Assembly (NCBI GenBank): GCA_945861705.1
Contig: CAMAVM010000012.1
Coordinates: 16,394 to 80,393, forward strand
DNA from: Methylomagnum ishizawai
GTDB taxonomy: Bacteria > Pseudomonadota > Gammaproteobacteria > Methylococcales > Methylomonadaceae
Direction: 5' to 3'
DNA length: 64,000 bases
Shown here: piece by piece, positions 1 through 64,000 of the stretch
Layout: each line of letters starts with the position of its first letter
How positions within the stretch are numbered: the stretch's first letter is position 1
Notes under the pieces: model-generated
What the model saw: only the letters and a program-made list of their open reading frames with translations
The model's database searches: none
What the model was told of the DNA's origin: nothing
Program-made: the position numbers and the translations under genes

Positions 1-1
1 T

Positions 2-2491
2 CAAAATTTCTTGACCAGTCTAATGGCAAGCCAGTGCAAAGACAGTTATCACGTTACGACGTTTTGCGAAGAACCCCGGCCAGCTTATGATCGCGTTCAC
101 CTGTCAGCTTTTTTTTCAGGTAAAACGGCAGCCGATCTGGCTTTGGCAGATGAAGGCTTTTTTGCAAGCAACGGTATCACAATCCATTTAGGCGACAAGG
201 CAGATTACATAGATCGCGACAATAAAACCGTCACGTCTGTAAAAGGCGTAACTATTGCTTATGACACCTTGGTTTTGGCAGCCGGATCTTATCCCTTTGT
301 GCCGCCCGTGCCAGGTCATGACAGAGCTAACTGTTTGGTTTACCGCACGATTGAAGACCTTGAGGCGATAGCGAACGCAGCAAAATCCAGTAAGGTCGGC
401 GTTGTTGTTGGCGGTGGCTTATTAGGTTTGGAAGCAGCCAAGGCATTGACCGACCTAGGGCTTGAAACGCATGTCGTCGAATTCGCACCCCGTTTGATGG
501 CGGTACAACTCGATGAATTTGGCGGTGCAATGCTAAGGCGCAAGGTTGAAGCTTTGGGCTTACAGGTACACACGGGTAAAAACACCACGCAGATTACCGA
601 CGGCGAGCAGTGCGTCAACAAGATGTGCTTTGCTGACGGCGAAGAGCTTGAAACCGACATCGTACTGTTTTCTGCAGGAATACGTCCGCGCGATGACATT
701 GCCCGTGCTTGCGGTCTGGAGGTAGGGCAGCGTGGTGGTATCGTTATCGACAACCAATGCAAGACCTCCGACCCCGACATTTACGCCATAGGTGAATGTG
801 CACTTTGGAACGGCATGATTTTCGGTTTGGTCGCGCCAGGTTACGCCATGGCACGGACTGTTGTTGCCGATCTCGCAGGTGAACAGACCAGCTTTACTGG
901 TGCAGACATGAGTACCAAACTCAAGTTGATGGGCGTTGATGTCGCCAGCATCGGCGATGCCCACGCCAAGTCGCAAGGCGCACTGGTTTACACCTACCAA
1001 AATGGCGCGAGCGAAGTCTATAAGCGGCTGGTGGTCAGTCAGGACAAAAAGCAGTTGCTAGGTGCGGTGTTAGTCGGCGAAGTATCCGGTTACGGCACAT
1101 TATTGCAATATTGCTTAAACGGTATTGAACTGCCGGAAAATCCAGATTCGCTAATTTTGCCGCATCGCTCCGACGAATCGGTTGGCTTAGGCCCAGATGC
1201 ACTCCCGATGTCCGCCCAAATCTGCTCCTGCTACGATGTCACTAAGGGGGCAATTTGTCAGGCGATAGAAGCAGGCTGCACGTCAATTGGCGCATTGAAA
1301 GCAGAAACCAAGGCTTCTACCGGCTGTGGCGGTTGCTCGGCGTTATTAAAGTCGGTAATGGATTGTGAATTACTGAAACACGGCATAGAAGTCAACACCG
1401 ATATTTGCGAACACTTCCCCTATACCCGCCAGGATCTTTACAATCTCGTCGTCGTCGAACAAATCAAGACCTTCGACGGGCTGTTAGAAAGCCACGGTAA
1501 AGGCCGAGGTTGTGAGATATGCAAACCTGCCATCGGCTCTATTTTGGCATCTTATTGGAACGAATACGTACTTGCAAACGAGCATTTAGGCTTGCAGGAT
1601 ACCAACGACACGTTTCTGGCGAATATGCAGAAAGATGGCACTTACTCCGTCGTACCGCGCATCACTGGCGGGGAAATCAGCCCAGATATGCTGATTGCGC
1701 TCGGTCAAGTCGGCAAAAAATATAAACTTTACACCAAGATTACCGGTGGGCAACGAGTCGATTTGTTTGGCGCTCGGGTTGACCAATTACCGCATATTTG
1801 GAAAGAGCTTATAGACGCAGGCTTTGAATCCGGTCACGCTTATGGCAAATCCTTACGTACGGTAAAATCCTGCGTCGGCAGTACCTGGTGTCGTTATGGC
1901 ATCGACGATAGCGTGGGTTTGGCGATAGAACTGGAAAACCGTTACAAAGGCTTGCGCTCACCCCATAAAATAAAATTTGCCGTATCAGGTTGTACACGCG
2001 AATGTGCGGAAGCACAAGGTAAGGATGTCGGCGTAATTGCTACCGAAAATGGCTGGAATTTGTACGTCTGCGGCAATGGCGGGATGAAACCGCGTCATGC
2101 CGATCTCTTTGCGACTGGCTTGGATAAAGAAACGCTAATCAAGTACATCGACCGCTTCCTGATATTTTATGTTCGTACCGCAGCACGTCTACAACGCACC
2201 TCGGTGTGGATGGAGAATATGGAAGGCGGCCTAGATTACCTTAAAGGCGTTGTCATTGATGACAAACTCGGGCTGTGCGAACAGCTAGAACAACAAATGG
2301 AACATGTTATCGACACCTATCAATGTGAATGGAAAACCACGATTGAAGACGAAAACAAACTGAAGCGATTCCGGCATTTTATTAACAGCGACCAGCCTGA
2401 TGATAATGTCGTGTTCGTCGAGGAACGAGGACAAATTCGACCTGCGGATGACGACGAACGCAAGCATTTCAAAATGATGGAGGTTGCTTGA
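2..2491 (+). CDS. nirB: Nitrite reductase [NAD(P)H] large subunit, 5' end cut by window
   Basis: Cytoplasmic siroheme enzyme that reduces nitrite to ammonium with NAD(P)H, working with NirD. The reading frame is open from base 2, so the start lies outside the window and roughly 20 N-terminal residues are missing. Counting from the first Met (base 11), an FAD/NAD-dependent reductase domain fills about residues 1-390, with the motif GVVVGGGLLGLEAA. A BFD-like [2Fe-2S] segment (CSCYDVTKG to TGCGGC) starts near 405, and a second Cys pair (GCEICKP) near 500. The nitrite/sulfite reductase part carries the siroheme/[4Fe-4S] ligands C621, C627, C661 and C665 (CVGSTWC, SGCTREC). It overlaps nirD by one base (TGATG). 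Identification is firm. Confidence 0.96.
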   Translation, partial: QNFLTSLMASQCKDSYHVTTFCEEPRPAYDRVHLSAFFSGKTAADLALADEGFFASNGITIHLGDKADYIDRDNKTVTSVKGVTIAYDTLVLAAGSYPFVPPVPGHDRANCLVYRTIEDLEAIANAAKSSKVGVVVGGGLLGLEAAKALTDLGLETHVVEFAPRLMAVQLDEFGGAMLRRKVEALGLQVHTGKNTTQITDGEQCVNKMCFADGEELETDIVLFSAGIRPRDDIARACGLEVGQRGGIVIDNQCKTSDPDIYAIGECALWNGMIFGLVAPGYAMARTVVADLAGEQTSFTGADMSTKLKLMGVDVASIGDAHAKSQGALVYTYQNGASEVYKRLVVSQDKKQLLGAVLVGEVSGYGTLLQYCLNGIELPENPDSLILPHRSDESVGLGPDALPMSAQICSCYDVTKGAICQAIEAGCTSIGALKAETKASTGCGGCSALLKSVMDCELLKHGIEVNTDICEHFPYTRQDLYNLVVVEQIKTFDGLLESHGKGRGCEICKPAIGSILASYWNEYVLANEHLGLQDTNDTFLANMQKDGTYSVVPRITGGEISPDMLIALGQVGKKYKLYTKITGGQRVDLFGARVDQLPHIWKELIDAGFESGHAYGKSLRTVKSCVGSTWCRYGIDDSVGLAIELENRYKGLRSPHKIKFAVSGCTRECAEAQGKDVGVIATENGWNLYVCGNGGMKPRHADLFATGLDKETLIKYIDRFLIFYVRTAARLQRTSVWMENMEGGLDYLKGVVIDDKLGLCEQLEQQMEHVIDTYQCEWKTTIEDENKLKRFRHFINSDQPDDNVVFVEERGQIRPADDDERKHFKMMEVA

Positions 2492-2865
2492 TGTCTGTTT
2501 GGAAAGATATTTGTAGCACCAATGGTTTGCAACCGGACTCTGGCGTGTGCGCGTTAGTAGATGGGCAACAAGTGGCAATCTTCTTTTTAGTGAGGGAACA
2601 AGCCGTCTATGCAATCCATAACTATGATCCCATTGGCAAAGCCAACGTGTTATCCCGTGGCCTGATTGGTGATATCAAGGGCGAGCCTGTGGTTGCATCA
2701 CCGTTGTACAAGCAGCACTTCAGCCTTAAGACTGGCATTTGTCTCGAAGATGAAAGCATCGTCGTACCAACTTACCCTATTCGCATACAAAACGGCAGGG
2801 TTGAAATACAAGTTACGGCCATTGGTGTTTCTCAAGGTCGTCCATACGAAGAGGCGAGCGCATGA
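2491..2865 (+). CDS. nirD: Nitrite reductase [NAD(P)H] small subunit
   Basis: Rieske-fold small subunit of assimilatory nitrite reductase, partner of NirB. It is 124 residues, normal for NirD, with the typical VCALVDGQQVAIF and LKTGICLEDE segments. The Cys/His pairs of true Rieske proteins are not seen, as is usual for NirD. A GGAGG at 2479-2483 sits 7 bases before the ATG at 2491; a TTG at 2488 is a less likely start. It is coupled to nirB through TGATG and to the next gene through ATGA, so the three genes form one transcript. Confidence 0.94.
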   Translation: MSVWKDICSTNGLQPDSGVCALVDGQQVAIFFLVREQAVYAIHNYDPIGKANVLSRGLIGDIKGEPVVASPLYKQHFSLKTGICLEDESIVVPTYPIRIQNGRVEIQVTAIGVSQGRPYEEASA

Positions 2866-3779
2866 AAATCAATTATTACATTGCTGATGTATTTACCAAG
2901 CAGTTGTTTAACGGTGCCCAGATAGCGGTATTTCCCAATGCCGATGGCTTAAGTGATGCAACCATGAAACTGCTGGCAAGAGAGTTGAACCTATCCGAAA
3001 CGGTGTTCGTCTTTCATCCAGAGCAGAGTGATAGCAAACGCAAAATGCGCGTTTTCAGCCCCAAAAAGGAACTCGATTTTGCTGGGCATCCGATTATTGC
3101 CACGGCTTATATCCTTGGCTTATGCGGTGACATCCCTTTAATTGAAGGGATTACGCCGATTGTTCTGGAGCAAAACGCTGGGGCAATTAATGCCAATATC
3201 TCAGTGGCTGATGGTAAACCTACGTTTGTGCAATTTGCCCGTACTGTGGTTTCAATCGTTGACCGATTTGCGCCGACAGATGAAGAACTGGCTAGTTTTT
3301 TAGGTATCAAACAATCAGAGCTGGACCATAAAAAATATTCGCCACGACTGGTTTCTTGCGGTTTTCCTTACCTGATCGTACCCGTATGGAGCTACGAAAC
3401 GGTTAGGCAAGCAAAATTTAACAGCGCGGCCTGGAGCCAATCTATCGCACCGCAAACAGCAGCGCAAGAAATCCTGCTATTTGCCCACAAAACACCATTT
3501 ACCGATTCTGATTTCAATGCCCGGTTGCTGGGGCCGCACATTGGTCTTTACGATGATCCGCCAATAGGTAGTGCCATGCCCGCATTTGCTTCATATTTGT
3601 GTTCCTTTGAACACACCCGAAAAGGCACTCACGTTTTTGCAGTTGATAGAGGCGATGCCAACAGCCGCCGCAGTGTTATCAACCTGGAAATGGATAACAA
3701 AGGCCATGAGTCTTTGCCATTGCGGGTTGGGGGTGCAGCCGTGTTGTTTGCACAGGGGACGATTGATTTGCCAGATTAA
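2862..3779 (+). CDS. PhzF-family isomerase/epimerase
   Basis: A 305-residue member of the PhzF/YddE family, which share a diaminopimelate-epimerase-like fold and isomerise small amino-acid-like or aromatic substrates. Family marks seen are the N-terminal YYIADVFT start, the NLSETVFV segment with the expected catalytic Glu (E46), the FAGHPIIATAY motif, and DPPIGSAMPAF. The substrate cannot be told from sequence, and no phenazine gene is nearby, so a phenazine role is not supported. Its ATG overlaps the nirD stop by four bases (ATGA), so it is co-translated with nitrite reductase, an uncommon partnership. Family assignment is secure; function is not. Confidence 0.85.
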   Translation: MKINYYIADVFTKQLFNGAQIAVFPNADGLSDATMKLLARELNLSETVFVFHPEQSDSKRKMRVFSPKKELDFAGHPIIATAYILGLCGDIPLIEGITPIVLEQNAGAINANISVADGKPTFVQFARTVVSIVDRFAPTDEELASFLGIKQSELDHKKYSPRLVSCGFPYLIVPVWSYETVRQAKFNSAAWSQSIAPQTAAQEILLFAHKTPFTDSDFNARLLGPHIGLYDDPPIGSAMPAFASYLCSFEHTRKGTHVFAVDRGDANSRRSVINLEMDNKGHESLPLRVGGAAVLFAQGTIDLPD

Positions 3780-3795
3780 AATTTAAACATCGTTA

Positions 3796-3886
3796 CCACG
3801 CTCCGCGTGGGAACGCAGATAGTGACGCTCCAGCGTCACGCAACGCAGAGCGTTGCAATATGAATTCCCACGCCTGAGCGTGGGAA
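3796..3886. repeat. Cluster of four tandem hairpins (REP-like)
   Basis: Between phzF and nasA lie four consecutive perfect stem-loops. They are CCACGC/GCGTGG (3796-3810, loop 3), GTGACGCT/AGCGTCAC (3822-3839, loop 2), GCAACGC/GCGTTGC (3840-3856, loop 3) and TTCCCACGC/GCGTGGGAA (3865-3886, loop 4). The first and last share the CCACGC core. No T-run follows any of them, so they are not a standard intrinsic terminator. They look like a REP-type dispersed element, possibly acting as an mRNA stabiliser or insulator between the nir and nas transcripts (inference). Confidence 0.75.
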
Positions 3887-3913
3887 CTATAAGACACTTA
3901 ATATCAAATAGTT

Positions 3914-6106
3914 ATGTTATTCGGACGAAACATCAAAAACCCCATCAAGATGACCGATAAGGGCGTGGTCAAGTGGACGTATTCGACTTGCGGTTACTGC
4001 TCCACCGGCTGTTCCATTGAAATCGGCACGAATGCCCAAGGCCAGCCTGTGGCCTCGCGTGGCGTGGGTGGTGCGGATGTCAACCGTGGCAAGCTGTGCC
4101 TGAAAGGGATATTTGAGTACGAGGTGTTTGAAGCCACGGGGCGCGCCAGCAAGCCGATGATACGCGATTACATCCATGAGCCTTACGCCCCAACCAACTG
4201 GGATACCGCGCTGGACAAGATGGCCTCAGAAATCAAGCGCATCCAGGCCAAGTACGGACGGGATTCGTTCGCCATTGTTTCGACTGGGCAAATCCTCACC
4301 GAAGAATTTTATACCTTGGGCAAACTGGCACGGGGCGCAATCGGCACCAACAATTACGACGGCAATACGACTCTTTGTATGGCTTCGGCGGTATCCGGCT
4401 ATAAGCGTTCGTTCGGATCGGACGGCCCGCCTGGCTGCTATGAAGACTTTGAACATACCGATTGCCTGATCGCCTGGGGTTCCAACCTGCCTGAGCAACA
4501 TCCGATCATCTACTGGCGGTTAAAAGAAGCCCTGGAAAAACGCCGTTTTCCTTTGATCGTGGTCGATCCCCGTGTCACCATCTTTGCCCAAAATGCCGAC
4601 ATCCATTTGCCGATTACCCCAGGTACCGATGTCGTGCTGCAAAACGCCTTGATCCACGTCATTATCAAGGAAGGTCTGGAAGACCGCGATTACATCAATG
4701 CCAACACCAACGGTTTTGAGGAACTGGCGAAAGAAGTCGAAAACTACGATCCGACCAGTGCCGCCAAACTGTGCGGCATTGACGAAGACACGATCCGCAC
4801 CGTGGCTCGGCTGTACGGCAAAGCCAATCGCGCCATGAGCATCTGGACAATGGGCATCAACCAAAGCACCCACGGCTCCGATGGTGTGGTGGGCATCAAC
4901 AACCTGAGCCTAGTGACGGGCAATATCGGCAAGCCCGGCGGCACCAGCCTGTCCATCACCGGACAATGCAATGCAATGGGGACGCGCGAGTGGTCATCTT
5001 GCTCAGGCTTGCCCGGTTACCGTGCCTTGGAAAAAGCGGAAGACCGGGAAGAAATCGCTAAGTTTTGGGGCATAGACCCTGAGTTCTTCCCCAAAATTCG
5101 TGGCCTAACGGAAACCGATATTTTCCCGGCGATAGAAACCGGGGAAATCAAGGGTCTATGGCTGGTCGCCACCAACCCCATGACCTCGATGGCGAATACG
5201 CCACGCATCCGCAAGACCCTGGAGAAGCTGGAATGTTTGGTTGTGCAAGATGCCTACTATGATGTCGAATCCAGCCAATACGCGCATATCTTTTTGCCCG
5301 CCGGAATCTGGGCGGAGAAGGAAGGCGTGTTCACCAATACCGAACGGCGCGTCAATCTGACCCGCCAAGTCAAGCCGCCTTATGCCGAATCCAAGTCGGA
5401 CATGCAGATTTTCAATGAGGTGGCGAAGCGGTTCGATAATGGCAAGCTTATTAAATTTCCGGAAAAACCAGAAGACGTTTTTGAAGAAATGAAACAGCTA
5501 AGCAAAGGGCGGTTATGCGACATCAGCGGCATGAGCCACGACTTGATCGAACAGCAACGCGGTATTCAATGGCCTTATACCGAAGCACAAATGACCAATG
5601 GTGAAAGTGGCAGCCAGCGGCTTTATACTGAAACGGCAAGCTTTTGTTATTCCGATGGCAGGGCAAAACTGATCCCGCTGCCGTTTATCAATAACAATGA
5701 AGTGCCGGACGAGCAGTATCCCTTCTGGCTGAATTCAGGTCGTTTGGTGGAACATTGGCACACTCGCACCAAGACCGGCAAGATCGGCAACAACAACAAG
5801 TTCAGCCCTATCCCGTTCATGGAAATGAGCCCCGATGCGGCGGATGAACTGGGCATCAAGCACCAAACTTATGTGCGGGTGACTTCCCGCCGTGGCGATG
5901 CCGTCGTCATGGCCATGTTGACCCAGCGCGTTCCCAAGAACATGGTGTTCATCCCCTTCCATTTTTTTGATTGCGTTAACCGGCTGACCTTGGGCTTGTT
6001 GGATCCTTATTCCCGGCAACCTGCCTTCAAGCAATCAGCCGTCAATATTGAACACGTAGACCAAGATTTCGCCGCACAATTGAGCAAGGAGTTAAGGACT
6101 TATTAA
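3914..6106 (+). CDS. nasA: Assimilatory nitrate reductase catalytic subunit (molybdopterin oxidoreductase, NasA/NarB type)
   Basis: Bis-MGD molybdoenzyme of 730 residues predicted to reduce nitrate to nitrite in the cytoplasm. No twin-arginine signal is present. The N-terminal [4Fe-4S] ligands are C26, C29, C33 and C62, followed by CLKG. The likely molybdenum ligand is C155 in NTTLCMASAVSGY, the nitrate-reductase pattern. The C-terminal domain has GRLVEHWHTRTKTG, close to the cyanobacterial NarB signature. It lacks the extra C-terminal BFD iron-sulfur extension of Klebsiella-type NasA. No clear ribosome site precedes ATG 3914, and ATG 3950 (MTDKGVV) is a possible alternative start. Electrons probably come from the fused ferredoxin/membrane protein at 7.5 kb. 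Another molybdoenzyme substrate is possible but less likely beside nirBD. Confidence 0.88.
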   Translation: MLFGRNIKNPIKMTDKGVVKWTYSTCGYCSTGCSIEIGTNAQGQPVASRGVGGADVNRGKLCLKGIFEYEVFEATGRASKPMIRDYIHEPYAPTNWDTALDKMASEIKRIQAKYGRDSFAIVSTGQILTEEFYTLGKLARGAIGTNNYDGNTTLCMASAVSGYKRSFGSDGPPGCYEDFEHTDCLIAWGSNLPEQHPIIYWRLKEALEKRRFPLIVVDPRVTIFAQNADIHLPITPGTDVVLQNALIHVIIKEGLEDRDYINANTNGFEELAKEVENYDPTSAAKLCGIDEDTIRTVARLYGKANRAMSIWTMGINQSTHGSDGVVGINNLSLVTGNIGKPGGTSLSITGQCNAMGTREWSSCSGLPGYRALEKAEDREEIAKFWGIDPEFFPKIRGLTETDIFPAIETGEIKGLWLVATNPMTSMANTPRIRKTLEKLECLVVQDAYYDVESSQYAHIFLPAGIWAEKEGVFTNTERRVNLTRQVKPPYAESKSDMQIFNEVAKRFDNGKLIKFPEKPEDVFEEMKQLSKGRLCDISGMSHDLIEQQRGIQWPYTEAQMTNGESGSQRLYTETASFCYSDGRAKLIPLPFINNNEVPDEQYPFWLNSGRLVEHWHTRTKTGKIGNNNKFSPIPFMEMSPDAADELGIKHQTYVRVTSRRGDAVVMAMLTQRVPKNMVFIPFHFFDCVNRLTLGLLDPYSRQPAFKQSAVNIEHVDQDFAAQLSKELRTY

Positions 6107-6142
6107 ACCAACCTATAATGGTGTTTTGGTGTCGCCTATGTA

Positions 6143-6171
6143 TTTACATATTATTTAATTATAGCTATAAT
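6143..6171 (+). promoter_or_regulatory. Promoter of the toxin-antitoxin pair with overlapping palindrome
   Basis: TTTACA (6143-6148), a 17-base spacer and a consensus TATAAT (6166-6171) make a near-ideal sigma-70 promoter. A perfect 14-base palindrome, ATTATAGCTATAAT (6158-6171), covers the -10 box. Ribbon-helix-helix antitoxins commonly repress their own operon by binding such a site, so this is a candidate operator. Binding is inferred, not shown. Confidence 0.7.
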
Positions 6172-6204
6172 ACGTACATACAATATTTAACAAAGGAGTT
6201 CCTC

Positions 6205-6453
6205 ATGCGACAAGCATCTAATTTTAGGCTCGATGAGACCGTAATAAACACAATTAATGTACTGGCAAAAGACCTGCATACGACAAAAACAAACGTGATT
6301 GAAGAAGCGGTGATTCAATATGCTGCCTCATTAAAAACCAAAAGGAATGCGCTGTTGCAATTCGCAGGGTCACTAGGCGCAAGCGAAGCAGACAGTATTT
6401 TAGGCAGTATCCAACGGGATAAAAATAGCAAAGATATTGATTTCGGGTTATGA
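6205..6453 (+). CDS. VapB-like ribbon-helix-helix antitoxin
   Basis: An 82-residue protein with a compact N-terminal pattern (RQASNFRLDETVINTINVLA) and helices typical of ribbon-helix-helix DNA-binding antitoxins. The charged C-terminal part would bind and silence the toxin. The start is placed at ATG 6205 because AAAGGAG lies just upstream at 6192-6198; an in-frame extension to 6118 would run through the promoter. Its stop overlaps the start of the PIN toxin gene (ATGA), the usual antitoxin-first order. It sits between nasA and its likely electron-transfer partner, and its AT-rich promoter suggests later arrival. Confidence 0.8.
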   Translation: MRQASNFRLDETVINTINVLAKDLHTTKTNVIEEAVIQYAASLKTKRNALLQFAGSLGASEADSILGSIQRDKNSKDIDFGL

Positions 6454-6845
6454 ACGTCGTCATCGACAGCGATATTTTGATTTATTTCTTGAAAGGTCAG
6501 CAAGAGATAGTCGATAAGTTAAGCGCACACCCCATCGAAAATATTTTTACTACTCGCATCAATGTCACTGAATTGCTATACGGCGCGTTTAATTCGGTAA
6601 AAGTTGCACAGAATATGGCAAAAATAAGCGCGTTTTTAGCGAATTTTCATATCCTTGAGTTTGATGAAAAAGCCAGCATGACATTTGCCCAAGAAAAAGC
6701 CCGATTAAAAAAGGACGGTGATCTGATTGCCGATATGGATTTAATGATTGCTAGTATTGCGGTTGCTAATAAGTTTTCTCTGGTCACTAATAATCATAAG
6801 CATTTTGACCGGATTGAAGGTTTACTGGTGGAAAGGTGGCTGTGA
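6450..6845 (+). CDS. VapC-like PIN-domain ribonuclease toxin
   Basis: A 131-residue PIN-domain protein. The metal-binding acidic residues of the family are visible: D6 in VVIDSDILIY, E41 in NVTELLYG, and D95/D97 in IADMDLMIA. A C-terminal TNNHKHFDRI motif matches VapC proteins. Family members cut tRNA or rRNA sites to stop growth when the antitoxin is lost; the RNA target here is unknown. It is translationally coupled to the antitoxin by a four-base overlap. All catalytic positions look intact, so the toxin is probably active. Confidence 0.86.
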   Translation: MNVVIDSDILIYFLKGQQEIVDKLSAHPIENIFTTRINVTELLYGAFNSVKVAQNMAKISAFLANFHILEFDEKASMTFAQEKARLKKDGDLIADMDLMIASIAVANKFSLVTNNHKHFDRIEGLLVERWL

Positions 6846-6927
6846 ACATAATGATTGGAAATAAATTTAGATTTATAGATTGCATTGAATGCAACCCTGT
6901 GGGGCTTAATTTTACGTTAGGAATTTT

Positions 6928-7401
6928 ATGGATAAACCACCAATAAGCTTATTTATACCTTCTTACGTTGTTGAATACGCAGTTGTCGATTCAACAGTCA
7001 AATACATGAATAAGAAAAATTTATGGGCCGGAGATGAGTTGGTGGGTGTAGTACCAAAATTAGCGATATCCAAAGATATTGAAACATCCGAATTTCGCCT
7101 GTCACACTGTAACGAAGAGTGGGAAGACCTCTGCGCTGTTCAATCGGCAACGACAATTGAGGAAATCAAGGAAATTGCCGAAAAACATTATCAAGGCATT
7201 AACAAAAACTGGATTCGGACAAACTATAACGAGTCTGATGCCATCGCCTTGATTGAAGCAGAAAAAGAAGCAGTGAAGTGTTCATTTTGCGGACGATCCC
7301 CTTGGGATGAAGAAATAGGAAGAATGGTTATCAATGAAAAAGCAAGAATTTGTGAGCTATGTATCAAGTCTTACTACAGCTTAATTCAAAAGAATTACTA
7401 A
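6928..7401 (+). CDS. Uncharacterised protein with C-terminal ClpX-type zinc finger
   Basis: A 157-residue protein of unknown function. Residues 118-145 form a four-Cys module (CSFCGRSP, then CELC; C118, C121, C142, C145) with the spacing and flanking pattern of the N-terminal zinc-binding domain of ClpX, but placed at the end of the protein and without any AAA+ ATPase. The N-terminal 110 residues match no family I recognise. An AGGA at 6918-6921 supports ATG 6928. It lies between the toxin gene and the membrane iron-sulfur protein, in an AT-rich stretch that looks acquired. Confidence 0.65.
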   Translation: MDKPPISLFIPSYVVEYAVVDSTVKYMNKKNLWAGDELVGVVPKLAISKDIETSEFRLSHCNEEWEDLCAVQSATTIEEIKEIAEKHYQGINKNWIRTNYNESDAIALIEAEKEAVKCSFCGRSPWDEEIGRMVINEKARICELCIKSYYSLIQKNY

Positions 7402-7455
7402 TTTATTGTATGTGTAATAGCAGTATGCTCTTCTGCACACACCATGATGATTTTT

Positions 7456-7477
7456 GGTATGCGATGCGTACCCTACA
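7456..7477. repeat. Short palindromic intergenic repeat
   Basis: GGTATGC-GAT-GCGTACC (7456-7472) forms a hairpin with one G-T pair and runs into CCTACA. Read on the minus strand it begins TGTAGGGTACG, resembling the stem-loop at 17.28 kb (GTAGGGTGCG). It lies just upstream of the ferredoxin/DmsC-type gene and argues that the gene starts at 7489 rather than at the in-frame ATG 7444. Confidence 0.5.
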
Positions 7478-7488
7478 TTGGACAAATT

Positions 7489-9399
7489 ATGTTTGAAGTA
7501 CGTGACGATGAACCCAAATACGCTTTTCTGAATAACACGGAAAGCAAGGAAAAAAACCGCTACAACCTTAACATCGAACTGACCGATGCCAGCAGCGAGT
7601 TGCGGTGTAAGAGCCTAAACATTAACGGTGATGGGGCGATTGGTGAAAATCCTGACCGCTATAAACAACACGGTTTCTATTTTAATGCCGACAACTGCAT
7701 CGGTTGTCATGCTTGCGAGTCCGCCTGTAGCGAGAAAAATGATGTCCCCGCACACATTGCTTTTCGTTCTGTGGGTTTTGTCGAAGGCGGTACGTACCCT
7801 GATTATCAGCGCATCAATATTTCAATGGCGTGTAACCATTGCGATGATCCTGTTTGTTTAACGGGATGCCCTACCCGTGCTTACACCAAGTTTGCTGAAT
7901 ACGGGGCGGTGTTGCAAGACCCCGATATTTGCTTTGGTTGCGGCTATTGCACTTGGGTGTGTCCGTATAATGCTCCGCAACTTGATCCAGTCAAAGGTGA
8001 AGTTTCCAAATGCAATATGTGCGTAGATCGCCTGGAGGTCAACTTGAAACCGGCTTGTGTTGCTGCCTGTTTAGGCAATGCCCTGGACTTCGGGGTTATC
8101 GAAAATATCCCTGAAAATCGCACTCAAGCGAAAACAGAAATACCAGGATTCCCTACCACCGATATTACCCATCCCAATATCCGCTTCCAACAAACGCGCA
8201 CCACACATCGTGAAATGACCCGTACCGACGATATGCCCCTGAAATATCATCGTGATGACGTGCAAGACAAATTCAAACCGGTCGTTGACGAAAAGCAAGG
8301 TAAGGAACGGCACTGGAATTTTCGTAAACTGCTGACCAGCCACGAAAGCGCCCACGTTATTTTTACGCTATGCACCCAAGCTACTGTAGGTGCGTTCTCG
8401 ATACTGATGTTGGGTATGTTGCTTAATGTTGAACCTGTTGCCATGCTAAAAAATACTAGCGCATTCATTCCGCTAATCTTTGTGATCGTTGCTGTCAGTA
8501 CCGTGGGTCTGTTCAAACTCAACATGCACTTGGGCAAACCACACCGCTTTTATCGTGGCTTTAATAATTTGCGATTATCCCCAGTTAGCCGGGAAATTGC
8601 AGGGGTTTCGATGTTTTACACGGGATTGCTGGGGTATGCGGTTTTTGGCCTGTTTGATAATACCGTGCTTACGTTGATTGCGAATGTCTTCGCCGTTATT
8701 GGAGTGCTAAGTGGTGCTATCGGTTTGTATTATATGTACAAACTGTACCGAATCCCCGCACGACCGTTCTGGAATCACTGGCAAACAGGTACGGCATTTT
8801 TTGGCACGATGCTCAGTTTTGGCGCATTGCTGATTGGGGTTGTCAGCGTATGCCTGTTGCCATTGGCGACGGTTGAGACCCAACTTCTAGTGCAAATTCT
8901 CGCTGCAATTATTGCGTTGGGCTTGGTTATCGAAGGCATTGGGCATATTGCCCATGCCAAGGCCATGCGCGGTGCGGAACACGAAGGGGCAGTGTCTTAT
9001 TACGTGCAAACCACGGAATACGGCAAGTCCTACCTGCTTCGCAATAGCCTGTTGGGAATTAATCTGGTGTTGGCGATTACCTTTACGATTACGGATTTAT
9101 CGGTTGCAATCGCTTATGCGTTGGGCTTATTGCTAACCCTGTCCATGTTGGTCATGGCAGCATTCGGTCGTTCCTTGTTCTTCGTGCTGGTCATCCCCAC
9201 CACCATGCCCGGCGCATTTTTCTGGAAGAACAAAGGCTTTGTCGATCATGCCAGGGAAATCGGTCTGGCTGATGCACCGCAACATGGCGTGGCTTATGAA
9301 CAACATCACGCGTTCAAGCTTGATGAGTTAATCAAGACGATCAAGGAAAATTCGATTAAGGATATGGTCAAGCATGTTTTGTGGATTTTTGGGAAATAA
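7489..9399 (+). CDS. Fused [4Fe-4S] ferredoxin / DmsC-type membrane anchor subunit
   Basis: A 636-residue fusion of a DmsB/NarH-like electron-transfer subunit with a DmsC-like quinol-oxidising membrane anchor. Counting from Met 7489, sixteen cysteines in four clusters mark the ferredoxin part: C70/73/76/80, C115/118/123/127, C148/151/154/158 and C175/178/190/194. From about residue 285 on, some eight hydrophobic segments form the anchor. It probably passes electrons from quinol to the nasA product, making a membrane-linked nitrate reductase. It is separated from nasA by the toxin-antitoxin and zinc-finger genes. ATG 7444 is an alternative start, but that stretch overlaps an intergenic repeat. 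Another molybdoenzyme elsewhere could be the true partner. Confidence 0.82.
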   Translation: MFEVRDDEPKYAFLNNTESKEKNRYNLNIELTDASSELRCKSLNINGDGAIGENPDRYKQHGFYFNADNCIGCHACESACSEKNDVPAHIAFRSVGFVEGGTYPDYQRINISMACNHCDDPVCLTGCPTRAYTKFAEYGAVLQDPDICFGCGYCTWVCPYNAPQLDPVKGEVSKCNMCVDRLEVNLKPACVAACLGNALDFGVIENIPENRTQAKTEIPGFPTTDITHPNIRFQQTRTTHREMTRTDDMPLKYHRDDVQDKFKPVVDEKQGKERHWNFRKLLTSHESAHVIFTLCTQATVGAFSILMLGMLLNVEPVAMLKNTSAFIPLIFVIVAVSTVGLFKLNMHLGKPHRFYRGFNNLRLSPVSREIAGVSMFYTGLLGYAVFGLFDNTVLTLIANVFAVIGVLSGAIGLYYMYKLYRIPARPFWNHWQTGTAFFGTMLSFGALLIGVVSVCLLPLATVETQLLVQILAAIIALGLVIEGIGHIAHAKAMRGAEHEGAVSYYVQTTEYGKSYLLRNSLLGINLVLAITFTITDLSVAIAYALGLLLTLSMLVMAAFGRSLFFVLVIPTTMPGAFFWKNKGFVDHAREIGLADAPQHGVAYEQHHAFKLDELIKTIKENSIKDMVKHVLWIFGK

Positions 9400-9540
9400 G
9401 GAGTTGTCAGATTGCAGTCAATTAATAACCGCAACTGGCAAATAGCTGGGATTAACAAAAAATATATCGCGGTATGTTGCCAGATTAGCCTAAATTCTTT
9501 AGACACATTGAAATAGTCGCCGTCCAGAGTGTTCCGAGCT

Positions 9541-9569
9541 TGATGCGCTTCCCTTAGTGCAGCGCATCA
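9541..9569. repeat. Palindromic intergenic repeat (GATGCGCTTC family)
   Basis: TGATGCGCT (9541-9549) pairs perfectly with AGCGCATCA (9561-9569) across an 11-base loop. The left half, GATGCGCTTC, recurs at 34169-34178 inside a larger inverted repeat, so the two belong to one family. No T-run follows. The rest of the 9400-9629 gap shows nothing else I can support. Confidence 0.6.
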
Positions 9570-9629
9570 TGCACATTTGTCCAGAATCAATCATAATAAG
9601 GCTAGCGTTCATACACAGGCCACCATGTT

Positions 9630-10769
9630 GTGTTCAAATCCATAAAACAAGAGCCAAGTACCCCAAAAATTAATCGTTTCCCCTGTAGCAAATGTGGCGG
9701 TTTGCTAACTTTTAAACCTGGCACCCAGTATCTTACCTGTGCATATTGCGGTCAGGAAAACCAGATTGAGCAGCGTTTTGAGCAAATTCAGGAATACGAT
9801 TTCCATCAAGCTTTAATTGAACTGGCTCAGGCTAAACCCGACACCGCAGAAATCGCGCAGATTCAATGTGATGCTTGCGGTGCCGGATTTAAATTTGCAG
9901 GCAGTATCCATGCTGGTGAATGCCCCTTTTGCGGTACTACGATTGTTACCAGCACGGCACAAACAAAACCTATCACGCCAAAATCCCTGTTACCTTTTAA
10001 AATTAACGAGCAACAAGCCAAACAACAATTTCGATATTGGCTAAAAGGCTTATGGTTTGCGCCCAACAAAGTCAAAAAATATGCCCAAGACGACACCAAG
10101 TTGATCGGTGTTTATATACCTTATTGGACATTTGATAGCAGCACAGAAACCACTTATCTGGGAGCGCGTGGTGATGTCTATTACGTCAGCCAGGAAGTGC
10201 AGACCGTCAGGGACGGGCGTATGGTTAATGAGATAAGGCAAGTGCCGCAAACTCGTTGGACTCCGGTACGAGGACGGGTTGCCCGATTTTTTGACGATGT
10301 ATTAATCGGTGCGAGCAAATCATTGCCCCGACAAATCCTCGACCAATTGGAACCCTGGGATCTGGCAAACTTGGAAGCGTATAACGAAAGCTATCTCACT
10401 GGCTTCACCAGCGAATACTATCAAGTTAATCTCGACCAAGGTTTTGACGAAGCCAAACGTAAAATGGACAATGTGGTTTACCAGGACATTGCCTTTGACA
10501 TCGGTGGTGACCAACAGCGCGTCGATCAATTTAATACCCAACACAACAATACCTCTTACAAACACTGCTTATTGCCCGTCTGGTCAGCTGCTTTTCGTTA
10601 CCAGCAAAAAACCTACCGGTTCGTCATCAACGGCAGGACAGGCCAAGTGCAAGGTGAGCGGCCTTATAGCTATTGGAAAATTGCGTTTGCTATTATCTTT
10701 GGAGTCATTGCTGTGGGCGGGTTGCTAATATATATGGATCGATCTGGAATGTTGCAGCAAATGCAATAA
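9630..10769 (+). CDS. Double zinc-ribbon protein with C-terminal membrane anchor
   Basis: A 379-residue protein of unknown role. Two zinc ribbons sit at the N-terminus: C19/C22/C37/C40 (CSKCGG, CAYCGQ) and C80/C83/C98/C101 (CDACGA, CPFCGT). A long soluble region follows, with aromatic-rich segments such as GVYIPYWTFDSSTET. One membrane helix lies near residues 350-368 just before the end, so it is probably tail-anchored with the ribbons in the cytoplasm. Annotation pipelines often label such proteins TFIIB-type zinc ribbon or primosomal N'-like, but no helicase motif is present. It starts at GTG 9630; the ribosome site is weak. No clear operon partner. Confidence 0.75.
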   Translation: MFKSIKQEPSTPKINRFPCSKCGGLLTFKPGTQYLTCAYCGQENQIEQRFEQIQEYDFHQALIELAQAKPDTAEIAQIQCDACGAGFKFAGSIHAGECPFCGTTIVTSTAQTKPITPKSLLPFKINEQQAKQQFRYWLKGLWFAPNKVKKYAQDDTKLIGVYIPYWTFDSSTETTYLGARGDVYYVSQEVQTVRDGRMVNEIRQVPQTRWTPVRGRVARFFDDVLIGASKSLPRQILDQLEPWDLANLEAYNESYLTGFTSEYYQVNLDQGFDEAKRKMDNVVYQDIAFDIGGDQQRVDQFNTQHNNTSYKHCLLPVWSAAFRYQQKTYRFVINGRTGQVQGERPYSYWKIAFAIIFGVIAVGGLLIYMDRSGMLQQMQ

Positions 10770-11015
10770 TATAGGTGGGTTAGACGCGTAAACTCTCGGC
10801 CGATGAGGTTTGTAAGATGCTTGGGCGCGTAGTGACCCAACAAACAGCGTATAGACGTTGGGTTACAGCACACAGACAATATGGCTCTAGTTTAGAGTCA
10901 TAGGCTATGTGTGCCTAAGCCAATCTGCCGGATTGTTTATTTTTGTCGATCAGCCTTCAACTTCTGGGTTTATAACCTAGAATTGACCTTATTCATCACT
11001 ACGATAAGACTGATT

Positions 11016-12185
11016 ATGGAATTTAAAGAATACCTGAAACTGCTCGTCCAAAACGATGGCTCTGACCTGTACTTAACGGTAGATGCACCGCCCGCCGCCA
11101 AGTTTCAAGGCGTTTTGCGGCCTTTGGAAAACATCAAGCTCACTAGGGAACGGTTAAAGGAAATCGCACACAATCTGATGGATGCTGACCAGCGGAAGGC
11201 GTTTGAACACCAGCCTGAATTGAATCTTGCAATATCTGAGCAGGGGATAGGTCGATTTCGGATCAATATTTTTAAACAACGTAATTGTTTTTCTTTGGTT
11301 ATCCGCAACATCAAGGTGGAAATTCCCAATGCCGACAAGCTGGGACTGCCTGATATATTGAAAAAAGTCATTATGGAAAAGCGCGGCCTGATTTTATTTA
11401 TAGGCGGTACGGGTTCAGGTAAGTCAACCTCGCTGGCGGCACTGATAGATCACCGCAACGCCAATAGTTCAGGCCATATCATTACCATTGAAGACCCGAT
11501 TGAATACATCCATCCGCACAAAAAATCCCTGGTTAACCAGCGTGAAGTCGGGGTTGATACGCTCAGTTATGAAGATGCGCTGAAGAATACCTTGCGGCAA
11601 GCCCCCGATGTGATCCTGATCGGCGAAATCCGCAGTCAGGAAACCATGGAACATGCCCTGGCATTCGCGGAAACTGGGCATTTGTGCCTGTCAACCTTAC
11701 ATGCGAACAATTCCAATCAGGCCTTGGACAGGATAATCAATTTTTTCCCGGAAGAACGCCGCAATCAATTGTTGATGGATTTATCCTTGAATTTGAAGGC
11801 ATTCGTCTCGCAACGCCTAGTTCCTACGCTAGACGGCAAGCGCACAGCGGCGATAGAGATATTGCTGGCTTCGCAACTGGTCAGGGATTTGATCCACAAA
11901 GGTGATGTCCATGCGATCAAGGAAGCCATGGAAAAATCCGAAAACATCGGTATGCAGACGTTCGACAGCCACCTGCTCAGGCTATACAAAGAAGGCCTTA
12001 TTTCACTGGACGAAGCCATGCAAAACTCCGATTCCCCTAATAATCTCAAGTTGAAGATCAATTTGAGCGAGGGGCTTGGTTCGTCATCACCAGGGGGTAG
12101 ATCGGCAGAGTCGCCAAAAAGTGGATCATTAACAGGTTTGTCCTTACAAGCTATTGTCAAAGAGGAAGACAAACATGAGTCGTAA
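11016..12185 (+). CDS. pilU: Type IV pilus retraction ATPase PilU
   Basis: Hexameric cytoplasmic ATPase of the PilT/PilU family that assists pilus retraction. It has 389 residues from ATG 11016 (MEFKEYLKLL), the normal PilU size and start. Motifs seen are Walker A GGTGSGKST (130-138), the Asp box near IITIEDPIEY, Walker B VILIGEIRSQET and the His box ETGHLCLSTLHANN. The low-complexity C-terminal tail (about residues 345-389) is longer than in PilT, as in PilU. No pilT lies beside it. The frame is open further upstream to 10911, but that part is not conserved-looking. A 9-bp hairpin with one G-T pair lies in the leader at 10881-10901. Confidence 0.9.
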   Translation: MEFKEYLKLLVQNDGSDLYLTVDAPPAAKFQGVLRPLENIKLTRERLKEIAHNLMDADQRKAFEHQPELNLAISEQGIGRFRINIFKQRNCFSLVIRNIKVEIPNADKLGLPDILKKVIMEKRGLILFIGGTGSGKSTSLAALIDHRNANSSGHIITIEDPIEYIHPHKKSLVNQREVGVDTLSYEDALKNTLRQAPDVILIGEIRSQETMEHALAFAETGHLCLSTLHANNSNQALDRIINFFPEERRNQLLMDLSLNLKAFVSQRLVPTLDGKRTAAIEILLASQLVRDLIHKGDVHAIKEAMEKSENIGMQTFDSHLLRLYKEGLISLDEAMQNSDSPNNLKLKINLSEGLGSSSPGGRSAESPKSGSLTGLSLQAIVKEEDKHES

Positions 12186-12252
12186 TTGACGCTTCAGGCG
12201 ATACATTTCTTTCTGGACATGACGGGTTCTGCTAAAAAAGGCGTTTTTACGT

Positions 12253-12258
12253 TATAAT
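12253..12258 (+). promoter_or_regulatory. Possible -10 box for glyQ
   Basis: A consensus TATAAT lies 35 bases before the glyQ start. No good -35 hexamer is found at 16-18 bases upstream, so this is a weak call. Confidence 0.4.
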
Positions 12259-12293
12259 TCCCCATCTTTTATTGCCCATTCACAAAATTCGAC

Positions 12294-13208
12294 GTGACCA
12301 GCCAAAACTACGATTTATCGACTTTTCAGGGACTTATCCTGGCCTTGCAAGATTACTGGGCTGCCCAGGGGTGTATCTTATTGCAGCCCCTGGATCAGGA
12401 AGTCGGTGCCGGTACTTTTCATCCCGCCACTTTTTTACGGTCGATAGGCCCTGAACCTTGGAATGTCGCCTATGTACAGCCCTCACGCCGCCCGACTGAT
12501 GGGCGCTTTGGCGAAAACCCTAACCGTCTGCAACACTATTACCAGTATCAAGTCGCACTAAAGCCATCGCCTGATAATATCCAGGAGCTTTATCTAGGGT
12601 CTTTGCGGCAGTTGGGTTTCGATTTGCTGGAACACGATATTCGATTTGTCGAAGACAATTGGGAATCGCCCACCTTAGGCGCGTGGGGATTGGGTTGGGA
12701 AGTTTGGCTGAATGGGATGGAAGTCACCCAGTTTACCTACTTCCAGCAAGTCGGCGGATTGGAATGCCGGCCCGTCACTGGTGAAATCACTTACGGTTTA
12801 GAGCGTCTCGCCATGTATTTGCAAGGTGTTAAGAGCGTTTATGATCTGGTTTGGACGCGAGGCTCATTCGGTGTTGTCACTTATGGTGATGTGTTTCATC
12901 AAAACGAAGTCGAAATGTCGTCTTATAATTTCGACCATGCCAATGTGCCGTTTATGTTCCAATGCTTCGATACGTATGAGCAGGAATGCCAAAAATTGAT
13001 TGCCTTGGATTTGCCGTTACCCGCTTATGAAATGGTGTTAAAAGCATCACATACCTTCAATTTACTGGATGCCCGTCATGCGATTTCGGTAACAGAACGG
13101 CAACGTTATATATTGAGAGTTAGAACATTGTCGAGAGCGGTTGCAGAAGCATATTATGCTCGCCGTGAATCTCTCGGTTTCCCGATGTGTGCCGGACAAG
13201 GAGCGTAA
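12294..13208 (+). CDS. glyQ: Glycyl-tRNA synthetase alpha subunit
   Basis: Catalytic alpha subunit of the bacterial alpha2-beta2 glycyl-tRNA synthetase, which charges tRNA-Gly. It has 304 residues, the family norm, with the signature start [18 protein letters not shown] and the conserved [23 protein letters not shown] and [14 protein letters not shown] segments. It starts at GTG 12294. glyS follows after one base, and the order glyQ-glyS is the usual one. Identification is certain. Confidence 0.97.
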
Positions 13209-13209
13209 C

Positions 13210-15279
13210 ATGGCAGCAAAACATTTATTGTTTGAATTGGGATCGGAAGAATTACCGCCCAAAACCCTCGTCAAACTGAGCCAAGCCTTACTGGATGGTG
13301 TGTTGCAAGGCTTGGGTGCGGGAGAGCTGACGTTTACTGGTGCTAAGGCTTATGCTACACCTAGGCGTTTGGCGGTGTTTATCGAAAATTTGTCCACCCA
13401 ACAACCCGACAAAACCGTTGAAAAACGTGGGCCGGCGATCCAAGCGGCATTCGCTCCAGATGGCAAACCCAGCAAAGCCGCAGAAGGCTTCGCCGCCAGT
13501 TGCGGGACGACCTTTGACCAATTGGAACGGCTGAAAACCGACAAAGGCGAATGGCTGATCTATAAGCAAGCAGTGAAAGGATTGCCCACAGAGCAATCAA
13601 TTCCCGACATTATTCGCCAAAGCATTTCAGCCTTGCCGATAGCAAAACGTATGCGCTGGGGCAGTTTTGCAACCGAATTTGTCAGGCCAGTGCATTGGGC
13701 GGTATTGCTCTACGGTAACTCGGTTATTGAATGTGACATCTTGGGCTTGACGACGGGATCGACGACATCAGGACATCGCTTTCATGCACCGCAAACCATT
13801 GCCATCACTAGCCCAGAAAGTTATGCTGAAACCTTATTCCAGCAGGGCAAGGTGATTGCTGATATTGAACAAAGAAAATCCATCATACGCGACAAGGCTA
13901 ATCAAGCAGCATCAGCGGTCAATGGCACGGCCCATATCGAAGACGATTTGCTGGAAGAAATTGCCGCATTAAATGAATGGCCTGTGCCTGTTACCGGATC
14001 ATTTGATCCACGGTTTCTTGAGTTGCCAGCCGAAGTGCTGATTACCACCATGCAAACCAACCAGAAATATTTTCCGGTGAAAAATGCCAGCGGTGGGTTG
14101 TTACCGTATTTTATTACCTTCAGTAATATCGAAAGCACTCGGCCTGAATCCATCAAGCAGGGCAATGAACGCGTTATTACGCCGCGCCTGACTGATGCTG
14201 AATTCTTCTGGAAACAAGACCGGAAAAAATCCCTGGCAGTCCGCGTTGCAAGCCTGGGCAATATCGTTTTTCAGGAAAAGTTGGGTACGCTTGCAGATAA
14301 AACCCAGCGGGTAATAGTTTTATCTGAATTGATAGCGACACAACTCTGCGCCAATGTCGAATGGGCACAACGCGCCGCGCACTTGGCAAAAGCGGACTTG
14401 ATGACCGATATGGTCGGCGAGTTTGGCAATCTGCAGGGCTTGATGGGGCGCTACTATGCTCTGGCTGACAATGAACCAGCCGAAGTTGCCAATGCCATTG
14501 AGCAGCATTATTTCCCCAAACAGTCGGGCAGTCCTACCCCAGCCAGCCAAACTGGTCAGATTGTCGCGCTGGCAGATAAGGTTGATACCCTGACGGGGAT
14601 TTTCAGCGCCGGATTGATTCCTACAGGCGACAAAGACCCTTATGCGTTGCGACGAGCGGCGTTAGGATCATTAAGGATTATCATCGAAAATCAGCTAAGC
14701 CTGGATATTGTTGCCCTAGTTGATGCTTCGCTGAAACAATACATCCACAGCTTTGATCGTGATGTAACCCGCAAGCTGGTTGTTGATTTTATTTTTGACC
14801 GCTTGAAAGGCTATTGCTTGGATCGCGGTTTCGCACCTGATGAGTTTGATGCAGTCATGTCGGTTAATCCCGCGCAACCCTTGGATTTCATGAAAAGATT
14901 GCAAGCGGTCAAGGCTTTCCGCCAACTGCCCGAAGCCGAAAGTTTGGCTGCTGCGAATAAACGCATACGGAATATCCTGAAAAAATCGGAAACCGAGCCT
15001 GCTGAGTTTTTAGATCCAACTGGATTGGAAGAAATGGAGATAGATTTTTCTTATTCCATAGCGAAAGCAGAAGCAGATATTAAGCCATTTAAAGAGATTA
15101 AGGACTATCAATCGATACTTGATCGATTATCTTATCTACATAATCAAGTAAATTTATTTTTTGATAACATTTTTGTAATGTCTGATGATCTTCAAGTACG
15201 AGCAAATCGCTTAGGTATACTTGAAAGATTGAGTAAAGTGTTTTTGGAAGTAGCTGACATTTCCAAACTGCAATCGTAA
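13210..15279 (+). CDS. glyS: Glycyl-tRNA synthetase beta subunit
   Basis: Beta subunit (689 residues) of glycyl-tRNA synthetase, needed for tRNA binding. It begins MAAKHLLFELGSEELPP, the family signature, at ATG 13210 with GGAG nine bases upstream. An earlier in-frame ATG at 13141 lies inside glyQ and is unlikely. The C-terminal anticodon-binding part ends VRANRLGILERLSKVFLEVADIS, as expected. The last 250 bases are more AT-rich than the rest, but the protein remains typical. It is followed after nine bases by gmhB. Confidence 0.97.
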   Translation: MAAKHLLFELGSEELPPKTLVKLSQALLDGVLQGLGAGELTFTGAKAYATPRRLAVFIENLSTQQPDKTVEKRGPAIQAAFAPDGKPSKAAEGFAASCGTTFDQLERLKTDKGEWLIYKQAVKGLPTEQSIPDIIRQSISALPIAKRMRWGSFATEFVRPVHWAVLLYGNSVIECDILGLTTGSTTSGHRFHAPQTIAITSPESYAETLFQQGKVIADIEQRKSIIRDKANQAASAVNGTAHIEDDLLEEIAALNEWPVPVTGSFDPRFLELPAEVLITTMQTNQKYFPVKNASGGLLPYFITFSNIESTRPESIKQGNERVITPRLTDAEFFWKQDRKKSLAVRVASLGNIVFQEKLGTLADKTQRVIVLSELIATQLCANVEWAQRAAHLAKADLMTDMVGEFGNLQGLMGRYYALADNEPAEVANAIEQHYFPKQSGSPTPASQTGQIVALADKVDTLTGIFSAGLIPTGDKDPYALRRAALGSLRIIIENQLSLDIVALVDASLKQYIHSFDRDVTRKLVVDFIFDRLKGYCLDRGFAPDEFDAVMSVNPAQPLDFMKRLQAVKAFRQLPEAESLAAANKRIRNILKKSETEPAEFLDPTGLEEMEIDFSYSIAKAEADIKPFKEIKDYQSILDRLSYLHNQVNLFFDNIFVMSDDLQVRANRLGILERLSKVFLEVADISKLQS

Positions 15280-15288
15280 CCAAACGGC

Positions 15289-15834
15289 ATGGAACAGCGC
15301 CGTTATGTGCTAATGGACAGGGATGGGGTCATCAACGAAGATTCCGATGACTTTATCAAGTCGCCAGAAGAATGGCGACCGATTGCAGGCAGTCTTGAAG
15401 CTATTGCTTTGCTGAACCAACAAGGCTACGACGTGGTGGTGATTACCAACCAGTCCGGTTTGGCAAGAGGCTTGTTTGATGAAGCCATGCTGACCAAAAT
15501 CCATGAAAAAATGCACAGCCTGCTTGCAGAGAAGGGCGGGGAAATTGCCGCCATTTACTATTGTCCGCACGGCTCAGAGAGTTCATGCAACTGCCGTAAG
15601 CCAAAACCCGGCTTGCTGGAACAATTTGCCTTAGAAAAAAATGTCGATCTAAATAGCGTTTATTTTATTGGCGATTCGCTACGTGATGTGCAAGCAGCAC
15701 TAGCCGTAGGCGCAAATCCGATCCTGGTCAAAACCGGAAAAGGCCAAAAAACGCTAGATCAGAATCCTAACTTTAACATTCCTGTCTTTGAAAATCTTTA
15801 TGGCGCAGTCGAATATATCTTATCAAAACAATAG
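15289..15834 (+). CDS. gmhB: D-glycero-beta-D-manno-heptose-1,7-bisphosphate 7-phosphatase
   Basis: HAD-superfamily phosphatase (181 residues) that removes the 7-phosphate in ADP-heptose synthesis for lipopolysaccharide core. The nucleophile motif is D10-R-D12-G-V, and the GmhB zinc site is C92, H94, C100, C102 (CPHGSESSCNC). The SGLARG and KPKPG motifs also match. It lies between glyS and plsC, an order common in gammaproteobacteria, and overlaps plsC by 35 bases. Confidence 0.93.
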   Translation: MEQRRYVLMDRDGVINEDSDDFIKSPEEWRPIAGSLEAIALLNQQGYDVVVITNQSGLARGLFDEAMLTKIHEKMHSLLAEKGGEIAAIYYCPHGSESSCNCRKPKPGLLEQFALEKNVDLNSVYFIGDSLRDVQAALAVGANPILVKTGKGQKTLDQNPNFNIPVFENLYGAVEYILSKQ

Positions 15835-16549
15835 CATCCGAATATATTTTGGGTCAGCGGTATTTTTAGCAGGTTCGATCATCATGACATTTGTTTTCGG
15901 CTCTTTGGTCGTGCTTTGTATCATTTTTCCCTTTAAAGTCCGTTATCGCATGGGTAAAGGATGGGCAAAAGCCGTATTGAAATTAGCTGAAATTTGTTGC
16001 GGCGTGCGTCATGAGGTGGAAGGGCTGGAGCATATCAACGCCGACAGTGCCGCAATTGTATTAAGCAATCACCAGTCAGCTTGGGAAACATTGGCGTTCA
16101 GGTGTTTATTGCCGCCACAAACATCATTGTTTAAACAATCATTGTTGTGGATACCTTTCTGGGGATGGGCAATGGCAACCTTAAAGCCGATTGCGATAGA
16201 CAGGAATAACAAACACGCTGCCTTGCGTAAATTAATCAGCCATGGAACTGAGGCTTTAAAACAGGGTCTATGGGTAGTTGTTTTTCCCGAAGGCACTCGT
16301 ATGCCGGTAAGCGAGATGGGGAATTTTAGCGCAGGTGGAGCCATGCTGGCGCAAAAATCGGGTTATCCCGTCATTCCGATTGCACATAACGCTGGAAAAT
16401 TTTGGCCGCGCTACAGCTTTTTAAAGTACCCAGGAACAATTAAGGTAAAAATCGGTTCACCCATTGAAAGCAAGAGCCGCAAGACGGCTGATATTAATAA
16501 GGAAGCTGAGGATTGGATAATTCAAGCGATGCGGGAAATCGGTCAATAA
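15800..16549 (+). CDS. plsC: 1-acyl-sn-glycerol-3-phosphate acyltransferase (PlsC family)
   Basis: Membrane-bound acyltransferase (249 residues) predicted to turn lysophosphatidic acid into phosphatidic acid. A hydrophobic segment lies near residues 16-45. The catalytic motif is NHQSAWE (H91, E96), the HX4E form usual in this subfamily, and the substrate-binding motif is FPEGTR (162-167). ATG 15800 is chosen over TTG 15788; the start lies inside gmhB, so the two are translationally coupled. An ATG at 15884 would remove part of the first membrane segment. Confidence 0.88.
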   Translation: MAQSNISYQNNSIRIYFGSAVFLAGSIIMTFVFGSLVVLCIIFPFKVRYRMGKGWAKAVLKLAEICCGVRHEVEGLEHINADSAAIVLSNHQSAWETLAFRCLLPPQTSLFKQSLLWIPFWGWAMATLKPIAIDRNNKHAALRKLISHGTEALKQGLWVVVFPEGTRMPVSEMGNFSAGGAMLAQKSGYPVIPIAHNAGKFWPRYSFLKYPGTIKVKIGSPIESKSRKTADINKEAEDWIIQAMREIGQ

Positions 16550-16580
16550 TGAGTTTCCATTACCAAGCGGCCTATTGCAA

Positions 16581-16610
16581 TTACATGAAAATCCGCGAAA
16601 TGCGTATAAT
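16581..16610 (+). promoter_or_regulatory. Promoter of the small lipoprotein gene
   Basis: TTACAT (16581-16586), an 18-base spacer and a consensus TATAAT (16605-16610) stand about 48 bases before the lipoprotein start. The -35 match is partial. Confidence 0.5.
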
Positions 16611-16657
16611 GTGCAGATGTTTATTGTGAGTTTAAATATTAAGATGGTGTTATATAC

Positions 16658-17068
16658 ATGAAAAAACTGTTGTTGATCCTCCTGTTACCCGTATTTCTCG
16701 TGGCTTGTGCTGATAAAAATCATTATGAGCAAGCCGTTTTAGAGGAAATGGAAAAAGAGCAAGAAATTAAAGAATATAAAATAGACCCTGCTCACATGGC
16801 TAAGTGCGTTATTGACACAACGTATCTAAAGATGCCCGGCTTTTTTGTTTTCGATCCTGATAGATTACAAGCTTATCGTAATTACGCAAAAATGCTGACT
16901 TTGGCTAAATCGAAAGATCCAAAGAAGACCTTTGAAGAATTGGGTAAAGAATTCGGCTCACCGCAAGAACTTGCAAAAGCCCGTACCAATTACACTGAAA
17001 GCATTATGAATTGTTACACCGCTATCATGCACGAACAAGACGGTGATGATGAGCAAAGCAAAATCTAA
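16658..17068 (+). CDS. Small lipoprotein of unknown function
   Basis: A 136-residue protein with a lipoprotein signal peptide: MKKLLLILLLPVF then LVAC, with C17 as the lipidated residue. The mature part is charged and helical, with two further cysteines (C50 and C118 by rough count) that could form a disulfide. I recognise no family. It stands alone, with its own promoter upstream and a strong stem-loop downstream. Confidence 0.7.
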   Translation: MKKLLLILLLPVFLVACADKNHYEQAVLEEMEKEQEIKEYKIDPAHMAKCVIDTTYLKMPGFFVFDPDRLQAYRNYAKMLTLAKSKDPKKTFEELGKEFGSPQELAKARTNYTESIMNCYTAIMHEQDGDDEQSKI

Positions 17069-17376
17069 AATATCCGCTTAGGGTTTTACATGAGGTGTGT
17101 TACACACCTCATTGTAATCCGTTTGATTTTAGTCTGGTTGTGTCCACGCGAAGCGGGGCTGGAAGAAAGGTAAATGGTGGGCAAAACAGCCTGTCCACGG
17201 AATCTAAGAAGGCAGTATAGTTGTGGAGTGCCAAACCTAGGCTTAGCACTCCCAATATTTAATTTTGTACAGCGGTAGGGTGCGTTTTACGCACCCTTTT
17301 AGGTGCATGGATCACCCTAATCGACTACTGAACTCGTTGAGTGACTGTGCAATGATTCCTTAATTGACAATCAGTG
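17069..17376. other. Convergent intergenic region with three stem-loops
   Basis: This 308-base gap separates a plus-strand lipoprotein gene from a minus-strand TPR gene. It holds a perfect 10-bp stem ATGAGGTGTG/CACACCTCAT (17090-17112), a 7-bp stem GGAGTGC/GCACTCC (17225-17252), and a terminator-like stem at 17277-17300. No open frame of note was seen. Confidence 0.6.
17277..17300 (+). terminator. Terminator-like stem-loop
   Basis: AGGGTGCG (17277-17284) pairs with CGCACCCT (17290-17297) around a five-base TTTTA loop, and TTTT closes the stem. On the minus strand the loop and flank also permit a terminator for the convergent TPR gene. Its sequence matches a type of short palindrome dispersed in many proteobacterial genomes, so it may be a repeat reused as a terminator. 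Confidence 0.55.
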
Positions 17377-18252
17377 CTAGTCATCTGATGGTTTGGCTTC
17401 TTCATCGCTGGATTTCTCATCGGCTTTTTTAGTCGCTTTTTTGGCTGGCGTTTTCGGTGATTCTTCTGCAATTTCTGCTGTTTCTTCAATTACTTCTGGC
17501 GCACTAGCCTTAACCTCAGCTTTCTCCTTAGCTACCTTATCTGGTGTATGGTAAGGGTCGAATTCATTAGGATCTTTGGGTTTCGGTTTCTTAGCTTCTT
17601 CCTCGGCAGCTTTTGCCGCTAAACGTTTTTCTTCAGCTAGCCGTCTATCTTCTACCAAAGAGTTCATGAATTCTGTAAACCAAGCCTGTTGTGTGACAGT
17701 AGCCAAGTCTGGATCAGCAAGAATATCAGCATCTTCTGGCAAATTACCTTTATCTTTTGCCATTTTTAAGGCTTCCAGGCAACTGTCATTTTCGCCACGT
17801 ACGCCATAAACGCAGGCAAGATTAAACGCGGCAACGCCTGATTGAATTGAATTGGCTTTCTCAAACTGCCGTTTAGCCATTTCATACAGCTCATCGCTGG
17901 GTTCTACTTCCCTGGCACGGGCTAAATCCATGCAGGCAACCCCAGCATCTATCGCCGCAGCAAGATAGCCGGGGTCTAAAGTCATGCAAAAAGAGAATTT
18001 CGCAATCGCGTTCCGGTAAATATTGATCGATTCCGGTGGCGTTTTGGTTTTTGCCTGACGCAGTAAAGTAAGACCCCAATGGTACAGCGCGGCGGCGCGT
18101 AAAGAATCGCCGGTCAGGACATCAGCATAGTCTTGATAAGCTTCTTTAAATAATTGATCCGCGACACTGCCTTCGTTTTTGCGTGCATTATCTGCTTTTT
18201 TTACGGCAGCATCGAGTTTGGATTTTTTTGTGAACGATGCGAAAAACGACAT
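17377..18252 (-). CDS. TPR-like protein with charged, lysine/alanine/glutamate-rich tail
   Basis: A 291-residue protein without signal peptide. Residues 1-180 are helical repeats resembling tetratricopeptide units (SLRAAALYHWGLTLLRQA; GVAAFNLACVYGVRGENDSC). Residues 195-291 are low in complexity, rich in A, E, K and P, with KKPKPKDPNEFDPYHTP and then KKATKKADEKSS. Such tails are usually disordered and bind nucleic acid or other proteins. AGGAGA stands 9 bases before the ATG. No specific family is recognised; a scaffold role is a guess. Confidence 0.65.
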   Translation of the reverse strand: MSFFASFTKKSKLDAAVKKADNARKNEGSVADQLFKEAYQDYADVLTGDSLRAAALYHWGLTLLRQAKTKTPPESINIYRNAIAKFSFCMTLDPGYLAAAIDAGVACMDLARAREVEPSDELYEMAKRQFEKANSIQSGVAAFNLACVYGVRGENDSCLEALKMAKDKGNLPEDADILADPDLATVTQQAWFTEFMNSLVEDRRLAEEKRLAAKAAEEEAKKPKPKDPNEFDPYHTPDKVAKEKAEVKASAPEVIEETAEIAEESPKTPAKKATKKADEKSSDEEAKPSDD

Positions 18253-18292
18253 GATTGAATTCTCCTGGTTAATAGATTTATCGTGATGATAT

Positions 18293-18315
18293 TGGGCTAA
18301 TAATAGCCCATTTTT
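18293..18315 (+). terminator. Terminator-like hairpin upstream of the TPR gene
   Basis: TGGGCTA (18293-18299) and TAGCCCA (18304-18310) pair around a four-base loop and are followed by TTTTT (18311-18315). This is an intrinsic-terminator shape for plus-strand transcription, yet both neighbouring genes read on the minus strand. It may stop antisense transcription or act as a leader structure of the TPR gene. Confidence 0.4.
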
Positions 18316-18512
18316 AGTAGGGTGATGTTACCTGATACCCGAAAAACCAAAATTGTGCCAAACAAGGTGCTTTAGAACTTGCTAATCGCACAGATGGAGC
18401 TTGCGAAATCCGAGCATTGGTGACTTCGCGTTTTCGGTATTACCTTGTGCTTAATACAAGTTAACTAATTAATAAATCAAGCAATTCTCTGATTTATTCA
18501 GCAGTTTCAAGC

Positions 18513-19817
18513 TTATGGTCTTGAGCTTGAACGATTTTTGGGTTTACTGCTACGTGGATTAAAATTAGCCCCATTACCACGTTCACGTTGGGGTGTTTTT
18601 TTGTCGGTATGCCGATAATCTTTTTTACCCGAATTTTTGGAAGGAGCAACTTTTTTCGGTGCATCCATGACTTTTAAAGAAACCGGTTCATAACCGGTAT
18701 CGTCCACTCGTGGAATTTGCCGCTTTAACAGTTTCTCGATAGCTTCCAGTAAGTACGCTTCTTCCGGGCAGACCAGAGATAGCGCACTACCACTTGAACC
18801 TGCACGTCCGGTACGTCCTATCCTATGAATGTAATCTTCAGCGACTTGCGGTAGATCGTAATTGACCACATGTGGCAATTCTTCTATATCCAGCCCACGC
18901 GCCGCAATATCAGTGGCGACTAAAGCCGTGACCTTGCCATTTTTGAAATAGTCCAGTGCCTTCGTCCGTGCGCCTTGGGTTTTGTCGCCATGCAGCGAAG
19001 CCGAACGGATGCCGTCTTTAACCAACTGCTTTTCCAAGCGGTCAGCACCGTGTTTGGTACGCACGAAAATCAGCACTTGCTTCCAATTATTGCTGCCGAT
19101 TAAGTAAGACAACAGTTCGCGTTTGTTATCTTTGTTAATGCCGTACACGCATTCGGAAACTAAATCTGCCGTGATATTCTGCTTGGCAACTTCAATTTCG
19201 ACAGGACTGTTAAGAATCGTTGCCGCCAGCGTTTTGATCGCGCCGGGCATGGTCGCAGAAAACAGCAAACTTTGCCGATTTTTAGGCAAATAAGCCATAA
19301 TTCGGCGAATTTCTGGCAAAAAGCCCATATCCAGCATACGATCTGCTTCATCTAATATCAATATTTCTATATTGCCTAGAGAAATGGTTTTTTGACCGAT
19401 ATGATCCATCAACCGACCTGGCGTGGCGACCACAATGTCGCAGCCGTGCCGTAACTGCCTGATTTGCATATTGATACTTGCACCACCGACAATAACTTGG
19501 GTCTGCAAGGGCAGATATTTTCCATACGTTGCAATACTTTCATAAACTTGAGCTGCCAACTCGCGGGTAGGGACTAATACCAAAGCACGAACCCTTCTAG
19601 GTCGGGTGTTTAAATCAGCACTATCCGCAAGCCGTTGTAGTAGCGGCAAAGAAAATCCGGCGGTTTTGCCTGTGCCGGTCTGTGCGCCTGCCATAATATC
19701 TTTACCGGCAAGAATAGGCGGAATCGCCTTAATCTGAACAGGCGTGGGTGTTGTATAACCTTGGTCGGCAACTGCTTTCAGCAGAGCGTCCGATAAACCG
19801 AGTGAGTCAAATGACAT
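18513..19817 (-). CDS. rhlE: DEAD-box ATP-dependent RNA helicase, RhlE type
   Basis: A 434-residue RNA helicase involved in ribosome assembly or RNA turnover. Motifs in order: Q motif near 24-29 (TPTPVQ), motif I AQTGTGKT (45-52), PTRELA, GG, TPGR, DEAD (156-159), SAT (187-189), and [10 protein letters not shown] in the second domain. The C-terminal tail from about 385 is basic and rich in S, R, K and N, as in RhlE and unlike DbpA or SrmB. It is monocistronic by appearance. Confidence 0.92.
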
Positions 19818-19843
19818 GTAAACCTTAATAGTTGAGAATAGTT

Positions 19844-19924
19844 TGTAGGCTGGGGCAGCAACGATTCCATACCATTATGCTGCACTTCCACCACCCCTGG
19901 TGGTCGTTGATAAACCCAGCCAAC
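19844..19924. repeat. Palindromic repeat with nested hairpin
   Basis: GGCTGGG (19848-19854) pairs with CCCAGCC (19915-19921). Inside sits a second perfect hairpin, CCACCA-CCCC-TGGTGG (19888-19903). The outer arms (GTAGGCTGGG ... CCCAGCCAAC) resemble a repeat type seen in many environmental proteobacteria. It lies between rhlE and moaA. Confidence 0.55.
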
Positions 19925-19946
19925 GGAAATTTGAAGGAAGGATTAA

Positions 19947-20954
19947 TCATCCTCCCGTAACACTCATGTGCCGTAGGATCACGGGCTGCTCATGAATATT
20001 GAATTCGTGTTTTTCGGGCTTAATAAGCATGGCATCAATAATAGCTTGCTTTAAGATGTCCATATCGCCAGGATTAGCCCTGATAATTGCTTTTAAATCA
20101 ACCGAATGCTCATTCCCCAAGCACAACAATAATCGCCCTTCAACCGTCAACCGAACACGGTTGCAGGTGCTGCAAAAATTGGCACTGTGTGGTGAAATAA
20201 AGCCCACTCTGGTGTTTTTGCCTTGCACCTTATAATACACTGACGGCCCACCGGTTTTCTCGGTAGACGCCAGTAATGAGAACTGGGTCGCTAAATCCGC
20301 CTTAATGCAATCGCTGGAATAATAAGCGGAAGAACGATTATGTTGGCTGACTATCCCCAGTGGCATTTCCTCGATAAAGCTAATGTCAATGCCCTTATCC
20401 ACCGCAAATTGCACCAGACCGACCACTTCCTGATGGTTTTTGTCCTTGAGTATCACTGCATTGATCTTAATGCGCTCAAATCCAGCATCCTTAGCTGCAT
20501 AAATCCCCCGTAAAACTTGGCTCAAATCGCCAGTCCTGGTGATTGCCTTAAATTTATCGGTATCCAAGGTATCCAGGCTGATATTGATGCGCTTAACCCC
20601 CGCTTTTTTCAACGGCAAAGCCATGTGTTCCAGTTGCGAACCATTCGTCGTCAATACCAACTCATGCAGGCTCTCGATTTTGCCGATATTTTCTAGCAAT
20701 TCCAATGCCCCGCGCCTAACCAAAGGCTCACCGCCCGTAATTCGGATCTTTTTTACCCCTAATTCCGCAAATGCCTTGGTAATCGTATACAGCTCTTCCA
20801 GCGATAACACCTGGTCTCGCGGCAAAAACGTCATTTCCTCAGACATGCAATACACACAACGGAAATCACAACGATCCGTAATGGAAACGCGCAAATAATC
20901 CACCTTCCTGCCGAAGCGGTCGATTAACTGAGGTGATTTGTTGCCAATGTTCAT
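19947..20954 (-). CDS. moaA: GTP 3',8-cyclase (molybdenum cofactor biosynthesis protein A)
   Basis: Radical-SAM enzyme (335 residues) that converts GTP in the first step of molybdopterin synthesis, with MoaC. The SAM-binding [4Fe-4S] cluster is C29-X3-C33-X2-C36 (RCDFRCVYC). The second, substrate-binding cluster is C261, C264 and C278. The conserved C-terminal Gly-Gly pair needed for activity is present (SVTGG end). It supplies the cofactor required by the nitrate reductase at 3.9 kb, though other moa genes are not in the window. Confidence 0.96.
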   Translation of the reverse strand: MNIGNKSPQLIDRFGRKVDYLRVSITDRCDFRCVYCMSEEMTFLPRDQVLSLEELYTITKAFAELGVKKIRITGGEPLVRRGALELLENIGKIESLHELVLTTNGSQLEHMALPLKKAGVKRINISLDTLDTDKFKAITRTGDLSQVLRGIYAAKDAGFERIKINAVILKDKNHQEVVGLVQFAVDKGIDISFIEEMPLGIVSQHNRSSAYYSSDCIKADLATQFSLLASTEKTGGPSVYYKVQGKNTRVGFISPHSANFCSTCNRVRLTVEGRLLLCLGNEHSVDLKAIIRANPGDMDILKQAIIDAMLIKPEKHEFNIHEQPVILRHMSVTGG

Positions 20955-20989
20955 GCAGTACAGAAATGATTAAAATTCAAGTGAATAAC

Positions 20990-21372
20990 CAGCAAACTCA
21001 TTGTAACATAATGCGAAACTAATCAGGGTCGAGCAAGTCAAAATTGCACCTTTTCAGCAACAAAGCCAGTTACTTATGATGTTAATAGGATAGACCTTGC
21101 GGAATGAATGAAGTTCTTTAAGATTCATGCAAACAATCCGCATACAAAGCCCTTTCAAACCAAATAGAAAAACAAAAATTACCACTAAATTCCAGTTATG
21201 TGACGTGTTTCACAAACCTATTCATTAAGGTCTATACTGAAATGCAATCAAAGAAAAACTTGTTGAATTAGGTTGAGTGGACAATGCCGTTGAACAGAAT
21301 AGACCATCAGGTTATACAAGAGCAGCCATCAAAAACCTTGGAATTTACTCTCATGGAGCTGATGACGATGAG
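20990..21372 (+). repeat. Diverged copy 1 of the fimT promoter and 5' gene end
   Basis: This stretch matches 22160-22494 along its length with small indels. Shared runs include TCATTG.AACATAATGC.AAACTAATCAG, CAACAAAGCCAGTTA, TAGACCTTGC and GTGACGTGTTTCACAAAC, then the start ATGCCGTTGAA and a pilin-like leader. Copy 1 has about 30 extra bases after 21026. The two copies flank the HEPN-MNT pair as direct repeats. The stretch 20955-21283 holds no other gene. Confidence 0.8.
21199..21238 (+). promoter_or_regulatory. CRP/Vfr-like site and -10 box, copy 1
   Basis: TGTGA-CGTGTT-TCACA at 21199-21214 is a perfect match to the CRP consensus TGTGA-N6-TCACA. A TATACT -10 box follows at 21233-21238. The distance is a few bases short of the standard -41.5 class II layout. 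It would drive the pilin remnant and HEPN-MNT genes. Confidence 0.6.
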
Positions 21373-21409
21373 TTCAACTTTCAAATGCGTTTCCAATTAT
21401 GAATATTGA
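21284..21409 (+). pseudogene. Truncated prepilin (fimT-like) leader fragment
   Basis: A 41-codon frame begins MPLNRIDHQVIQEQP and goes on to EFTLMELMTM, clearly homologous to the start of the intact fimT product (MPLNQKDYQVMPEKP, then GFTLMELMVTL). The similarity stops after about 29 codons (near 21372). The Gly before the prepilin cleavage site (G20 in fimT) is Glu here, so processing would fail. Its TGA (21407-21409) overlaps the HEPN start at 21399, which may couple translation of the two. Confidence 0.75.
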
Positions 21410-21833
21410 CTATTTAACGCAACTTGCCACCCAGGATGGCGCACAATACGCGTGGTTAAGGCAAAGCCTGAATGATTACGAAATGGCTAATATATTGTTG
21501 GCGGCGAACAAATGGGATGGTGTTTGCTACCATGCCCAACAAGCGGTTGAAAAAGCGTTGAAGTTCCTGCTCAGTGATGCAGCCCAAGCCTTCAGTCATA
21601 CATATTCAGTCCATGCGCTTGCTAAAACCTGCAATGAAGCCCTTGCAACAAACCTGTTTGATGGTGAAATTATTGAATCGTATAAGGAATTAAGCCAATA
21701 CAGCACCATCGCCCGTTATCCGTTGGCTTCTGATGCCCCAGTTGATGTCATCACCAAAAAACAAGCCCTGTCAGCCATCGACACCTTAACCCAAACCTTG
21801 CTAATTATGGAGAGGGCTTATGAACGCAACTAA
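21399..21833 (+). CDS. HEPN-domain protein (HEPN-MNT toxin-antitoxin pair)
   Basis: A 144-residue all-helical protein with the HEPN hallmark CYHAQQAVEKALKFLL near residues 43-58 and the ARYPLASDAP segment near 104. HEPN proteins paired with a minimal nucleotidyltransferase act as toxins controlled by the partner. The classical RX4-6H ribonuclease motif is not evident, so catalytic activity is uncertain. There is no ribosome site before ATG 21399; the start lies inside the decayed pilin frame. It overlaps the MNT gene by 14 bases. Confidence 0.82.
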   Translation: MNIDYLTQLATQDGAQYAWLRQSLNDYEMANILLAANKWDGVCYHAQQAVEKALKFLLSDAAQAFSHTYSVHALAKTCNEALATNLFDGEIIESYKELSQYSTIARYPLASDAPVDVITKKQALSAIDTLTQTLLIMERAYERN

Positions 21834-22134
21834 CCTCATCCAGCAAGCCAGGTCAGTAAAATACGACAGCGTGTTAGCTTATCTTAATGTAGCATTCAAA
21901 GATTTCACCCATCCAGTATACTTGTTTGGCTCCTACGCAACAGGACGATTTCACGGTCACTCGGATGTCGATATTCTCATCATTGCACCCAATGCAATAT
22001 CAGCAAAAGTCTATCGTCAGGTCTGTGACAAAATGTCTGGCTTAGGGATGAATTATGACGTTCTTATAGCACCTTCCATCGAACGGTTAGATAGCAGCAT
22101 TGTTAACTCGCTACAAGCTATACACGAGCCTTAG
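21820..22134 (+). CDS. MNT-type nucleotidyltransferase (HEPN-MNT pair)
   Basis: A 104-residue minimal nucleotidyltransferase of the polymerase-beta superfamily. The active-site motif is FGSYATGRFHGHSDVDILI, with G37-S38 and metal-binding D49 and D51, all intact. In studied HEPN-MNT pairs this protein adds AMP to the HEPN partner and silences it. The start overlaps the HEPN gene. No terminator separates it from the second pilin promoter downstream, so read-through into fimT is possible. Confidence 0.85.
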   Translation: MNATNLIQQARSVKYDSVLAYLNVAFKDFTHPVYLFGSYATGRFHGHSDVDILIIAPNAISAKVYRQVCDKMSGLGMNYDVLIAPSIERLDSSIVNSLQAIHEP

Positions 22135-22159
22135 CAACATTATTCGACACACGGGTAAG

Positions 22160-22494
22160 CAGCAATCTCATTGCAACATAATGCAAAACTAATCAGCAAC
22201 AAAGCCAGTTAATTAGGTAGACCTTGCAGGATGATTAGAGTTCTTTATGTTAGATATAAACAAACCGCTTACAAAACCCTATCAAACAAAAAAAAGGGAA
22301 CGATTGCCACTAAATTGCAGAATTGTGACGTGTTTCACAAACGCCTGCATAGAGTCTATACTAATATGTAATCAAAGAAGAACGTGTTATATCAGGTTGA
22401 GTGAAATGCCGTTGAATCAAAAAGATTATCAGGTCATGCCAGAAAAACCATCAATGCAATTCGGATTCACATTGATGGAGTTGATGGTTACATT
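22160..22494 (+). repeat. Copy 2 of the pilin promoter repeat (attached to intact fimT)
   Basis: Direct repeat partner of 20990-21372, running from CAGCAATCTCATTGCAACAT through the CRP-like site and into the first 29 or so codons of fimT. This copy leads into a complete pilin gene and is presumably the ancestral one. Confidence 0.8.
22324..22362 (+). promoter_or_regulatory. CRP/Vfr-like site and -10 box of the minor pilin operon
   Basis: TGTGA-CGTGTT-TCACA (22324-22339) is identical over 16 bases to the site in copy 1, although the flanks have diverged. TATACT (22357-22362) follows. Vfr, the CRP homologue of Pseudomonas, controls type IV pilus functions, so cAMP-dependent control of this operon is plausible. 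No good -35 box is seen, as expected for an activator-dependent promoter. Confidence 0.65.
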
Positions 22495-22945
22495 GAGTAT
22501 TGCCGGCATCATGTTAAGCATAGCAATCCCCAGCTTTACCTCTACCATAAGAAGCAGCCGGATAACCACACAGGTTAACGAGTTTGTTACGTCAATAAAT
22601 TTTATACGTAGCGAAGCAGTTAAGCGCGGAATGCGGGTTTCAATGTGCAAAAGTAGTGATGGTGCTACTTGCGTCACAAGCGGCAACTGGGCGCAAGGCT
22701 GGATTGTTTTTACCAATCAAAATGAGGATGCAGATTATGACGGCGCACCCGAAACAATATTGAAAAGACAAGAAGCCGCACAGTCCCAGAATACAATAGT
22801 CGGAAACACGCTTGTTGACGACATTATCTCTTACATAGCGAGTGGTGAAATTGTTAGTTCGGGTTCGATTTTCTTTTGTGATGATCGCGTTGCCGAAGTG
22901 GGAAAAAATAGTAATCGCCACGACTACTGGTCGTTCGAGAATTGA
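22406..22945 (+). CDS. fimT: Type IV pilus minor pseudopilin, FimT/GspH family
   Basis: A 179-residue prepilin-like protein. The leader is cut by prepilin peptidase after G20 (QFG/FTLMELMVTL), with the conserved Glu at mature position 5 (E25), followed by the hydrophobic N-terminal helix. The GspH/FimT-type body follows (INFIRSEAVKRG). ATG 22406 is chosen because the upstream in-frame extension to 22247 runs through the promoter. It is the first gene of a fimT-pilV-pilW-pilX-pilY1-pilE operon, whose products prime pilus assembly. Confidence 0.86.
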   Translation: MPLNQKDYQVMPEKPSMQFGFTLMELMVTLSIAGIMLSIAIPSFTSTIRSSRITTQVNEFVTSINFIRSEAVKRGMRVSMCKSSDGATCVTSGNWAQGWIVFTNQNEDADYDGAPETILKRQEAAQSQNTIVGNTLVDDIISYIASGEIVSSGSIFFCDDRVAEVGKNSNRHDYWSFEN

Positions 22946-22960
22946 GACCTACCAGTGTAC

Positions 22961-23491
22961 ATGAAGATGAAAACCATCATGAAAACACACAGCGGTTTTA
23001 CCTTGATTGAAGTGTTGATTGCCGTAGTTCTACTCGCCGGGGCGTTGTTGGGCTTGGCAGGGCTACAAGCCAGAGTGCTGAGTAATAACCAAAGTGCTTA
23101 CAACCGCAGTCAAGCAACCCAATTAGCGTACGATATTGCAGACCGGATGCGAGCCAATACCAATAGCTCTGTTGCCGCCAACAATAACGATGCACTGGTT
23201 ATTTACACAACTTTTCTTCCAAGTACAGGTATACAAAAACCGAATTGTTTGACTACAACTGGGTGCAGCCAAGTCGATATGGCTAACAATGATCTTTTTG
23301 AGTGGAATCTTGCGCTCGCTACCCTGCCTAATGGACAAGGGTTAGTGTGTAAAGATAGTACACCTAAAGATGGTACTTCAACGGCAGCCTCTGCTTGCGA
23401 TGGAGCAGGTGCGGATTACCATATCAAAATATGGTGGGATGATGACAAAAGCGGCACAAACCAACTTTTTGTAGTGGGTTTTAAGTTATGA
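22961..23491 (+). CDS. pilV: Type IV pilus minor pilin PilV
   Basis: A 176-residue minor prepilin. With ATG 22961 the leader is MKMKTIMKTHSG, cut before FTLIEVLIAVVLLAGALLG; ATG 22979 would give a six-residue leader and is equally possible. The motif LAYDIADRMRANT is characteristic of PilV. It lies 15 bases after fimT and overlaps pilW by four bases. Confidence 0.86.
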   Translation: MKMKTIMKTHSGFTLIEVLIAVVLLAGALLGLAGLQARVLSNNQSAYNRSQATQLAYDIADRMRANTNSSVAANNNDALVIYTTFLPSTGIQKPNCLTTTGCSQVDMANNDLFEWNLALATLPNGQGLVCKDSTPKDGTSTAASACDGAGADYHIKIWWDDDKSGTNQLFVVGFKL

Positions 23492-24348
23492 GTACAGATT
23501 CGTTAAATAAAGATAGGGACAGCAGTATTGCTGCTGCAATGAACGCGATACACGAGCCGTTACGTCAATCTCCTATTTGCACCCCAAGTTACCGTCAACA
23601 ACAAGGTTTAACGCTGATTGAAATTATGATCGCACTCTTGATTGGGGCATTTTTATTGGGTGGGGTAATGGAGGTTTTTTTAAAAAGCAGACAAACCTAT
23701 AGAGTGCAGGAAGCACTATCCAGATTGCAAGAAAATGGTCGTTTTGCCATGGATTTTTTAGCCAGAGATATTCGTATGACGGATTATCGAGGCTGTCAGG
23801 GCGGCTCGCTCAGTACTCCCAAACAACCAAAATCTTTGTATGACACTGCCACTAGGTCAATTAATGAAGCCCTAGTGGGCGTGAATGGAGCGCCAAATGC
23901 CAATAGTGCTATGGATGCGCCAGATAGCATAACCGCCAGATGGTCAGAAAATGGGTGTAACGATGTTGTTACCACCCCCTGCTCGACAGATCTCAATCAA
24001 GAGTGTCCTGAGAACCGTGCTTTTGATATTAGAACTGCAAATTCGGTTCTAAATTTAGCAAGGAATACGGCAGCGTTAGTTGAAGGCGTAGAAAACATGC
24101 AAATCTTATATGGCGCAGATACAAACAACGATGGAGTTCCCAACTATTATGTGCCAGCAGGCACTGCGGGGCTTGATATGACGCAAGTGAACAGTGTGCG
24201 TGTTAGCCTCTTGTTAAGAACTATCGATGACAATATCGCTTCTGAGCCTTTGGCATATACATACAACGGCGCAACAACCACGCCAACAGACCGTAGAATC
24301 CGGCGGGTATTCACGTCCACAATTGCGCTACGTAACCGATTGCACTGA
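23488..24348 (+). CDS. pilW: Type IV pilus minor pilin PilW
   Basis: A 286-residue minor prepilin with cleavage after G40 (RQQQG/LTLIEIMIALLIG) and E45 at mature position 5. The segment ENGRFAMDFLARDIRMTDYRGC is typical of PilW. The 40-residue leader is much longer than usual; a start at Met 18 would give a 23-residue leader. ATG 23488 overlaps the pilV stop (ATGA). The mature C-terminal part ends with IRRVFTSTIALRN, as in other PilW. Confidence 0.87.
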   Translation: MSTDSLNKDRDSSIAAAMNAIHEPLRQSPICTPSYRQQQGLTLIEIMIALLIGAFLLGGVMEVFLKSRQTYRVQEALSRLQENGRFAMDFLARDIRMTDYRGCQGGSLSTPKQPKSLYDTATRSINEALVGVNGAPNANSAMDAPDSITARWSENGCNDVVTTPCSTDLNQECPENRAFDIRTANSVLNLARNTAALVEGVENMQILYGADTNNDGVPNYYVPAGTAGLDMTQVNSVRVSLLLRTIDDNIASEPLAYTYNGATTTPTDRRIRRVFTSTIALRNRLH

Positions 24349-24358
24349 GGTTGATTGT

Positions 24359-24955
24359 ATGACATCCAGACCTGTTTTATATAAATCTCAATCCGGTGTT
24401 GTTCTAGTTGTTGCTTTAATCATGTTGCTGTTATTGACATTGATAGGTACTGCCGGTATGCAGTCCACTTCGTTGGAAGAAAAAATGGCAGGTAATATGC
24501 GCGACAAAAACCTAGCCTTTCAAGCTGCCGAATCGGCTCTTAGCGAGGCTGAAGCCAGTCTATTTCCGGTTGCACCTGCCGTTCTGCCAAATTTTACGCC
24601 TGAAGGTACGGTTACGGTGACTGATCCTATCACGCATGTATCAACTGTCTATAATGGCTATTATTCTAAAGACTCAACCATACCAACCGCAGTCGTTACG
24701 GGTTCAACTACTAAACTGCAACTTGAGGAAGATAGTTTTTGGACAACAAATCCAGTGGCAACTTCTACGATTACCACATTAGGTAACGATGTTGCTGCTC
24801 CAAAATATATCATCCAAAAATTAGATACCGTCTGTTATAAGGAAGCTTGTCCATTAGCCAGTGACCGTTCAACGCCATATAGAATTACAGTTAGAGCCAC
24901 AGGCGGCAGTACTGTCACGGTGGTTATTGTTCAATCTGTTTTTACGACCGATTAA
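24359..24955 (+). CDS. pilX: Type IV pilus minor pilin PilX
   Basis: A 198-residue protein with the PilX start: short leader ending SQSG, then VVLVVALIMLLLLTLIGTAG and the conserved MQSTSLEEKMAGNMRDKNLAFQ region. Like other PilX proteins it lacks a Glu at mature position 5. The start is ATG 24359, ten bases after pilW, with GAGG at 24347-24350. A longer in-frame extension from 24227 lies inside pilW and is rejected. Confidence 0.87.
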   Translation: MTSRPVLYKSQSGVVLVVALIMLLLLTLIGTAGMQSTSLEEKMAGNMRDKNLAFQAAESALSEAEASLFPVAPAVLPNFTPEGTVTVTDPITHVSTVYNGYYSKDSTIPTAVVTGSTTKLQLEEDSFWTTNPVATSTITTLGNDVAAPKYIIQKLDTVCYKEACPLASDRSTPYRITVRATGGSTVTVVIVQSVFTTD

Positions 24956-25008
24956 ATACCCTTAGGGTCTTATAAATTAATTAAGCTGCTCATAGCGGGA
25001 GTTTTAAG

Positions 25009-28000
25009 GTGAATCAATTCAAATCAATAAAATCATACAGTCGCTTTGGTCTGTTAAGTGGGTTTTTAATTGCCGTCGCTATTGTAACTAAGATAGCGGT
25101 TGCGGGAGATATTGCAACGACCCCATTGTTTATAGGACAGGCAGTAGCACCTAAAGCAATGATAAATATGTCCAAGGATCACCAGCTTTTCTTTAAAGCT
25201 TATGATGATTATTCCGACTTAGATGATGATGACGTTCCTGAAACCACGTACAAGCACAGCTTTAATTATTACGGCTATTTTGATAGTACAAAATGTTATA
25301 AATACAGCAGTAACCGTTTTGAACCCGAAAGTATTTCTTCGGACAAATATTGTGATGATGACCAATGGAGCGGAAATTTTTTAAATTGGGCAACCATGTC
25401 GCGCATGGATGTCATTCGTAAAATACTGTATGGCGGTCTGCGTTCTACAGATGACGCTAATTTAACGGTATTAGAGCGTGCTTTCCTTCCTACTGATGCC
25501 CATAGTTGGGCCAAGTTTTATAACGGTAGCGATTTAGACAAGCTGACTCCCTTTAACTACACTGAAGGACTTACCTTATGTAATACAACAGATGCTTCTT
25601 CTGGGACATCTCAATCAGTTACCAACGCACCGCTAATTCGCGTTGCCAAAGGCAATTTTGCTTTATGGGCAGCTAATGAACGTTGGCAGTGCAAGTGGGG
25701 TGAGGGCGATAATGGCAATAACGCTACCCTATCGGGGATAAATGCCAGTAGCACTGCGCCATCGCAATCAGGCAATAATGAATATATTGCACGAGTTCAA
25801 GCTTGTGTTAGCACCGCCTTGGAAGGCAACGAAAAATGTAAAAATTACGCGAGTTCTGACTTAAAACCGATAGGTTTACTGCAAGAATACGGTGACGGTA
25901 ACAAGATGTACTTCGGACTCATGTCTGGTTCGTATCAAAACAACAAGGAAGGTGGCGTTTTAAGGAAAAATATCGGTACTTTTACAAATGAAATCAATGC
26001 TAATGGTACATTCACCGCGACCACTGGAATTATTAATGCCCTTAACAAACTCAAGATAGTTGGTTACCAATACGGTTCTGGCAATGGAATCTATAATAAC
26101 GCTCAATCTACTACTGGTGGCGGCGATGACTGTATTTGGGGTCTAAGTACCTTTACGTCCAGTAAATGTAGAAATTGGGGTAATCCACAAGCCGAGCTAT
26201 TACTGGAATCCCTGCGTTATTTGGCGGGTAAAAGTGCGACTCCTGCGTATAGCGCAACTGACACAGTTCTTAATTTAACGACAGCAAGTTTTGTAAATCC
26301 AATAACAACCGCCGAATCGTGTGCTTCACTGAATGTTATACAATTTAATGCTAGCACCACTTCTTATGATGCCGATGGTCTTGGGCTCGCTACCGATATT
26401 GGTTTGTCAAATTTGAGTGCTGCAACAGACGCAGTAGGGGCAGGAGAAATCTCAACTTCCAGTCCATTTTTTATAGGCGAAAATGGCACCGATAACAATC
26501 AATTGTGTACCGCCAAGACCGTCAGCCCTAGTGGTAGTAATACCTTGAGTAAACTGCTGGGGACATGCCCTGATGCGCCTCGGCTTTCGGGGTCTTACCA
26601 AATTGCAGGTCTGGCACATTATGCACACACTAATGATCTACGCTCGGATATTACAAAAAATCAATTGGTAAATCTTTACGGCATAGCGTTATCCCCAGCG
26701 TTGCCTAAAGTTGTTGTGCCAGTACCAGGTTCTAGTACCAAGAAAATTACTATACTACCGGCCTGTCGTAATTTAAGTACCGCACCCAATGCCGCCAATT
26801 GTGCCATTGTTGATTTTAAAATCATAAGTCAAGCGACAACCTCAACGACTGCAACAGGCAAACTCTACGTTAACTGGGAGGATTCCGAGCAAGGCGGCGA
26901 TTTTGATCAGGATCAATGGGGTACTATTACATACAGTATTACAGGGTCAAACGTAACGATAACCACGGATGCTATTGCCCAATCCACGCCTAACAAAATG
27001 GGTTTCGGCTATGTGGTCAATGGTACAAGCCAAGATGGTTTTCATGTTCATTCAGGGATCAATGGCTTTGCCTATACCGACCCCACGGGTGGAACGACCT
27101 GTACAAATTGCAATTTCGGTGATGCTGCAAGTGTTCGCACATATACCATTGGGACAGCTAACGCAAACAGCCTAGAGCAACCTTTGTTTTATGCGGCTAA
27201 ATGGGGTGGTTTTATTGACTCCAACAATAACAAAAAGCCAGATCTACAAAGTGAATGGGATGCCGAAAATAATACCACTGGAAATGCCGAACCTGATGGC
27301 ATCCCCGACAAATATTTTGCCGCTACTAATCCACTAAAATTGGAGACTTCATTAGCCACAGCGTTAACTAAAATTAGCCTCGGTGATGGTGCTGCATCCG
27401 CTGTTGCAACGAATTCCACCCAGTTAAATGCAGGTTCAATTGTTTATCAAGCTAAATTTAACCCTATAGACTGGAGTGGCGACGTAGAAGCCTTTGCGGT
27501 TAACACGAATACTGGTGCGCTTACCACAGACTGGAAAGTGTCCGACCCAGGTAAAATTCCTGGTTCTGATGTTCGTAATATTTTAACTTACAACCCTAGG
27601 AAAGCATTGGGTTCGCGCGGCATCCCTTTCCTTTGGGGACAGTTAACTTGCCCTGCTGCTAGCACATCTACACAGAAATGTACGAAGCCTGGGAGAAAGC
27701 CCAGTGATCCACGCAGATCGTGTAGTCCTGGTAGCAAAAATTGCGTTTGTGAAATATTAACTACTTCTATTCCCACTTGTATTGACACTAATGTTCAAAC
27801 CGATGGAAAATCACAACAGGATTACCTAAATAAATTGCCGCCAGCGACATCGTCCGATCTTAAAGGTCTTGACCGAGTTGACTGGTTACGTGGCGACCAA
27901 GAAAACGAGAAACTTAATAAAGATGATACTGATCTAAACCACATTTTTAGAAAACGGACGAAGCTATTGGGTGATGCCGTTAATTCTGATCCTGTTTTTG

Positions 28001-28218
28001 TGGGTACTGATGACTTTGGCTATGGTGCCTTGTCAGGAGTAGAGGGCAGCAGCTATACCGCTTTTCGAGCTAGCTCTGCCTATTTAAACCGCATACCTAC
28101 GCTTTACGTGGGTACCAATGATGGTATGTTGCACGGTTTTGATGGCAGAAAATCAACAGCTACTGTCACTTCAGGCGGGAGTGAGCTATTTGCGTACGTT
28201 CCCAACGCGAATGCCTGA
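25009..28218 (+). CDS. pilY1: PilY1, N-terminal part (gene split by frameshift)
   Basis: The 1069-residue product of the first reading frame of a PilY1-type pilus tip adhesin. It has a signal peptide (about residues 1-32, ending AVAG), then IATTPLFIGQAVAPKAMINMS, the usual PilY1 start. Asp-rich stretches (DLDDDDVPE; DSNNNKKPDLQSEWD) may bind calcium. The C-terminal propeller begins near LYVGTNDGMLHGFD. The frame stops at 28218 just after AYVPNA, while the next frame carries the rest. The start is GTG 25009 with GGGAG upstream. It is probably one gene with 28211-29764. Confidence 0.88.
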   Translation: MNQFKSIKSYSRFGLLSGFLIAVAIVTKIAVAGDIATTPLFIGQAVAPKAMINMSKDHQLFFKAYDDYSDLDDDDVPETTYKHSFNYYGYFDSTKCYKYSSNRFEPESISSDKYCDDDQWSGNFLNWATMSRMDVIRKILYGGLRSTDDANLTVLERAFLPTDAHSWAKFYNGSDLDKLTPFNYTEGLTLCNTTDASSGTSQSVTNAPLIRVAKGNFALWAANERWQCKWGEGDNGNNATLSGINASSTAPSQSGNNEYIARVQACVSTALEGNEKCKNYASSDLKPIGLLQEYGDGNKMYFGLMSGSYQNNKEGGVLRKNIGTFTNEINANGTFTATTGIINALNKLKIVGYQYGSGNGIYNNAQSTTGGGDDCIWGLSTFTSSKCRNWGNPQAELLLESLRYLAGKSATPAYSATDTVLNLTTASFVNPITTAESCASLNVIQFNASTTSYDADGLGLATDIGLSNLSAATDAVGAGEISTSSPFFIGENGTDNNQLCTAKTVSPSGSNTLSKLLGTCPDAPRLSGSYQIAGLAHYAHTNDLRSDITKNQLVNLYGIALSPALPKVVVPVPGSSTKKITILPACRNLSTAPNAANCAIVDFKIISQATTSTTATGKLYVNWEDSEQGGDFDQDQWGTITYSITGSNVTITTDAIAQSTPNKMGFGYVVNGTSQDGFHVHSGINGFAYTDPTGGTTCTNCNFGDAASVRTYTIGTANANSLEQPLFYAAKWGGFIDSNNNKKPDLQSEWDAENNTTGNAEPDGIPDKYFAATNPLKLETSLATALTKISLGDGAASAVATNSTQLNAGSIVYQAKFNPIDWSGDVEAFAVNTNTGALTTDWKVSDPGKIPGSDVRNILTYNPRKALGSRGIPFLWGQLTCPAASTSTQKCTKPGRKPSDPRRSCSPGSKNCVCEILTTSIPTCIDTNVQTDGKSQQDYLNKLPPATSSDLKGLDRVDWLRGDQENEKLNKDDTDLNHIFRKRTKLLGDAVNSDPVFVGTDDFGYGALSGVEGSSYTAFRASSAYLNRIPTLYVGTNDGMLHGFDGRKSTATVTSGGSELFAYVPNANA

Positions 28219-29764
28219 GTTAAGTAAGCTGACATCGCCTACTTATACCCATCAGTATTATGTCGATGGCACTTCTGCTTCAAGTGATGTGTATTATGAT
28301 TCGAGTTGGCACACCATGTTAGTCGGTGCTACAGGTGCAGGCGGTCGTGCGTTATTTGCGCTGGATGTTACTAGCCCACCTACCAGTGCTACTGAGTTTG
28401 CTACCTTTACACCTACCAGCGCATTGTGGGAGTTTACCGATACCGCGCCTCCCGTCGCTACTGATTGCAGCGCGTTTGGAGCAGGCAGTGCTAACTATGA
28501 TGCCAATGATCTGGGCTATACCCTGGCACAACCTTCGATAGTTAGAATGCAAAATGGCAGTTGGGTAGTCATTGCCGCTAACGGCTATAACAGCAATAAC
28601 GGCAGTGCTGTGTTGTTTATTCTTGACGCTAAAACCGGCTGTATTATCAAAAAAATTGATACCGGCGCGAAGCCTAGCACCCCAATACCACCTGGGCGGT
28701 CAGATAAAAATGGTCTGTCAACACCCATTGCTGTTGATGCCAATAATGATCTGAGTATAGATACTGTTTATGCAGGCGATTTATACGGCAATTTGTGGAA
28801 GTTTGATTTGTCAGGTACCGTTGCTAGCTGGAATATATCTGGCGGCAGCCCTATATTCGTGGCTTGTACAACAGCGGGTGCAAGTTGCCCAACAGCAAAT
28901 CGGCAGCCCATCACTAGCAAGCCTAACGTTGGTGCAGTACGGGCAGTAGGCTCTGATCAAGACGGTGTCGGTAGAATGGTGTACTTCGGTACAGGTAAGT
29001 TTTTTGAAACAGGTGACAACTTATTGCCTACTTTACCCGCACTACCACAGGTACAAACTTTTTACGGCCTATGGGATAGAGGCTCGACCATCACTGATCG
29101 CGCTTTGTTGCAAGATCAAACCATTGATTTTGAAGGTTTTGCCGATACAGATTGTGGAACGGCTTCTTGCCCTAAAACCATTAGGTCTGTTCGTGTAGTG
29201 TCAAAAACCACTGTTTGTTACGCTGCCACCACCGTTGGTTGCACAACAAGTAGCCCGTTAAAAAGCGGCTGGGCATTGAATTTACTCGTTAAACCTGGCA
29301 ATGTTGCCCAGGGTGAACGGGTCATCAGTCTACCTTTAGTACGTCGGGGCTTAGTAGTGTTTTCTACGGTAATCCCCAATCCTGACCCCTGTGGTGATGG
29401 TGGAGAATCACGCTTAATGGAAATTGATGCGCTAAGTGGTGGTGAAGCTGATGCAACGCCCTTTGATGTCACTGGCAATGGCGTAATTGATGATAAGGAT
29501 TTTATATTGATCAACGGCGTGAAACATAATGCGTCGGGTGTTAACCAAGGGATTGGTATTACTAAGCAACCAACAGTAATTGAATCTCCAACCGCATCCA
29601 TTGACTATAAATACAGTAGTGGCTCAAGTGCTGCTATGGGAACTGTTGTTGATAGAGGAGGTAGTGGCTGTGTAGGTACTACCTGTGACGATGATGATGA
29701 TGTCGGCGGAAGTACCGCTATTCCTGGCACACGCAGGTCATGGCGGCAATTGAATGCCTTGTAA
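28211..29764 (+). CDS. pilY1: PilY1, C-terminal propeller part (second frame)
   Basis: About 517 residues in the +1 frame continue the PilY1 propeller: MPELSKLTSPTYTHQYYVDG, WHTMLVGATGAGGRALFALDV, then a calcium-loop candidate DANNDLSID with YAGDLYGNLWKFD, and a second one, DVTGNGVIDDKD. Removing one A at 28210-28211 restores AYVPNAMPELSKL and joins the two parts into about 1,584 residues. The frame is open back to 28118, but that stretch only reads the upstream gene out of frame. It may be a real mutation, phase variation or a sequencing error. Confidence 0.85.
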   Translation: MPELSKLTSPTYTHQYYVDGTSASSDVYYDSSWHTMLVGATGAGGRALFALDVTSPPTSATEFATFTPTSALWEFTDTAPPVATDCSAFGAGSANYDANDLGYTLAQPSIVRMQNGSWVVIAANGYNSNNGSAVLFILDAKTGCIIKKIDTGAKPSTPIPPGRSDKNGLSTPIAVDANNDLSIDTVYAGDLYGNLWKFDLSGTVASWNISGGSPIFVACTTAGASCPTANRQPITSKPNVGAVRAVGSDQDGVGRMVYFGTGKFFETGDNLLPTLPALPQVQTFYGLWDRGSTITDRALLQDQTIDFEGFADTDCGTASCPKTIRSVRVVSKTTVCYAATTVGCTTSSPLKSGWALNLLVKPGNVAQGERVISLPLVRRGLVVFSTVIPNPDPCGDGGESRLMEIDALSGGEADATPFDVTGNGVIDDKDFILINGVKHNASGVNQGIGITKQPTVIESPTASIDYKYSSGSSAAMGTVVDRGGSGCVGTTCDDDDDVGGSTAIPGTRRSWRQLNAL

Positions 29765-29783
29765 TTGGTAAGAGACGAGACAA

Positions 29784-29810
29784 GCAGGTGAGCAAACGGT
29801 GCTTGCCTGC
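29784..29810 (+). other. Hairpin between pilY1 and pilE
   Basis: GCAGGTGAGCA (29784-29794) pairs over 11 positions, two of them G-T, with TGCTTGCCTGC (29800-29810) around AACGG. No T-run follows, so a role in mRNA processing or stability, separating pilE from the long pilY1 message, is more likely than termination. Confidence 0.5.
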
Positions 29811-29853
29811 GTAAACTGAATAACATATCGCACTAATTAGCGTAGAATGAATT

Positions 29854-30321
29854 ATGAGACAAACGCAATCAGGTTTTACGTTAATAGAACTGATGATATG
29901 TGTGGCAATAATCGGTATTTTGACTGCTATTGCCTTACCTAGTTATCAGGAAAGTGTGAGAAAGTCACGCAGAGCGGATGCAAAAGCCGCTTTGCTGGGT
30001 TTAGTCAATGCTATGGAGCGGCATTTTACGGAAATCAATACCTATTGCAATGCGGGAGGAACAGGCGGAGGAGACTCTTGTGGTACGGGTTCTATCAATG
30101 ATACAGGAACTCCCTCTTCCTCTGTTTACACGGTGGACACTGGCACGGCTACGTATTATGACTTAACAATCAATGCCGTAGATGCCAGCACCTACACCTT
30201 ATGGGCTGCACCAAAAAGCGCTCAGGCCAGTGATAAATGCGGTACGTTGACGTTGACACATTTGGGTGCTAAGGATGTTACAGCGCAAACATCCGGTGTA
30301 ACCAAGGCTGATTGCTGGTAG
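29854..30321 (+). CDS. pilE: Type IV pilus minor pilin PilE
   Basis: A 155-residue prepilin with a seven-residue leader cut at QSG/FTLIELMICVAIIGILTAIA and Glu at mature position 5 (E12). The following SYQESVRKSRRADAKAALL is characteristic of PilE minor pilins. Cysteines near the end (DKCG ... ADCW) give the usual C-terminal disulfide loop. It closes the operon, 89 bases after pilY1, and a terminator follows. Confidence 0.88.
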   Translation: MRQTQSGFTLIELMICVAIIGILTAIALPSYQESVRKSRRADAKAALLGLVNAMERHFTEINTYCNAGGTGGGDSCGTGSINDTGTPSSSVYTVDTGTATYYDLTINAVDASTYTLWAAPKSAQASDKCGTLTLTHLGAKDVTAQTSGVTKADCW

Positions 30322-30361
30322 GGTTGTGTGTTGGTTGAATCAGATGTAGATGTAGATAGGG

Positions 30362-30388
30362 TGGGCAGGCTTTTTTGCCCATCTTTTG
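30362..30388 (+). terminator. Intrinsic terminator after pilE
   Basis: TGGGCA (30362-30367) pairs with TGCCCA (30376-30381) and is followed by TCTTTTGTT. It stands 40 bases after the pilE stop and would end the pilus operon. Confidence 0.65.
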
Positions 30389-30410
30389 TTTACAGATTTA
30401 TGTTAATTTT

Positions 30411-30550
30411 GTTCGTGGTTTGACCATTCGGCAAGCGCACGGCTCACCACGAACCAAACCGTCAGGTCACGGAACAGAACCTACACAGGTCTTTACCCTC
30501 ACAAACTGTTCGTCCTGAGCTTGTCGAAGGAAGCTTGTCGAAAGACAATC
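30411..30550. repeat. Dispersed repeat remnants (GTTCGTGGT / CTTGTCGAA type)
   Basis: GTTCGTGGT (30411-30419) and ACCACGAAC (30446-30454) form inverted arms. Further on come TTCGTCCTGAGCTTGTCGAAGGA and a second CTTGTCGAAAG, a well-known style of repeat in proteobacterial intergenic DNA. It fills the convergent gap between pilE and fadE; no gene is seen. Confidence 0.5.
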
Positions 30551-30571
30551 AGATTTGACCATCGCTTCAAA

Positions 30572-32983
30572 TTACTTCTCCAACTCCTCAGCACTAAAAT
30601 CATCAACTGTAATCGCTTGCAATCTCGCCTGCTCTGCTGTGTCAAACAACTGGGCTTCTTCTTTTGTGATGATGTTTTTGGTCAGCGCATCTTTTGCAAC
30701 TTCAGACATCTCACTCTTAGCCAACTGCTTTTGTTTTTGTGCCAGCTTTATCTTGGCTTCAACCGGAGCTGCTGCGAGTACCGCTTTAAACGCCACCTCG
30801 ATCCTGCCAGTGGCATCATCTGGCTTATTGTTGATGTAGATACCTTTGGTTAAGCGGTCGCGTACGGACGAATCAGCCAACAACAATGCAGCGCATTGGT
30901 GGACTAGCTTATCACTGGCGGGTTTGTTGGGTTTGCCCAGCGGGAAGATGACGGCATTGAGCAGACAAGCAACAGGAGGAAATGGTAGCTTGGTCAGTAT
31001 ATCTGCTAAGGCTTGTTGTGCGCGGTAAATGCTTTCCTGGCAAGCCCAATGCAGCAGCGGTAGGTCGTCTTTCTGTTTGCCTTGGTTTTCATAATGTTTC
31101 AGCGCACAGGAACATAGGTAAAGGTTAGATAAAGCATCGGCAAAGCGACCAGACAACCGTTCCTTACGTTTTAACGCGCCACCCAAGGTTAATAAGGCGT
31201 AATCAGCAAGGAATGCAAACCCAACACTTAGCCGTGCAATCTGGAGGTAATAGCGTTTGGTTTCTTTATCACCAGGGGTTGCCAGAAAACGGGCGTTGGT
31301 TAATCCTAGCCACAAACATGCCGCTTTGTTATGCCCCCAGTGACCAATATGGTTGAAGAAAACTTGGTCGAATGCATTTAAGTTACCTTCGGCTATTGCC
31401 GCCATTTCTTGCTGGATGTAAGGGTGGCAACGGACTGCACCTTGTCCGAAGATCATCATGGTGCGGGTGAGGATGTTTGCGCCTTCAACTGTAATACTGA
31501 CCGGAATAACCTGGTATACGCGCCCTAGGTAATTTTTTGGCCCTAAACAAATCCCCGCGCCACCGAGTATATCCATACCGTCATTAACCACACGTCGCAT
31601 GCGTTCGGTCAATTCGTATTTCAAGATGGCGGAAATGACGGCGGGTTTCTCACCTTGATCTAATGCCGCATTGGTGACTTGTCTTGCCGCGTCGAGAATG
31701 TAGGTTTCACCTGCGACCCGCGCCAGTGCTTCTTCAATGCCCTCAAATTCCCCGATAGGCATGTTGAATTGCTTGCGGATACGGGCATAAGCACCGATGT
31801 TGCGGCTGGTGAATTTAGCTGCACCTACACTCAGGGCGGGTAGCGATATAGCGCGTCCGGTCGTCAGGCATTGCATCAACATCTTCCAGCCATTGCCGAC
31901 CTGTGCAACGCCGCCGATAATCATGTCCATTGGGATAAAGACATCTTTACCCCAATTTGGGCCGTTCTGGAATGCGGAGTCCAATGGAAAGTGTCTTCTT
32001 CCAATGCTTATGCCAGGGGTATTGGTGGGTATAAGTGCAACTGTAATACCAATATTCTCTTTGTCGCCGATCAGGTGGTCGGGATCGTAAAGCTTGAAGG
32101 CGAGACCCAATACGGTAGCGATTGGCCCCAAGGTAATGTAGCGTTTTTCCCAATTTAGCCGTATTCCCAATACCCTATCCTGCCCCTTATGGTTGCCATA
32201 ACAGACCACACCCGTATCAGGCATTGCGCCTGCATCACTGCCTGCATGTGGGCCAGTTAATGCGAAGGCAGGAATATCCTCGCCATTCGCCAAACGAGGC
32301 AAATAATAGTTTTTTTGTTCTTCCGTGCCATAATTCAGCAACAGTTTTCCAGGTCCCAGTGAATTAGGCACCATAACAGTGACTGCCGCTGTGCTGCTGC
32401 GGCTGGATATTTTCATCACTATTTCAGAATGCGCCGATTCGGAGAACTCAAGCCCGCCATATTTCTTGGGGATCATTATGCCGCAGAATTTTTGCTTTTT
32501 AATGTAATCCCACACTTCCGGCGGTAAATCCATGCGGTTATGGGTAATGTCCCAGTCGTTGAGCATGGCACATAAGGTTTCTGTCGGGCCGTCAAGAAAG
32601 CCTTGTTCTTCTTTTGAGAACTTTGCGACAGGTAGATTTTGTAGGATGTCCCAGTTAGGGTTGCCTGAAAACAATTCGGCATCCCACCAAGTGTTGCCTG
32701 CTTCCAGTGCTTCCCGCTCAGTTTGCGACATGGCGGGTAAAGCCGCCTTCATGAATTTGAAGGCCCAGCGGCTGATGAGCCATTGCCGGATGGGGATTAC
32801 GTTTAAAGGGATGAAAACGATTAAATACGTCATCCACAAACTGAGATTGCTCGACGATGAAGCGCCATTCACGAGTAGATACGCGCCTAGCAATGCGCCA
32901 ACAGCCAAGGTAATCCAGTGTATGGAAGCTTTGTGGTAAGCCAATATAACGACCAGGATGATAAGTGTGAGCAGCCAGAGCAT
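30572..32983 (-). CDS. fadE: Acyl-CoA dehydrogenase, FadE type
   Basis: An 803-residue acyl-CoA dehydrogenase of the large, membrane-associated FadE type (E. coli FadE is about 814). Two hydrophobic segments lie in the first 65 residues. The flavoprotein core includes KYGGLEFSESAHSEIV, TVMVPNSLGPGKLLLNYG, and TGPHAGSDAGAMPD. It catalyses the first, FAD-linked step of beta-oxidation. fadN and fadA lie upstream on the same strand with a DUF2971 gene in between, so it may be transcribed separately. Confidence 0.92.
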   Translation of the reverse strand: MLWLLTLIILVVILAYHKASIHWITLAVGALLGAYLLVNGASSSSNLSLWMTYLIVFIPLNVIPIRQWLISRWAFKFMKAALPAMSQTEREALEAGNTWWDAELFSGNPNWDILQNLPVAKFSKEEQGFLDGPTETLCAMLNDWDITHNRMDLPPEVWDYIKKQKFCGIMIPKKYGGLEFSESAHSEIVMKISSRSSTAAVTVMVPNSLGPGKLLLNYGTEEQKNYYLPRLANGEDIPAFALTGPHAGSDAGAMPDTGVVCYGNHKGQDRVLGIRLNWEKRYITLGPIATVLGLAFKLYDPDHLIGDKENIGITVALIPTNTPGISIGRRHFPLDSAFQNGPNWGKDVFIPMDMIIGGVAQVGNGWKMLMQCLTTGRAISLPALSVGAAKFTSRNIGAYARIRKQFNMPIGEFEGIEEALARVAGETYILDAARQVTNAALDQGEKPAVISAILKYELTERMRRVVNDGMDILGGAGICLGPKNYLGRVYQVIPVSITVEGANILTRTMMIFGQGAVRCHPYIQQEMAAIAEGNLNAFDQVFFNHIGHWGHNKAACLWLGLTNARFLATPGDKETKRYYLQIARLSVGFAFLADYALLTLGGALKRKERLSGRFADALSNLYLCSCALKHYENQGKQKDDLPLLHWACQESIYRAQQALADILTKLPFPPVACLLNAVIFPLGKPNKPASDKLVHQCAALLLADSSVRDRLTKGIYINNKPDDATGRIEVAFKAVLAAAPVEAKIKLAQKQKQLAKSEMSEVAKDALTKNIITKEEAQLFDTAEQARLQAITVDDFSAEELEK

Positions 32984-33039
32984 GGTGTTCTCCTTTTTTG
33001 TTGTCGCTAACGCGACGGGTTTTTTTTAATCGGGTTCTC

Positions 33040-33250
33040 GCACCCGAAGACGAAATGCTTTCTTTTGCGTCGCCAAAAAAAATATTCAAAGAAAAGGCGA
33101 CCCTCTGCCACTTATTGTCTGCACTTCTCGATTTTAATAAGATTTGATGGAAGGGATATCGCTATCTCTCCAGAAAATTGCTGCACCCCTGCCGCAACCC
33201 TACGGGCGAATCCCCTCAAAATCATCGGTACTCGGCGCGGCAGAAGGGAA
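33040..33250. repeat. Dispersed repeat remnant between fadE and the DUF2971 gene
   Basis: The stretch contains CTTTCTTTTGCGTCGCCAAA and CAAAGAAAAGGCGACCC, a sequence type repeated in intergenic DNA of many environmental gammaproteobacteria. A small hairpin, CGGGT/ACCCG, precedes it. No protein-coding frame is convincing here. Assignment rests on memory of the type, not on a second copy in this window. Confidence 0.35.
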
Positions 33251-33263
33251 TACTTGAGCATAA

Positions 33264-34097
33264 TCAGCTAATAATTATCTTAAAAGTCTTGGTGTCAAGC
33301 TCTGCTTTTTTTATATCAAGATGGCTATAATCCGAAGTGTTTTTTAAATTATTAACATCTTTCGTTAATGAATGGGATGCCCTACAACCTAAAATTACTC
33401 CAGTTATAGCATTAGGGTTAAAACTAAAAGTAATTACCGGAAACCCTTTTGGAAACTCCCTAGCTATATTGCTTTTATCAAGAACTTTGTTGCCTTTAGT
33501 TAAAGGCATCAGCATTCTCCATTCTTTTTCATAGCTCCAATCCAAGCTTTTAACATTGAATAATTCTGTTTGCGACATCTTGGAAAGGTCGCGATCTGGT
33601 CTTACTAAACGATAGTCAACTTGCCTAAAAGTACCGAATGTACTATTTGGGCTGAGCTCATGTTTATCGGTAAAAAAAACTTTATCTGTATCAAATTCAA
33701 TTAAAAACCCTGTATGGTCATCAGTATAATGTCCCCACATCAAAGGGTTATCATTATTTTCCGAAAGGGAGAGAATCCCTATTTGAGATTCTATCCATTT
33801 TGCAAGATATAAGCCGATATCTTTTTTGTTTGTGAGGTTACCTAAAATTTTTTCATTAATGTAATCTAGAAGTTTATCAGTTAAATACGTAACAGAAAAT
33901 TCAGTTAAGCCAATTTGAGATGCAAATTTAGTCAATTCTTCAATTATTGCTTGACCATTTATTGTTGTAGACGGTTTAAATGAGATAAATGGTTCCACTT
34001 CAAATGGGTCGTTGAACGCACCTGTTTGAGAAAACCTGATAGTTTTGTTAACTAGGTCTTCTATTCGCTTTCCCCTAACATGTTTATAGAGTTTCAT
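33264..34097 (-). CDS. DUF2971-family protein
   Basis: A 277-residue protein with marks of the DUF2971 family: LYKHVRGKRIEDL at the N-terminus, TGAFNDPFEVEP, PLMWGHYTDDHTGFLIEFD and YEKEWRML. Function is unknown; members are scattered and often found among accessory genes. The gene is distinctly AT-rich against the fad genes on each side, and a 72-base inverted repeat lies just upstream, so it was probably acquired. Family call is good, role unknown. Confidence 0.78.
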   Translation of the reverse strand: MKLYKHVRGKRIEDLVNKTIRFSQTGAFNDPFEVEPFISFKPSTTINGQAIIEELTKFASQIGLTEFSVTYLTDKLLDYINEKILGNLTNKKDIGLYLAKWIESQIGILSLSENNDNPLMWGHYTDDHTGFLIEFDTDKVFFTDKHELSPNSTFGTFRQVDYRLVRPDRDLSKMSQTELFNVKSLDWSYEKEWRMLMPLTKGNKVLDKSNIAREFPKGFPVITFSFNPNAITGVILGCRASHSLTKDVNNLKNTSDYSHLDIKKAELDTKTFKIIIS

Positions 34098-34128
34098 TTT
34101 TTCTCCATATATTTTGATGGTTTAGAAC

Positions 34129-34200
34129 TATAGGATGTGCCGAGGCACGAGGCGCATCGCTCGCGATAGATGCGCTTCACTTTGTTCAGCACATCCTATA
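34129..34200. repeat. Nested inverted repeat, 72 bases
   Basis: Perfect 12-base outer arms TATAGGATGTGC (34129-34140) and GCACATCCTATA (34189-34200) enclose a second perfect stem GCGCATC/GATGCGC (34152-34158, 34169-34175). GATGCGCTTC is shared with the hairpin at 9541. It looks like a small non-coding mobile or REP-type element between the DUF2971 and fadN genes. Confidence 0.75.
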
Positions 34201-34233
34201 AAGTCCAAATCAACTCTAGAACAAGGTAAGCCT

Positions 34234-36549
34234 TTAATTTCTTAACGGCTTCCCCGTCTTCAACATATGATCCAACCTTGCCAATGTACCTGGCTGTTTA
34301 ACAAGGGCAAGAAAGGCTTCCAATTCCAGAGCCAAAATGTCGTCTTCTGTAAGCAGCGCAGTGAAATCACTCTCACCGCCACTTAAAACATGGGCAAGTT
34401 GACCGGAAACGACCACATCATAGTCTGTGGCTTTACCTATCAGATGGAAGGCTTTGATGCCCATGTCCAGCAATACTTTTGCGGTTTTACCAGGCATTGG
34501 ATAGAGATAAGGTTTGGGCGGTATGTAGTCTTTGGATAAAGCCAATGCTTTGGTTTTGGCATCGGCTAACAGCCGATCCTTATTCATGGTGATATTATCG
34601 TTAGCGCCTAGATACAGTAGTTCTTTTGCATCAAATGCCGATTTCGAAACGCTCGCCAAACCAATGGTTTGGAAGGCTTTGACTACAGGCGGTATCGGCC
34701 CGCCGGGGCGCTTTAATTGCAAGCAACGGCGTAGATATTCCTTACAGCCGCCCCAGCCGGGAATTAGCCCGACACCCACTTCCACCAGTCCCATGTATAG
34801 TTCGGCATGGGCTTGCACGGCATCGCAATGCAGCAAGATTTCGCAACCGCCGCCCAACGCGAGGCCAGAAGGTGCGGCTACCACTGGGAAGGGTGCATAT
34901 TTCAGCCCCTGATAAGTTTGTTGGCCTGTCTTAATTAGCAACTCCACAGTCGGCCAATCGCTTTCATGGATGGCTTTCATCAACAGGCCAAGGTTAGCGC
35001 CAGCGGAGAAATTTTCTGCATCGTTATGGATGACCAAGGCTTTGAATTCTTTGCTAACCTTATCAATGCTTTGGTTAATCATCGCCATCGAATCCATGTC
35101 CAGTGTATTCATTTTGCTGTGGAATTCCAGGCAAGTTACGCCGTCACCGATGTCCCATAGGCTAGCTGAACCATTTTTAAGCAATGGTTTAGTTTGCTGC
35201 TTGATGTCGGATAATAGCAATACGCCTTCCGCCCGTTGCACAGGATGATAATTCCCAGCAAGGTCGGCAAACGCTAATTGACCTGAACCTGTTGAATACA
35301 GGCTGGAATTTTTAGCCAATAGCTGTGGGACAATACGATTTTCTGATTTCAGTTTTTCGACAAACCAGGGTGCGCCGATCTGGTCAAGCAACTCGAACGG
35401 GCCGAATTTCCAGTTGTAGCCGTCGCGCATGGCTGCATCAATTCCGGTGATGTCATCGGAAATATCAGGAACAAGGCTGGCGGCATAGCATAAGGTGTGG
35501 GAAATGACACGCCACGCATATTGAGCCACTGGGTCGGAATGCGATAATAAAGATTGAAGCCCTGCTTTTTGGGCATCCTTGATAGCAGACAAATCTGCTT
35601 TTTCACTTTTGGCGTAATCACCAGTAACAAGATTAATCGACTCTTTGATACGATTGCCATCCACCTTATTCAAGCGGTAAAAACCACCTTTGCCTTTCCT
35701 ACCTGTATAGTCCTCGCTAATCATTTGTTGCACAATATCAGGCAAGTGATTAACTTCATGGAAAGCATCTTGTGGAGGCAGCGCGAGTTTCATGCCTTTC
35801 AAAATCGGTGGAATCAAATCCAGGCCGACCAAATCCAGCAAACCGAATATGCCTGTTTTGGGGATTCCAAACGGTGCGGACATGACGGCATCGACTTGTT
35901 CAACCGTTATGCCATTTTTTATGGCGTCTAATAAGCCGTATAAAAGCCAGTAAATACCGATACGGTTACCGATAAAGCCAGGAGTGTCCTTACAGGTTAC
36001 GCAATTTTTACCCAGTTTTATATCGGCAAACTGGCTGACCGCTTCAACAAACGAGGGATCTGTCGCTGGACTAGACACCAATTCCAACAATCGCATGTAG
36101 CGAGGCGGATTGAAAAAATGGGTAATCATGAAACGCCGCTTGAAGCTGTCCGGCATATCTTTGACTAATAAGGCTAAGGGCAGGGTGGACGTATTCGAGG
36201 AAATCAGGCAGTCTGGCTTACAAACCGTTTCCAGTTTTTGATAAAGCGCTTGTTTGATTTGCGGATTTTCGATGACGGCTTCAATCACCCAATCGGCATC
36301 GACCAGCCAGTGCAAGTGGTCTTCAATATTGCCCGTCGTAATTAGTCGGGCATTATTCTTGTCCATAAAGGGTGCTGGATCGCTTTCCAGCAATTTTTTG
36401 ACAGCCGTTTCAGCAATGACGTTACGGTTGGAAGCATCATTGGGTACGATGTCGAGCAAATAAACCGGAATGCCCGCATTGGTGATATGGGCGGCAATAC
36501 TTGCACCCATCACACCCGCGCCGATAACCCCCACTTTTTGGATGTTCAT
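34234..36549 (-). CDS. fadN: 3-hydroxyacyl-CoA dehydrogenase / enoyl-CoA hydratase, FadN-type
   Basis: A 771-residue bifunctional beta-oxidation enzyme. The 3-hydroxyacyl-CoA dehydrogenase lies first (NAD motif GVIGAGVMGASIA at 7-19; ISSNTSTLPL; THFFNPPRYMRLLE) and the enoyl-CoA hydratase last (NFSAGANLGLL; GLALGGGCEILLHCD; EVGVGLIPGWGG). This order is opposite to E. coli FadB and matches Bacillus FadN. The start is ATG 36549, overlapping the fadA stop by one base (TAATG), so fadA and fadN are co-translated. A longer frame to 36597 would run into fadA and is rejected. Confidence 0.9.
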   Translation of the reverse strand: MNIQKVGVIGAGVMGASIAAHITNAGIPVYLLDIVPNDASNRNVIAETAVKKLLESDPAPFMDKNNARLITTGNIEDHLHWLVDADWVIEAVIENPQIKQALYQKLETVCKPDCLISSNTSTLPLALLVKDMPDSFKRRFMITHFFNPPRYMRLLELVSSPATDPSFVEAVSQFADIKLGKNCVTCKDTPGFIGNRIGIYWLLYGLLDAIKNGITVEQVDAVMSAPFGIPKTGIFGLLDLVGLDLIPPILKGMKLALPPQDAFHEVNHLPDIVQQMISEDYTGRKGKGGFYRLNKVDGNRIKESINLVTGDYAKSEKADLSAIKDAQKAGLQSLLSHSDPVAQYAWRVISHTLCYAASLVPDISDDITGIDAAMRDGYNWKFGPFELLDQIGAPWFVEKLKSENRIVPQLLAKNSSLYSTGSGQLAFADLAGNYHPVQRAEGVLLLSDIKQQTKPLLKNGSASLWDIGDGVTCLEFHSKMNTLDMDSMAMINQSIDKVSKEFKALVIHNDAENFSAGANLGLLMKAIHESDWPTVELLIKTGQQTYQGLKYAPFPVVAAPSGLALGGGCEILLHCDAVQAHAELYMGLVEVGVGLIPGWGGCKEYLRRCLQLKRPGGPIPPVVKAFQTIGLASVSKSAFDAKELLYLGANDNITMNKDRLLADAKTKALALSKDYIPPKPYLYPMPGKTAKVLLDMGIKAFHLIGKATDYDVVVSGQLAHVLSGGESDFTALLTEDDILALELEAFLALVKQPGTLARLDHMLKTGKPLRN

Positions 36550-37685
36550 TAGATTGCCTCCAGGATAGTGGCTATTCCCTGACCTCCGCCGATACATTGT
36601 GTCGCTAACGCATAGCGCTTGTGTTCCCGCTGCAATAGGCTGGCGGCTTTGCCGGTGATGCGTGCGCCGGTTGCACCCAGCGGGTGGCCTAGGGCAATCG
36701 CTCCGCCATCCAGGTTGAGTCTATCGACAGGTATTGGCAATTCTTTCAGGACGGCTAAGGACTGTGCAGAAAACGCTTCATTCAGTTCAACAATATCAAT
36801 ATCTTCTAGCTTTAATCCGGCGCGGGATAATGCTTTATTTGTTGCCGCTACCGGGCCAATGCCCATGATTTCAGGCGCACAGCCGGATACCGCAAACGAC
36901 TTGATACGTGCCAGTTTGGGCAGCTTATGGGCATCGGCATAATCTTCGCTGCACACCAACACGGCGGCTGCGCCGTCGGTTAATGGGGAAGATGTGCCAG
37001 CGGTGACCGTTCCTGTGGCTTGGAAAGCGAGATTTAGACTTGCTAACCCTTCGGGAGTGGAGTCAGGCCGTAAACAGCCGTCCTTATCCACCGTGCCGTA
37101 CTTGCTGGTAATCGGGATGATTTCATCGCCAAAACGGCCTTGTTGCTGGGCGGTGTATGCCTTAAGCTGGCTTTCCAAGGCAAATGCTTCCTGGTCTTTG
37201 CGGTCAATTTGGTATTTGACGGCTAAGTTTTCCGCCGTATCGCCCATGCCAATATAAGCTTGGGGAAAAGTTTCGTACAATGCTGGATTAGGCATGTTGT
37301 TGTAGCCGCCCATCGGGATGCGGCTCATGGATTCTAGGCCAGCGCAGATAAAGACTTCACCTGCATTCATCTGGATAGCACCTGCCGCAATGTGGATGGC
37401 TTGCATGGACGAGCCGCAGAAACGGTTCAGCGTCATCCCTGCTATGGTATTGGGCAATCCGGCCAGAAAGACAATCAATCGAGCTACGTTGAGCCCTTGT
37501 TCGCCTTCGGGAAACGCGCAACCTAAAATAAGATCCTCGATGTCGTCGGGATTAACACCCGTTTTACTGACCAAGCCTTTAACAACTTGGGCGGCGAGGT
37601 CGTCCGGCCTCACTCTTGCCAATGCGCCTTTCAAGGCTGGCGTAAAAGGTGATCGGCAATATCCAGCTATAACGACATTTTTCAT
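36549..37685 (-). CDS. fadA: Acetyl-CoA acyltransferase (3-ketoacyl-CoA thiolase)
   Basis: Thiolase of 378 residues that cleaves 3-ketoacyl-CoA in the last step of beta-oxidation. The nucleophilic Cys is C90 in NRFCGSSMQAI; the other active-site motifs NEAFSAQ, GHPLGATGAR and CIGGGQG are present. ATG 37685 is chosen because AGGAG lies 6 bases before it; an in-frame extension to 37712 lacks support. It heads the fadA-fadN transcript. Confidence 0.92.
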   Translation of the reverse strand: MKNVVIAGYCRSPFTPALKGALARVRPDDLAAQVVKGLVSKTGVNPDDIEDLILGCAFPEGEQGLNVARLIVFLAGLPNTIAGMTLNRFCGSSMQAIHIAAGAIQMNAGEVFICAGLESMSRIPMGGYNNMPNPALYETFPQAYIGMGDTAENLAVKYQIDRKDQEAFALESQLKAYTAQQQGRFGDEIIPITSKYGTVDKDGCLRPDSTPEGLASLNLAFQATGTVTAGTSSPLTDGAAAVLVCSEDYADAHKLPKLARIKSFAVSGCAPEIMGIGPVAATNKALSRAGLKLEDIDIVELNEAFSAQSLAVLKELPIPVDRLNLDGGAIALGHPLGATGARITGKAASLLQREHKRYALATQCIGGGQGIATILEAI

Positions 37686-37790
37686 TTTATTCTCCTGTTG
37701 TACCATCATCACTTTAACGCATTGACCGGATTAAGCAACGAGCGGCAAAGCCTTGTAGAATAATATCCATGCCTACCCCTTCAGACCCAA

Positions 37791-40091
37791 TTACTTCACA
37801 TTCGTTTCACTTACGCACTCTTTCATAAACCCATCAATGCTTTCCCAAGTGCCGCCGATATTTTCCATCAAGATGCCGTGACGATTTGATGGGATGACCT
37901 TCAGTTGTTTTTTGCAGGTGAGCTTGCCCATGATTTCCTCGGCACTTTTAAAAGCCACAACAGGATCATTATCACCCTGCAATACCAGCACTGGCACTGT
38001 GCAAAGCGGTGCAAAATCATCCATGCTATCAATTAGTTGGCGCAGCTCGTACAGACCTTTGACGGGTACGTTACGGTAATTGACATCGGGATGCTCGGTG
38101 GGATTCTCAATAAAAGGCTTAACACCCTCAAAGGATGACAACCAATCCACCAGCTTATTGGTGCCATGCAGCAAAGGGACTAGCATAAAAGAAGGATTGA
38201 TGAATTTAATAGGCAAGGCTACGGTGCTTACGCCGATGATTTCAGGAAAATGTTCGGCAGCCAGTTTGAGTGCCAAAGCACCGCCGGTGGAAAATCCGGT
38301 CACGAAAATACGCTTACAGTGCGCCTTGAGGATTTTATAACCTCTGAGTACGGACTGATACCAATCTTCCCAGCTTTGGTTTTGCAGCGCATAAGGTGAT
38401 GAGCCGTGGCCTTTAAGCCGCACACCCATCACGGTGTAACCCTGTTTTACCAGGTACTCGCCGTAACCCCTGAGTTCGGCAGGACTGGCGAGCAGGCCGT
38501 GAATCAGCAGTACGCCGATGCCATTATCCTTGCTGTCGGGTGGATCGAGGAAAAAAGGGTTAGCATCAGCAGATGCGGTTTCTTGGTCATTGATGTCATC
38601 GTAGCTAGGCTTGTTATAGGCGTGATGTTCCCAGGTAAGGTCGCGGCATTCATCTTCAAAATGCCAGGCAGCGAGCTCTTGCTGGTCGACATCCTCAGAT
38701 TCTGCCAGTGCATGAATGATGGTTTCATAAACCTGCGTAATGGGTTTGGCTTCGTTATCATAGACCGCCACCATGTTTTCCAGTCGGATGCTGTCAAAAT
38801 CATGGTCTTCCAGCAGTTTCGGTAATAAATGATAGTGAGCGTTGTCTTCGGAGATGAGATCGGTGTTTATGGCTTCCTCGATGTAATGTTCAAAACGTGT
38901 TCCGGTGCCGCTGATCAATTCGCTGTAATCAATGGGGTTGAGCAAACTGCGGTGCAGGTTGATGTTAGCATTACTTTGTAACAACTTGACGGCAATGTAG
39001 AGTGTGGTGAAGAATTTTTGCCGTTCGATTTGCACCTGCCCATGCTTGATAAGGTACATAATCAAGGTTGAAGCCAGATGGCTCAGGTTGATGGTAACGT
39101 TGAGATAAATCTCCTCCATGTACTGGTCACGGGTCGCGTTGGCGGCATCTTTGAAGTAGTCACCCAGGCGTTCTTGGTTCTGGTCTTTGGGATGGGCTTG
39201 GAAGGTAAATATTTCGTCAATTGACTGGGCGTGAGCCATAACTTCGTGCAATAAATTTTGGTTGTCAGAAAAATTGCGGTCAAAAGGCTCAATCGGTTTG
39301 CCCATGCGGATATCCATATCCGTATTTTTCAACATGATATTGCCTTCGATCAGCAATTCTTCCGTGTGCCGCAGGCTTAGGCTGTCGGTAAAAAAATCGA
39401 CCGCTTTTACCATCAGGTTTTCCGATGTCCTAATGGGGTAAAACGTAATATTGGCAGGGATAATCAGGGTATTTTTGAGTGCGGAAGCCAACAATTGTTC
39501 CAGGCTGTCTAGCTGAAGTTGCTCTTTCCACCAGACTAGTTTGTCATGGTTTTTTTGGTGATAGGCTTGGCGGACGATAATCTTAATAGTTTCAACGCCT
39601 TGCGCCAGCACCGCAGCACCCGTATGTTGCTTGCGCCGAAGACCCGTCATGCGCGAATAGATACTGTAGTTGCCTTTATCGTCTATGACCCGGTGATCTT
39701 TGACCATGCCACCTTCTGGGAAAATGGCAACCTTTCGACCACGCATTATTTGAGCGGCTAATAAAGAGAATAAGCGGTCGTGGTCGGTAGGAAAGACACC
39801 TACCTGTTGAAAATATCTTGCCAATACCGTGTCTTCTTTAAAAAATTCGCTGGATCCGATAACGCAGGTATAAGCACCTGTTTGCTCGTAGATCAAAAAT
39901 TGCGGGATAAAGGTCTCGAAACGCGAGAAATGATTGAATAGAAAGATGTCACCTTGGTGTAACTGGGCATCGGCATGGAGCTGCATTTTGACGCTGAGTA
40001 CTTTTTTGACGGTATTGAAAACGCGTACTGACCGATTATAAAGTCCCTTGTCTATTTCATACCAATTATCGGGGTAAGCGGCTTTTGACAT
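37791..40091 (-). CDS. Fusion of PlsC-like acyltransferase and alpha/beta hydrolase
   Basis: A 766-residue two-enzyme fusion. The N-terminal acyltransferase has NHFSRFE (H54, E59) and FPEGG near 124, matching the PlsC/GPAT superfamily. A long helical middle part follows. The C-terminal alpha/beta hydrolase starts near 525 (GVLLIHGLLASPAELRGYG) with nucleophile Ser in GFSTGG near 598, Asp in QGDNDPV near 707 and His in NRHGI near 737. A carboxylesterase or monoacylglycerol lipase activity is likely. It lies between mlaA and fadA, hinting at phospholipid or storage-lipid remodelling. The exact substrates cannot be told. Confidence 0.82.
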   Translation of the reverse strand: MSKAAYPDNWYEIDKGLYNRSVRVFNTVKKVLSVKMQLHADAQLHQGDIFLFNHFSRFETFIPQFLIYEQTGAYTCVIGSSEFFKEDTVLARYFQQVGVFPTDHDRLFSLLAAQIMRGRKVAIFPEGGMVKDHRVIDDKGNYSIYSRMTGLRRKQHTGAAVLAQGVETIKIIVRQAYHQKNHDKLVWWKEQLQLDSLEQLLASALKNTLIIPANITFYPIRTSENLMVKAVDFFTDSLSLRHTEELLIEGNIMLKNTDMDIRMGKPIEPFDRNFSDNQNLLHEVMAHAQSIDEIFTFQAHPKDQNQERLGDYFKDAANATRDQYMEEIYLNVTINLSHLASTLIMYLIKHGQVQIERQKFFTTLYIAVKLLQSNANINLHRSLLNPIDYSELISGTGTRFEHYIEEAINTDLISEDNAHYHLLPKLLEDHDFDSIRLENMVAVYDNEAKPITQVYETIIHALAESEDVDQQELAAWHFEDECRDLTWEHHAYNKPSYDDINDQETASADANPFFLDPPDSKDNGIGVLLIHGLLASPAELRGYGEYLVKQGYTVMGVRLKGHGSSPYALQNQSWEDWYQSVLRGYKILKAHCKRIFVTGFSTGGALALKLAAEHFPEIIGVSTVALPIKFINPSFMLVPLLHGTNKLVDWLSSFEGVKPFIENPTEHPDVNYRNVPVKGLYELRQLIDSMDDFAPLCTVPVLVLQGDNDPVVAFKSAEEIMGKLTCKKQLKVIPSNRHGILMENIGGTWESIDGFMKECVSETNVK

Positions 40092-40101
40092 GGTGTTATG
40101 C

Positions 40102-41082
40102 TTATTCGTCTGGGGGTGATAAATCTAATAGATGTTTTGAGTTATCGATAACAGGCGCTGTGGTAGCACCCTCTTTGGGCAGGGTGGTGGAATTATTTAT
40201 GATGGTGACAGCGTTAGGATCATGGATTGTGGATGTACCTGAAGCTGTATTGGGCGTATTGATCGGATTGTTCTGCGTATTATTGCCAGTAGATTCATCG
40301 TTTGTGCCGTCTACGCTGCCGTCTTCCAATAAAGGATCACTGGTATCTTCGGGTGGATTGCCATCATGGATCAAGTATTCACGGCGTTGCTTGTAGGCAT
40401 TTTTGACGAAATCGTAGCGGTCTACCGAGGCTTCATTGAGGATTTTTTCGGATGACATCAAGTCAGACCGCGTGTCAGTGACATCAACAGCGGTAGCGGC
40501 GGCGGAAGCGGCATTGGCAGCAAAACCGCCAAAAAACGACACATAAGTCAACGGGTTAAACAACGCATCGCCGATCAAACCAACGGTATCTCTAGGCGAA
40601 CTAGCTCCCAGGAACGGCAGTACCATATAATCGCCCGATGGAACGCCCCAAAAGCCTAGCGTTTGACCAAAATCTTCATCATGCTTGGGTAAGTCAATCA
40701 TTGATGCAACATCAAAAATGCCGACCACACCTGCGGTAGTATTAACCAGGAAACGACTGGCATCCATACCGCCTTGGACAAATTTCAATTGCAGGAAATC
40801 ATTGATGGTCACGCCTATGTCATTAATATTACTGAAAACATTGGTAATGCTTTCGTCAACTGGATTCGGTGTGATGTCTTGATAACCTTTCGTTAAAGGT
40901 TTCAGAATAACATCGTCCACATCCTTATTAAAACCATGTACATCGCGATTCCAGCTTTCCCAAGGATCGTTTTTATCTTGCGTGGGCATAGTCGAGCAAG
41001 CGGACAAGGTACTTGAGAGGATTAAAACATTAAGCATTTGTCGGGTATTAGGAGTAGGCTTTTGGGTATTCATGCTAGACAT
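40102..41082 (-). CDS. mlaA: MlaA/VacJ outer-membrane phospholipid transport lipoprotein
   Basis: A 326-residue lipoprotein with lipobox LSAC (C29). The MlaA body is clear: DPWESWNRDVHGFN, GGMDASRFLVNTTAGVVGIFDVAS, DEDFGQTLGFWGVPSGDYMVLPFLGASSPRDT. MlaA removes misplaced phospholipid from the outer leaflet of the outer membrane. The last 90 residues are a long, low-complexity N/T/D-rich tail not typical of E. coli MlaA. ATG 41073 (Met 4) is an alternative start. The fusion gene follows after 10 bases, so both are probably co-transcribed. Confidence 0.9.
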   Translation of the reverse strand: MSSMNTQKPTPNTRQMLNVLILSSTLSACSTMPTQDKNDPWESWNRDVHGFNKDVDDVILKPLTKGYQDITPNPVDESITNVFSNINDIGVTINDFLQLKFVQGGMDASRFLVNTTAGVVGIFDVASMIDLPKHDEDFGQTLGFWGVPSGDYMVLPFLGASSPRDTVGLIGDALFNPLTYVSFFGGFAANAASAAATAVDVTDTRSDLMSSEKILNEASVDRYDFVKNAYKQRREYLIHDGNPPEDTSDPLLEDGSVDGTNDESTGNNTQNNPINTPNTASGTSTIHDPNAVTIINNSTTLPKEGATTAPVIDNSKHLLDLSPPDE

Positions 41083-41209
41083 TCTAATAGGCTATGGATA
41101 ATTGACTGTTGTTAGCTGGTGAGTGATTTGTTCTTTACAGCAAGTATAACTCAAGCTGTTGATTAGTAAAAAACAGACATGCTTATTTATCAATTCATCC
41201 GGCGATTGT

Positions 41210-42778
41210 CTATTTTTGTAGGCATCTAGTGATCTCATCATGGGTTCTTTTAGCGTCCCAACCCAGGATTTTTGCTGTGCTATGGGCGAGATTGTTTAAT
41301 TCGTCGGGTGTTATTTTCGCCAATATCATTAGCGGTATTCGTCGTCTCAGCAAATCATCCAGGTGCATAACCATCTCATGACGACTACAAAAAACCATGT
41401 CAGCCATTATAAACGGTAGCTCTGGCGTTATTCGCTTAACCAAATCTGGATCATTCTCACAGAGCTTGAAAATCTCGGAAACTCTATTGCCATGCCGTCT
41501 GACCAGCAATAAGGCACTTTCCTTATCAATGCCTAGCTGTTGTGCCTTAGTGATTGAAATGTCTAGCAAGGATTGATAATCGGTATTGGAAAGCCAAGGG
41601 AAGGTTTTGCCAAACGTTGGGCAATCCACATGAATACCTAAGTTCTCGCAAAGGGCATCTACAATGATGGCGGCATCTTCCCTGGCGGAAGTAAATTTGC
41701 CGCCGATTGATGAAAGTAAGCCGTTTTGGGCGGTTTTTAGAATCCAGTCGCGGCTTATTCGGGACGGGCTATCGTTATTGCTTTGTTGTAAAACTCGGAC
41801 TCCGGCGAATTTCCCGATAATATCTTGCTTAGTCCAGTTTACTGTTTTAAGTACCTGATTGGCTTCGCTTAATAAATACCTTATATCTCCATCGGTGATG
41901 GGAATATCCTCAATATCGCCATCATAGTTGGAGTCGGTTGTTCCTAATAAGGTCAACCCGTACCAAGGGATGATGAAGAAAACACGACCATCCGATTTAG
42001 CTGTTAATAGCAAGGCTTCATCGTTGAGGACTTTAGGTAAGATTAAATGTATGCCCTTGGATAATCGGGAGCTATCACCGTCTTTTTGGAATAACGACGA
42101 CCAGCGTCCGGTGGTATCAACGACTAAGGAAGCTTCGATTGTTAGCGTTTCATAGGTGATTTTGTCATGAAGAATAGCGCCACCAATTTTGCCATTTTTA
42201 GCTGTTAATTCAGTAGCTTCGCAATAATTAATGCAAACTGCACCAGCGCTACAAGCACCGTCTATCAACTCCAGCACAAAGCGAGCATCATCGGTTTGGG
42301 CATCGAAATAAGTGAATCCACCGGTTAATCCAACAGAATCCAAATAAGGAAAATGCTGAATAAAATCCGTTTTTGAATGATATTGATGTTTTTGGGCTTT
42401 TGGCACGTTACCTGCCAGGAAGTCATACGAGGTCAAGCCGATTTTTAGCTGAAATAATCCTATGCGACTGTTTTTGTAGACGGGAACGCCAAACCGTAAC
42501 GGCCAAACTCGATGCGGAGCGGCTTGCAAAAACATGTGCCGTTCAGCCAAGGTTTTCTTGACCAGCTTAAAATCGAAGGTTTCCAAATACCGCAGACCGC
42601 CATGTATGAGTTTGCTGGAAGCGGAAGACGTAGCACCTGCCCAATCGCCCTTATCAACTATGGCAACTTTAAGGCCACGGAGCGCAGCATCATACGCCGT
42701 CCACGCGCCGTAAATACCGCCACCGCAGATAAGTACGTCGAATGTTTGGTTGCTAAGTTGGCTGAAATCTCGTTGCAT
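41210..42778 (-). CDS. glpD: Aerobic glycerol-3-phosphate dehydrogenase
   Basis: FAD-dependent enzyme of 522 residues that oxidises glycerol-3-phosphate to dihydroxyacetone phosphate and passes electrons to quinone at the inner membrane. The FAD motif is LICGGGIYGAWTA (17-29), followed by the family signature SSKLIHGGLRYLE and later RDWILKT and GGKFTSARE. It is divergent from adk. Other glp genes are not nearby. Confidence 0.93.
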   Translation of the reverse strand: MQRDFSQLSNQTFDVLICGGGIYGAWTAYDAALRGLKVAIVDKGDWAGATSSASSKLIHGGLRYLETFDFKLVKKTLAERHMFLQAAPHRVWPLRFGVPVYKNSRIGLFQLKIGLTSYDFLAGNVPKAQKHQYHSKTDFIQHFPYLDSVGLTGGFTYFDAQTDDARFVLELIDGACSAGAVCINYCEATELTAKNGKIGGAILHDKITYETLTIEASLVVDTTGRWSSLFQKDGDSSRLSKGIHLILPKVLNDEALLLTAKSDGRVFFIIPWYGLTLLGTTDSNYDGDIEDIPITDGDIRYLLSEANQVLKTVNWTKQDIIGKFAGVRVLQQSNNDSPSRISRDWILKTAQNGLLSSIGGKFTSAREDAAIIVDALCENLGIHVDCPTFGKTFPWLSNTDYQSLLDISITKAQQLGIDKESALLLVRRHGNRVSEIFKLCENDPDLVKRITPELPFIMADMVFCSRHEMVMHLDDLLRRRIPLMILAKITPDELNNLAHSTAKILGWDAKRTHDEITRCLQK

Positions 42779-42917
42779 TGCCTAATGTCGTGGTCGATTG
42801 ATGGTGCTTCGTCGGGTTGTGGTGGCTTAAGCTGATCGGTGAACTATACTGCGATTCTTAACACAATCCCTAAAAATATTGGGATTTATACATTTTTACA
42901 AGAGATTAAGTGCGATA

Positions 42918-42926
42918 TGTTATAAA
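42918..42926 (+). promoter_or_regulatory. Extended -10 promoter element for adk
   Basis: TGTTATAAA (TG at 42918-42919, TATAAA at 42921-42926) fits an extended -10 box. A perfect GCACTT-TAT-AAGTGC hairpin (42933-42947) falls at or just after the expected start of transcription. No -35 box at the right distance was seen. Confidence 0.45.
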
Positions 42927-42977
42927 ATACATGCACTTTATAAGTGCTTGATAGCATGAGTTTTCAACGCTAGCTAG

Positions 42978-43673
<696 letters not shown>

Positions 43674-43738
43674 ACCCGAAATCGGGTGGTTTCAAGTAGG
43701 TTACAGAATTAACGTAGATGTTTATTAAGTGAGTAAAA

Positions 43739-44761
43739 ATGATCAAATTTTATAACGTTGCCATAGTAGGTGCGACGGGTGCTGTCGGCGAGGCGATGCT
43801 GTCAATCCTGGAAGAACGTAATTTTCCGGTCGGTGAGGTGTATGCTCTAGCCAGCAGCAAATCGGTAGGAAAACGGATTCCGTTTAAAGGTGGTTCGTTA
43901 AAAGTTGAAGATTTGGCTAAGTTTGACTTCTCAAGGGCGCAAATTGGCTTGTTTTCTGCGGGTGCGTCCGTTTCTGCAGAATACGCACCAAAAGCGGCCG
44001 CTGCGGGTTGTATTGTGATTGATAACACCTCACACTTTCGATATGACGACGATATTCCCTTAGTAGTACCAGAAGTTAATCCAGAAAAAATCGCAGATTA
44101 CAAAAATCGCGGCATTATTGCCAACCCCAATTGCTCTACTATTCAGATGTTAGTGGCGTTAAAGCCGATTTATGATGCCGTAGGTATTAGCCGGATTAAT
44201 GTCTGCACTTATCAGGCGGTTTCCGGTACGGGCAAAAAAGGCATTGAAGAAGTTGTTAAACAAACAGCTAGATTGCTGAACGGACAGCCCATTGAAACCA
44301 ATGTCTATCCTAAGCAAATCGCATTTAATGTATTGCCGCAGATTGATGTATTCATGGACAATGGCTATACCAAGGAAGAGATGAAAATGGTGTGGGAAAC
44401 CCAGAAAATTCTGGGTGACCAGTCTGTTAAGGTGAATGCCACGGCGGTAAGGGTGCCGGTTTTTTATGGACATTCCGAGGCCGTTCACATTGAAACGCGC
44501 AGTAAAATTGATGCTAATACAGTAAGGGCTTTGCTTTCCAATGCACCCGGTGTTACGGTTATCGATGAGCGTAAAAATGGCAGTTATCCGACGGCGGTGA
44601 CAGAATCATCAGGACATGATGATGTGTTTGTCGGGCGAATTAGGGAAGATATTTCCCATCCTTTAGGTATCGATTTGTGGGTGGTGGGTGATAATGTGCG
44701 TAAGGGTGCAGCTTTAAATAGCGTCCAGATCGCTGAAATGCTAGTAAAAAATCACATCTAG
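43739..44761 (+). CDS. asd: Aspartate-semialdehyde dehydrogenase
   Basis: NADPH-dependent enzyme of 340 residues that makes aspartate semialdehyde for lysine/diaminopimelate, threonine and methionine. The dinucleotide motif is VAIVGATGAVGEAML (7-21), the catalytic Cys is C132 in ANPNCSTIQM, and the GHSEAVHIE His motif lies near 247. It is of the type found next to fimV in Pseudomonas and relatives, and that order (asd-fimV) is kept here. Confidence 0.96.
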   Translation: MIKFYNVAIVGATGAVGEAMLSILEERNFPVGEVYALASSKSVGKRIPFKGGSLKVEDLAKFDFSRAQIGLFSAGASVSAEYAPKAAAAGCIVIDNTSHFRYDDDIPLVVPEVNPEKIADYKNRGIIANPNCSTIQMLVALKPIYDAVGISRINVCTYQAVSGTGKKGIEEVVKQTARLLNGQPIETNVYPKQIAFNVLPQIDVFMDNGYTKEEMKMVWETQKILGDQSVKVNATAVRVPVFYGHSEAVHIETRSKIDANTVRALLSNAPGVTVIDERKNGSYPTAVTESSGHDDVFVGRIREDISHPLGIDLWVVGDNVRKGAALNSVQIAEMLVKNHI

Positions 44762-44829
44762 TCTAATCTTGACTCTATATTTATGACTGTTTATGGTAAA
44801 CATCGTGATTACAATAAGGAGATGGGTGC

Positions 44830-47592
44830 GTGCGCAACTTAACTAAAGCTTTAACAGTGGTATCGTTACTGGCTCCCGTTAGTGGACATTCGTTAGGAAT
44901 CGGTGATATCAGGGTGCGTTCTGCCCTTAATCAAAATCTTAGCGCCGAAATTTCATTAGTGGCTTCTCGCGGGGAAAGTCCATCAAACATCAAAGTCAGT
45001 CTAGCTTCACCCGAAAAATTTGATGAAGCGGGAGTGCCTTGGTCTTATTTTCTCTCAAAAATAAAATTTCAACCCATTGTTAAGCCGAATGGTTCAATGG
45101 TTATCAAAGTAAGCTCCAGAGAAGCACTGAAAGAACCTTATCTTAATTTTTTGCTTGAAGTTAGCTGGCCTAAAGGTAATTTGTATCGTGAATTTACCGT
45201 TTTGGTTGATCCGCCGACTGAGTATCAAGCACCAACAACGTATCAAGAACCGGCTTATCAAGAGCCTGCTTATCCCTTAACATCACGCTACGAAAACACC
45301 CTTCCTCAGCAACAAGAGTACGCTCCACCAAGGCAACGTCGCGTTCGACATTCTGCCAAACCACGGCGCAGTTCTGCGGGTAGCTATGGTGAGCAAATTA
45401 CTACCAGACGAAACGATACCTTATGGAATGTAGCTGAACGAGCGCGAGGAGCGGGTGTATCTGTAGAGCAGATGATGATTGCGTTGTATGAAAAAAACCC
45501 GCACGCTTTTTTTCAGCAGAACGTAAACGCATTATCAGCAGGTAAAACACTAAAAATCCCCGATAAAGAGGCCGTTCAGCAGTCCTCTCGTCAGGAAGCT
45601 TTGGCAGAATTTGGACGGCAAAACGATGCTTGGAATAACAATCGGTCGAGTATTCCTGCCGGAGAAGCACAGCTTGCAAAAGGTGACGAGGTTGATAGTC
45701 AGTTAAAACTGGTCGCGCCAACTGATGCGACAGTCGGCCAAAACGAAGCAGTTTCGCCATCTAGCGAGCAAGCATCAGGTAATAGCAATACGGCTACCCC
45801 TGATGGACAGCAGACGGCTACTGATAAAACTAACGGAAAAGCTCCAGCCACCCCTGTCGATGAAGCATTACAAAGCAAAATGGCCGCGCTTGAAAAGCAG
45901 ATGGCGATGATGCAAGAATTGATTGCGTTAAAAGACAAACAGCTTGCCGATTTACAAAACCCAGGTCAGGCGACAGCGCCAGCAACCCAAACACCGCCAG
46001 CACAGGTCGTACCACCTCCTGTTCCAGCAGAGCAAGTTAAGCCAGAGCCGATAGCACCCGTTGTGCCTGCACAGCCAGTCCAGACTGCTCCCATTCCTGT
46101 TAAACCGATTCCGCCAGTTGCCCCTGTTAAGCCGATTGTTAAACCAGTCGTCAAACCTCCGGTGCAAGCTTCTGAACCTGTCGTTGAAGAACCCGATTCA
46201 TCGCTATTGTGGATAATTGGCGGCATAGGTGCGACCGTTTTATCCTTGTTTGGTTGGTTATGGTGGCGGAAAAGGAAAACTATTGAAGACACCGATGCCG
46301 AAAGCATGTTTAGAAATTACAGCACCATGCGAAACAGTGATTCGACGGGGTTGTTTTCTTCTGCGGCTCGGAAGAAAATACCTGGGTCGGTCTCAGGTGA
46401 GAGTTCTTTCCTGAATGACTTCAAGGCGAGTGATTTTGAATCGTTTGAATCCTTCAATGTCGATCATGGCGATATTGATCCTGTTGCAGAAGCAGACGTT
46501 TACTTGGCTTATGGACGTTATCAACAAGCAGAAGACTTAATTAGACAAGCGATTAGGGACTTTCCAGATCGGGATGAGTGCAAATTAAAGTTGCTAGAAA
46601 TTTTTCACGCCAGCACCAATAAAGATGCGTTTGAAAGCTATGCAACAGAGTTGGTTGCAGCAGGTAAGAAAGATGACAAGGAATTTTGGCGGAAAGTGGT
46701 TGAATTCAGTAAAGATGTTTGCCCCGATTCTGAAATGTTCGCATCTTCTGGCAATGCAGCGGTATTTGCGACAGAATCGCTTGCAGACAATGTTCTGTTC
46801 AGCCCGTTTGATGATCTCAGTAATGAGTTAGGACCTATACAGGGAGCCGAACATCTAGGTACTGCTACCTTTGAAATTACTGATATTGACTCTGAGCAAG
46901 AACATATTCTTGATGCCCCAGCCGAAGAGCCGCCTGTCCAACATCAAGCTGAGCCTGTTACCGGAATAGCCGAAACCCCAGAAAAAGAGTCAGAAATTGA
47001 TCTTGGCTTATTTGAAGACGACCTTGGTGGACAACAGGACAATGAAACGATTGATTTTGATCTAGGACCATACCCAGAAGCCACCCAAAAAACCGAAACC
47101 GTAACGACTCCCCCGCCAGATACACATGCGTTCAGTAGTGATACATCTGCACAGTTAGATGATTCCGGTGACAATGCCGAAGTTGAATCGTATGAATTCG
47201 ATTTCAATATGGATAAGCCAGAACTTTCTAAGCCTGCCAAACCAGAGACCGCTCAAGTCAATGAAACGTGGGATACCAATCAGACGATTGATTTTGCGAT
47301 TGATGATGTTGCTTCGACCGATACATTCGGCGATGACACTATCGACTTTAGTTTTGATTTAGAGCCAGCACAATTAGATACCGAAAAACCAGCCAGCAAA
47401 GATCAAGGCTTTATGGTGTCTGACTTGACTGACATGGATGAGTTGGAAACCAAACTGGATTTGGCAAAAGCTTATATAGACATGGGCGATGCTGATGCGG
47501 CTAAAGAGATTATCGAACAAGTACTTGAGCATGGATCGCCAGAACAAAAGGAAACTGCTCAAGAGCTTATGGATGATTTGAGTTTGGGATAA
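44830..47592 (+). CDS. fimV: FimV-family type IV pilus assembly / polarity protein
   Basis: A 920-residue inner-membrane protein that binds peptidoglycan, helps assemble the secretin and sets polar localisation of pili. Layout: signal-like N-terminus, the FimV N-terminal domain (IGDIRVRSALNQNLSAEISL), LysM near 195-250 (RRNDTLWNVAERARG), a Gln/Pro-rich segment, one membrane helix near 458-478 (SLLWIIGGIGATVLSLFGW), an acidic cytoplasmic part, and the C-terminal TPR module (LDLAKAYIDMGDADAAKEII). It starts at GTG 44830 with AAGGAG upstream. It works with the minor pilins and PilU. Confidence 0.92.
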   Translation: MRNLTKALTVVSLLAPVSGHSLGIGDIRVRSALNQNLSAEISLVASRGESPSNIKVSLASPEKFDEAGVPWSYFLSKIKFQPIVKPNGSMVIKVSSREALKEPYLNFLLEVSWPKGNLYREFTVLVDPPTEYQAPTTYQEPAYQEPAYPLTSRYENTLPQQQEYAPPRQRRVRHSAKPRRSSAGSYGEQITTRRNDTLWNVAERARGAGVSVEQMMIALYEKNPHAFFQQNVNALSAGKTLKIPDKEAVQQSSRQEALAEFGRQNDAWNNNRSSIPAGEAQLAKGDEVDSQLKLVAPTDATVGQNEAVSPSSEQASGNSNTATPDGQQTATDKTNGKAPATPVDEALQSKMAALEKQMAMMQELIALKDKQLADLQNPGQATAPATQTPPAQVVPPPVPAEQVKPEPIAPVVPAQPVQTAPIPVKPIPPVAPVKPIVKPVVKPPVQASEPVVEEPDSSLLWIIGGIGATVLSLFGWLWWRKRKTIEDTDAESMFRNYSTMRNSDSTGLFSSAARKKIPGSVSGESSFLNDFKASDFESFESFNVDHGDIDPVAEADVYLAYGRYQQAEDLIRQAIRDFPDRDECKLKLLEIFHASTNKDAFESYATELVAAGKKDDKEFWRKVVEFSKDVCPDSEMFASSGNAAVFATESLADNVLFSPFDDLSNELGPIQGAEHLGTATFEITDIDSEQEHILDAPAEEPPVQHQAEPVTGIAETPEKESEIDLGLFEDDLGGQQDNETIDFDLGPYPEATQKTETVTTPPPDTHAFSSDTSAQLDDSGDNAEVESYEFDFNMDKPELSKPAKPETAQVNETWDTNQTIDFAIDDVASTDTFGDDTIDFSFDLEPAQLDTEKPASKDQGFMVSDLTDMDELETKLDLAKAYIDMGDADAAKEIIEQVLEHGSPEQKETAQELMDDLSLG

Positions 47593-47622
47593 GTTCATAA
47601 GCTCACACCAAGTCTTCATTAT

Positions 47623-47647
47623 AAAAAAGCCCGTTAAGGGCTTTTTT
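47623..47647. terminator. Bidirectional intrinsic terminator
   Basis: AAAAAAGCCC (47623-47632), loop GTTAA and GGGCTTTTTT (47638-47647) form a perfect stem with A- and T-runs on both sides. It ends fimV on the plus strand and, by position, the receiver-Hpt gene on the minus strand. Confidence 0.9.
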
Positions 47648-48392
47648 ATTGCGTACTCATCAGGTAATCCAGAATAAGCTCGCGATGACTAATAAAAACA
47701 GAAATCCGTTGCTGTAACATCAAAAAAACCATTTCGGCATGGTCATGATGGTTCTGGATTAAACATTTTTCCAAGGCGGTTGCAGGTTTTCCGATGTGTT
47801 GCAGGCAACAGACTAAGGCTGCTCCATTGAGCTTGTGAGTTACATCGAAGGCAAGTTTATAGTTTTCAGTTTTGAGAGCTTCTTCAATGTTATTAATTTG
47901 TGGTGGTAATTCATCAAAGAATTTCGTATAGAGAGTCAAAGCCAAGCTATTGTTATTGCTTATTTTTCCCAATAAAACCTGGATAGAACTGAATGATGAC
48001 GTTAGCACATCATTTTCGAGCCAAAGCGTAATAACGTCATTCAACTTGTAGGCAGTTAGGGGTTTTAACAGGCAATCGTCAAAACCGGCGGCAATAAGAT
48101 TTCTTCGCTGATGTGTATCAACCTCATCAAACAGTGCGATGATGGGCGTATGGAAATTAATACAACGGCTACTTTTTGCTACGGAGACGAGTTCAACACC
48201 ATTTAACGTCATATCAATGATAATCAGGTTAAAGTGCTTGTTTGCAATAGCTGCGGCGGTTTCATGAGATGTGCTAGTGTTCACGAAGCGATTGCCGTTA
48301 ATATCCGGCAATTGCAAAGCCTGCAAAGCAGGGTCACTATCATGGGCTAATAGTGTAATAAAATGTCCGAGGTGGTCTGGTGGGTTAAGCAT
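47646..48392 (-). CDS. Receiver-Hpt phosphorelay protein
   Basis: A 248-residue protein with an N-terminal receiver domain (D60 phosphoacceptor in NLIIIDMTLNG, K110 in LLKPLTAYKL) and a C-terminal histidine phosphotransfer domain (H186 in VTHKLNGAAL). The usual Thr/Ser switch residue after beta-4 is Phe here (PIIALFDE), and only one acidic residue is clear at the N-terminal pocket (D18), so the receiver is atypical. It resembles the C-terminal half of BarA/GacS-type hybrid kinases, but the kinase is absent. It may shuttle phosphate within a two-component system. Divergent from the MEKHLA gene. Confidence 0.75.
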   Translation of the reverse strand: MLNPPDHLGHFITLLAHDSDPALQALQLPDINGNRFVNTSTSHETAAAIANKHFNLIIIDMTLNGVELVSVAKSSRCINFHTPIIALFDEVDTHQRRNLIAAGFDDCLLKPLTAYKLNDVITLWLENDVLTSSFSSIQVLLGKISNNNSLALTLYTKFFDELPPQINNIEEALKTENYKLAFDVTHKLNGAALVCCLQHIGKPATALEKCLIQNHHDHAEMVFLMLQQRISVFISHRELILDYLMSTQ

Positions 48393-48526
48393 TTGCTAAT
48401 TAAGCTTATGATTCGATAGACGAATTGTTACACAAATGATGGAGCTATTGAAAGAAATGCCTGAGAGCCAGTCTCAATTGATAAAATAAGACTATAAACA
48501 ACTTACGATAACTGACCTGTTTTGAA

Positions 48527-48994
48527 ATGAATTATCCTTCTGAAACTAATTTGTTCCTTAGTGAGCATGTTGCCCTGATGAGCAACAGTTATCGAAAGTT
48601 GCTGGGTAAAGATTTAATATCGAAAAGTCAATCGTGTGAAACATTGGCGAGAGCCTTGTTTTACGCACCTTTTGTTGTCGTATCCCACAATACCGCCGAA
48701 GATCCGGTATTTAATTACGCGAATCTAAAAGCCTTGGATTTATTCGGTTTTAGTTGGCAAGAGTTTACCCAGCTACCTTCGAGATTATCAGCAGAACCTA
48801 TTCATCGGCTCGAACGCGATAAGTTACTGGCAGAAGTTAATCGAAAAGGCTATATAGATGATTACCAAGGTATTCGCCTAACAAAAACGGGGCAGCGATT
48901 GTTGATTAAAAATGCGGTGGTTTGGAATTTATTGGATAGTAAAGGATGTTATGCAGGTCAAGCAGCACGGTTTGAGCAATGGCAATTCCTGTAA
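48527..48994 (+). CDS. MEKHLA-domain protein
   Basis: A 155-residue protein made almost wholly of a MEKHLA domain, a PAS-related fold known from plant HD-ZIP III proteins and bacteria. Marks are ALFYAPFVVVSHNTAEDPVF, FGFSWQEFTQLPSRLSAEP, and VWNLLDSKGCYAGQAARFE. Bacterial members are thought to sense small molecules or redox state, but no function is established. It has no DNA-binding or enzymatic module. Confidence 0.8.
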   Translation: MNYPSETNLFLSEHVALMSNSYRKLLGKDLISKSQSCETLARALFYAPFVVVSHNTAEDPVFNYANLKALDLFGFSWQEFTQLPSRLSAEPIHRLERDKLLAEVNRKGYIDDYQGIRLTKTGQRLLIKNAVVWNLLDSKGCYAGQAARFEQWQFL

Positions 48995-49014
48995 GTGCTA
49001 AAAACTGAAGCTGG

Positions 49015-49578
49015 CTAAATGGTATTAGGGTGAGACTTTGGTTTATTGGGATCTTGCGGTTTTTTAAGTGACTTTCCAAATTCGTCGAGTTGATTTTTCA
49101 GCTCGTTACCCATTGATTCCATTTCTCTTTCAATTTGGGGAACGGCTTCTTCCAGTTTTTTAGTTAAGGAATCACCCAGGTTTTCTAAGCTTTTAACGAT
49201 GCCATCGAATGGCATCATCGCAATATTGGTGTGGGTTTGGGCAAAATCAACCTTCCAACTGTCTTGTTCTTTCAGCAAAACCGTATCGAATGTTACCGGT
49301 TTTTTATTTCTGTTAATCGTGGTGACAACTAAGGCATTGGTTTGGTCACTTAGGGTGACTGCGCCTATAGATATTTTGGAATGGCTATCAATGTCTTTAA
49401 GGGTAACCAAATGTTGAGTAGCTTGGGTTGTTTGTGTTTTGGAAGCCTCTAACTCCCCTTGCGCCAACGTTTGCCAGAATCTTGTGGTAACGGCTTCTGG
49501 AGTTGTGGGTTCACAACCGTAAAGTAAGAAAACACAAAAAAGCCCAACGAAAATGACTGGGCTTTTTATGGACAACAT
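49015..49578 (-). CDS. Lipoprotein of unknown function
   Basis: A 187-residue lipoprotein with signal peptide and lipobox LLYGC (C22). The middle part (TRFWQTLAQGELEASKTQTT, then KEQDSWKVDFAQT) resembles the DUF4878/NTF2-like fold of small exported proteins. The last 80 residues are a charged, helical tail. The BI-1 family gene lies 6 bases upstream on the same strand, so they likely share a transcript. Function is unknown. Confidence 0.7.
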   Translation of the reverse strand: MLSIKSPVIFVGLFCVFLLYGCEPTTPEAVTTRFWQTLAQGELEASKTQTTQATQHLVTLKDIDSHSKISIGAVTLSDQTNALVVTTINRNKKPVTFDTVLLKEQDSWKVDFAQTHTNIAMMPFDGIVKSLENLGDSLTKKLEEAVPQIEREMESMGNELKNQLDEFGKSLKKPQDPNKPKSHPNTI

Positions 49579-49584
49579 CAGTGA

Positions 49585-50253
49585 TTATTTTTCGCCACCG
49601 AACACGCCCAGAATTTGCAGCAAACTCAGGAACAAGTTGTAGATGGAAACATACAAGGAAACTGTCGCTAAAATGTAGTTTGTCTCGCCGCCGTGGATGA
49701 TTTCACTGGTTTGAAACAAGATCATGCCGGACATCAGTAAGATGAACATTGCTGAAACCGCCAACGACAAAGCAGGGATGGAGAACAGTACCGCACCAAT
49801 TCCGGCCAAAAATGCCACCAAAATACCAACCATCAAAAAACCTGACATAAAGCTAAAATCTTTGCGGGTAGTTAAGGCATAGCCAGAAAGTCCCAGAAAA
49901 ATTACGCCAGTGCCTCCCAAAGCAGTCATTACTAATTCATTGCCGTTACTGAAAGCCTGGGTGTACATGTTGATGATAGACCCGAGGGTTAAGCCCATGA
50001 AGCCCGTCAGGGCAAATACAAAAACCAGACCCAAACTGCGGTCGCTAAATTTAGTGGTCAAAAACAACAAACCATAAAATCCCACCATCGTTACAATTAG
50101 TCCAGGATGGGGCAGATTGAAGTACATGGAAGCCCACGCTGTCATTGCGCTGAACAGCAAAGTCATGGACAACAACAAGTAAGTATTTTTCAATACTTTG
50201 TTAGTTGACAGAATGCTAGCTTCTGAATGGGAAATAGCAGTATTTAATCGCAT
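49585..50253 (-). CDS. yccA: Bax inhibitor-1 / YccA family membrane protein
   Basis: A 222-residue integral membrane protein with about seven hydrophobic segments and the family C-terminal features (SEIIHGGETNYILATVSLYVSIYNLF and LLQILGVFG). YccA of E. coli binds and modulates the FtsH protease. ATG 50253 is preferred, with AAGGAA nine bases upstream; Met codons seven residues earlier are possible. The downstream lipoprotein gene is probably co-transcribed. Confidence 0.88.
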   Translation of the reverse strand: MRLNTAISHSEASILSTNKVLKNTYLLLSMTLLFSAMTAWASMYFNLPHPGLIVTMVGFYGLLFLTTKFSDRSLGLVFVFALTGFMGLTLGSIINMYTQAFSNGNELVMTALGGTGVIFLGLSGYALTTRKDFSFMSGFLMVGILVAFLAGIGAVLFSIPALSLAVSAMFILLMSGMILFQTSEIIHGGETNYILATVSLYVSIYNLFLSLLQILGVFGGEK

Positions 50254-50358
50254 AAACGTAAATTCCTTAAACAAGTGAATAACAAAAACTGAGACTAGCT
50301 AATCTTATAAGAGTTTCACAAGATTGCTAAGATGATTCAGCATATCAGCTTTTGCCCC

Positions 50359-50398
50359 AGTTGTCGTATAAGTTGTCGTATAAGATTAAGTTGTCATA
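50359..50398. repeat. Short tandem repeat, AGTTGTCGTATA
   Basis: AGTTGTCGTATA occurs twice in direct tandem (50359-50370, 50371-50382), with a third shortened copy AGTTGTCATA at 50389-50398. It lies between the divergent yccA and YgjP-type genes. It could be slippage or a set of regulator sites. Confidence 0.6.
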
Positions 50399-50445
50399 GA
50401 AGATATAGTAGACTGTCCACAAAATAATCACCTGCGAACAAGAAA

Positions 50446-51183
50446 GTGTTTACCAATTTACCCTTTACTTACCGAATTCGGCGTAGCCATCGCGTTGCGT
50501 CTGCGCGTATTGTCGTCAAGCCTGGTTTGGTGGAAATTGTTGCTCCTTTGCAGATACCGGAGCATAAGCTGCATAAATTTGTGCAGGCTAAGCAGCAGTG
50601 GATTACCCAAGCGTTGAAAAAAATGGCGGCTTCAAGCCCTCAGCAAAGTGGTTTTGTGCCTACTGAGTATAAATCTGGAGCCAACATCACTTACCAGGGT
50701 AGCGTGTACCCGTTAACGGTAATGCCAACAAAATTAAAACGGATCAAAATAGAATTTACGGATGGCTATACGGCTTTTGTTCCCGAAGCCCTAAATCCTG
50801 ATGAACATAACCATCAAATCAGGGAAGCCTTGATCCGCTGGATGAAAAAACAAACTAAACAGCTAGTCGAGCGAATGGTCGAGAGCCATGCCGCTAAACA
50901 TCAGCTTAACCCCCGCACGATTACGATTAAGACGCAAAAAAGCCGCTGGGGTAGTTGTGGTATCCATAACGACATTAATATCAACTGGTTGCTGATTATG
51001 GCTCCAAAAGAGGTGTTGGAATACGTGGTCGTGCATGAACTTTGCCACATACGGGTAAAAAATCATTCCAGCCAATTTTGGTCATTGGTTTCCGAGCATT
51101 TGCCGGATTACCAAAACAGGCGGAACTGGCTGAAAAAACAAGGTCGCAGTTTGATGATGGCATTTTCTGACCGAACTGACTGA
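50446..51183 (+). CDS. YgjP-type M48-like zinc metallopeptidase (DUF45)
   Basis: A 245-residue protein of the YgjP/WLM-related family. The zinc site is HELCH (H197, E198, H201) with a third His near 207 (KNHSSQFW), and the family mark KTQKSRWGSCG lies just before it. Substrate and role are unknown. It starts at GTG 50446, with a weak AGAA-rich upstream. It ends 15 bases before radA, suggesting one transcript. Confidence 0.88.
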   Translation: MFTNLPFTYRIRRSHRVASARIVVKPGLVEIVAPLQIPEHKLHKFVQAKQQWITQALKKMAASSPQQSGFVPTEYKSGANITYQGSVYPLTVMPTKLKRIKIEFTDGYTAFVPEALNPDEHNHQIREALIRWMKKQTKQLVERMVESHAAKHQLNPRTITIKTQKSRWGSCGIHNDININWLLIMAPKEVLEYVVVHELCHIRVKNHSSQFWSLVSEHLPDYQNRRNWLKKQGRSLMMAFSDRTD

Positions 51184-51198
51184 TTATCTAGCTGACCA

Positions 51199-52575
51199 AT
51201 GAGCAAGAAAAAGCATAGTGCCTTTGTTTGCGAGCAATGCGGGGCGGATTATCCCCGTTGGGGCGGACAATGCACCAGTTGCGGCGAATGGAATACCATC
51301 AAAGAAGTCAGGTTAGGCACAGCCAGTAATGAACGTACTAGCCGCTCTTTAGGTTATGCAGGCAGTGTTTCCGAGGTGAAATTATTGTCGGACGTGAGTT
51401 TGGTACACGCTGAACGCATTGCCACCGGCATTTCAGAATTTGACCGCGTCCTGGGCGGCGGCATTGTGACGGGTAGCGTGGTGTTGATTGGCGGGGCACC
51501 CGGCGCAGGCAAAAGTACCATTTTGTTGCAAGCCATCGCTAATATTGCTGCTCAGGGAATTTCAGTTTTGTATGTGTCCGGCGAGGAATCCTTGCAGCAA
51601 ATTGCTGAACGGGCGCACCGCTTAGGTCTGCCAGCCGACAAAATCATGATGTTGGCCGAAACCTCAGTGCAACGGATTTGCGATGTCCTTGACGAGATAA
51701 AGCCGAAAATCTTGGTGATTGACTCCATTCAAGTCGTGTACACCCAAGATGTCGAGTCGGCACCAGGTTCAGTCTCGCAAGTTAGGGAATCGGCCAGTTA
51801 CCTGACCCAGTATGCAAAAAAGCAGCACATATCCATTTTTATGGTGGGTCATGTGACCAAGGATCAATCCCTGGCAGGGCCCATGACCTTAAGCCATATT
51901 GTCGATACCCAAGTGATGCTCTCGTCCACGGATGATGCCCGTTTCAGGATGCTAAGGGCGGATAAAAACCGCTTTGGCAGTGTCGGCGAACTTGGTTTTT
52001 TTGCCATGGGTAGCACTGGTCTTAAAGAAGTAAAAAACCCATCGGCGATGTTTTTAAACAGGCCTGACAAGCCCTCTCCAGGTAGCGTAGTAACGGTATT
52101 ATGGGAAGGTACTCGACCTTTGCTGGTGGAAATTCAGGCGCTGGTAACCGAATGCCAATATGGCAATCCTCGCAGGCTTGCCGTGGGTTTCGACCAGAAC
52201 CGCCTCGCTATGTTACTGGCTGTATTGACCCGACACGGCGGCATAGTTACAGCCAATGATGAGATTTACGCCAATGTGGTCGGTGGAATAAGGGTCACGG
52301 AAACCAGCTCCGATCTGGCGATAATTGTCGGCATAGTCTCCAGTTTTCGGGATAAAATCATCCCGCACGATGCGTTTTTTTTCGGGGAAATCGGCTTGAG
52401 CGGCGAAATAAGACCCGTTGCGAACGGACAGTCGCGTTTAAACGATGCCGCCAAGCATGGCTTCAAAATAGCAGTGATTCCTAAGGCCAATGCGCCAAAA
52501 AAGCGGATTGAAGGCTTGCAAATACATCCGGTTGCAACGCTTTCAGAAGCGTTAGATATAATTTTGGGATTTTGA
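51199..52575 (+). CDS. radA: DNA repair protein RadA
   Basis: RecA-like ATPase of 458 residues that helps process branched recombination intermediates. N-terminal zinc finger CEQCGADYPRWGGQCTSCG, Walker A GGAPGAGKST near 96-105, the RadA-specific KNRFG motif near 256, and a Lon-like C-terminal domain (GEIGLSGEIRPV). All landmarks are in place and length is normal. Confidence 0.97.
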   Translation: MSKKKHSAFVCEQCGADYPRWGGQCTSCGEWNTIKEVRLGTASNERTSRSLGYAGSVSEVKLLSDVSLVHAERIATGISEFDRVLGGGIVTGSVVLIGGAPGAGKSTILLQAIANIAAQGISVLYVSGEESLQQIAERAHRLGLPADKIMMLAETSVQRICDVLDEIKPKILVIDSIQVVYTQDVESAPGSVSQVRESASYLTQYAKKQHISIFMVGHVTKDQSLAGPMTLSHIVDTQVMLSSTDDARFRMLRADKNRFGSVGELGFFAMGSTGLKEVKNPSAMFLNRPDKPSPGSVVTVLWEGTRPLLVEIQALVTECQYGNPRRLAVGFDQNRLAMLLAVLTRHGGIVTANDEIYANVVGGIRVTETSSDLAIIVGIVSSFRDKIIPHDAFFFGEIGLSGEIRPVANGQSRLNDAAKHGFKIAVIPKANAPKKRIEGLQIHPVATLSEALDIILGF

Positions 52576-52594
52576 AAGAGTTGAGGATAAGGTG

Positions 52595-52903
52595 ATGAAT
52601 ATTATTGAACTTATAAAAGGCGACGTATATTTTAGTGCGCGGTATTTTGACTACAATCTCACAATTCCTTCAATAAGAACCTTTATCTATGATCGTTTTG
52701 ATGAAAAGTATGGTCATGTGTTTATGGACGCAGAGAGTTATCTCGAAAGATCTTCGGGCAAAACCGATGTTGAATCCTATTGTATTTGTTATCCAGAGGG
52801 TAAAATTCGTGGCATATTGGATTTGAAAAATTTGATCGAATGGTTACAAGAAGAACATAGCCCAAAACTTGTGGGGAAATCTTTTCAATATGTAGCCTTA
52901 TAA
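52595..52903 (+). CDS. Small uncharacterised protein
   Basis: A 102-residue protein with no recognised family. It has a mixed, acidic composition (DRFDEKYGHVFMDAESY; LKNLIEWLQEEHSP) and no signal peptide or membrane segment. ATG 52595 is preferred over GTG 52592; GAGGATAAGG lies just upstream. It follows radA by 19 bases and converges with the CNNM gene. Confidence 0.6.
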   Translation: MNIIELIKGDVYFSARYFDYNLTIPSIRTFIYDRFDEKYGHVFMDAESYLERSSGKTDVESYCICYPEGKIRGILDLKNLIEWLQEEHSPKLVGKSFQYVAL

Positions 52904-52907
52904 TTTA

Positions 52908-54167
52908 TTAATGTCCTTTATTGGAAGGTAAAAACTTAACCAACTTAACCGTATTATCATCACGCTTAAGTATTTCCAGCGGATAACCGTGCAGCTTTAT
53001 ACTCGTGCCAACTTCCGGTATCGTTTCCATAAATTCGATAATCAGCCCATTCAGCGTCTTCGGGCCTTCAGTCGGCAATTCCCATTGCATAAAGCGATTT
53101 AATTCCCTGACGGTGATATTGGCATCTACCACATGGCTACCATCACTTTGCATCCTGACCTGGGTATCATCAGTGATGATTTCGCCGACGATTTCCTGCA
53201 ATAAATCATCCATCGTCACTAAGCCATGAACATCGCCGTATTCGTCCACCACGAGACCAACACGGACTTTATCTGCTTTAAATGCCAGCATCTGTGAATG
53301 CACAGGCGTGGTATCAGGGATAAAAACAGGTTTACTTAACAAGCTAATAATCGTCTGCTTGTCAAAATCTTCATGATTGATAAGAATCAACACCTTACGT
53401 AAGTGCAAAAAACCAATGATGCGGTCTACGCTCTTTTTGTAGACGGGTAAGCGGGTGTGTGGGCTGGTTTTAATTTGATTGATAATGTCTTCAAGTGGCA
53501 GTTCCAGGTCAATGCCCACGATTTCATTGCGCGGGGTCATGATGTCTTCAACCGTCGCCGATTCAAGCTCCAATATGCCCATCAACATTTTTTGATAACG
53601 GTGCGGCATGATGCCTTCGGCTTCGGCGATAACGACCTTTAACTCGTCTTTACTGAGCGTTTCCAGGCTGTGTTGTTTAACATCTACCTGAAACAATCGC
53701 AGCAGTAAGCTAACAAAGATGTTGACGAATTCGATGATTGGGTAAAACAGCTTGAGCAGAGGAACGTAAACCCATGCGGAAGGAAAAGCGATGGTTTCCG
53801 GTTTTACGGCAGCATAAGTTTTAGGAGTGGCTTCCGAAAAAATCAAGGTCACCAGGATCAGAATCCCATCAGCAATAAGCACGGCACTTTCACGTTCTGG
53901 ATAAAGCCGGATAGCGATGATGGTAGCGACGGACGCGGCAGCAGTGTTGACGAAGATATTGCCCAGCAAAATCATGCCCAGTAACCGGTCAGGCCGTTGC
54001 AGTAGTCTTTGGGCTTTTATCGCACCCTTATGCTTGAGTTTGACTAAATGCCTGAGCCGATAACGGTTTAAGGCCATTAATGCCGTTTCTGAGCCGGAAA
54101 AAAAAGCGGAAAGAATAAGCATTAAAGCGAGTATGCCAAATAGCATACCCAGGGTCATATCGTTCAA
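52908..54167 (-). CDS. CNNM/CBS/CorC-domain membrane protein (hemolysin C-like)
   Basis: A 419-residue protein with an N-terminal CNNM (DUF21) membrane domain of about four helices (FFSGSETALMALN; GNIFVNTAAAS), a pair of CBS domains (IMTPRNEIVGIDL; HTRLPVYKKSVDRIIGFLH; VVDEYGDVHGLVTMDDL) and a C-terminal CorC/HlyC domain. Family members are tied to magnesium or sodium transport; E. coli YfjD is the closest type. Early names such as hemolysin are misleading. Confidence 0.9.
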   Translation of the reverse strand: MNDMTLGMLFGILALMLILSAFFSGSETALMALNRYRLRHLVKLKHKGAIKAQRLLQRPDRLLGMILLGNIFVNTAAASVATIIAIRLYPERESAVLIADGILILVTLIFSEATPKTYAAVKPETIAFPSAWVYVPLLKLFYPIIEFVNIFVSLLLRLFQVDVKQHSLETLSKDELKVVIAEAEGIMPHRYQKMLMGILELESATVEDIMTPRNEIVGIDLELPLEDIINQIKTSPHTRLPVYKKSVDRIIGFLHLRKVLILINHEDFDKQTIISLLSKPVFIPDTTPVHSQMLAFKADKVRVGLVVDEYGDVHGLVTMDDLLQEIVGEIITDDTQVRMQSDGSHVVDANITVRELNRFMQWELPTEGPKTLNGLIIEFMETIPEVGTSIKLHGYPLEILKRDDNTVKLVKFLPSNKGH

Positions 54168-54305
54168 AGCGGTCTCTGGGGAGTGAAAAACTGGTCTAGT
54201 GTCTACTAAGTGGAAATTTTGTCAAGCAGTGATGGAAGTCGGAGGGTTTTGTTATGGATTATTGCACTTCAGCCAGATGGTCAACAGGCACGCCCGACAT
54301 TGAAT

Positions 54306-54728
54306 TTATTCCTCCAACAAACTAAGCACAACTTCCTGCGCTTTCTGTTGATTGATTTTAAAGCCGCGCATTTCCAGTACGCCTTTTATATTCAAAGAGA
54401 TAATGAGGTATAGCGCATCGGGATAAGCGGCGGCTTCCAGGTCGTGGATAGACGGTTGCGCGGGTGTTTTCGGGTGGGAATGGTAAATGGCGAACAGTTC
54501 TTCGCCTTGGCTTCGCATGTCGCTCATCGCGGCAATTTGTTGTTTGGCATCGAGCAGGAAACGCCGCTGCGGCTGTTCAGCAATGTTGGCTATGGGGTAA
54601 CAAGTACTGGGAATGCCGTTTTTGCCGCCGACGAGGCCGCATATTTCGTAATCGGGCGATAATTGCGCCAGATGCAATAGCTGATTGGTCAGTTTACGGG
54701 GTATTTGGGTTTCGGTGGTTTGGAGCAT
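54306..54728 (-). CDS. Standalone JAMM/MPN-domain metallopeptidase
   Basis: A 140-residue Mov34/MPN/PAD-1 protein with an intact JAMM zinc site: E28 (YEICGLVGG), H83-S-H85 and S93-X2-D96 (YHSHPKTPAQPSIHD). Related bacterial proteins cut C-terminal tails from ubiquitin-like sulfur carriers or act on small peptides. No MoaD/ThiS-like or E1-like gene is adjacent. Likely active; substrate unknown. Confidence 0.85.
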   Translation of the reverse strand: MLQTTETQIPRKLTNQLLHLAQLSPDYEICGLVGGKNGIPSTCYPIANIAEQPQRRFLLDAKQQIAAMSDMRSQGEELFAIYHSHPKTPAQPSIHDLEAAAYPDALYLIISLNIKGVLEMRGFKINQQKAQEVVLSLLEE

Positions 54729-54788
54729 ATTAATTCCTTAGAGATTGCCAAACATAACGCTGGGTTTGAGGGCATTGTAAAAGTTTTT

Positions 54789-55637
54789 TTAACGCGGCGG
54801 TAGGAATTGTCCTGAAGTAACACGCGGTTGTCCTGCTAAATCGGTATGAGTTTGAACATTACAGTAATCCAGTGTTTTAAATAGGCTTTGCAGGTCTTCC
54901 TGTTGCTTATAACCATGCTCAACCAGCAAAAAACCGCCAGTTTTAAGCCTGTTACAGGCGGTTTCGGCAATTATTTTTATGTCACTTAATCCGTGTTGAG
55001 CAGAAATGAGGGCTGTCAGTGGTTCAAAACGCAAATCACCTTGTTGTAAGTGTTCGTCGTCTTCAGCGACGTAAGGCGGATTGCTAACGATAAGATCAAA
55101 TTTGCCATCTGGAACACTATCAAACCAGTTACTTTGATAAAACTGGATATGTTCGACCTTATGTTTAGCGGCATTCATCTTTGCGATATGTAAAGCGGTT
55201 GGGCTAATATCGGTCGCGCTGACATTGATATGTGGACGTTCTGCGGCAAGCGTGATGGCGATAATGCCAGAGCCTGTGCCTAAGTCTATGGTTCTGCAAG
55301 GTTGGTTTGCCGGTATCAGAGCCAAGCTAAGTTCGATGAGCAATTCGGTATCTGAGCGGGGAATCAACACATCCGGCGACACTTGAAAATCCCGCGACCA
55401 AAATTCTCGCTTGCCCGTGATATAAGCGATGGGTTTGCCTTGTTGTCTTTGCTGCAATAAGTGCTTAAAAGCGGCTATTTGCTCAGGATGTAGCACTTTA
55501 TCCGGCCAACTACGCAGATAAGTTCGTTCCTTACCCAATGCGGTGCAAAGCAGGACTTCCGCATCCAACAGTGCTGAATCTGATACCGTTTGTAGCGACG
55601 TTACAGCTTCTGCTAACACCGATTTGATGCTTTGCAC
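54789..55637 (-). CDS. prmC: Peptide chain release factor N5-glutamine methyltransferase
   Basis: SAM-dependent methyltransferase of 282 residues that methylates the Gln of the GGQ motif in release factors 1 and 2. SAM motif DLGTGSGIIAITLA (118-131), catalytic NPPY (186-189), and the N-terminal substrate domain. It lies directly after prfA, its substrate gene, 5 bases apart. Confidence 0.95.
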   Translation of the reverse strand: MQSIKSVLAEAVTSLQTVSDSALLDAEVLLCTALGKERTYLRSWPDKVLHPEQIAAFKHLLQQRQQGKPIAYITGKREFWSRDFQVSPDVLIPRSDTELLIELSLALIPANQPCRTIDLGTGSGIIAITLAAERPHINVSATDISPTALHIAKMNAAKHKVEHIQFYQSNWFDSVPDGKFDLIVSNPPYVAEDDEHLQQGDLRFEPLTALISAQHGLSDIKIIAETACNRLKTGGFLLVEHGYKQQEDLQSLFKTLDYCNVQTHTDLAGQPRVTSGQFLPPR

Positions 55638-55642
55638 AGCGG

Positions 55643-56728
55643 TTATTCATCACCCAGTTGTGTCAGCAATTCAGCTTGATGTTCACTTATCAAGGGTTGA
55701 ACCACATGTTCCAGGCCGCCTTGCATGATGTCTTCCAGCTTGTACAAGGTTAAGTTGATGCGGTGGTCGGTCAAGCGGCCTTGCGGGTAGTTGTAGGTGC
55801 GGATGCGCTCGGAGCGGTCACCGCTGCCCACTTGTAGTTTGCGATTAAGGGACTGTTCGGCATGGTGTTTTTCCTGCTCGGCAGACAGCAGTCGGGAAGC
55901 CAATAAGGACATGGCTCGTGCGCGGTTTTTGTGTTGCGAGCGTTCATCCTGGCACTCGACGACCACGCCAGTGGGGATGTGGGTGATGCGGATGGCAGAT
56001 TCGGTCTTGTTAACGTGCTGTCCACCTGCGCCAGATGAACGGTAAGTATCTACCTTAAGATCAGCCGGATTGATGTCGATAGCATCAACTTCTTCGACTT
56101 CCGGCATGATAGCAACTGTGCAAGCGGAGGTGTGGATACGACCTTGTGATTCGGTTTCTGGTACGCGTTGTACACGGTGTGTGCCGGATTCAAATTTGAG
56201 TTGCGAATACACATCGCGCCCCGAAACACGCAGGATGATCTCCTTATAACCGCCGTGTTCGCCCTGGTTTTCACTGATAATTTCAGTCTGCCAACCTTTT
56301 CTTTCGGCATAGCGTTGGTACATTCGGGACAGGTCGCCGGAGAAGATCGCGGCTTCATCACCGCCCGTTCCCGCACGGACTTCCAGGAAAATGTTGCGGG
56401 TGTCATTAGGATCTTTAGGTAACAGCAGGACTTGCAGTTCATGCTCAAGATTTTCGATGGTTTGCTCCGCTTCGGCAACTTCTTCCTTAGCTAATTCCCG
56501 TAATTCTGGATCGCTGTCATTAGCCATCTCAACAGCGGATGCTTTCTGGGCAAGGGCTTCGACACGTTTTTTGTAGACCTCAACCAATGGTGTGATTTGC
56601 GCGTATTCCTGGCTTAAGGCGCGGAATTTGTTCTGGTTATTTTGAATGCTAGGCTCGGATAATAGCGCCGCTATTTCATCGTAGCGTTCGCAAAGGCTTT
56701 CTAATTTGAGTTGTATGGAAGGTTTCAT
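55643..56728 (-). CDS. prfA: Peptide chain release factor 1
   Basis: Release factor RF1 (361 residues) that ends translation at UAA and UAG. The GGQ motif is in [15 protein letters not shown] near 230-240 and the stop-codon reading part contains the PxT-type segment around [20 protein letters not shown] 56728 overlaps the hemA stop (TGATG). Standard order hemA-prfA-prmC. Confidence 0.97.
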
Positions 56729-57984
56729 CAAGATTTGTTCAGTTTAAAAATTTCGTGTGCAGCGGCAATCACATCATGTCTTTCATTGGCAGCAGCATCA
56801 CGGATTTGGGTGCTGGGCGTGTGGATCAGCTTGTTAGTCAGGCCGTAAGCGAGACGTGTCAGTGCTTCTTCGGGTGTACTGCCGTTTTTTAATAAGGCCA
56901 GTGCTTTCTGCAAGGCTTCGTCGCGGAGTTGTTCGGATTGCAAGCGGTAGTCGCGTATTGTTGTTTGGGCGTTCTCGGCGCGTAACCAGGTCAAAAAATA
57001 ATCGACTTGGGTGTCGATAATCTCTTCGGCTTGCTCGGCGGCACGGCGGCGCGAATCCATATTTTGGTCGATGGTGTTTTGCAAATCATCGACGGTATAC
57101 AGATACACGTCTCTAAGCTGCTCGACTTCCGCTTCAATGTCCCGGGGAACGGCGAGATCAACCATAAACATCGGTTTGTACCGACGTTTTTTCAAAGCAC
57201 TTTCGACGCTGCCTTTGCCCAAAATGGGCAATTGGCTGGCCGTGGATGAAATCACGATGTCCGCTTCTGCTAGATGTGAGGGTATATCAGCTAAGGTGAT
57301 CGCTACTCCGCTAAATTGTTCGGCTAGAGCTTGTGCCTTTGCAAGGGTTCGGTTGGCAATAATAATGCGACCTATGCCTTGTTGGCGTAAATGCCGTGCA
57401 GTAAGCTCGATAGTTTCACCAGCACCGATTAATAGCGCGGTTTGCTCCTTTAGATTGTCAAAGATCTGTTGGGCAAGTTGCACGGCAGCAAAAGCCACTG
57501 AGACTGGGCTGGAGCCTATTGCCGTATCGGTGCGGACTTTTTTGGCAGCGGTAAAAGTTTGCTGGAAAAGTCTGCCTAGATTTTTCCCCAAAGTGCCGGC
57601 TTCACAAGCCGATTGGTAAGCAGATTTCATTTGGCCGAGTATTTGAGGCTCGCCCAAGATCATGGAATCCAAACCGCAAGCCACTCGAAACATGTGCCGG
57701 ATTAGCTGGTTATCGGCATGAGTGTACAAATAGGGTTTAAAGCTAGCGACATCAATGTTTTTGGTTTCTGCCACCCAATCAATCAGGAATTGCTCATTTG
57801 CGGTGTTGGTAGTGCAGTAGAATTCGGTGCGGTTGCAGGTAGACAGTATAGCGGCTTCGCTGATTTCGCGGACTTGCCGTAATTCTTTTAAGGACGCAAA
57901 TAAGGTGTCGGCAGGGAATGACAGACGCTCGCGGATCGCAACTGGCGCGGTGTTATAATTGATTCCGACGGCTAAAAGTGTCAT
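56728..57984 (-). CDS. hemA: Glutamyl-tRNA reductase
   Basis: First enzyme of the C5 pathway to tetrapyrroles (418 residues), reducing glutamyl-tRNA to glutamate-1-semialdehyde. The catalytic Cys is C50 in [11 protein letters not shown], followed by [20 protein letters not shown] and the NADPH-binding domain ([16 protein letters not shown]). The product supplies siroheme for NirB as well as heme. Confidence 0.96.
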
Positions 57985-58098
57985 GAGCTAAAAAAATGAA
58001 CGGATTGTGCAAATTGTAACAGATTTGGAAAAGAGGATTGAGTTGGACTCCATAGGCTAGTGTTATCAACAATATATGGCACAAAAAAGGTTTGCTTA

Positions 58099-58173
58099 AT
58101 GGAAAAAGGATACGATGATCTGCTTAAGAAAGAATTATTGTTTATGAATGGCAGCAGCATTTTAAATATTTAG
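58099..58173 (+). CDS. Candidate small ORF, 24 residues
   Basis: An ATG at 58099 with AAAGG about 8 bases upstream opens a 24-codon frame (MEKGYDDLLKKELLFMNGSS and four more). It lies in the 300-base gap between divergent hemA and the TPR lipoprotein gene. Nothing else supports it; it may be chance. Confidence 0.2.
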   Translation: MEKGYDDLLKKELLFMNGSSILNI

Positions 58174-58284
58174 TAAGTATCTGATTAACTGTACAATAGT
58201 GTCAAAATAAATTAACAGTCTGAACCAATTGGGATTTCTGCTAATCTATGCGGGATATTTTGTGAATTAAAGATAGGATCATCT

Positions 58285-60036
58285 GTGTCAATTTTAAGAT
58301 TGTTTTCAGTTATTTCCCTCGTTATTCTTGCGGCTTGTGCGACTGCGCCGGAGCAGACTGGTGTACCTAAAGCGGCTGAAAAATCGCTTGGGTTAACCAA
58401 GCCACTGAGTAAAAGTGAACATAAGGAAGATAAAACTTCCATTGATCCCGACGTGCTGTTTATGTTGATGACGGCGGAAATTGCCGGACAACGAGGTCAG
58501 TACGATGTGGCACTGGAAGGCTATCTGGAAGCCGCAAAGCGGGTTCATGATCCACGGCTTACCGAACGCGCAGCAATGATTGCCATGTACATGAAAGATG
58601 GCAATAAAACTAATGAAGCCGTCTCTTTGTGGCTGAAGCAAGATCCAAAAAATCTTTCTGCCAGAAAAATAGCGGCTCTTTCGGCACTAAAATCTGAAAA
58701 TAAACAACAGTCTGTTGAGCAGTTGGACGGGCTTTTAAAGCAAGATCCAGCCGGTTTTGAAAAAACCTTGTTTGAATTGGCTGGCGCATTGCAAAAAGAT
58801 GGTAGCGTCCCATTTATCTACGAGGTGATGGAAACCTTGTCGGTAAAGCATCCCGATCAAGCATCTATCTTCTTTATCCAGTCTTTGCTAGCGGCGGATA
58901 TGAAGAACAAAGAATTGGCTGAAAGAAAAATCGAACGTGCCTTAAAATTACAGCCAGATTTGGATAAGGCTTTGATTTTACAAGCGCAAATGGCGGTTTA
59001 TGCAGAAGATTTCAATCGTGCAGAAACCTTATTGCGAAATGCAGTCGCCAAATACCCTGATAACCAAAAATTTAAAAAACTGCTGGCGCAAGTACTTATC
59101 AAGGCTGCCAAGTACAATGAGGCAGGTGAGGTATATGAAACACTCGTTTCCAATGACCCCAAAGATTATGAAAGCCTGTTTTCCTTAGGCTTGGTGCATT
59201 TGCAATTAGACCATGACAGCAAAGCAGAAGATATTTTCAAGCAATTGTTAGGACAAGCTGAGTGGCGCAATCAAGCGAATTTTTATCTGGGTAAAATCGA
59301 AGAAAAGCGTGATAACACAGCAAATGCGCTGGCTTGGTTTGATAAAGTCACCGATGGACCATTCCAGTTTGAGGCCGCCGTAACGGGTATATCCTTGCTG
59401 GCTAAGGACAAGCAGTACGATAAAGCGGAACAACGTTTGAAAGCGTTGCCGAGTAGATTTCCCAAACAAAAGCTGCGTATTGTGTTGATTCAGGCGGAAT
59501 TATACAGCCAGCAAAAGCAGCAAGAAAAAGCGTACAACTATTTGACTGGGGAATTGAAAAATTACCCAGATCAGGAGGAATTGCTTTATTCCAGAGCGTT
59601 GATAGCTGATCGTATGGGTAAGCTCGATGTCATGGAAGCCGATTTACAGAAAATATTGGCTAAAGTGCCGGACAATGTCGAGGCATTAAACGCTTTGGGT
59701 TACAGTTTGGCAGATAAAACCACCCGTTATGCTGAAGCGGAAACTTATCTCCATCATGCGTTAAGAATCAAGCCGGAAGAGGCGGTGATTCTGGATAGTT
59801 ATGGTTGGCTAAAGTACAAAATGGGCAATTACCAAGCTGCACTAGACTATTTGCAAAAGGCGTACGATAAGCAACCCGAAAATGAGATTGCCGCCCATCT
59901 TGCCGAAGTGCTTTGGGTTTCAGGGAAGAAAGAGGAAGCTCAAAAACTCATTATGGATGCCTTAGGTAACGCACCTGATGATCCTTATCTGCTTGGATTT
60001 AAAAATAAATTCCTAAAATCAGATTCCAGTAAATAA
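58285..60036 (+). CDS. TPR-repeat lipoprotein
   Basis: A 583-residue lipoprotein (lipobox LAAC, C18) made of many tetratricopeptide repeats (for example AKYNEAGEVYETLVSNDPKD and YAEAETYLHHALRIKPEEAV). TPR lipoproteins upstream of lolB are common in gammaproteobacteria; a role in envelope assembly is likely but not shown. It starts at GTG 58285 with AGGAT upstream. lolB follows after one base. Confidence 0.88.
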   Translation: MSILRLFSVISLVILAACATAPEQTGVPKAAEKSLGLTKPLSKSEHKEDKTSIDPDVLFMLMTAEIAGQRGQYDVALEGYLEAAKRVHDPRLTERAAMIAMYMKDGNKTNEAVSLWLKQDPKNLSARKIAALSALKSENKQQSVEQLDGLLKQDPAGFEKTLFELAGALQKDGSVPFIYEVMETLSVKHPDQASIFFIQSLLAADMKNKELAERKIERALKLQPDLDKALILQAQMAVYAEDFNRAETLLRNAVAKYPDNQKFKKLLAQVLIKAAKYNEAGEVYETLVSNDPKDYESLFSLGLVHLQLDHDSKAEDIFKQLLGQAEWRNQANFYLGKIEEKRDNTANALAWFDKVTDGPFQFEAAVTGISLLAKDKQYDKAEQRLKALPSRFPKQKLRIVLIQAELYSQQKQQEKAYNYLTGELKNYPDQEELLYSRALIADRMGKLDVMEADLQKILAKVPDNVEALNALGYSLADKTTRYAEAETYLHHALRIKPEEAVILDSYGWLKYKMGNYQAALDYLQKAYDKQPENEIAAHLAEVLWVSGKKEEAQKLIMDALGNAPDDPYLLGFKNKFLKSDSSK

Positions 60037-60037
60037 C

Positions 60038-60631
60038 GTGTTGCACCAACTATCAAAACAGCTAGGCACAGCTTCTTTTGTGCTGTTGTTATCCGCTTGC
60101 GCTAGCATATCTACCGTACCAAATGGGCATTATTCTCAGGTGGCTAGAGCGCATTTGTATGATATGCAAGAATGGCATCTGGAAGGGCGGGTAGCAATAT
60201 CCTCGCCCAAAGATTCATGGTCAGCCAATATAGAATGGAATCATTTGCCTGATTCAGAAAAAATAAAGCTGTCTGGGCCGCTAGGTCAAGGTGCTGTGGT
60301 TATTGAACTCGTTGGAAATGTCGTCAAAATAGACCGTGGTGGCGGCAATGTGCAAACATCAAATCAGCCGGAGCAGTTCATTAATCAGCAATTAGGGCTG
60401 TTTGTACCATTGCAGTCATTGCGTTTTTGGGCGGTGGGATTGCCAGAAGCAGAGCAAAAATTTCAGGAAACTGACGATGGTTTTGTACAGAACGGCTGGT
60501 TGATCGCTTACAAAGAAATGCAGAAGACGGGTGCTGAAACCCTGCCACACAAAATGGCGGTCACGAATGACCATGCGAAGCTGAAACTGATTGTCGATCA
60601 ATGGGATTTGAATGGCAAAAATGCTAAGTAA
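60038..60631 (+). CDS. lolB: Outer-membrane lipoprotein receptor LolB
   Basis: A 197-residue lipoprotein (lipobox LSAC, C21) that receives lipoproteins from LolA and inserts them in the outer membrane. Typical features are MQEWHLEGRVAISSPKDSWSANIEW and PLGQGAVVIEL, then LRFWAVGLP. It starts at GTG 60038 and overlaps ispE. Position next to ispE is the standard gammaproteobacterial order. Confidence 0.9.
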   Translation: MLHQLSKQLGTASFVLLLSACASISTVPNGHYSQVARAHLYDMQEWHLEGRVAISSPKDSWSANIEWNHLPDSEKIKLSGPLGQGAVVIELVGNVVKIDRGGGNVQTSNQPEQFINQQLGLFVPLQSLRFWAVGLPEAEQKFQETDDGFVQNGWLIAYKEMQKTGAETLPHKMAVTNDHAKLKLIVDQWDLNGKNAK

Positions 60632-61499
60632 TCAGGCGGCATGGGCAGAACGCTGGCCGGCATCTGCAAAATTGAATTTGATGTTGCGTATTGTAGGTCA
60701 GCGGGAAGATGGTTACCACCTCCTGCAAACCGTGTTCCAGTTTGTAGACTTATGCGATTGGCTGATTTTTCATCCAGTTGATAATGGCGAAGTGCGCCTG
60801 CTAAAGACCATTCCTGGCGTAGCAGAAGCGGATGATTTGACGGTTCGTGCCGCAAAGTTGCTCAAGGCCGAGACTGGCTGCGAATTAGGTGTACGCATCG
60901 AAGTGGAAAAGAACTTGCCTATGGGTGGTGGCTTGGGGGGCGGTAGCTCTGATGCCGCAACCACGTTAGTGGTGTTGAATGCCCTTTGGGGGTTAAATCT
61001 TCCCAAAGAAAAACTGCTCACGATGGGTTTGTCGCTAGGCGCAGATGTCCCAGTGTTCATTTACGGACATACATCCTGGGCCGAAGGGGTTGGGGAAAAG
61101 CTGGATAAAATTACCATTCCTGAACAATGGCTTGTAATCATAAAGCCAGATTGCCATGTGGAAACACGGGAAATTTTTTCCGCTAAAGATTTGACACGTA
61201 ATAGTAAATCCATCACAATGATGGGCTTTATTAGTGGCGACCACCAAAACGACTGTCTTCAGGTGGTTTGTGAGCGTTACCCGCTGGTTAAAGAAGCTCT
61301 GCAAGACTTGTCGGCATTTTCAGAGGCAAGACTGACCGGAACAGGTGCCTGCGTGTTTGCACAGTTTGATTCGTACAATGCCGCCGCCGGTGCTTACCAC
61401 AAGCTGAAAAGCAAGTGGGTTGCTTATTTGGCAAAAGGTGTCAATGAATCGCCTTTGTTTGCAAAGCTTAATGATTATCATACTAATATCGTGAATTAA
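60612..61499 (+). CDS. ispE: 4-diphosphocytidyl-2-C-methyl-D-erythritol kinase
   Basis: GHMP kinase of the non-mevalonate isoprenoid pathway (295 residues). Catalytic Lys in SAKLNLMLRI (K20), ATP motif PMGGGLGGGSSDAATT from 103, and catalytic Asp in GADVPVFIYG. ATG 60612 overlaps lolB by 20 bases; ATG 60621 is an alternative and would give a length closer to E. coli. Its stop codon touches the tRNA directly. Confidence 0.95.
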   Translation: MAKMLSNQAAWAERWPASAKLNLMLRIVGQREDGYHLLQTVFQFVDLCDWLIFHPVDNGEVRLLKTIPGVAEADDLTVRAAKLLKAETGCELGVRIEVEKNLPMGGGLGGGSSDAATTLVVLNALWGLNLPKEKLLTMGLSLGADVPVFIYGHTSWAEGVGEKLDKITIPEQWLVIIKPDCHVETREIFSAKDLTRNSKSITMMGFISGDHQNDCLQVVCERYPLVKEALQDLSAFSEARLTGTGACVFAQFDSYNAAAGAYHKLKSKWVAYLAKGVNESPLFAKLNDYHTNIVN

Positions 61500-61574
61500 T
61501 GGGTCGTCGCCAAGCGGTAAGGCACGGGGTTTTGATCTCCGCATACCTAGGTTCGAATCCTAGCGACCCAGCCA
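61500..61574 (+). tRNA. tRNA-Gln (anticodon TTG)
   Basis: Cloverleaf with acceptor stem TGGGTCG/CGACCCA, anticodon stem CGGGG/CTCCG with loop TTTTGAT giving anticodon TTG (61532-61534), T-loop GGTTCGAATCC, discriminator G and encoded CCA (61572-61574). It begins at the base after the ispE stop codon and precedes prs, the usual gammaproteobacterial position. Confidence 0.97.
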
Positions 61575-61614
61575 CTATTTCCGCATGGACTAAGAAAGAC
61601 TTAGGAGAACTCGG

Positions 61615-62568
61615 ATGAACGACACCGCAATGATGGTGTTTTCGGGAAATGCTAACTTGGCTTTGTCCGAGGGTATAGTTAAAAAGCTTAACATGCGCCT
61701 AGGAATGGCGACTGTTGGGCGCTTTAGTGATGGTGAGGTTGCTGTAGAAATTGAAGAAAACGTCCGTGGTAAGGATGTTTTTGTCATCCAGCCAACGTGT
61801 TCACCCACTAACGAAAATTTGATGGAGTTGCTAGTGATGATGGACGCACTTAAGCGTGCTTCTGCATCACGAATAACAGCAGTATTGCCTTATTACGGCT
61901 ATGCTCGGCAAGATAGAAGGTCAAGATCGGCGCGAGTGCCAATCAGCGCCAAGTTGGTTGCCCAAATGATAGAGCAATCAGGCGCTAATCGGGTATTAAC
62001 CGTTGATTTACATGCTGACCAAATCCAGGGATTTTTTGATATTCCTGTCGATAATGTCTACGCATCTCCGCTGTTATTGGGTGATGTATGGCGGCAGCAG
62101 TACAAGGATTTAATTGTGGTTTCGCCAGATGTTGGCGGGGTGGTACGGGCCAGGGCGCTTGCCAAGCGACTGGATGATGCCGATCTCGCCATCATCGACA
62201 AACGCAGACCCAAAGCCAATGTGTCTGAAATTATGCACATTATTGGCGATGTAGATGGTCGTACCTGTGTGCTGGTTGATGACTTGGTTGATACGGCAGG
62301 CACTTTGTGTCACGCAGCTACCGCATTAAAAGCAAACGGCGCTATTAAAGTGGTGGCCTATTGTACCCATCCCGTGTTGTCGGGTAATGCAATGAAAAAC
62401 ATTAACGGTTCGGTGCTGGATGAATTAGTGGTAACCGATACCATACCTTTGAGCGTAGAGGCCGCACAGTCTGAGAAAATCAGGCAGTTAAGCGTCGCTG
62501 AAATGTTGGCTGAGACGATAAGACGTATTGCCGTAGGTGAGTCAGTGAGTTCACTTTACGTTGATTGA
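61615..62568 (+). CDS. prs: Ribose-phosphate pyrophosphokinase
   Basis: Enzyme of 317 residues making PRPP for nucleotide, histidine and tryptophan synthesis. Flexible-loop [10 protein letters not shown], the [17 protein letters not shown] segment and the PRPP motif [13 protein letters not shown] are present. AGGAG at 61602-61606 precedes the ATG. Length and motifs are normal. Confidence 0.97.
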
Positions 62569-62635
62569 CTTTACGTCGTTTAAAGTTGTTGAGTTTAGAG
62601 TTTATAGAGCGCTTGAGGCGCGAGGTTGAGTTGAA

Positions 62636-63262
62636 ATGTCAAATATATTTGAATTTGTCGCTGAAAGTCGTGGACAGTCAGGAACCACCGCAGCGCGAGG
62701 CGTACGTCGTCAAGGTAAAGTACCAGCAGTTATATACGGTGGTCATGCCGAGCCAAAAATGCTGGTGTTAAGCCATAACGAAGTGGTAAAGCATCTTGAG
62801 CATGAAGCGGTTTATTCGCATGTGTTGGATGTTACCGTTGATGGCAAAACCGAAAAAGCCATTTTAAAAGGCGTACAACGCAATCCTGCTAAATTCCAGA
62901 TTCTGCATTTGGATTTTCAACGGGTCAGTATGAAAGAAGCGATTAAAGTGCATGTTCCGTTGCACTTTATTAACGAAGATACCTCTATTGGTGGCAAGAA
63001 AGGCGGCATTGCCACGCATTCTATGGTGGATGTCGAAGTGACTTGTTTGCCTTCGGCCTTACCAGAATACCTCGAAGTGGATTTGGCAAAGCTGGACATT
63101 GGTGAAACCCTCCATCTGTCCGATATAATTTTACCGAAAGGTGTCGAAATTGTGATATTGCACCAAGGTGCGGATCACGATTTGCCAGTCGCTTCGATGA
63201 TGGCATCAAAAGCCAGCAAAGATGACGCTGCCGATGATGCTGAAAAAGCAGCAGCCGAGTAA
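62636..63262 (+). CDS. rplY: 50S ribosomal protein L25/general stress protein Ctc
   Basis: Ribosomal L25 of the long, two-domain Ctc/TL5 form (208 residues) that binds 5S rRNA. The N-terminal domain has RGQSGTTAARGVRRQGKVPAV and KAILKGVQRNPAKFQILHLDF; the C-terminal beta domain ends in an A/D/K-rich tail. It lies between prs and pth as usual. Confidence 0.95.
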   Translation: MSNIFEFVAESRGQSGTTAARGVRRQGKVPAVIYGGHAEPKMLVLSHNEVVKHLEHEAVYSHVLDVTVDGKTEKAILKGVQRNPAKFQILHLDFQRVSMKEAIKVHVPLHFINEDTSIGGKKGGIATHSMVDVEVTCLPSALPEYLEVDLAKLDIGETLHLSDIILPKGVEIVILHQGADHDLPVASMMASKASKDDAADDAEKAAAE

Positions 63263-63277
63263 TGCGATAGACTGGCT

Positions 63278-63844
63278 ATGATAAAACTTATCGTTGGCCT
63301 GGGGAATCCAGGTCAACAATACGAAAAAACCCGGCACAATGCCGGGTTTTTGTTTTTAGACAGCCTAGCTTCCGAGCGGTCTGGTGCTTGGTCAAATAAA
63401 CCTGCATTTCAGGGTCTAATGGCAGAATGTACTATCGCCCGTGAAAAGATCTTGTTGCTTAAACCCCAAGCGTTCATGAACCGAAGTGGTCAGTCGGTTG
63501 GCAAAGTGGCTCGGTATTACAAAATTACGCCAGAAGAAATCCTCGTTGTTCACGATGAGCTGGATTTTGATGCAGGTGTTGTAAGGCTAAAGAAAGATGG
63601 CGGTCACGCCGGACACAATGGCTTAAGAGACATTATCGCACACCTAAGCGCAAAAGATTTTTACCGCCTACGCATAGGCATAGGTCGTCCTCCTGCGAAA
63701 GTGGTCGTTGCGGATTACGTATTATCAGCACCGTCCAAGAGTGATAGTCAGCTTATGCACTCAGCGATTGAACACGGCAAGGGGTTTATCGATCAAATCA
63801 TTTCAGGCGACATAGCTGCAGTGATGAACACGATGAATAGCTAA
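63278..63844 (+). CDS. pth: Peptidyl-tRNA hydrolase
   Basis: Enzyme of 188 residues that frees tRNA from dropped-off peptides. Catalytic His is H20 in YEKTRHNAGF, with N10, the DELDFDAG motif and GGHAGHNGLRDI. Starts 15 bases after rplY. The remaining bases 63845-64000 show no gene I can support. Confidence 0.96.
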   Translation: MIKLIVGLGNPGQQYEKTRHNAGFLFLDSLASERSGAWSNKPAFQGLMAECTIAREKILLLKPQAFMNRSGQSVGKVARYYKITPEEILVVHDELDFDAGVVRLKKDGGHAGHNGLRDIIAHLSAKDFYRLRIGIGRPPAKVVVADYVLSAPSKSDSQLMHSAIEHGKGFIDQIISGDIAAVMNTMNS

Positions 63845-64000
63845 ATTTAAGGTGTTCGATTGTCCTTTGAGGTTCTCATCTACGAGATAAACAATGCGGC
63901 TATTTTTGAAATAGCGGTAAAACACCCAGCGGCGCAAAATCATCGGTTGACAGTTAGATGCCGATAAACCATAATGCCGCGCTTACAGAACATCGGAGAG

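What the first reader, a model, noticed from the sequence alone, without database searches (positions are those of the whole stretch)
20990..22494. HEPN-MNT module lodged between two diverged copies of a pilin promoter and pilin 5' end
Two stretches of about 335-385 bases (20990-21372 and 22160-22494) match over promoter, leader and the first 29 pilin codons. The second runs into an intact fimT; the first is cut off, and the HEPN gene begins 27 bases after the similarity ends. The simplest reading is that a fimT-like copy was duplicated and most of it replaced by the HEPN-MNT pair, placing the toxin-antitoxin under a pilus promoter.
Basis: partly seen in the sequence, partly recalled or inferred. 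Interest (0 to 1): 0.72.

Follow-up and report, generated by a model that had tools for sequence, protein, structure and literature searches.

The report
Antitoxin fused onto a minor pilin
In relatives of this bacterium a predicted toxin-antitoxin gene pair sits inside the operon for minor pilus proteins, with the antitoxin fused in frame to the front of the pilus protein PilW; this window carries remains of that arrangement, likely split apart by a duplication and two deletions, and the fusion would make the pilus genes hard to lose.

Summary
The duplicated segments are real: 20986-21373 and 22156-22498, 78% identical over 340 columns, score 309 against a shuffle maximum of 62. The explanation offered is half right. 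HEPN-MNT did not replace a fimT body: the truncated fimT runs into the last codons of pilV, and HEPN starts on that pilV stop (ATGA), as in five relatives with HEPN, or its stub, behind intact pilV. In 8 of 10 HEPN-bearing family genomes the module lies in the minor-pilin operon. In five genomes MNT is fused in frame to PilW, and 32 proteins of a large set carry MNT on a prepilin, 31 on PilW and one on PilV. The window's PilW leader is a remnant of such a fusion (score 79, shuffle maximum 38); its free MNT nests among fused ones. Of 100 PilW N-termini read, 5 carry intact MNT and 9 carry HEPN or MNT remnants. Best reading: tandem duplication of promoter-fimT-pilV-HEPN-MNT, then complementary deletions. 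That the antitoxin works as a PilD-released leader that makes the operon addictive is inferred and untested. I found no report of this fusion in the papers searched.

The parts
20986..21283 (+). Copy 1 of the minor-pilin promoter and leader; TGTGA-N6-TCACA box at 21199-21214, TATACT at 21233-21238
   Evidence: alignment to copy 2; box; promoter-like match (7 such matches in the region against 4.3 in shuffles)
21284..21409 (+). fimT remnant: 41-codon open frame, homologous to fimT for about 29 codons, with Glu where FimT has the prepilin Gly; stops just past the HEPN start
21364..21402 (+). pilV 3' remnant (DDEFNFQMRFQL*), stop overlaps the HEPN start as ATGA
21399..21833 (+). HEPN gene, predicted toxin, PF05168
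21820..22134 (+). MNT gene, predicted antitoxin, free here; overlaps HEPN by 14 bases
22156..22405 (+). Copy 2 of the promoter and leader; same box at 22324-22339, TATACT at 22357-22362
22406..22945 (+). intact fimT
   Evidence: GspH, N_methyl
22955..23491 (+). intact pilV; stop overlaps pilW start as ATGA
23488..23604 (+). pilW leader, 39 codons; residues 11-39 are a remnant of an MNT C-terminus plus linker
23488..24348 (+). pilW
   Evidence: PilW, N_methyl
24359..30321 (+). rest of the operon: pilX, pilY1 in two overlapping frames, pilE-like pilin
   Evidence: pilX and pilY1 named by order and similarity to relatives

Best explanation
The predicted toxin-antitoxin pair HEPN-MNT is likely a long-standing resident of the type IV minor-pilin operon in this family, lodged at the pilV-pilW junction with MNT fused in frame to PilW as in five relatives, and the window likely shows a derived state made by tandem duplication of promoter-fimT-pilV-HEPN-MNT followed by complementary deletions. 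Copy 1 lost the bulk of fimT and pilV, leaving their outer codons in front of HEPN-MNT; copy 2 lost HEPN-MNT except for an MNT 3' remnant that is now the leader of PilW. Shown by sequence: the two promoter copies, the pilV and MNT remnants, the ATGA overlaps, the fusions and remnants in relatives. Inferred: the history and order of events. Inferred and untested: in the fused state the operon reads pilV, then toxin, then antitoxin::prepilin as one translational relay; prepilin peptidase PilD would cut after the glycine and free the MNT leader, which would neutralise HEPN by nucleotidylation; loss or swapping of pilW would remove the antitoxin, so the module would make the minor-pilin operon addictive. 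The duplication in the window would have let the two functions part without loss of either.
For: pilV remnant before HEPN and ATGA overlap as in relatives. HEPN within the minor-pilin operon in 8 of 10 family genomes with a HEPN match, 237 searched. MNT::PilW in frame in G008, G157, G176, G207 and G162; in G176 and G157 no ATG, GTG or TTG lies between MNT codon 87 and the prepilin Gly. 32 fusion proteins from two searches, 31 PilW and one PilV; all 32 have the prepilin motif in frame, 30 keep GSx10DxD. Window PilW leader aligns to MNT C-terminus plus linker, best 79 against 38 in 300 shuffles. Window MNT sits in a 97/96-supported set with six fused MNTs. 9 of 100 PilW leaders are HEPN or MNT remnants; G149 has the window's pattern. 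G204 keeps a pilW remnant behind its MNT upstream of fimT. Two-domain model of the fusion.
Against: No bench data on either gene. HEPN matched in only 10 of 237 family genomes and in none of the seven other genomes of the genus. Free HEPN-MNT away from fimT-pilW exists (G116, G017, L004), as does free MNT (G194). HEPN is lost or truncated while MNT stays fused in G162, G207 and G022, so the fusion does not need the toxin now. 16 of 32 fusions miss p <= 0.01 against the window leader (the nearer ones hit), and the DNA match of the window's own MNT end to its pilW leader is modest: 35 against a shuffle maximum of 36 in 2000, p 0.001. No prepilin peptidase domain in the window's 92% complete bin. 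Window HEPN departs from three near-invariant positions, so it may be weakened.
Confidence: 0.7

Rival explanations
1. One reading: a fimT-like copy was duplicated and an incoming HEPN-MNT pair replaced most of it, capturing a pilus promoter.
For: Duplicated promoter and fimT 5' end flank the module.
Against: pilV 3' remnant and ATGA overlap before HEPN; MNT remnant in the PilW leader; window MNT nests among fused MNTs.
Confidence: 0.06
2. Neutral ratchet: the module was lodged at the pilV-pilW junction by chance, MNT became the leader by loss of its stop, and it stays only because PilW has no other start; no link to pilus function or addiction.
For: HEPN lost or truncated while MNT::prepilin stays in G162, G207 and G022; MNT core degenerate in G024; stubs of HEPN or MNT serve as leaders.
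Against: 30 of 32 fusions keep the nucleotidyltransferase motif and the MNT part aligns over nearly its whole length; the module recurs at pilin genes in three slots.
Confidence: 0.35
3. The in-frame continuity is incidental: PilW is translated from an internal start and MNT is a separate protein that is only cotranscribed.
For: 8 of 30 linkers hold a Met; G176 and G157 have an in-frame GTG 29 codons before the prepilin Gly, inside MNT.
Against: 22 of 30 linkers hold no Met (two fusions with shortened MNT not counted); no stop intervenes in any of the 32; pilV-ATGA-pilW coupling without the module is seen in G001 and G002, so the module sits in the coupling point.
Confidence: 0.2
4. The second operon copy in the window came from a related strain by recombination, not by duplication in place, and so did the remnant-bearing pilW.
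For: The copies differ at 22% of columns; G001 carries three minor-pilin operons; the bin has ComEC.
Against: The two copies are closer to each other than to G006, which fits an old duplication as well as a near donor.
Confidence: 0.25

Closest known systems
HEPN-MNT (HepT-MntA, type VII) toxin-antitoxin systems, e.g. Shewanella oneidensis SO_3166/SO_3165 and the Legionella pair of PMC11586414
   Different: HEPN lacks RX4HXY; module sits in a pilus operon; MNT is fused to a prepilin in relatives
Type IVa minor-pilin operon fimT-pilV-pilW-pilX-pilY1-pilE beside moaA
   Same: Same gene order in the window and in most same-genus relatives examined
   Different: Carries HEPN-MNT or its remnants; in fusions the PilW leader before the Gly is 116-165 residues (91 in two), against 17 or fewer in 76 of the 86 PilW without such similarity
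HEPN families fused to MNT described in the HEPN survey PMC3710099 (passages seen)
   Same: MNT and HEPN domains fused to other parts are known there
   Different: The passages seen name no pilin fusion; the word-start search for 'pil' gave 0 in that paper

Membership tests
HEPN-MNT toxin-antitoxin module | HEPN domain gene next to an MNT gene | tested here: met
   PF05168 and PF01909 over cut-off, genes overlap by 14 bases
HEPN-MNT toxin-antitoxin module | MNT nucleotidyltransferase motif GSx10DxD | tested here: met
   window GSYATGRFHGHSDVD; 30 of 32 fusions
HEPN-MNT toxin-antitoxin module | HEPN toxic, neutralised by MNT | not testable with these tools
   needs expression tests
HepT (RX4HXY) subfamily | RX4HXY motif in HEPN | tested here: not met
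   window has RYPLASD; R106 is invariant in the 32-row alignment and no His stands 4-6 residues on in the window. PMC3710099 lists PF05168 HEPN with D in place of H in several cases
PF05168 (HEPN-T) subfamily | profile match and fold | tested here: met
Type IV prepilin PilW, for the MNT::PilW fusions | prepilin cleavage motif followed by the hydrophobic helix | tested here: met
   motif in 32 of 32 fusions, one of them PilV; helix 119-172 after Gly116 in the model of P0001
Type IV prepilin PilW, for the MNT::PilW fusions | pilin fold of the mature part | tested here: met
Type IV prepilin PilW, for the MNT::PilW fusions | cleaved by a prepilin peptidase | tested here: inconclusive
   site present; no PF06750 or PF01478 match in the window's 92% complete bin; not searched in genomes with fusions

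The most novel reading that the evidence does not exclude
A toxin-antitoxin system wired into pilus assembly: the antitoxin exists only as the leader of the PilW prepilin and is set free when prepilin peptidase processes the pilin, so cells stay alive only while they keep making and processing minor pilins. The duplication in the window, and the remnants in eight other genomes, record lineages escaping this addiction.
Probability: 0.3. Interest if true: 0.92.

Novelty: new variant of a known kind. Interest (0 to 1): 0.78.

Why it matters
A chromosomal toxin-antitoxin pair is stitched into a surface-structure operon, with the antitoxin joined to an unrelated structural protein, and relatives show a graded series: intact fusion, toxin lost, antitoxin degenerate, leader stub, relocated copy. 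That would make the long-standing question whether such chromosomal modules protect the genes around them testable at one locus. It also gives an unusually long prepilin leader that holds an enzyme domain, and a possible link between pilus assembly and growth control in methanotrophs.

Tried and rejected
Replacement of fimT by an inserted module: rejected (pilV and MNT remnants). Chance similarity of the two segments: rejected. Plasmid or phage carriage: no protein match in either collection; this speaks for those collections only. Wider spread: in 369 genomes drawn from the class, 6 matched; two are the window and G017, four are remote hits of 32-38% identity whose neighbourhood I did not study. 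MNT hits dropped from counts: G213, an MNT of another type, and G130, a 34% match with no pilin hit nearby. PADLOC gave no HEPN hit and candidate-system hits for MNT.

Flawed steps: searches were translated in wrong frames; corrected. The PilX control leader was in a wrong frame and counts for nothing; the usable control leaders there are FimT (0 of 32), G006 (0 of 32) and G007 (1 of 32). One search missed 14 loci whose match lay on the minus strand; redone. In one search two fusions with shortened MNT (P0031, P0032) had an empty linker slice and were printed as without Met; they are left out (22 of 30, not 24 of 32). In the tree the P rows came from length-filtered searches, so the ratio of fused to free means nothing; only nesting is used. 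Four P rows were left out of it (P0001, P0010, P0012, P0017, same as or close to G176, G157, G008, G022). The nine loci were picked partly for long frames, so the share of remnants is not an unbiased rate. The G149 and G065 leaders were noticed first and tested after.

Papers: searches. Passages of PMC3710099 and PMC6393860, outline with abstract and section 7 of PMC11586414; PMC7641770 and the rest were seen in listings only. None of what I saw reports an MNT-pilin fusion or HEPN-MNT in a minor-pilin operon.

Full report
Observation. Segments 20986-21373 and 22156-22498 align at 78% identity over 340 columns, score 309 against a maximum of 62 in 500 shuffles (first view). Both hold a TGTGA-N6-TCACA box with the same spacer (21199-21214 and 22324-22339) and a TATACT element; a box of that form also stands in the matching promoters of G006, G005 and G007. 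The 2.45 Mb bin has 11 such perfect sites, two of them here, and two Crp-type helix-turn-helix matches. That the box binds a CRP/Vfr-type regulator is recalled and inferred. The two copies are closer to each other than to G006 (76% against 68% and 69%).

What joins the truncated fimT to HEPN. After about 29 fimT codons the sequence 21364-21402 reads, in another frame, DDEFNFQMRFQL*. PilV proteins of relatives end alike (DPNFQTSFQL*, NPSFQTSFRL*, DPSFQMSLGL*). Against 15 pilV 3' ends from 13 genomes, right-anchored identity is 18 to 30 of 40; p is 0.001-0.002 in 13 of 15, 0.007 for the window's own pilV and 0.012 for G007; local scores reach p <= 0.005 in 13 of 15, with G157 0.026 and G007 0.40. 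The stop of this remnant overlaps the HEPN start as ATGA. In G008, G157, G176, G207 and G211, where HEPN or its stub follows pilV, the same overlap is seen. So HEPN most likely reached this place behind pilV, and a deletion removed the rest of fimT and pilV.

Where the module lives in relatives. A HEPN search of 237 family genomes matched 10. Eight lie in the minor-pilin operon: between pilV and pilW in G008, G157, G176, G207 (HEPN truncated) and G211 (a stub of about 27 residues); upstream of fimT in the window, G204 (HEPN frameshifted) and G210. G017 has it about 2 kb from another pilin locus; G116 has it elsewhere. L004, a named MAG, has it with no pilin hit nearby. None of the seven other genomes of the genus matched. 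An MNT search matched 14 of 237; two are other MNT types and are dropped. New ones: G162 (no HEPN; MNT::PilW starts on the pilV stop), G022 (fimT stub, HEPN C-terminal stub, MNT fused to PilV) and G194 (free MNT, no HEPN match). HEPN proteins of this type form a close set: 58 hits in 5.8 billion proteins, 57 at 60-96% identity, then one at 34%.

The window as a descendant. PilW here has a 39-residue leader, MSTDSLNKDRDSSIAAAMNAIHEPLRQSPICTPSYRQQQ. Residues 11-39 align to the MNT end and linker of P0029 (score 79, maximum 38 in 300 shuffles) and P0025 (75, maximum 36); 16 of 32 fusions reach p <= 0.01 and 16 do not; control leaders gave 0 of 32 (FimT), 0 of 32 (G006) and 1 of 32 (G007), and a PilX control was in a wrong frame. 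The window MNT falls in a set with six fused MNTs (97/96 support). In DNA the MNT end and the pilW leader align around ATACACGAGCC (score 35, p 0.001, shuffle maximum 36 of 2000), with a one-base difference just where MNT now stops.

Remnants elsewhere. Of 102 PilW N-termini collected (30 best matches, listed hits that reach the N-terminus, and loci fetched for HEPN, MNT or long frames), 100 could be read. Fourteen resemble HEPN or MNT beyond 30 shuffles each: five intact fusions (G008, G157, G162, G176, G207) and nine remnants (window, G006, G211, G149, G065, G024, G084, G093, G094). A second G093 gene falls just short. Of the other 86, 76 have longest possible leaders of 17 residues or fewer. 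The G006 leader resembles the HEPN start (54, p 0.0005). G149 repeats the window's pattern, a HEPN-like start (weak by itself, 34) plus an MNT end (141). G204 carries a pilW 5' remnant behind its MNT (59 against 38 in 200 shuffles), so there too the module seems to have moved with a piece of pilW.

Model. Ancestor: promoter-fimT-pilV-HEPN-MNT::pilW. Step 1, tandem duplication from near the moaA start to the MNT end, which also cut MNT from pilW in copy 1. Step 2, deletion in copy 1 from fimT codon ~29 to the pilV end. Step 3, in-frame deletion in copy 2 of HEPN and most of MNT. The order is inferred. Tandem fimT (G002) and tandem operons (G001) show that such duplications occur in the genus.

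Function. HEPN has the PF05168 domain and fold with RYPLASD where HepT proteins have RX4HXY; three near-invariant positions differ in the window, so the window's toxin may be weakened. MNT antitoxins nucleotidylate their HEPN partners (start of the abstract of PMC7641770 in the listing; abstract of PMC11586414). Addiction of the operon through the fused antitoxin is the mechanism I prefer; it is untested, and a neutral ratchet explains much of the same evidence, above all the three genomes where MNT stays fused with HEPN lost or truncated. The window's bin shows no prepilin peptidase domain, a gap or a loss I cannot tell apart; it has ComEC.

Novelty. HEPN-MNT modules and minor-pilin operons are known; I saw no report of the antitoxin-prepilin fusion or its remnants in the papers I could search.

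Noticed in passing
window 25009-28218 and 28118-29764: pilY1 is read in two overlapping frames, which suggests a frameshift (real or from assembly).
   Followed up: no
linkers of P0012, P0013, P0015, P0016, P0019, P0020, P0022 and G207 (L059): Several MNT::PilW linkers share a repeated motif like SATAPCVALPPASMQS, twice in P0015, as if a DNA repeat were translated in frame.
   Followed up: no
L044 and L045 (G001): One same-genus genome carries three minor-pilin operons, two of them in tandem.
   Followed up: partly
window 21594-21617 (HEPN residues 66-73): The window HEPN reads SHTYSVHA where most relatives, and the 96% identical P0033, read RHTHSVHE; three near-invariant positions differ.
   Followed up: partly
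G000 bin, contigs C1, C4, C9 and C31: Several of the other perfect TGTGA-N6-TCACA sites lie close together or share similar spacers.
   Followed up: no
L126 (G024): A PilW leader holds an MNT-like stretch without the catalytic motif, a degenerate antitoxin still used as leader frame.
   Followed up: partly
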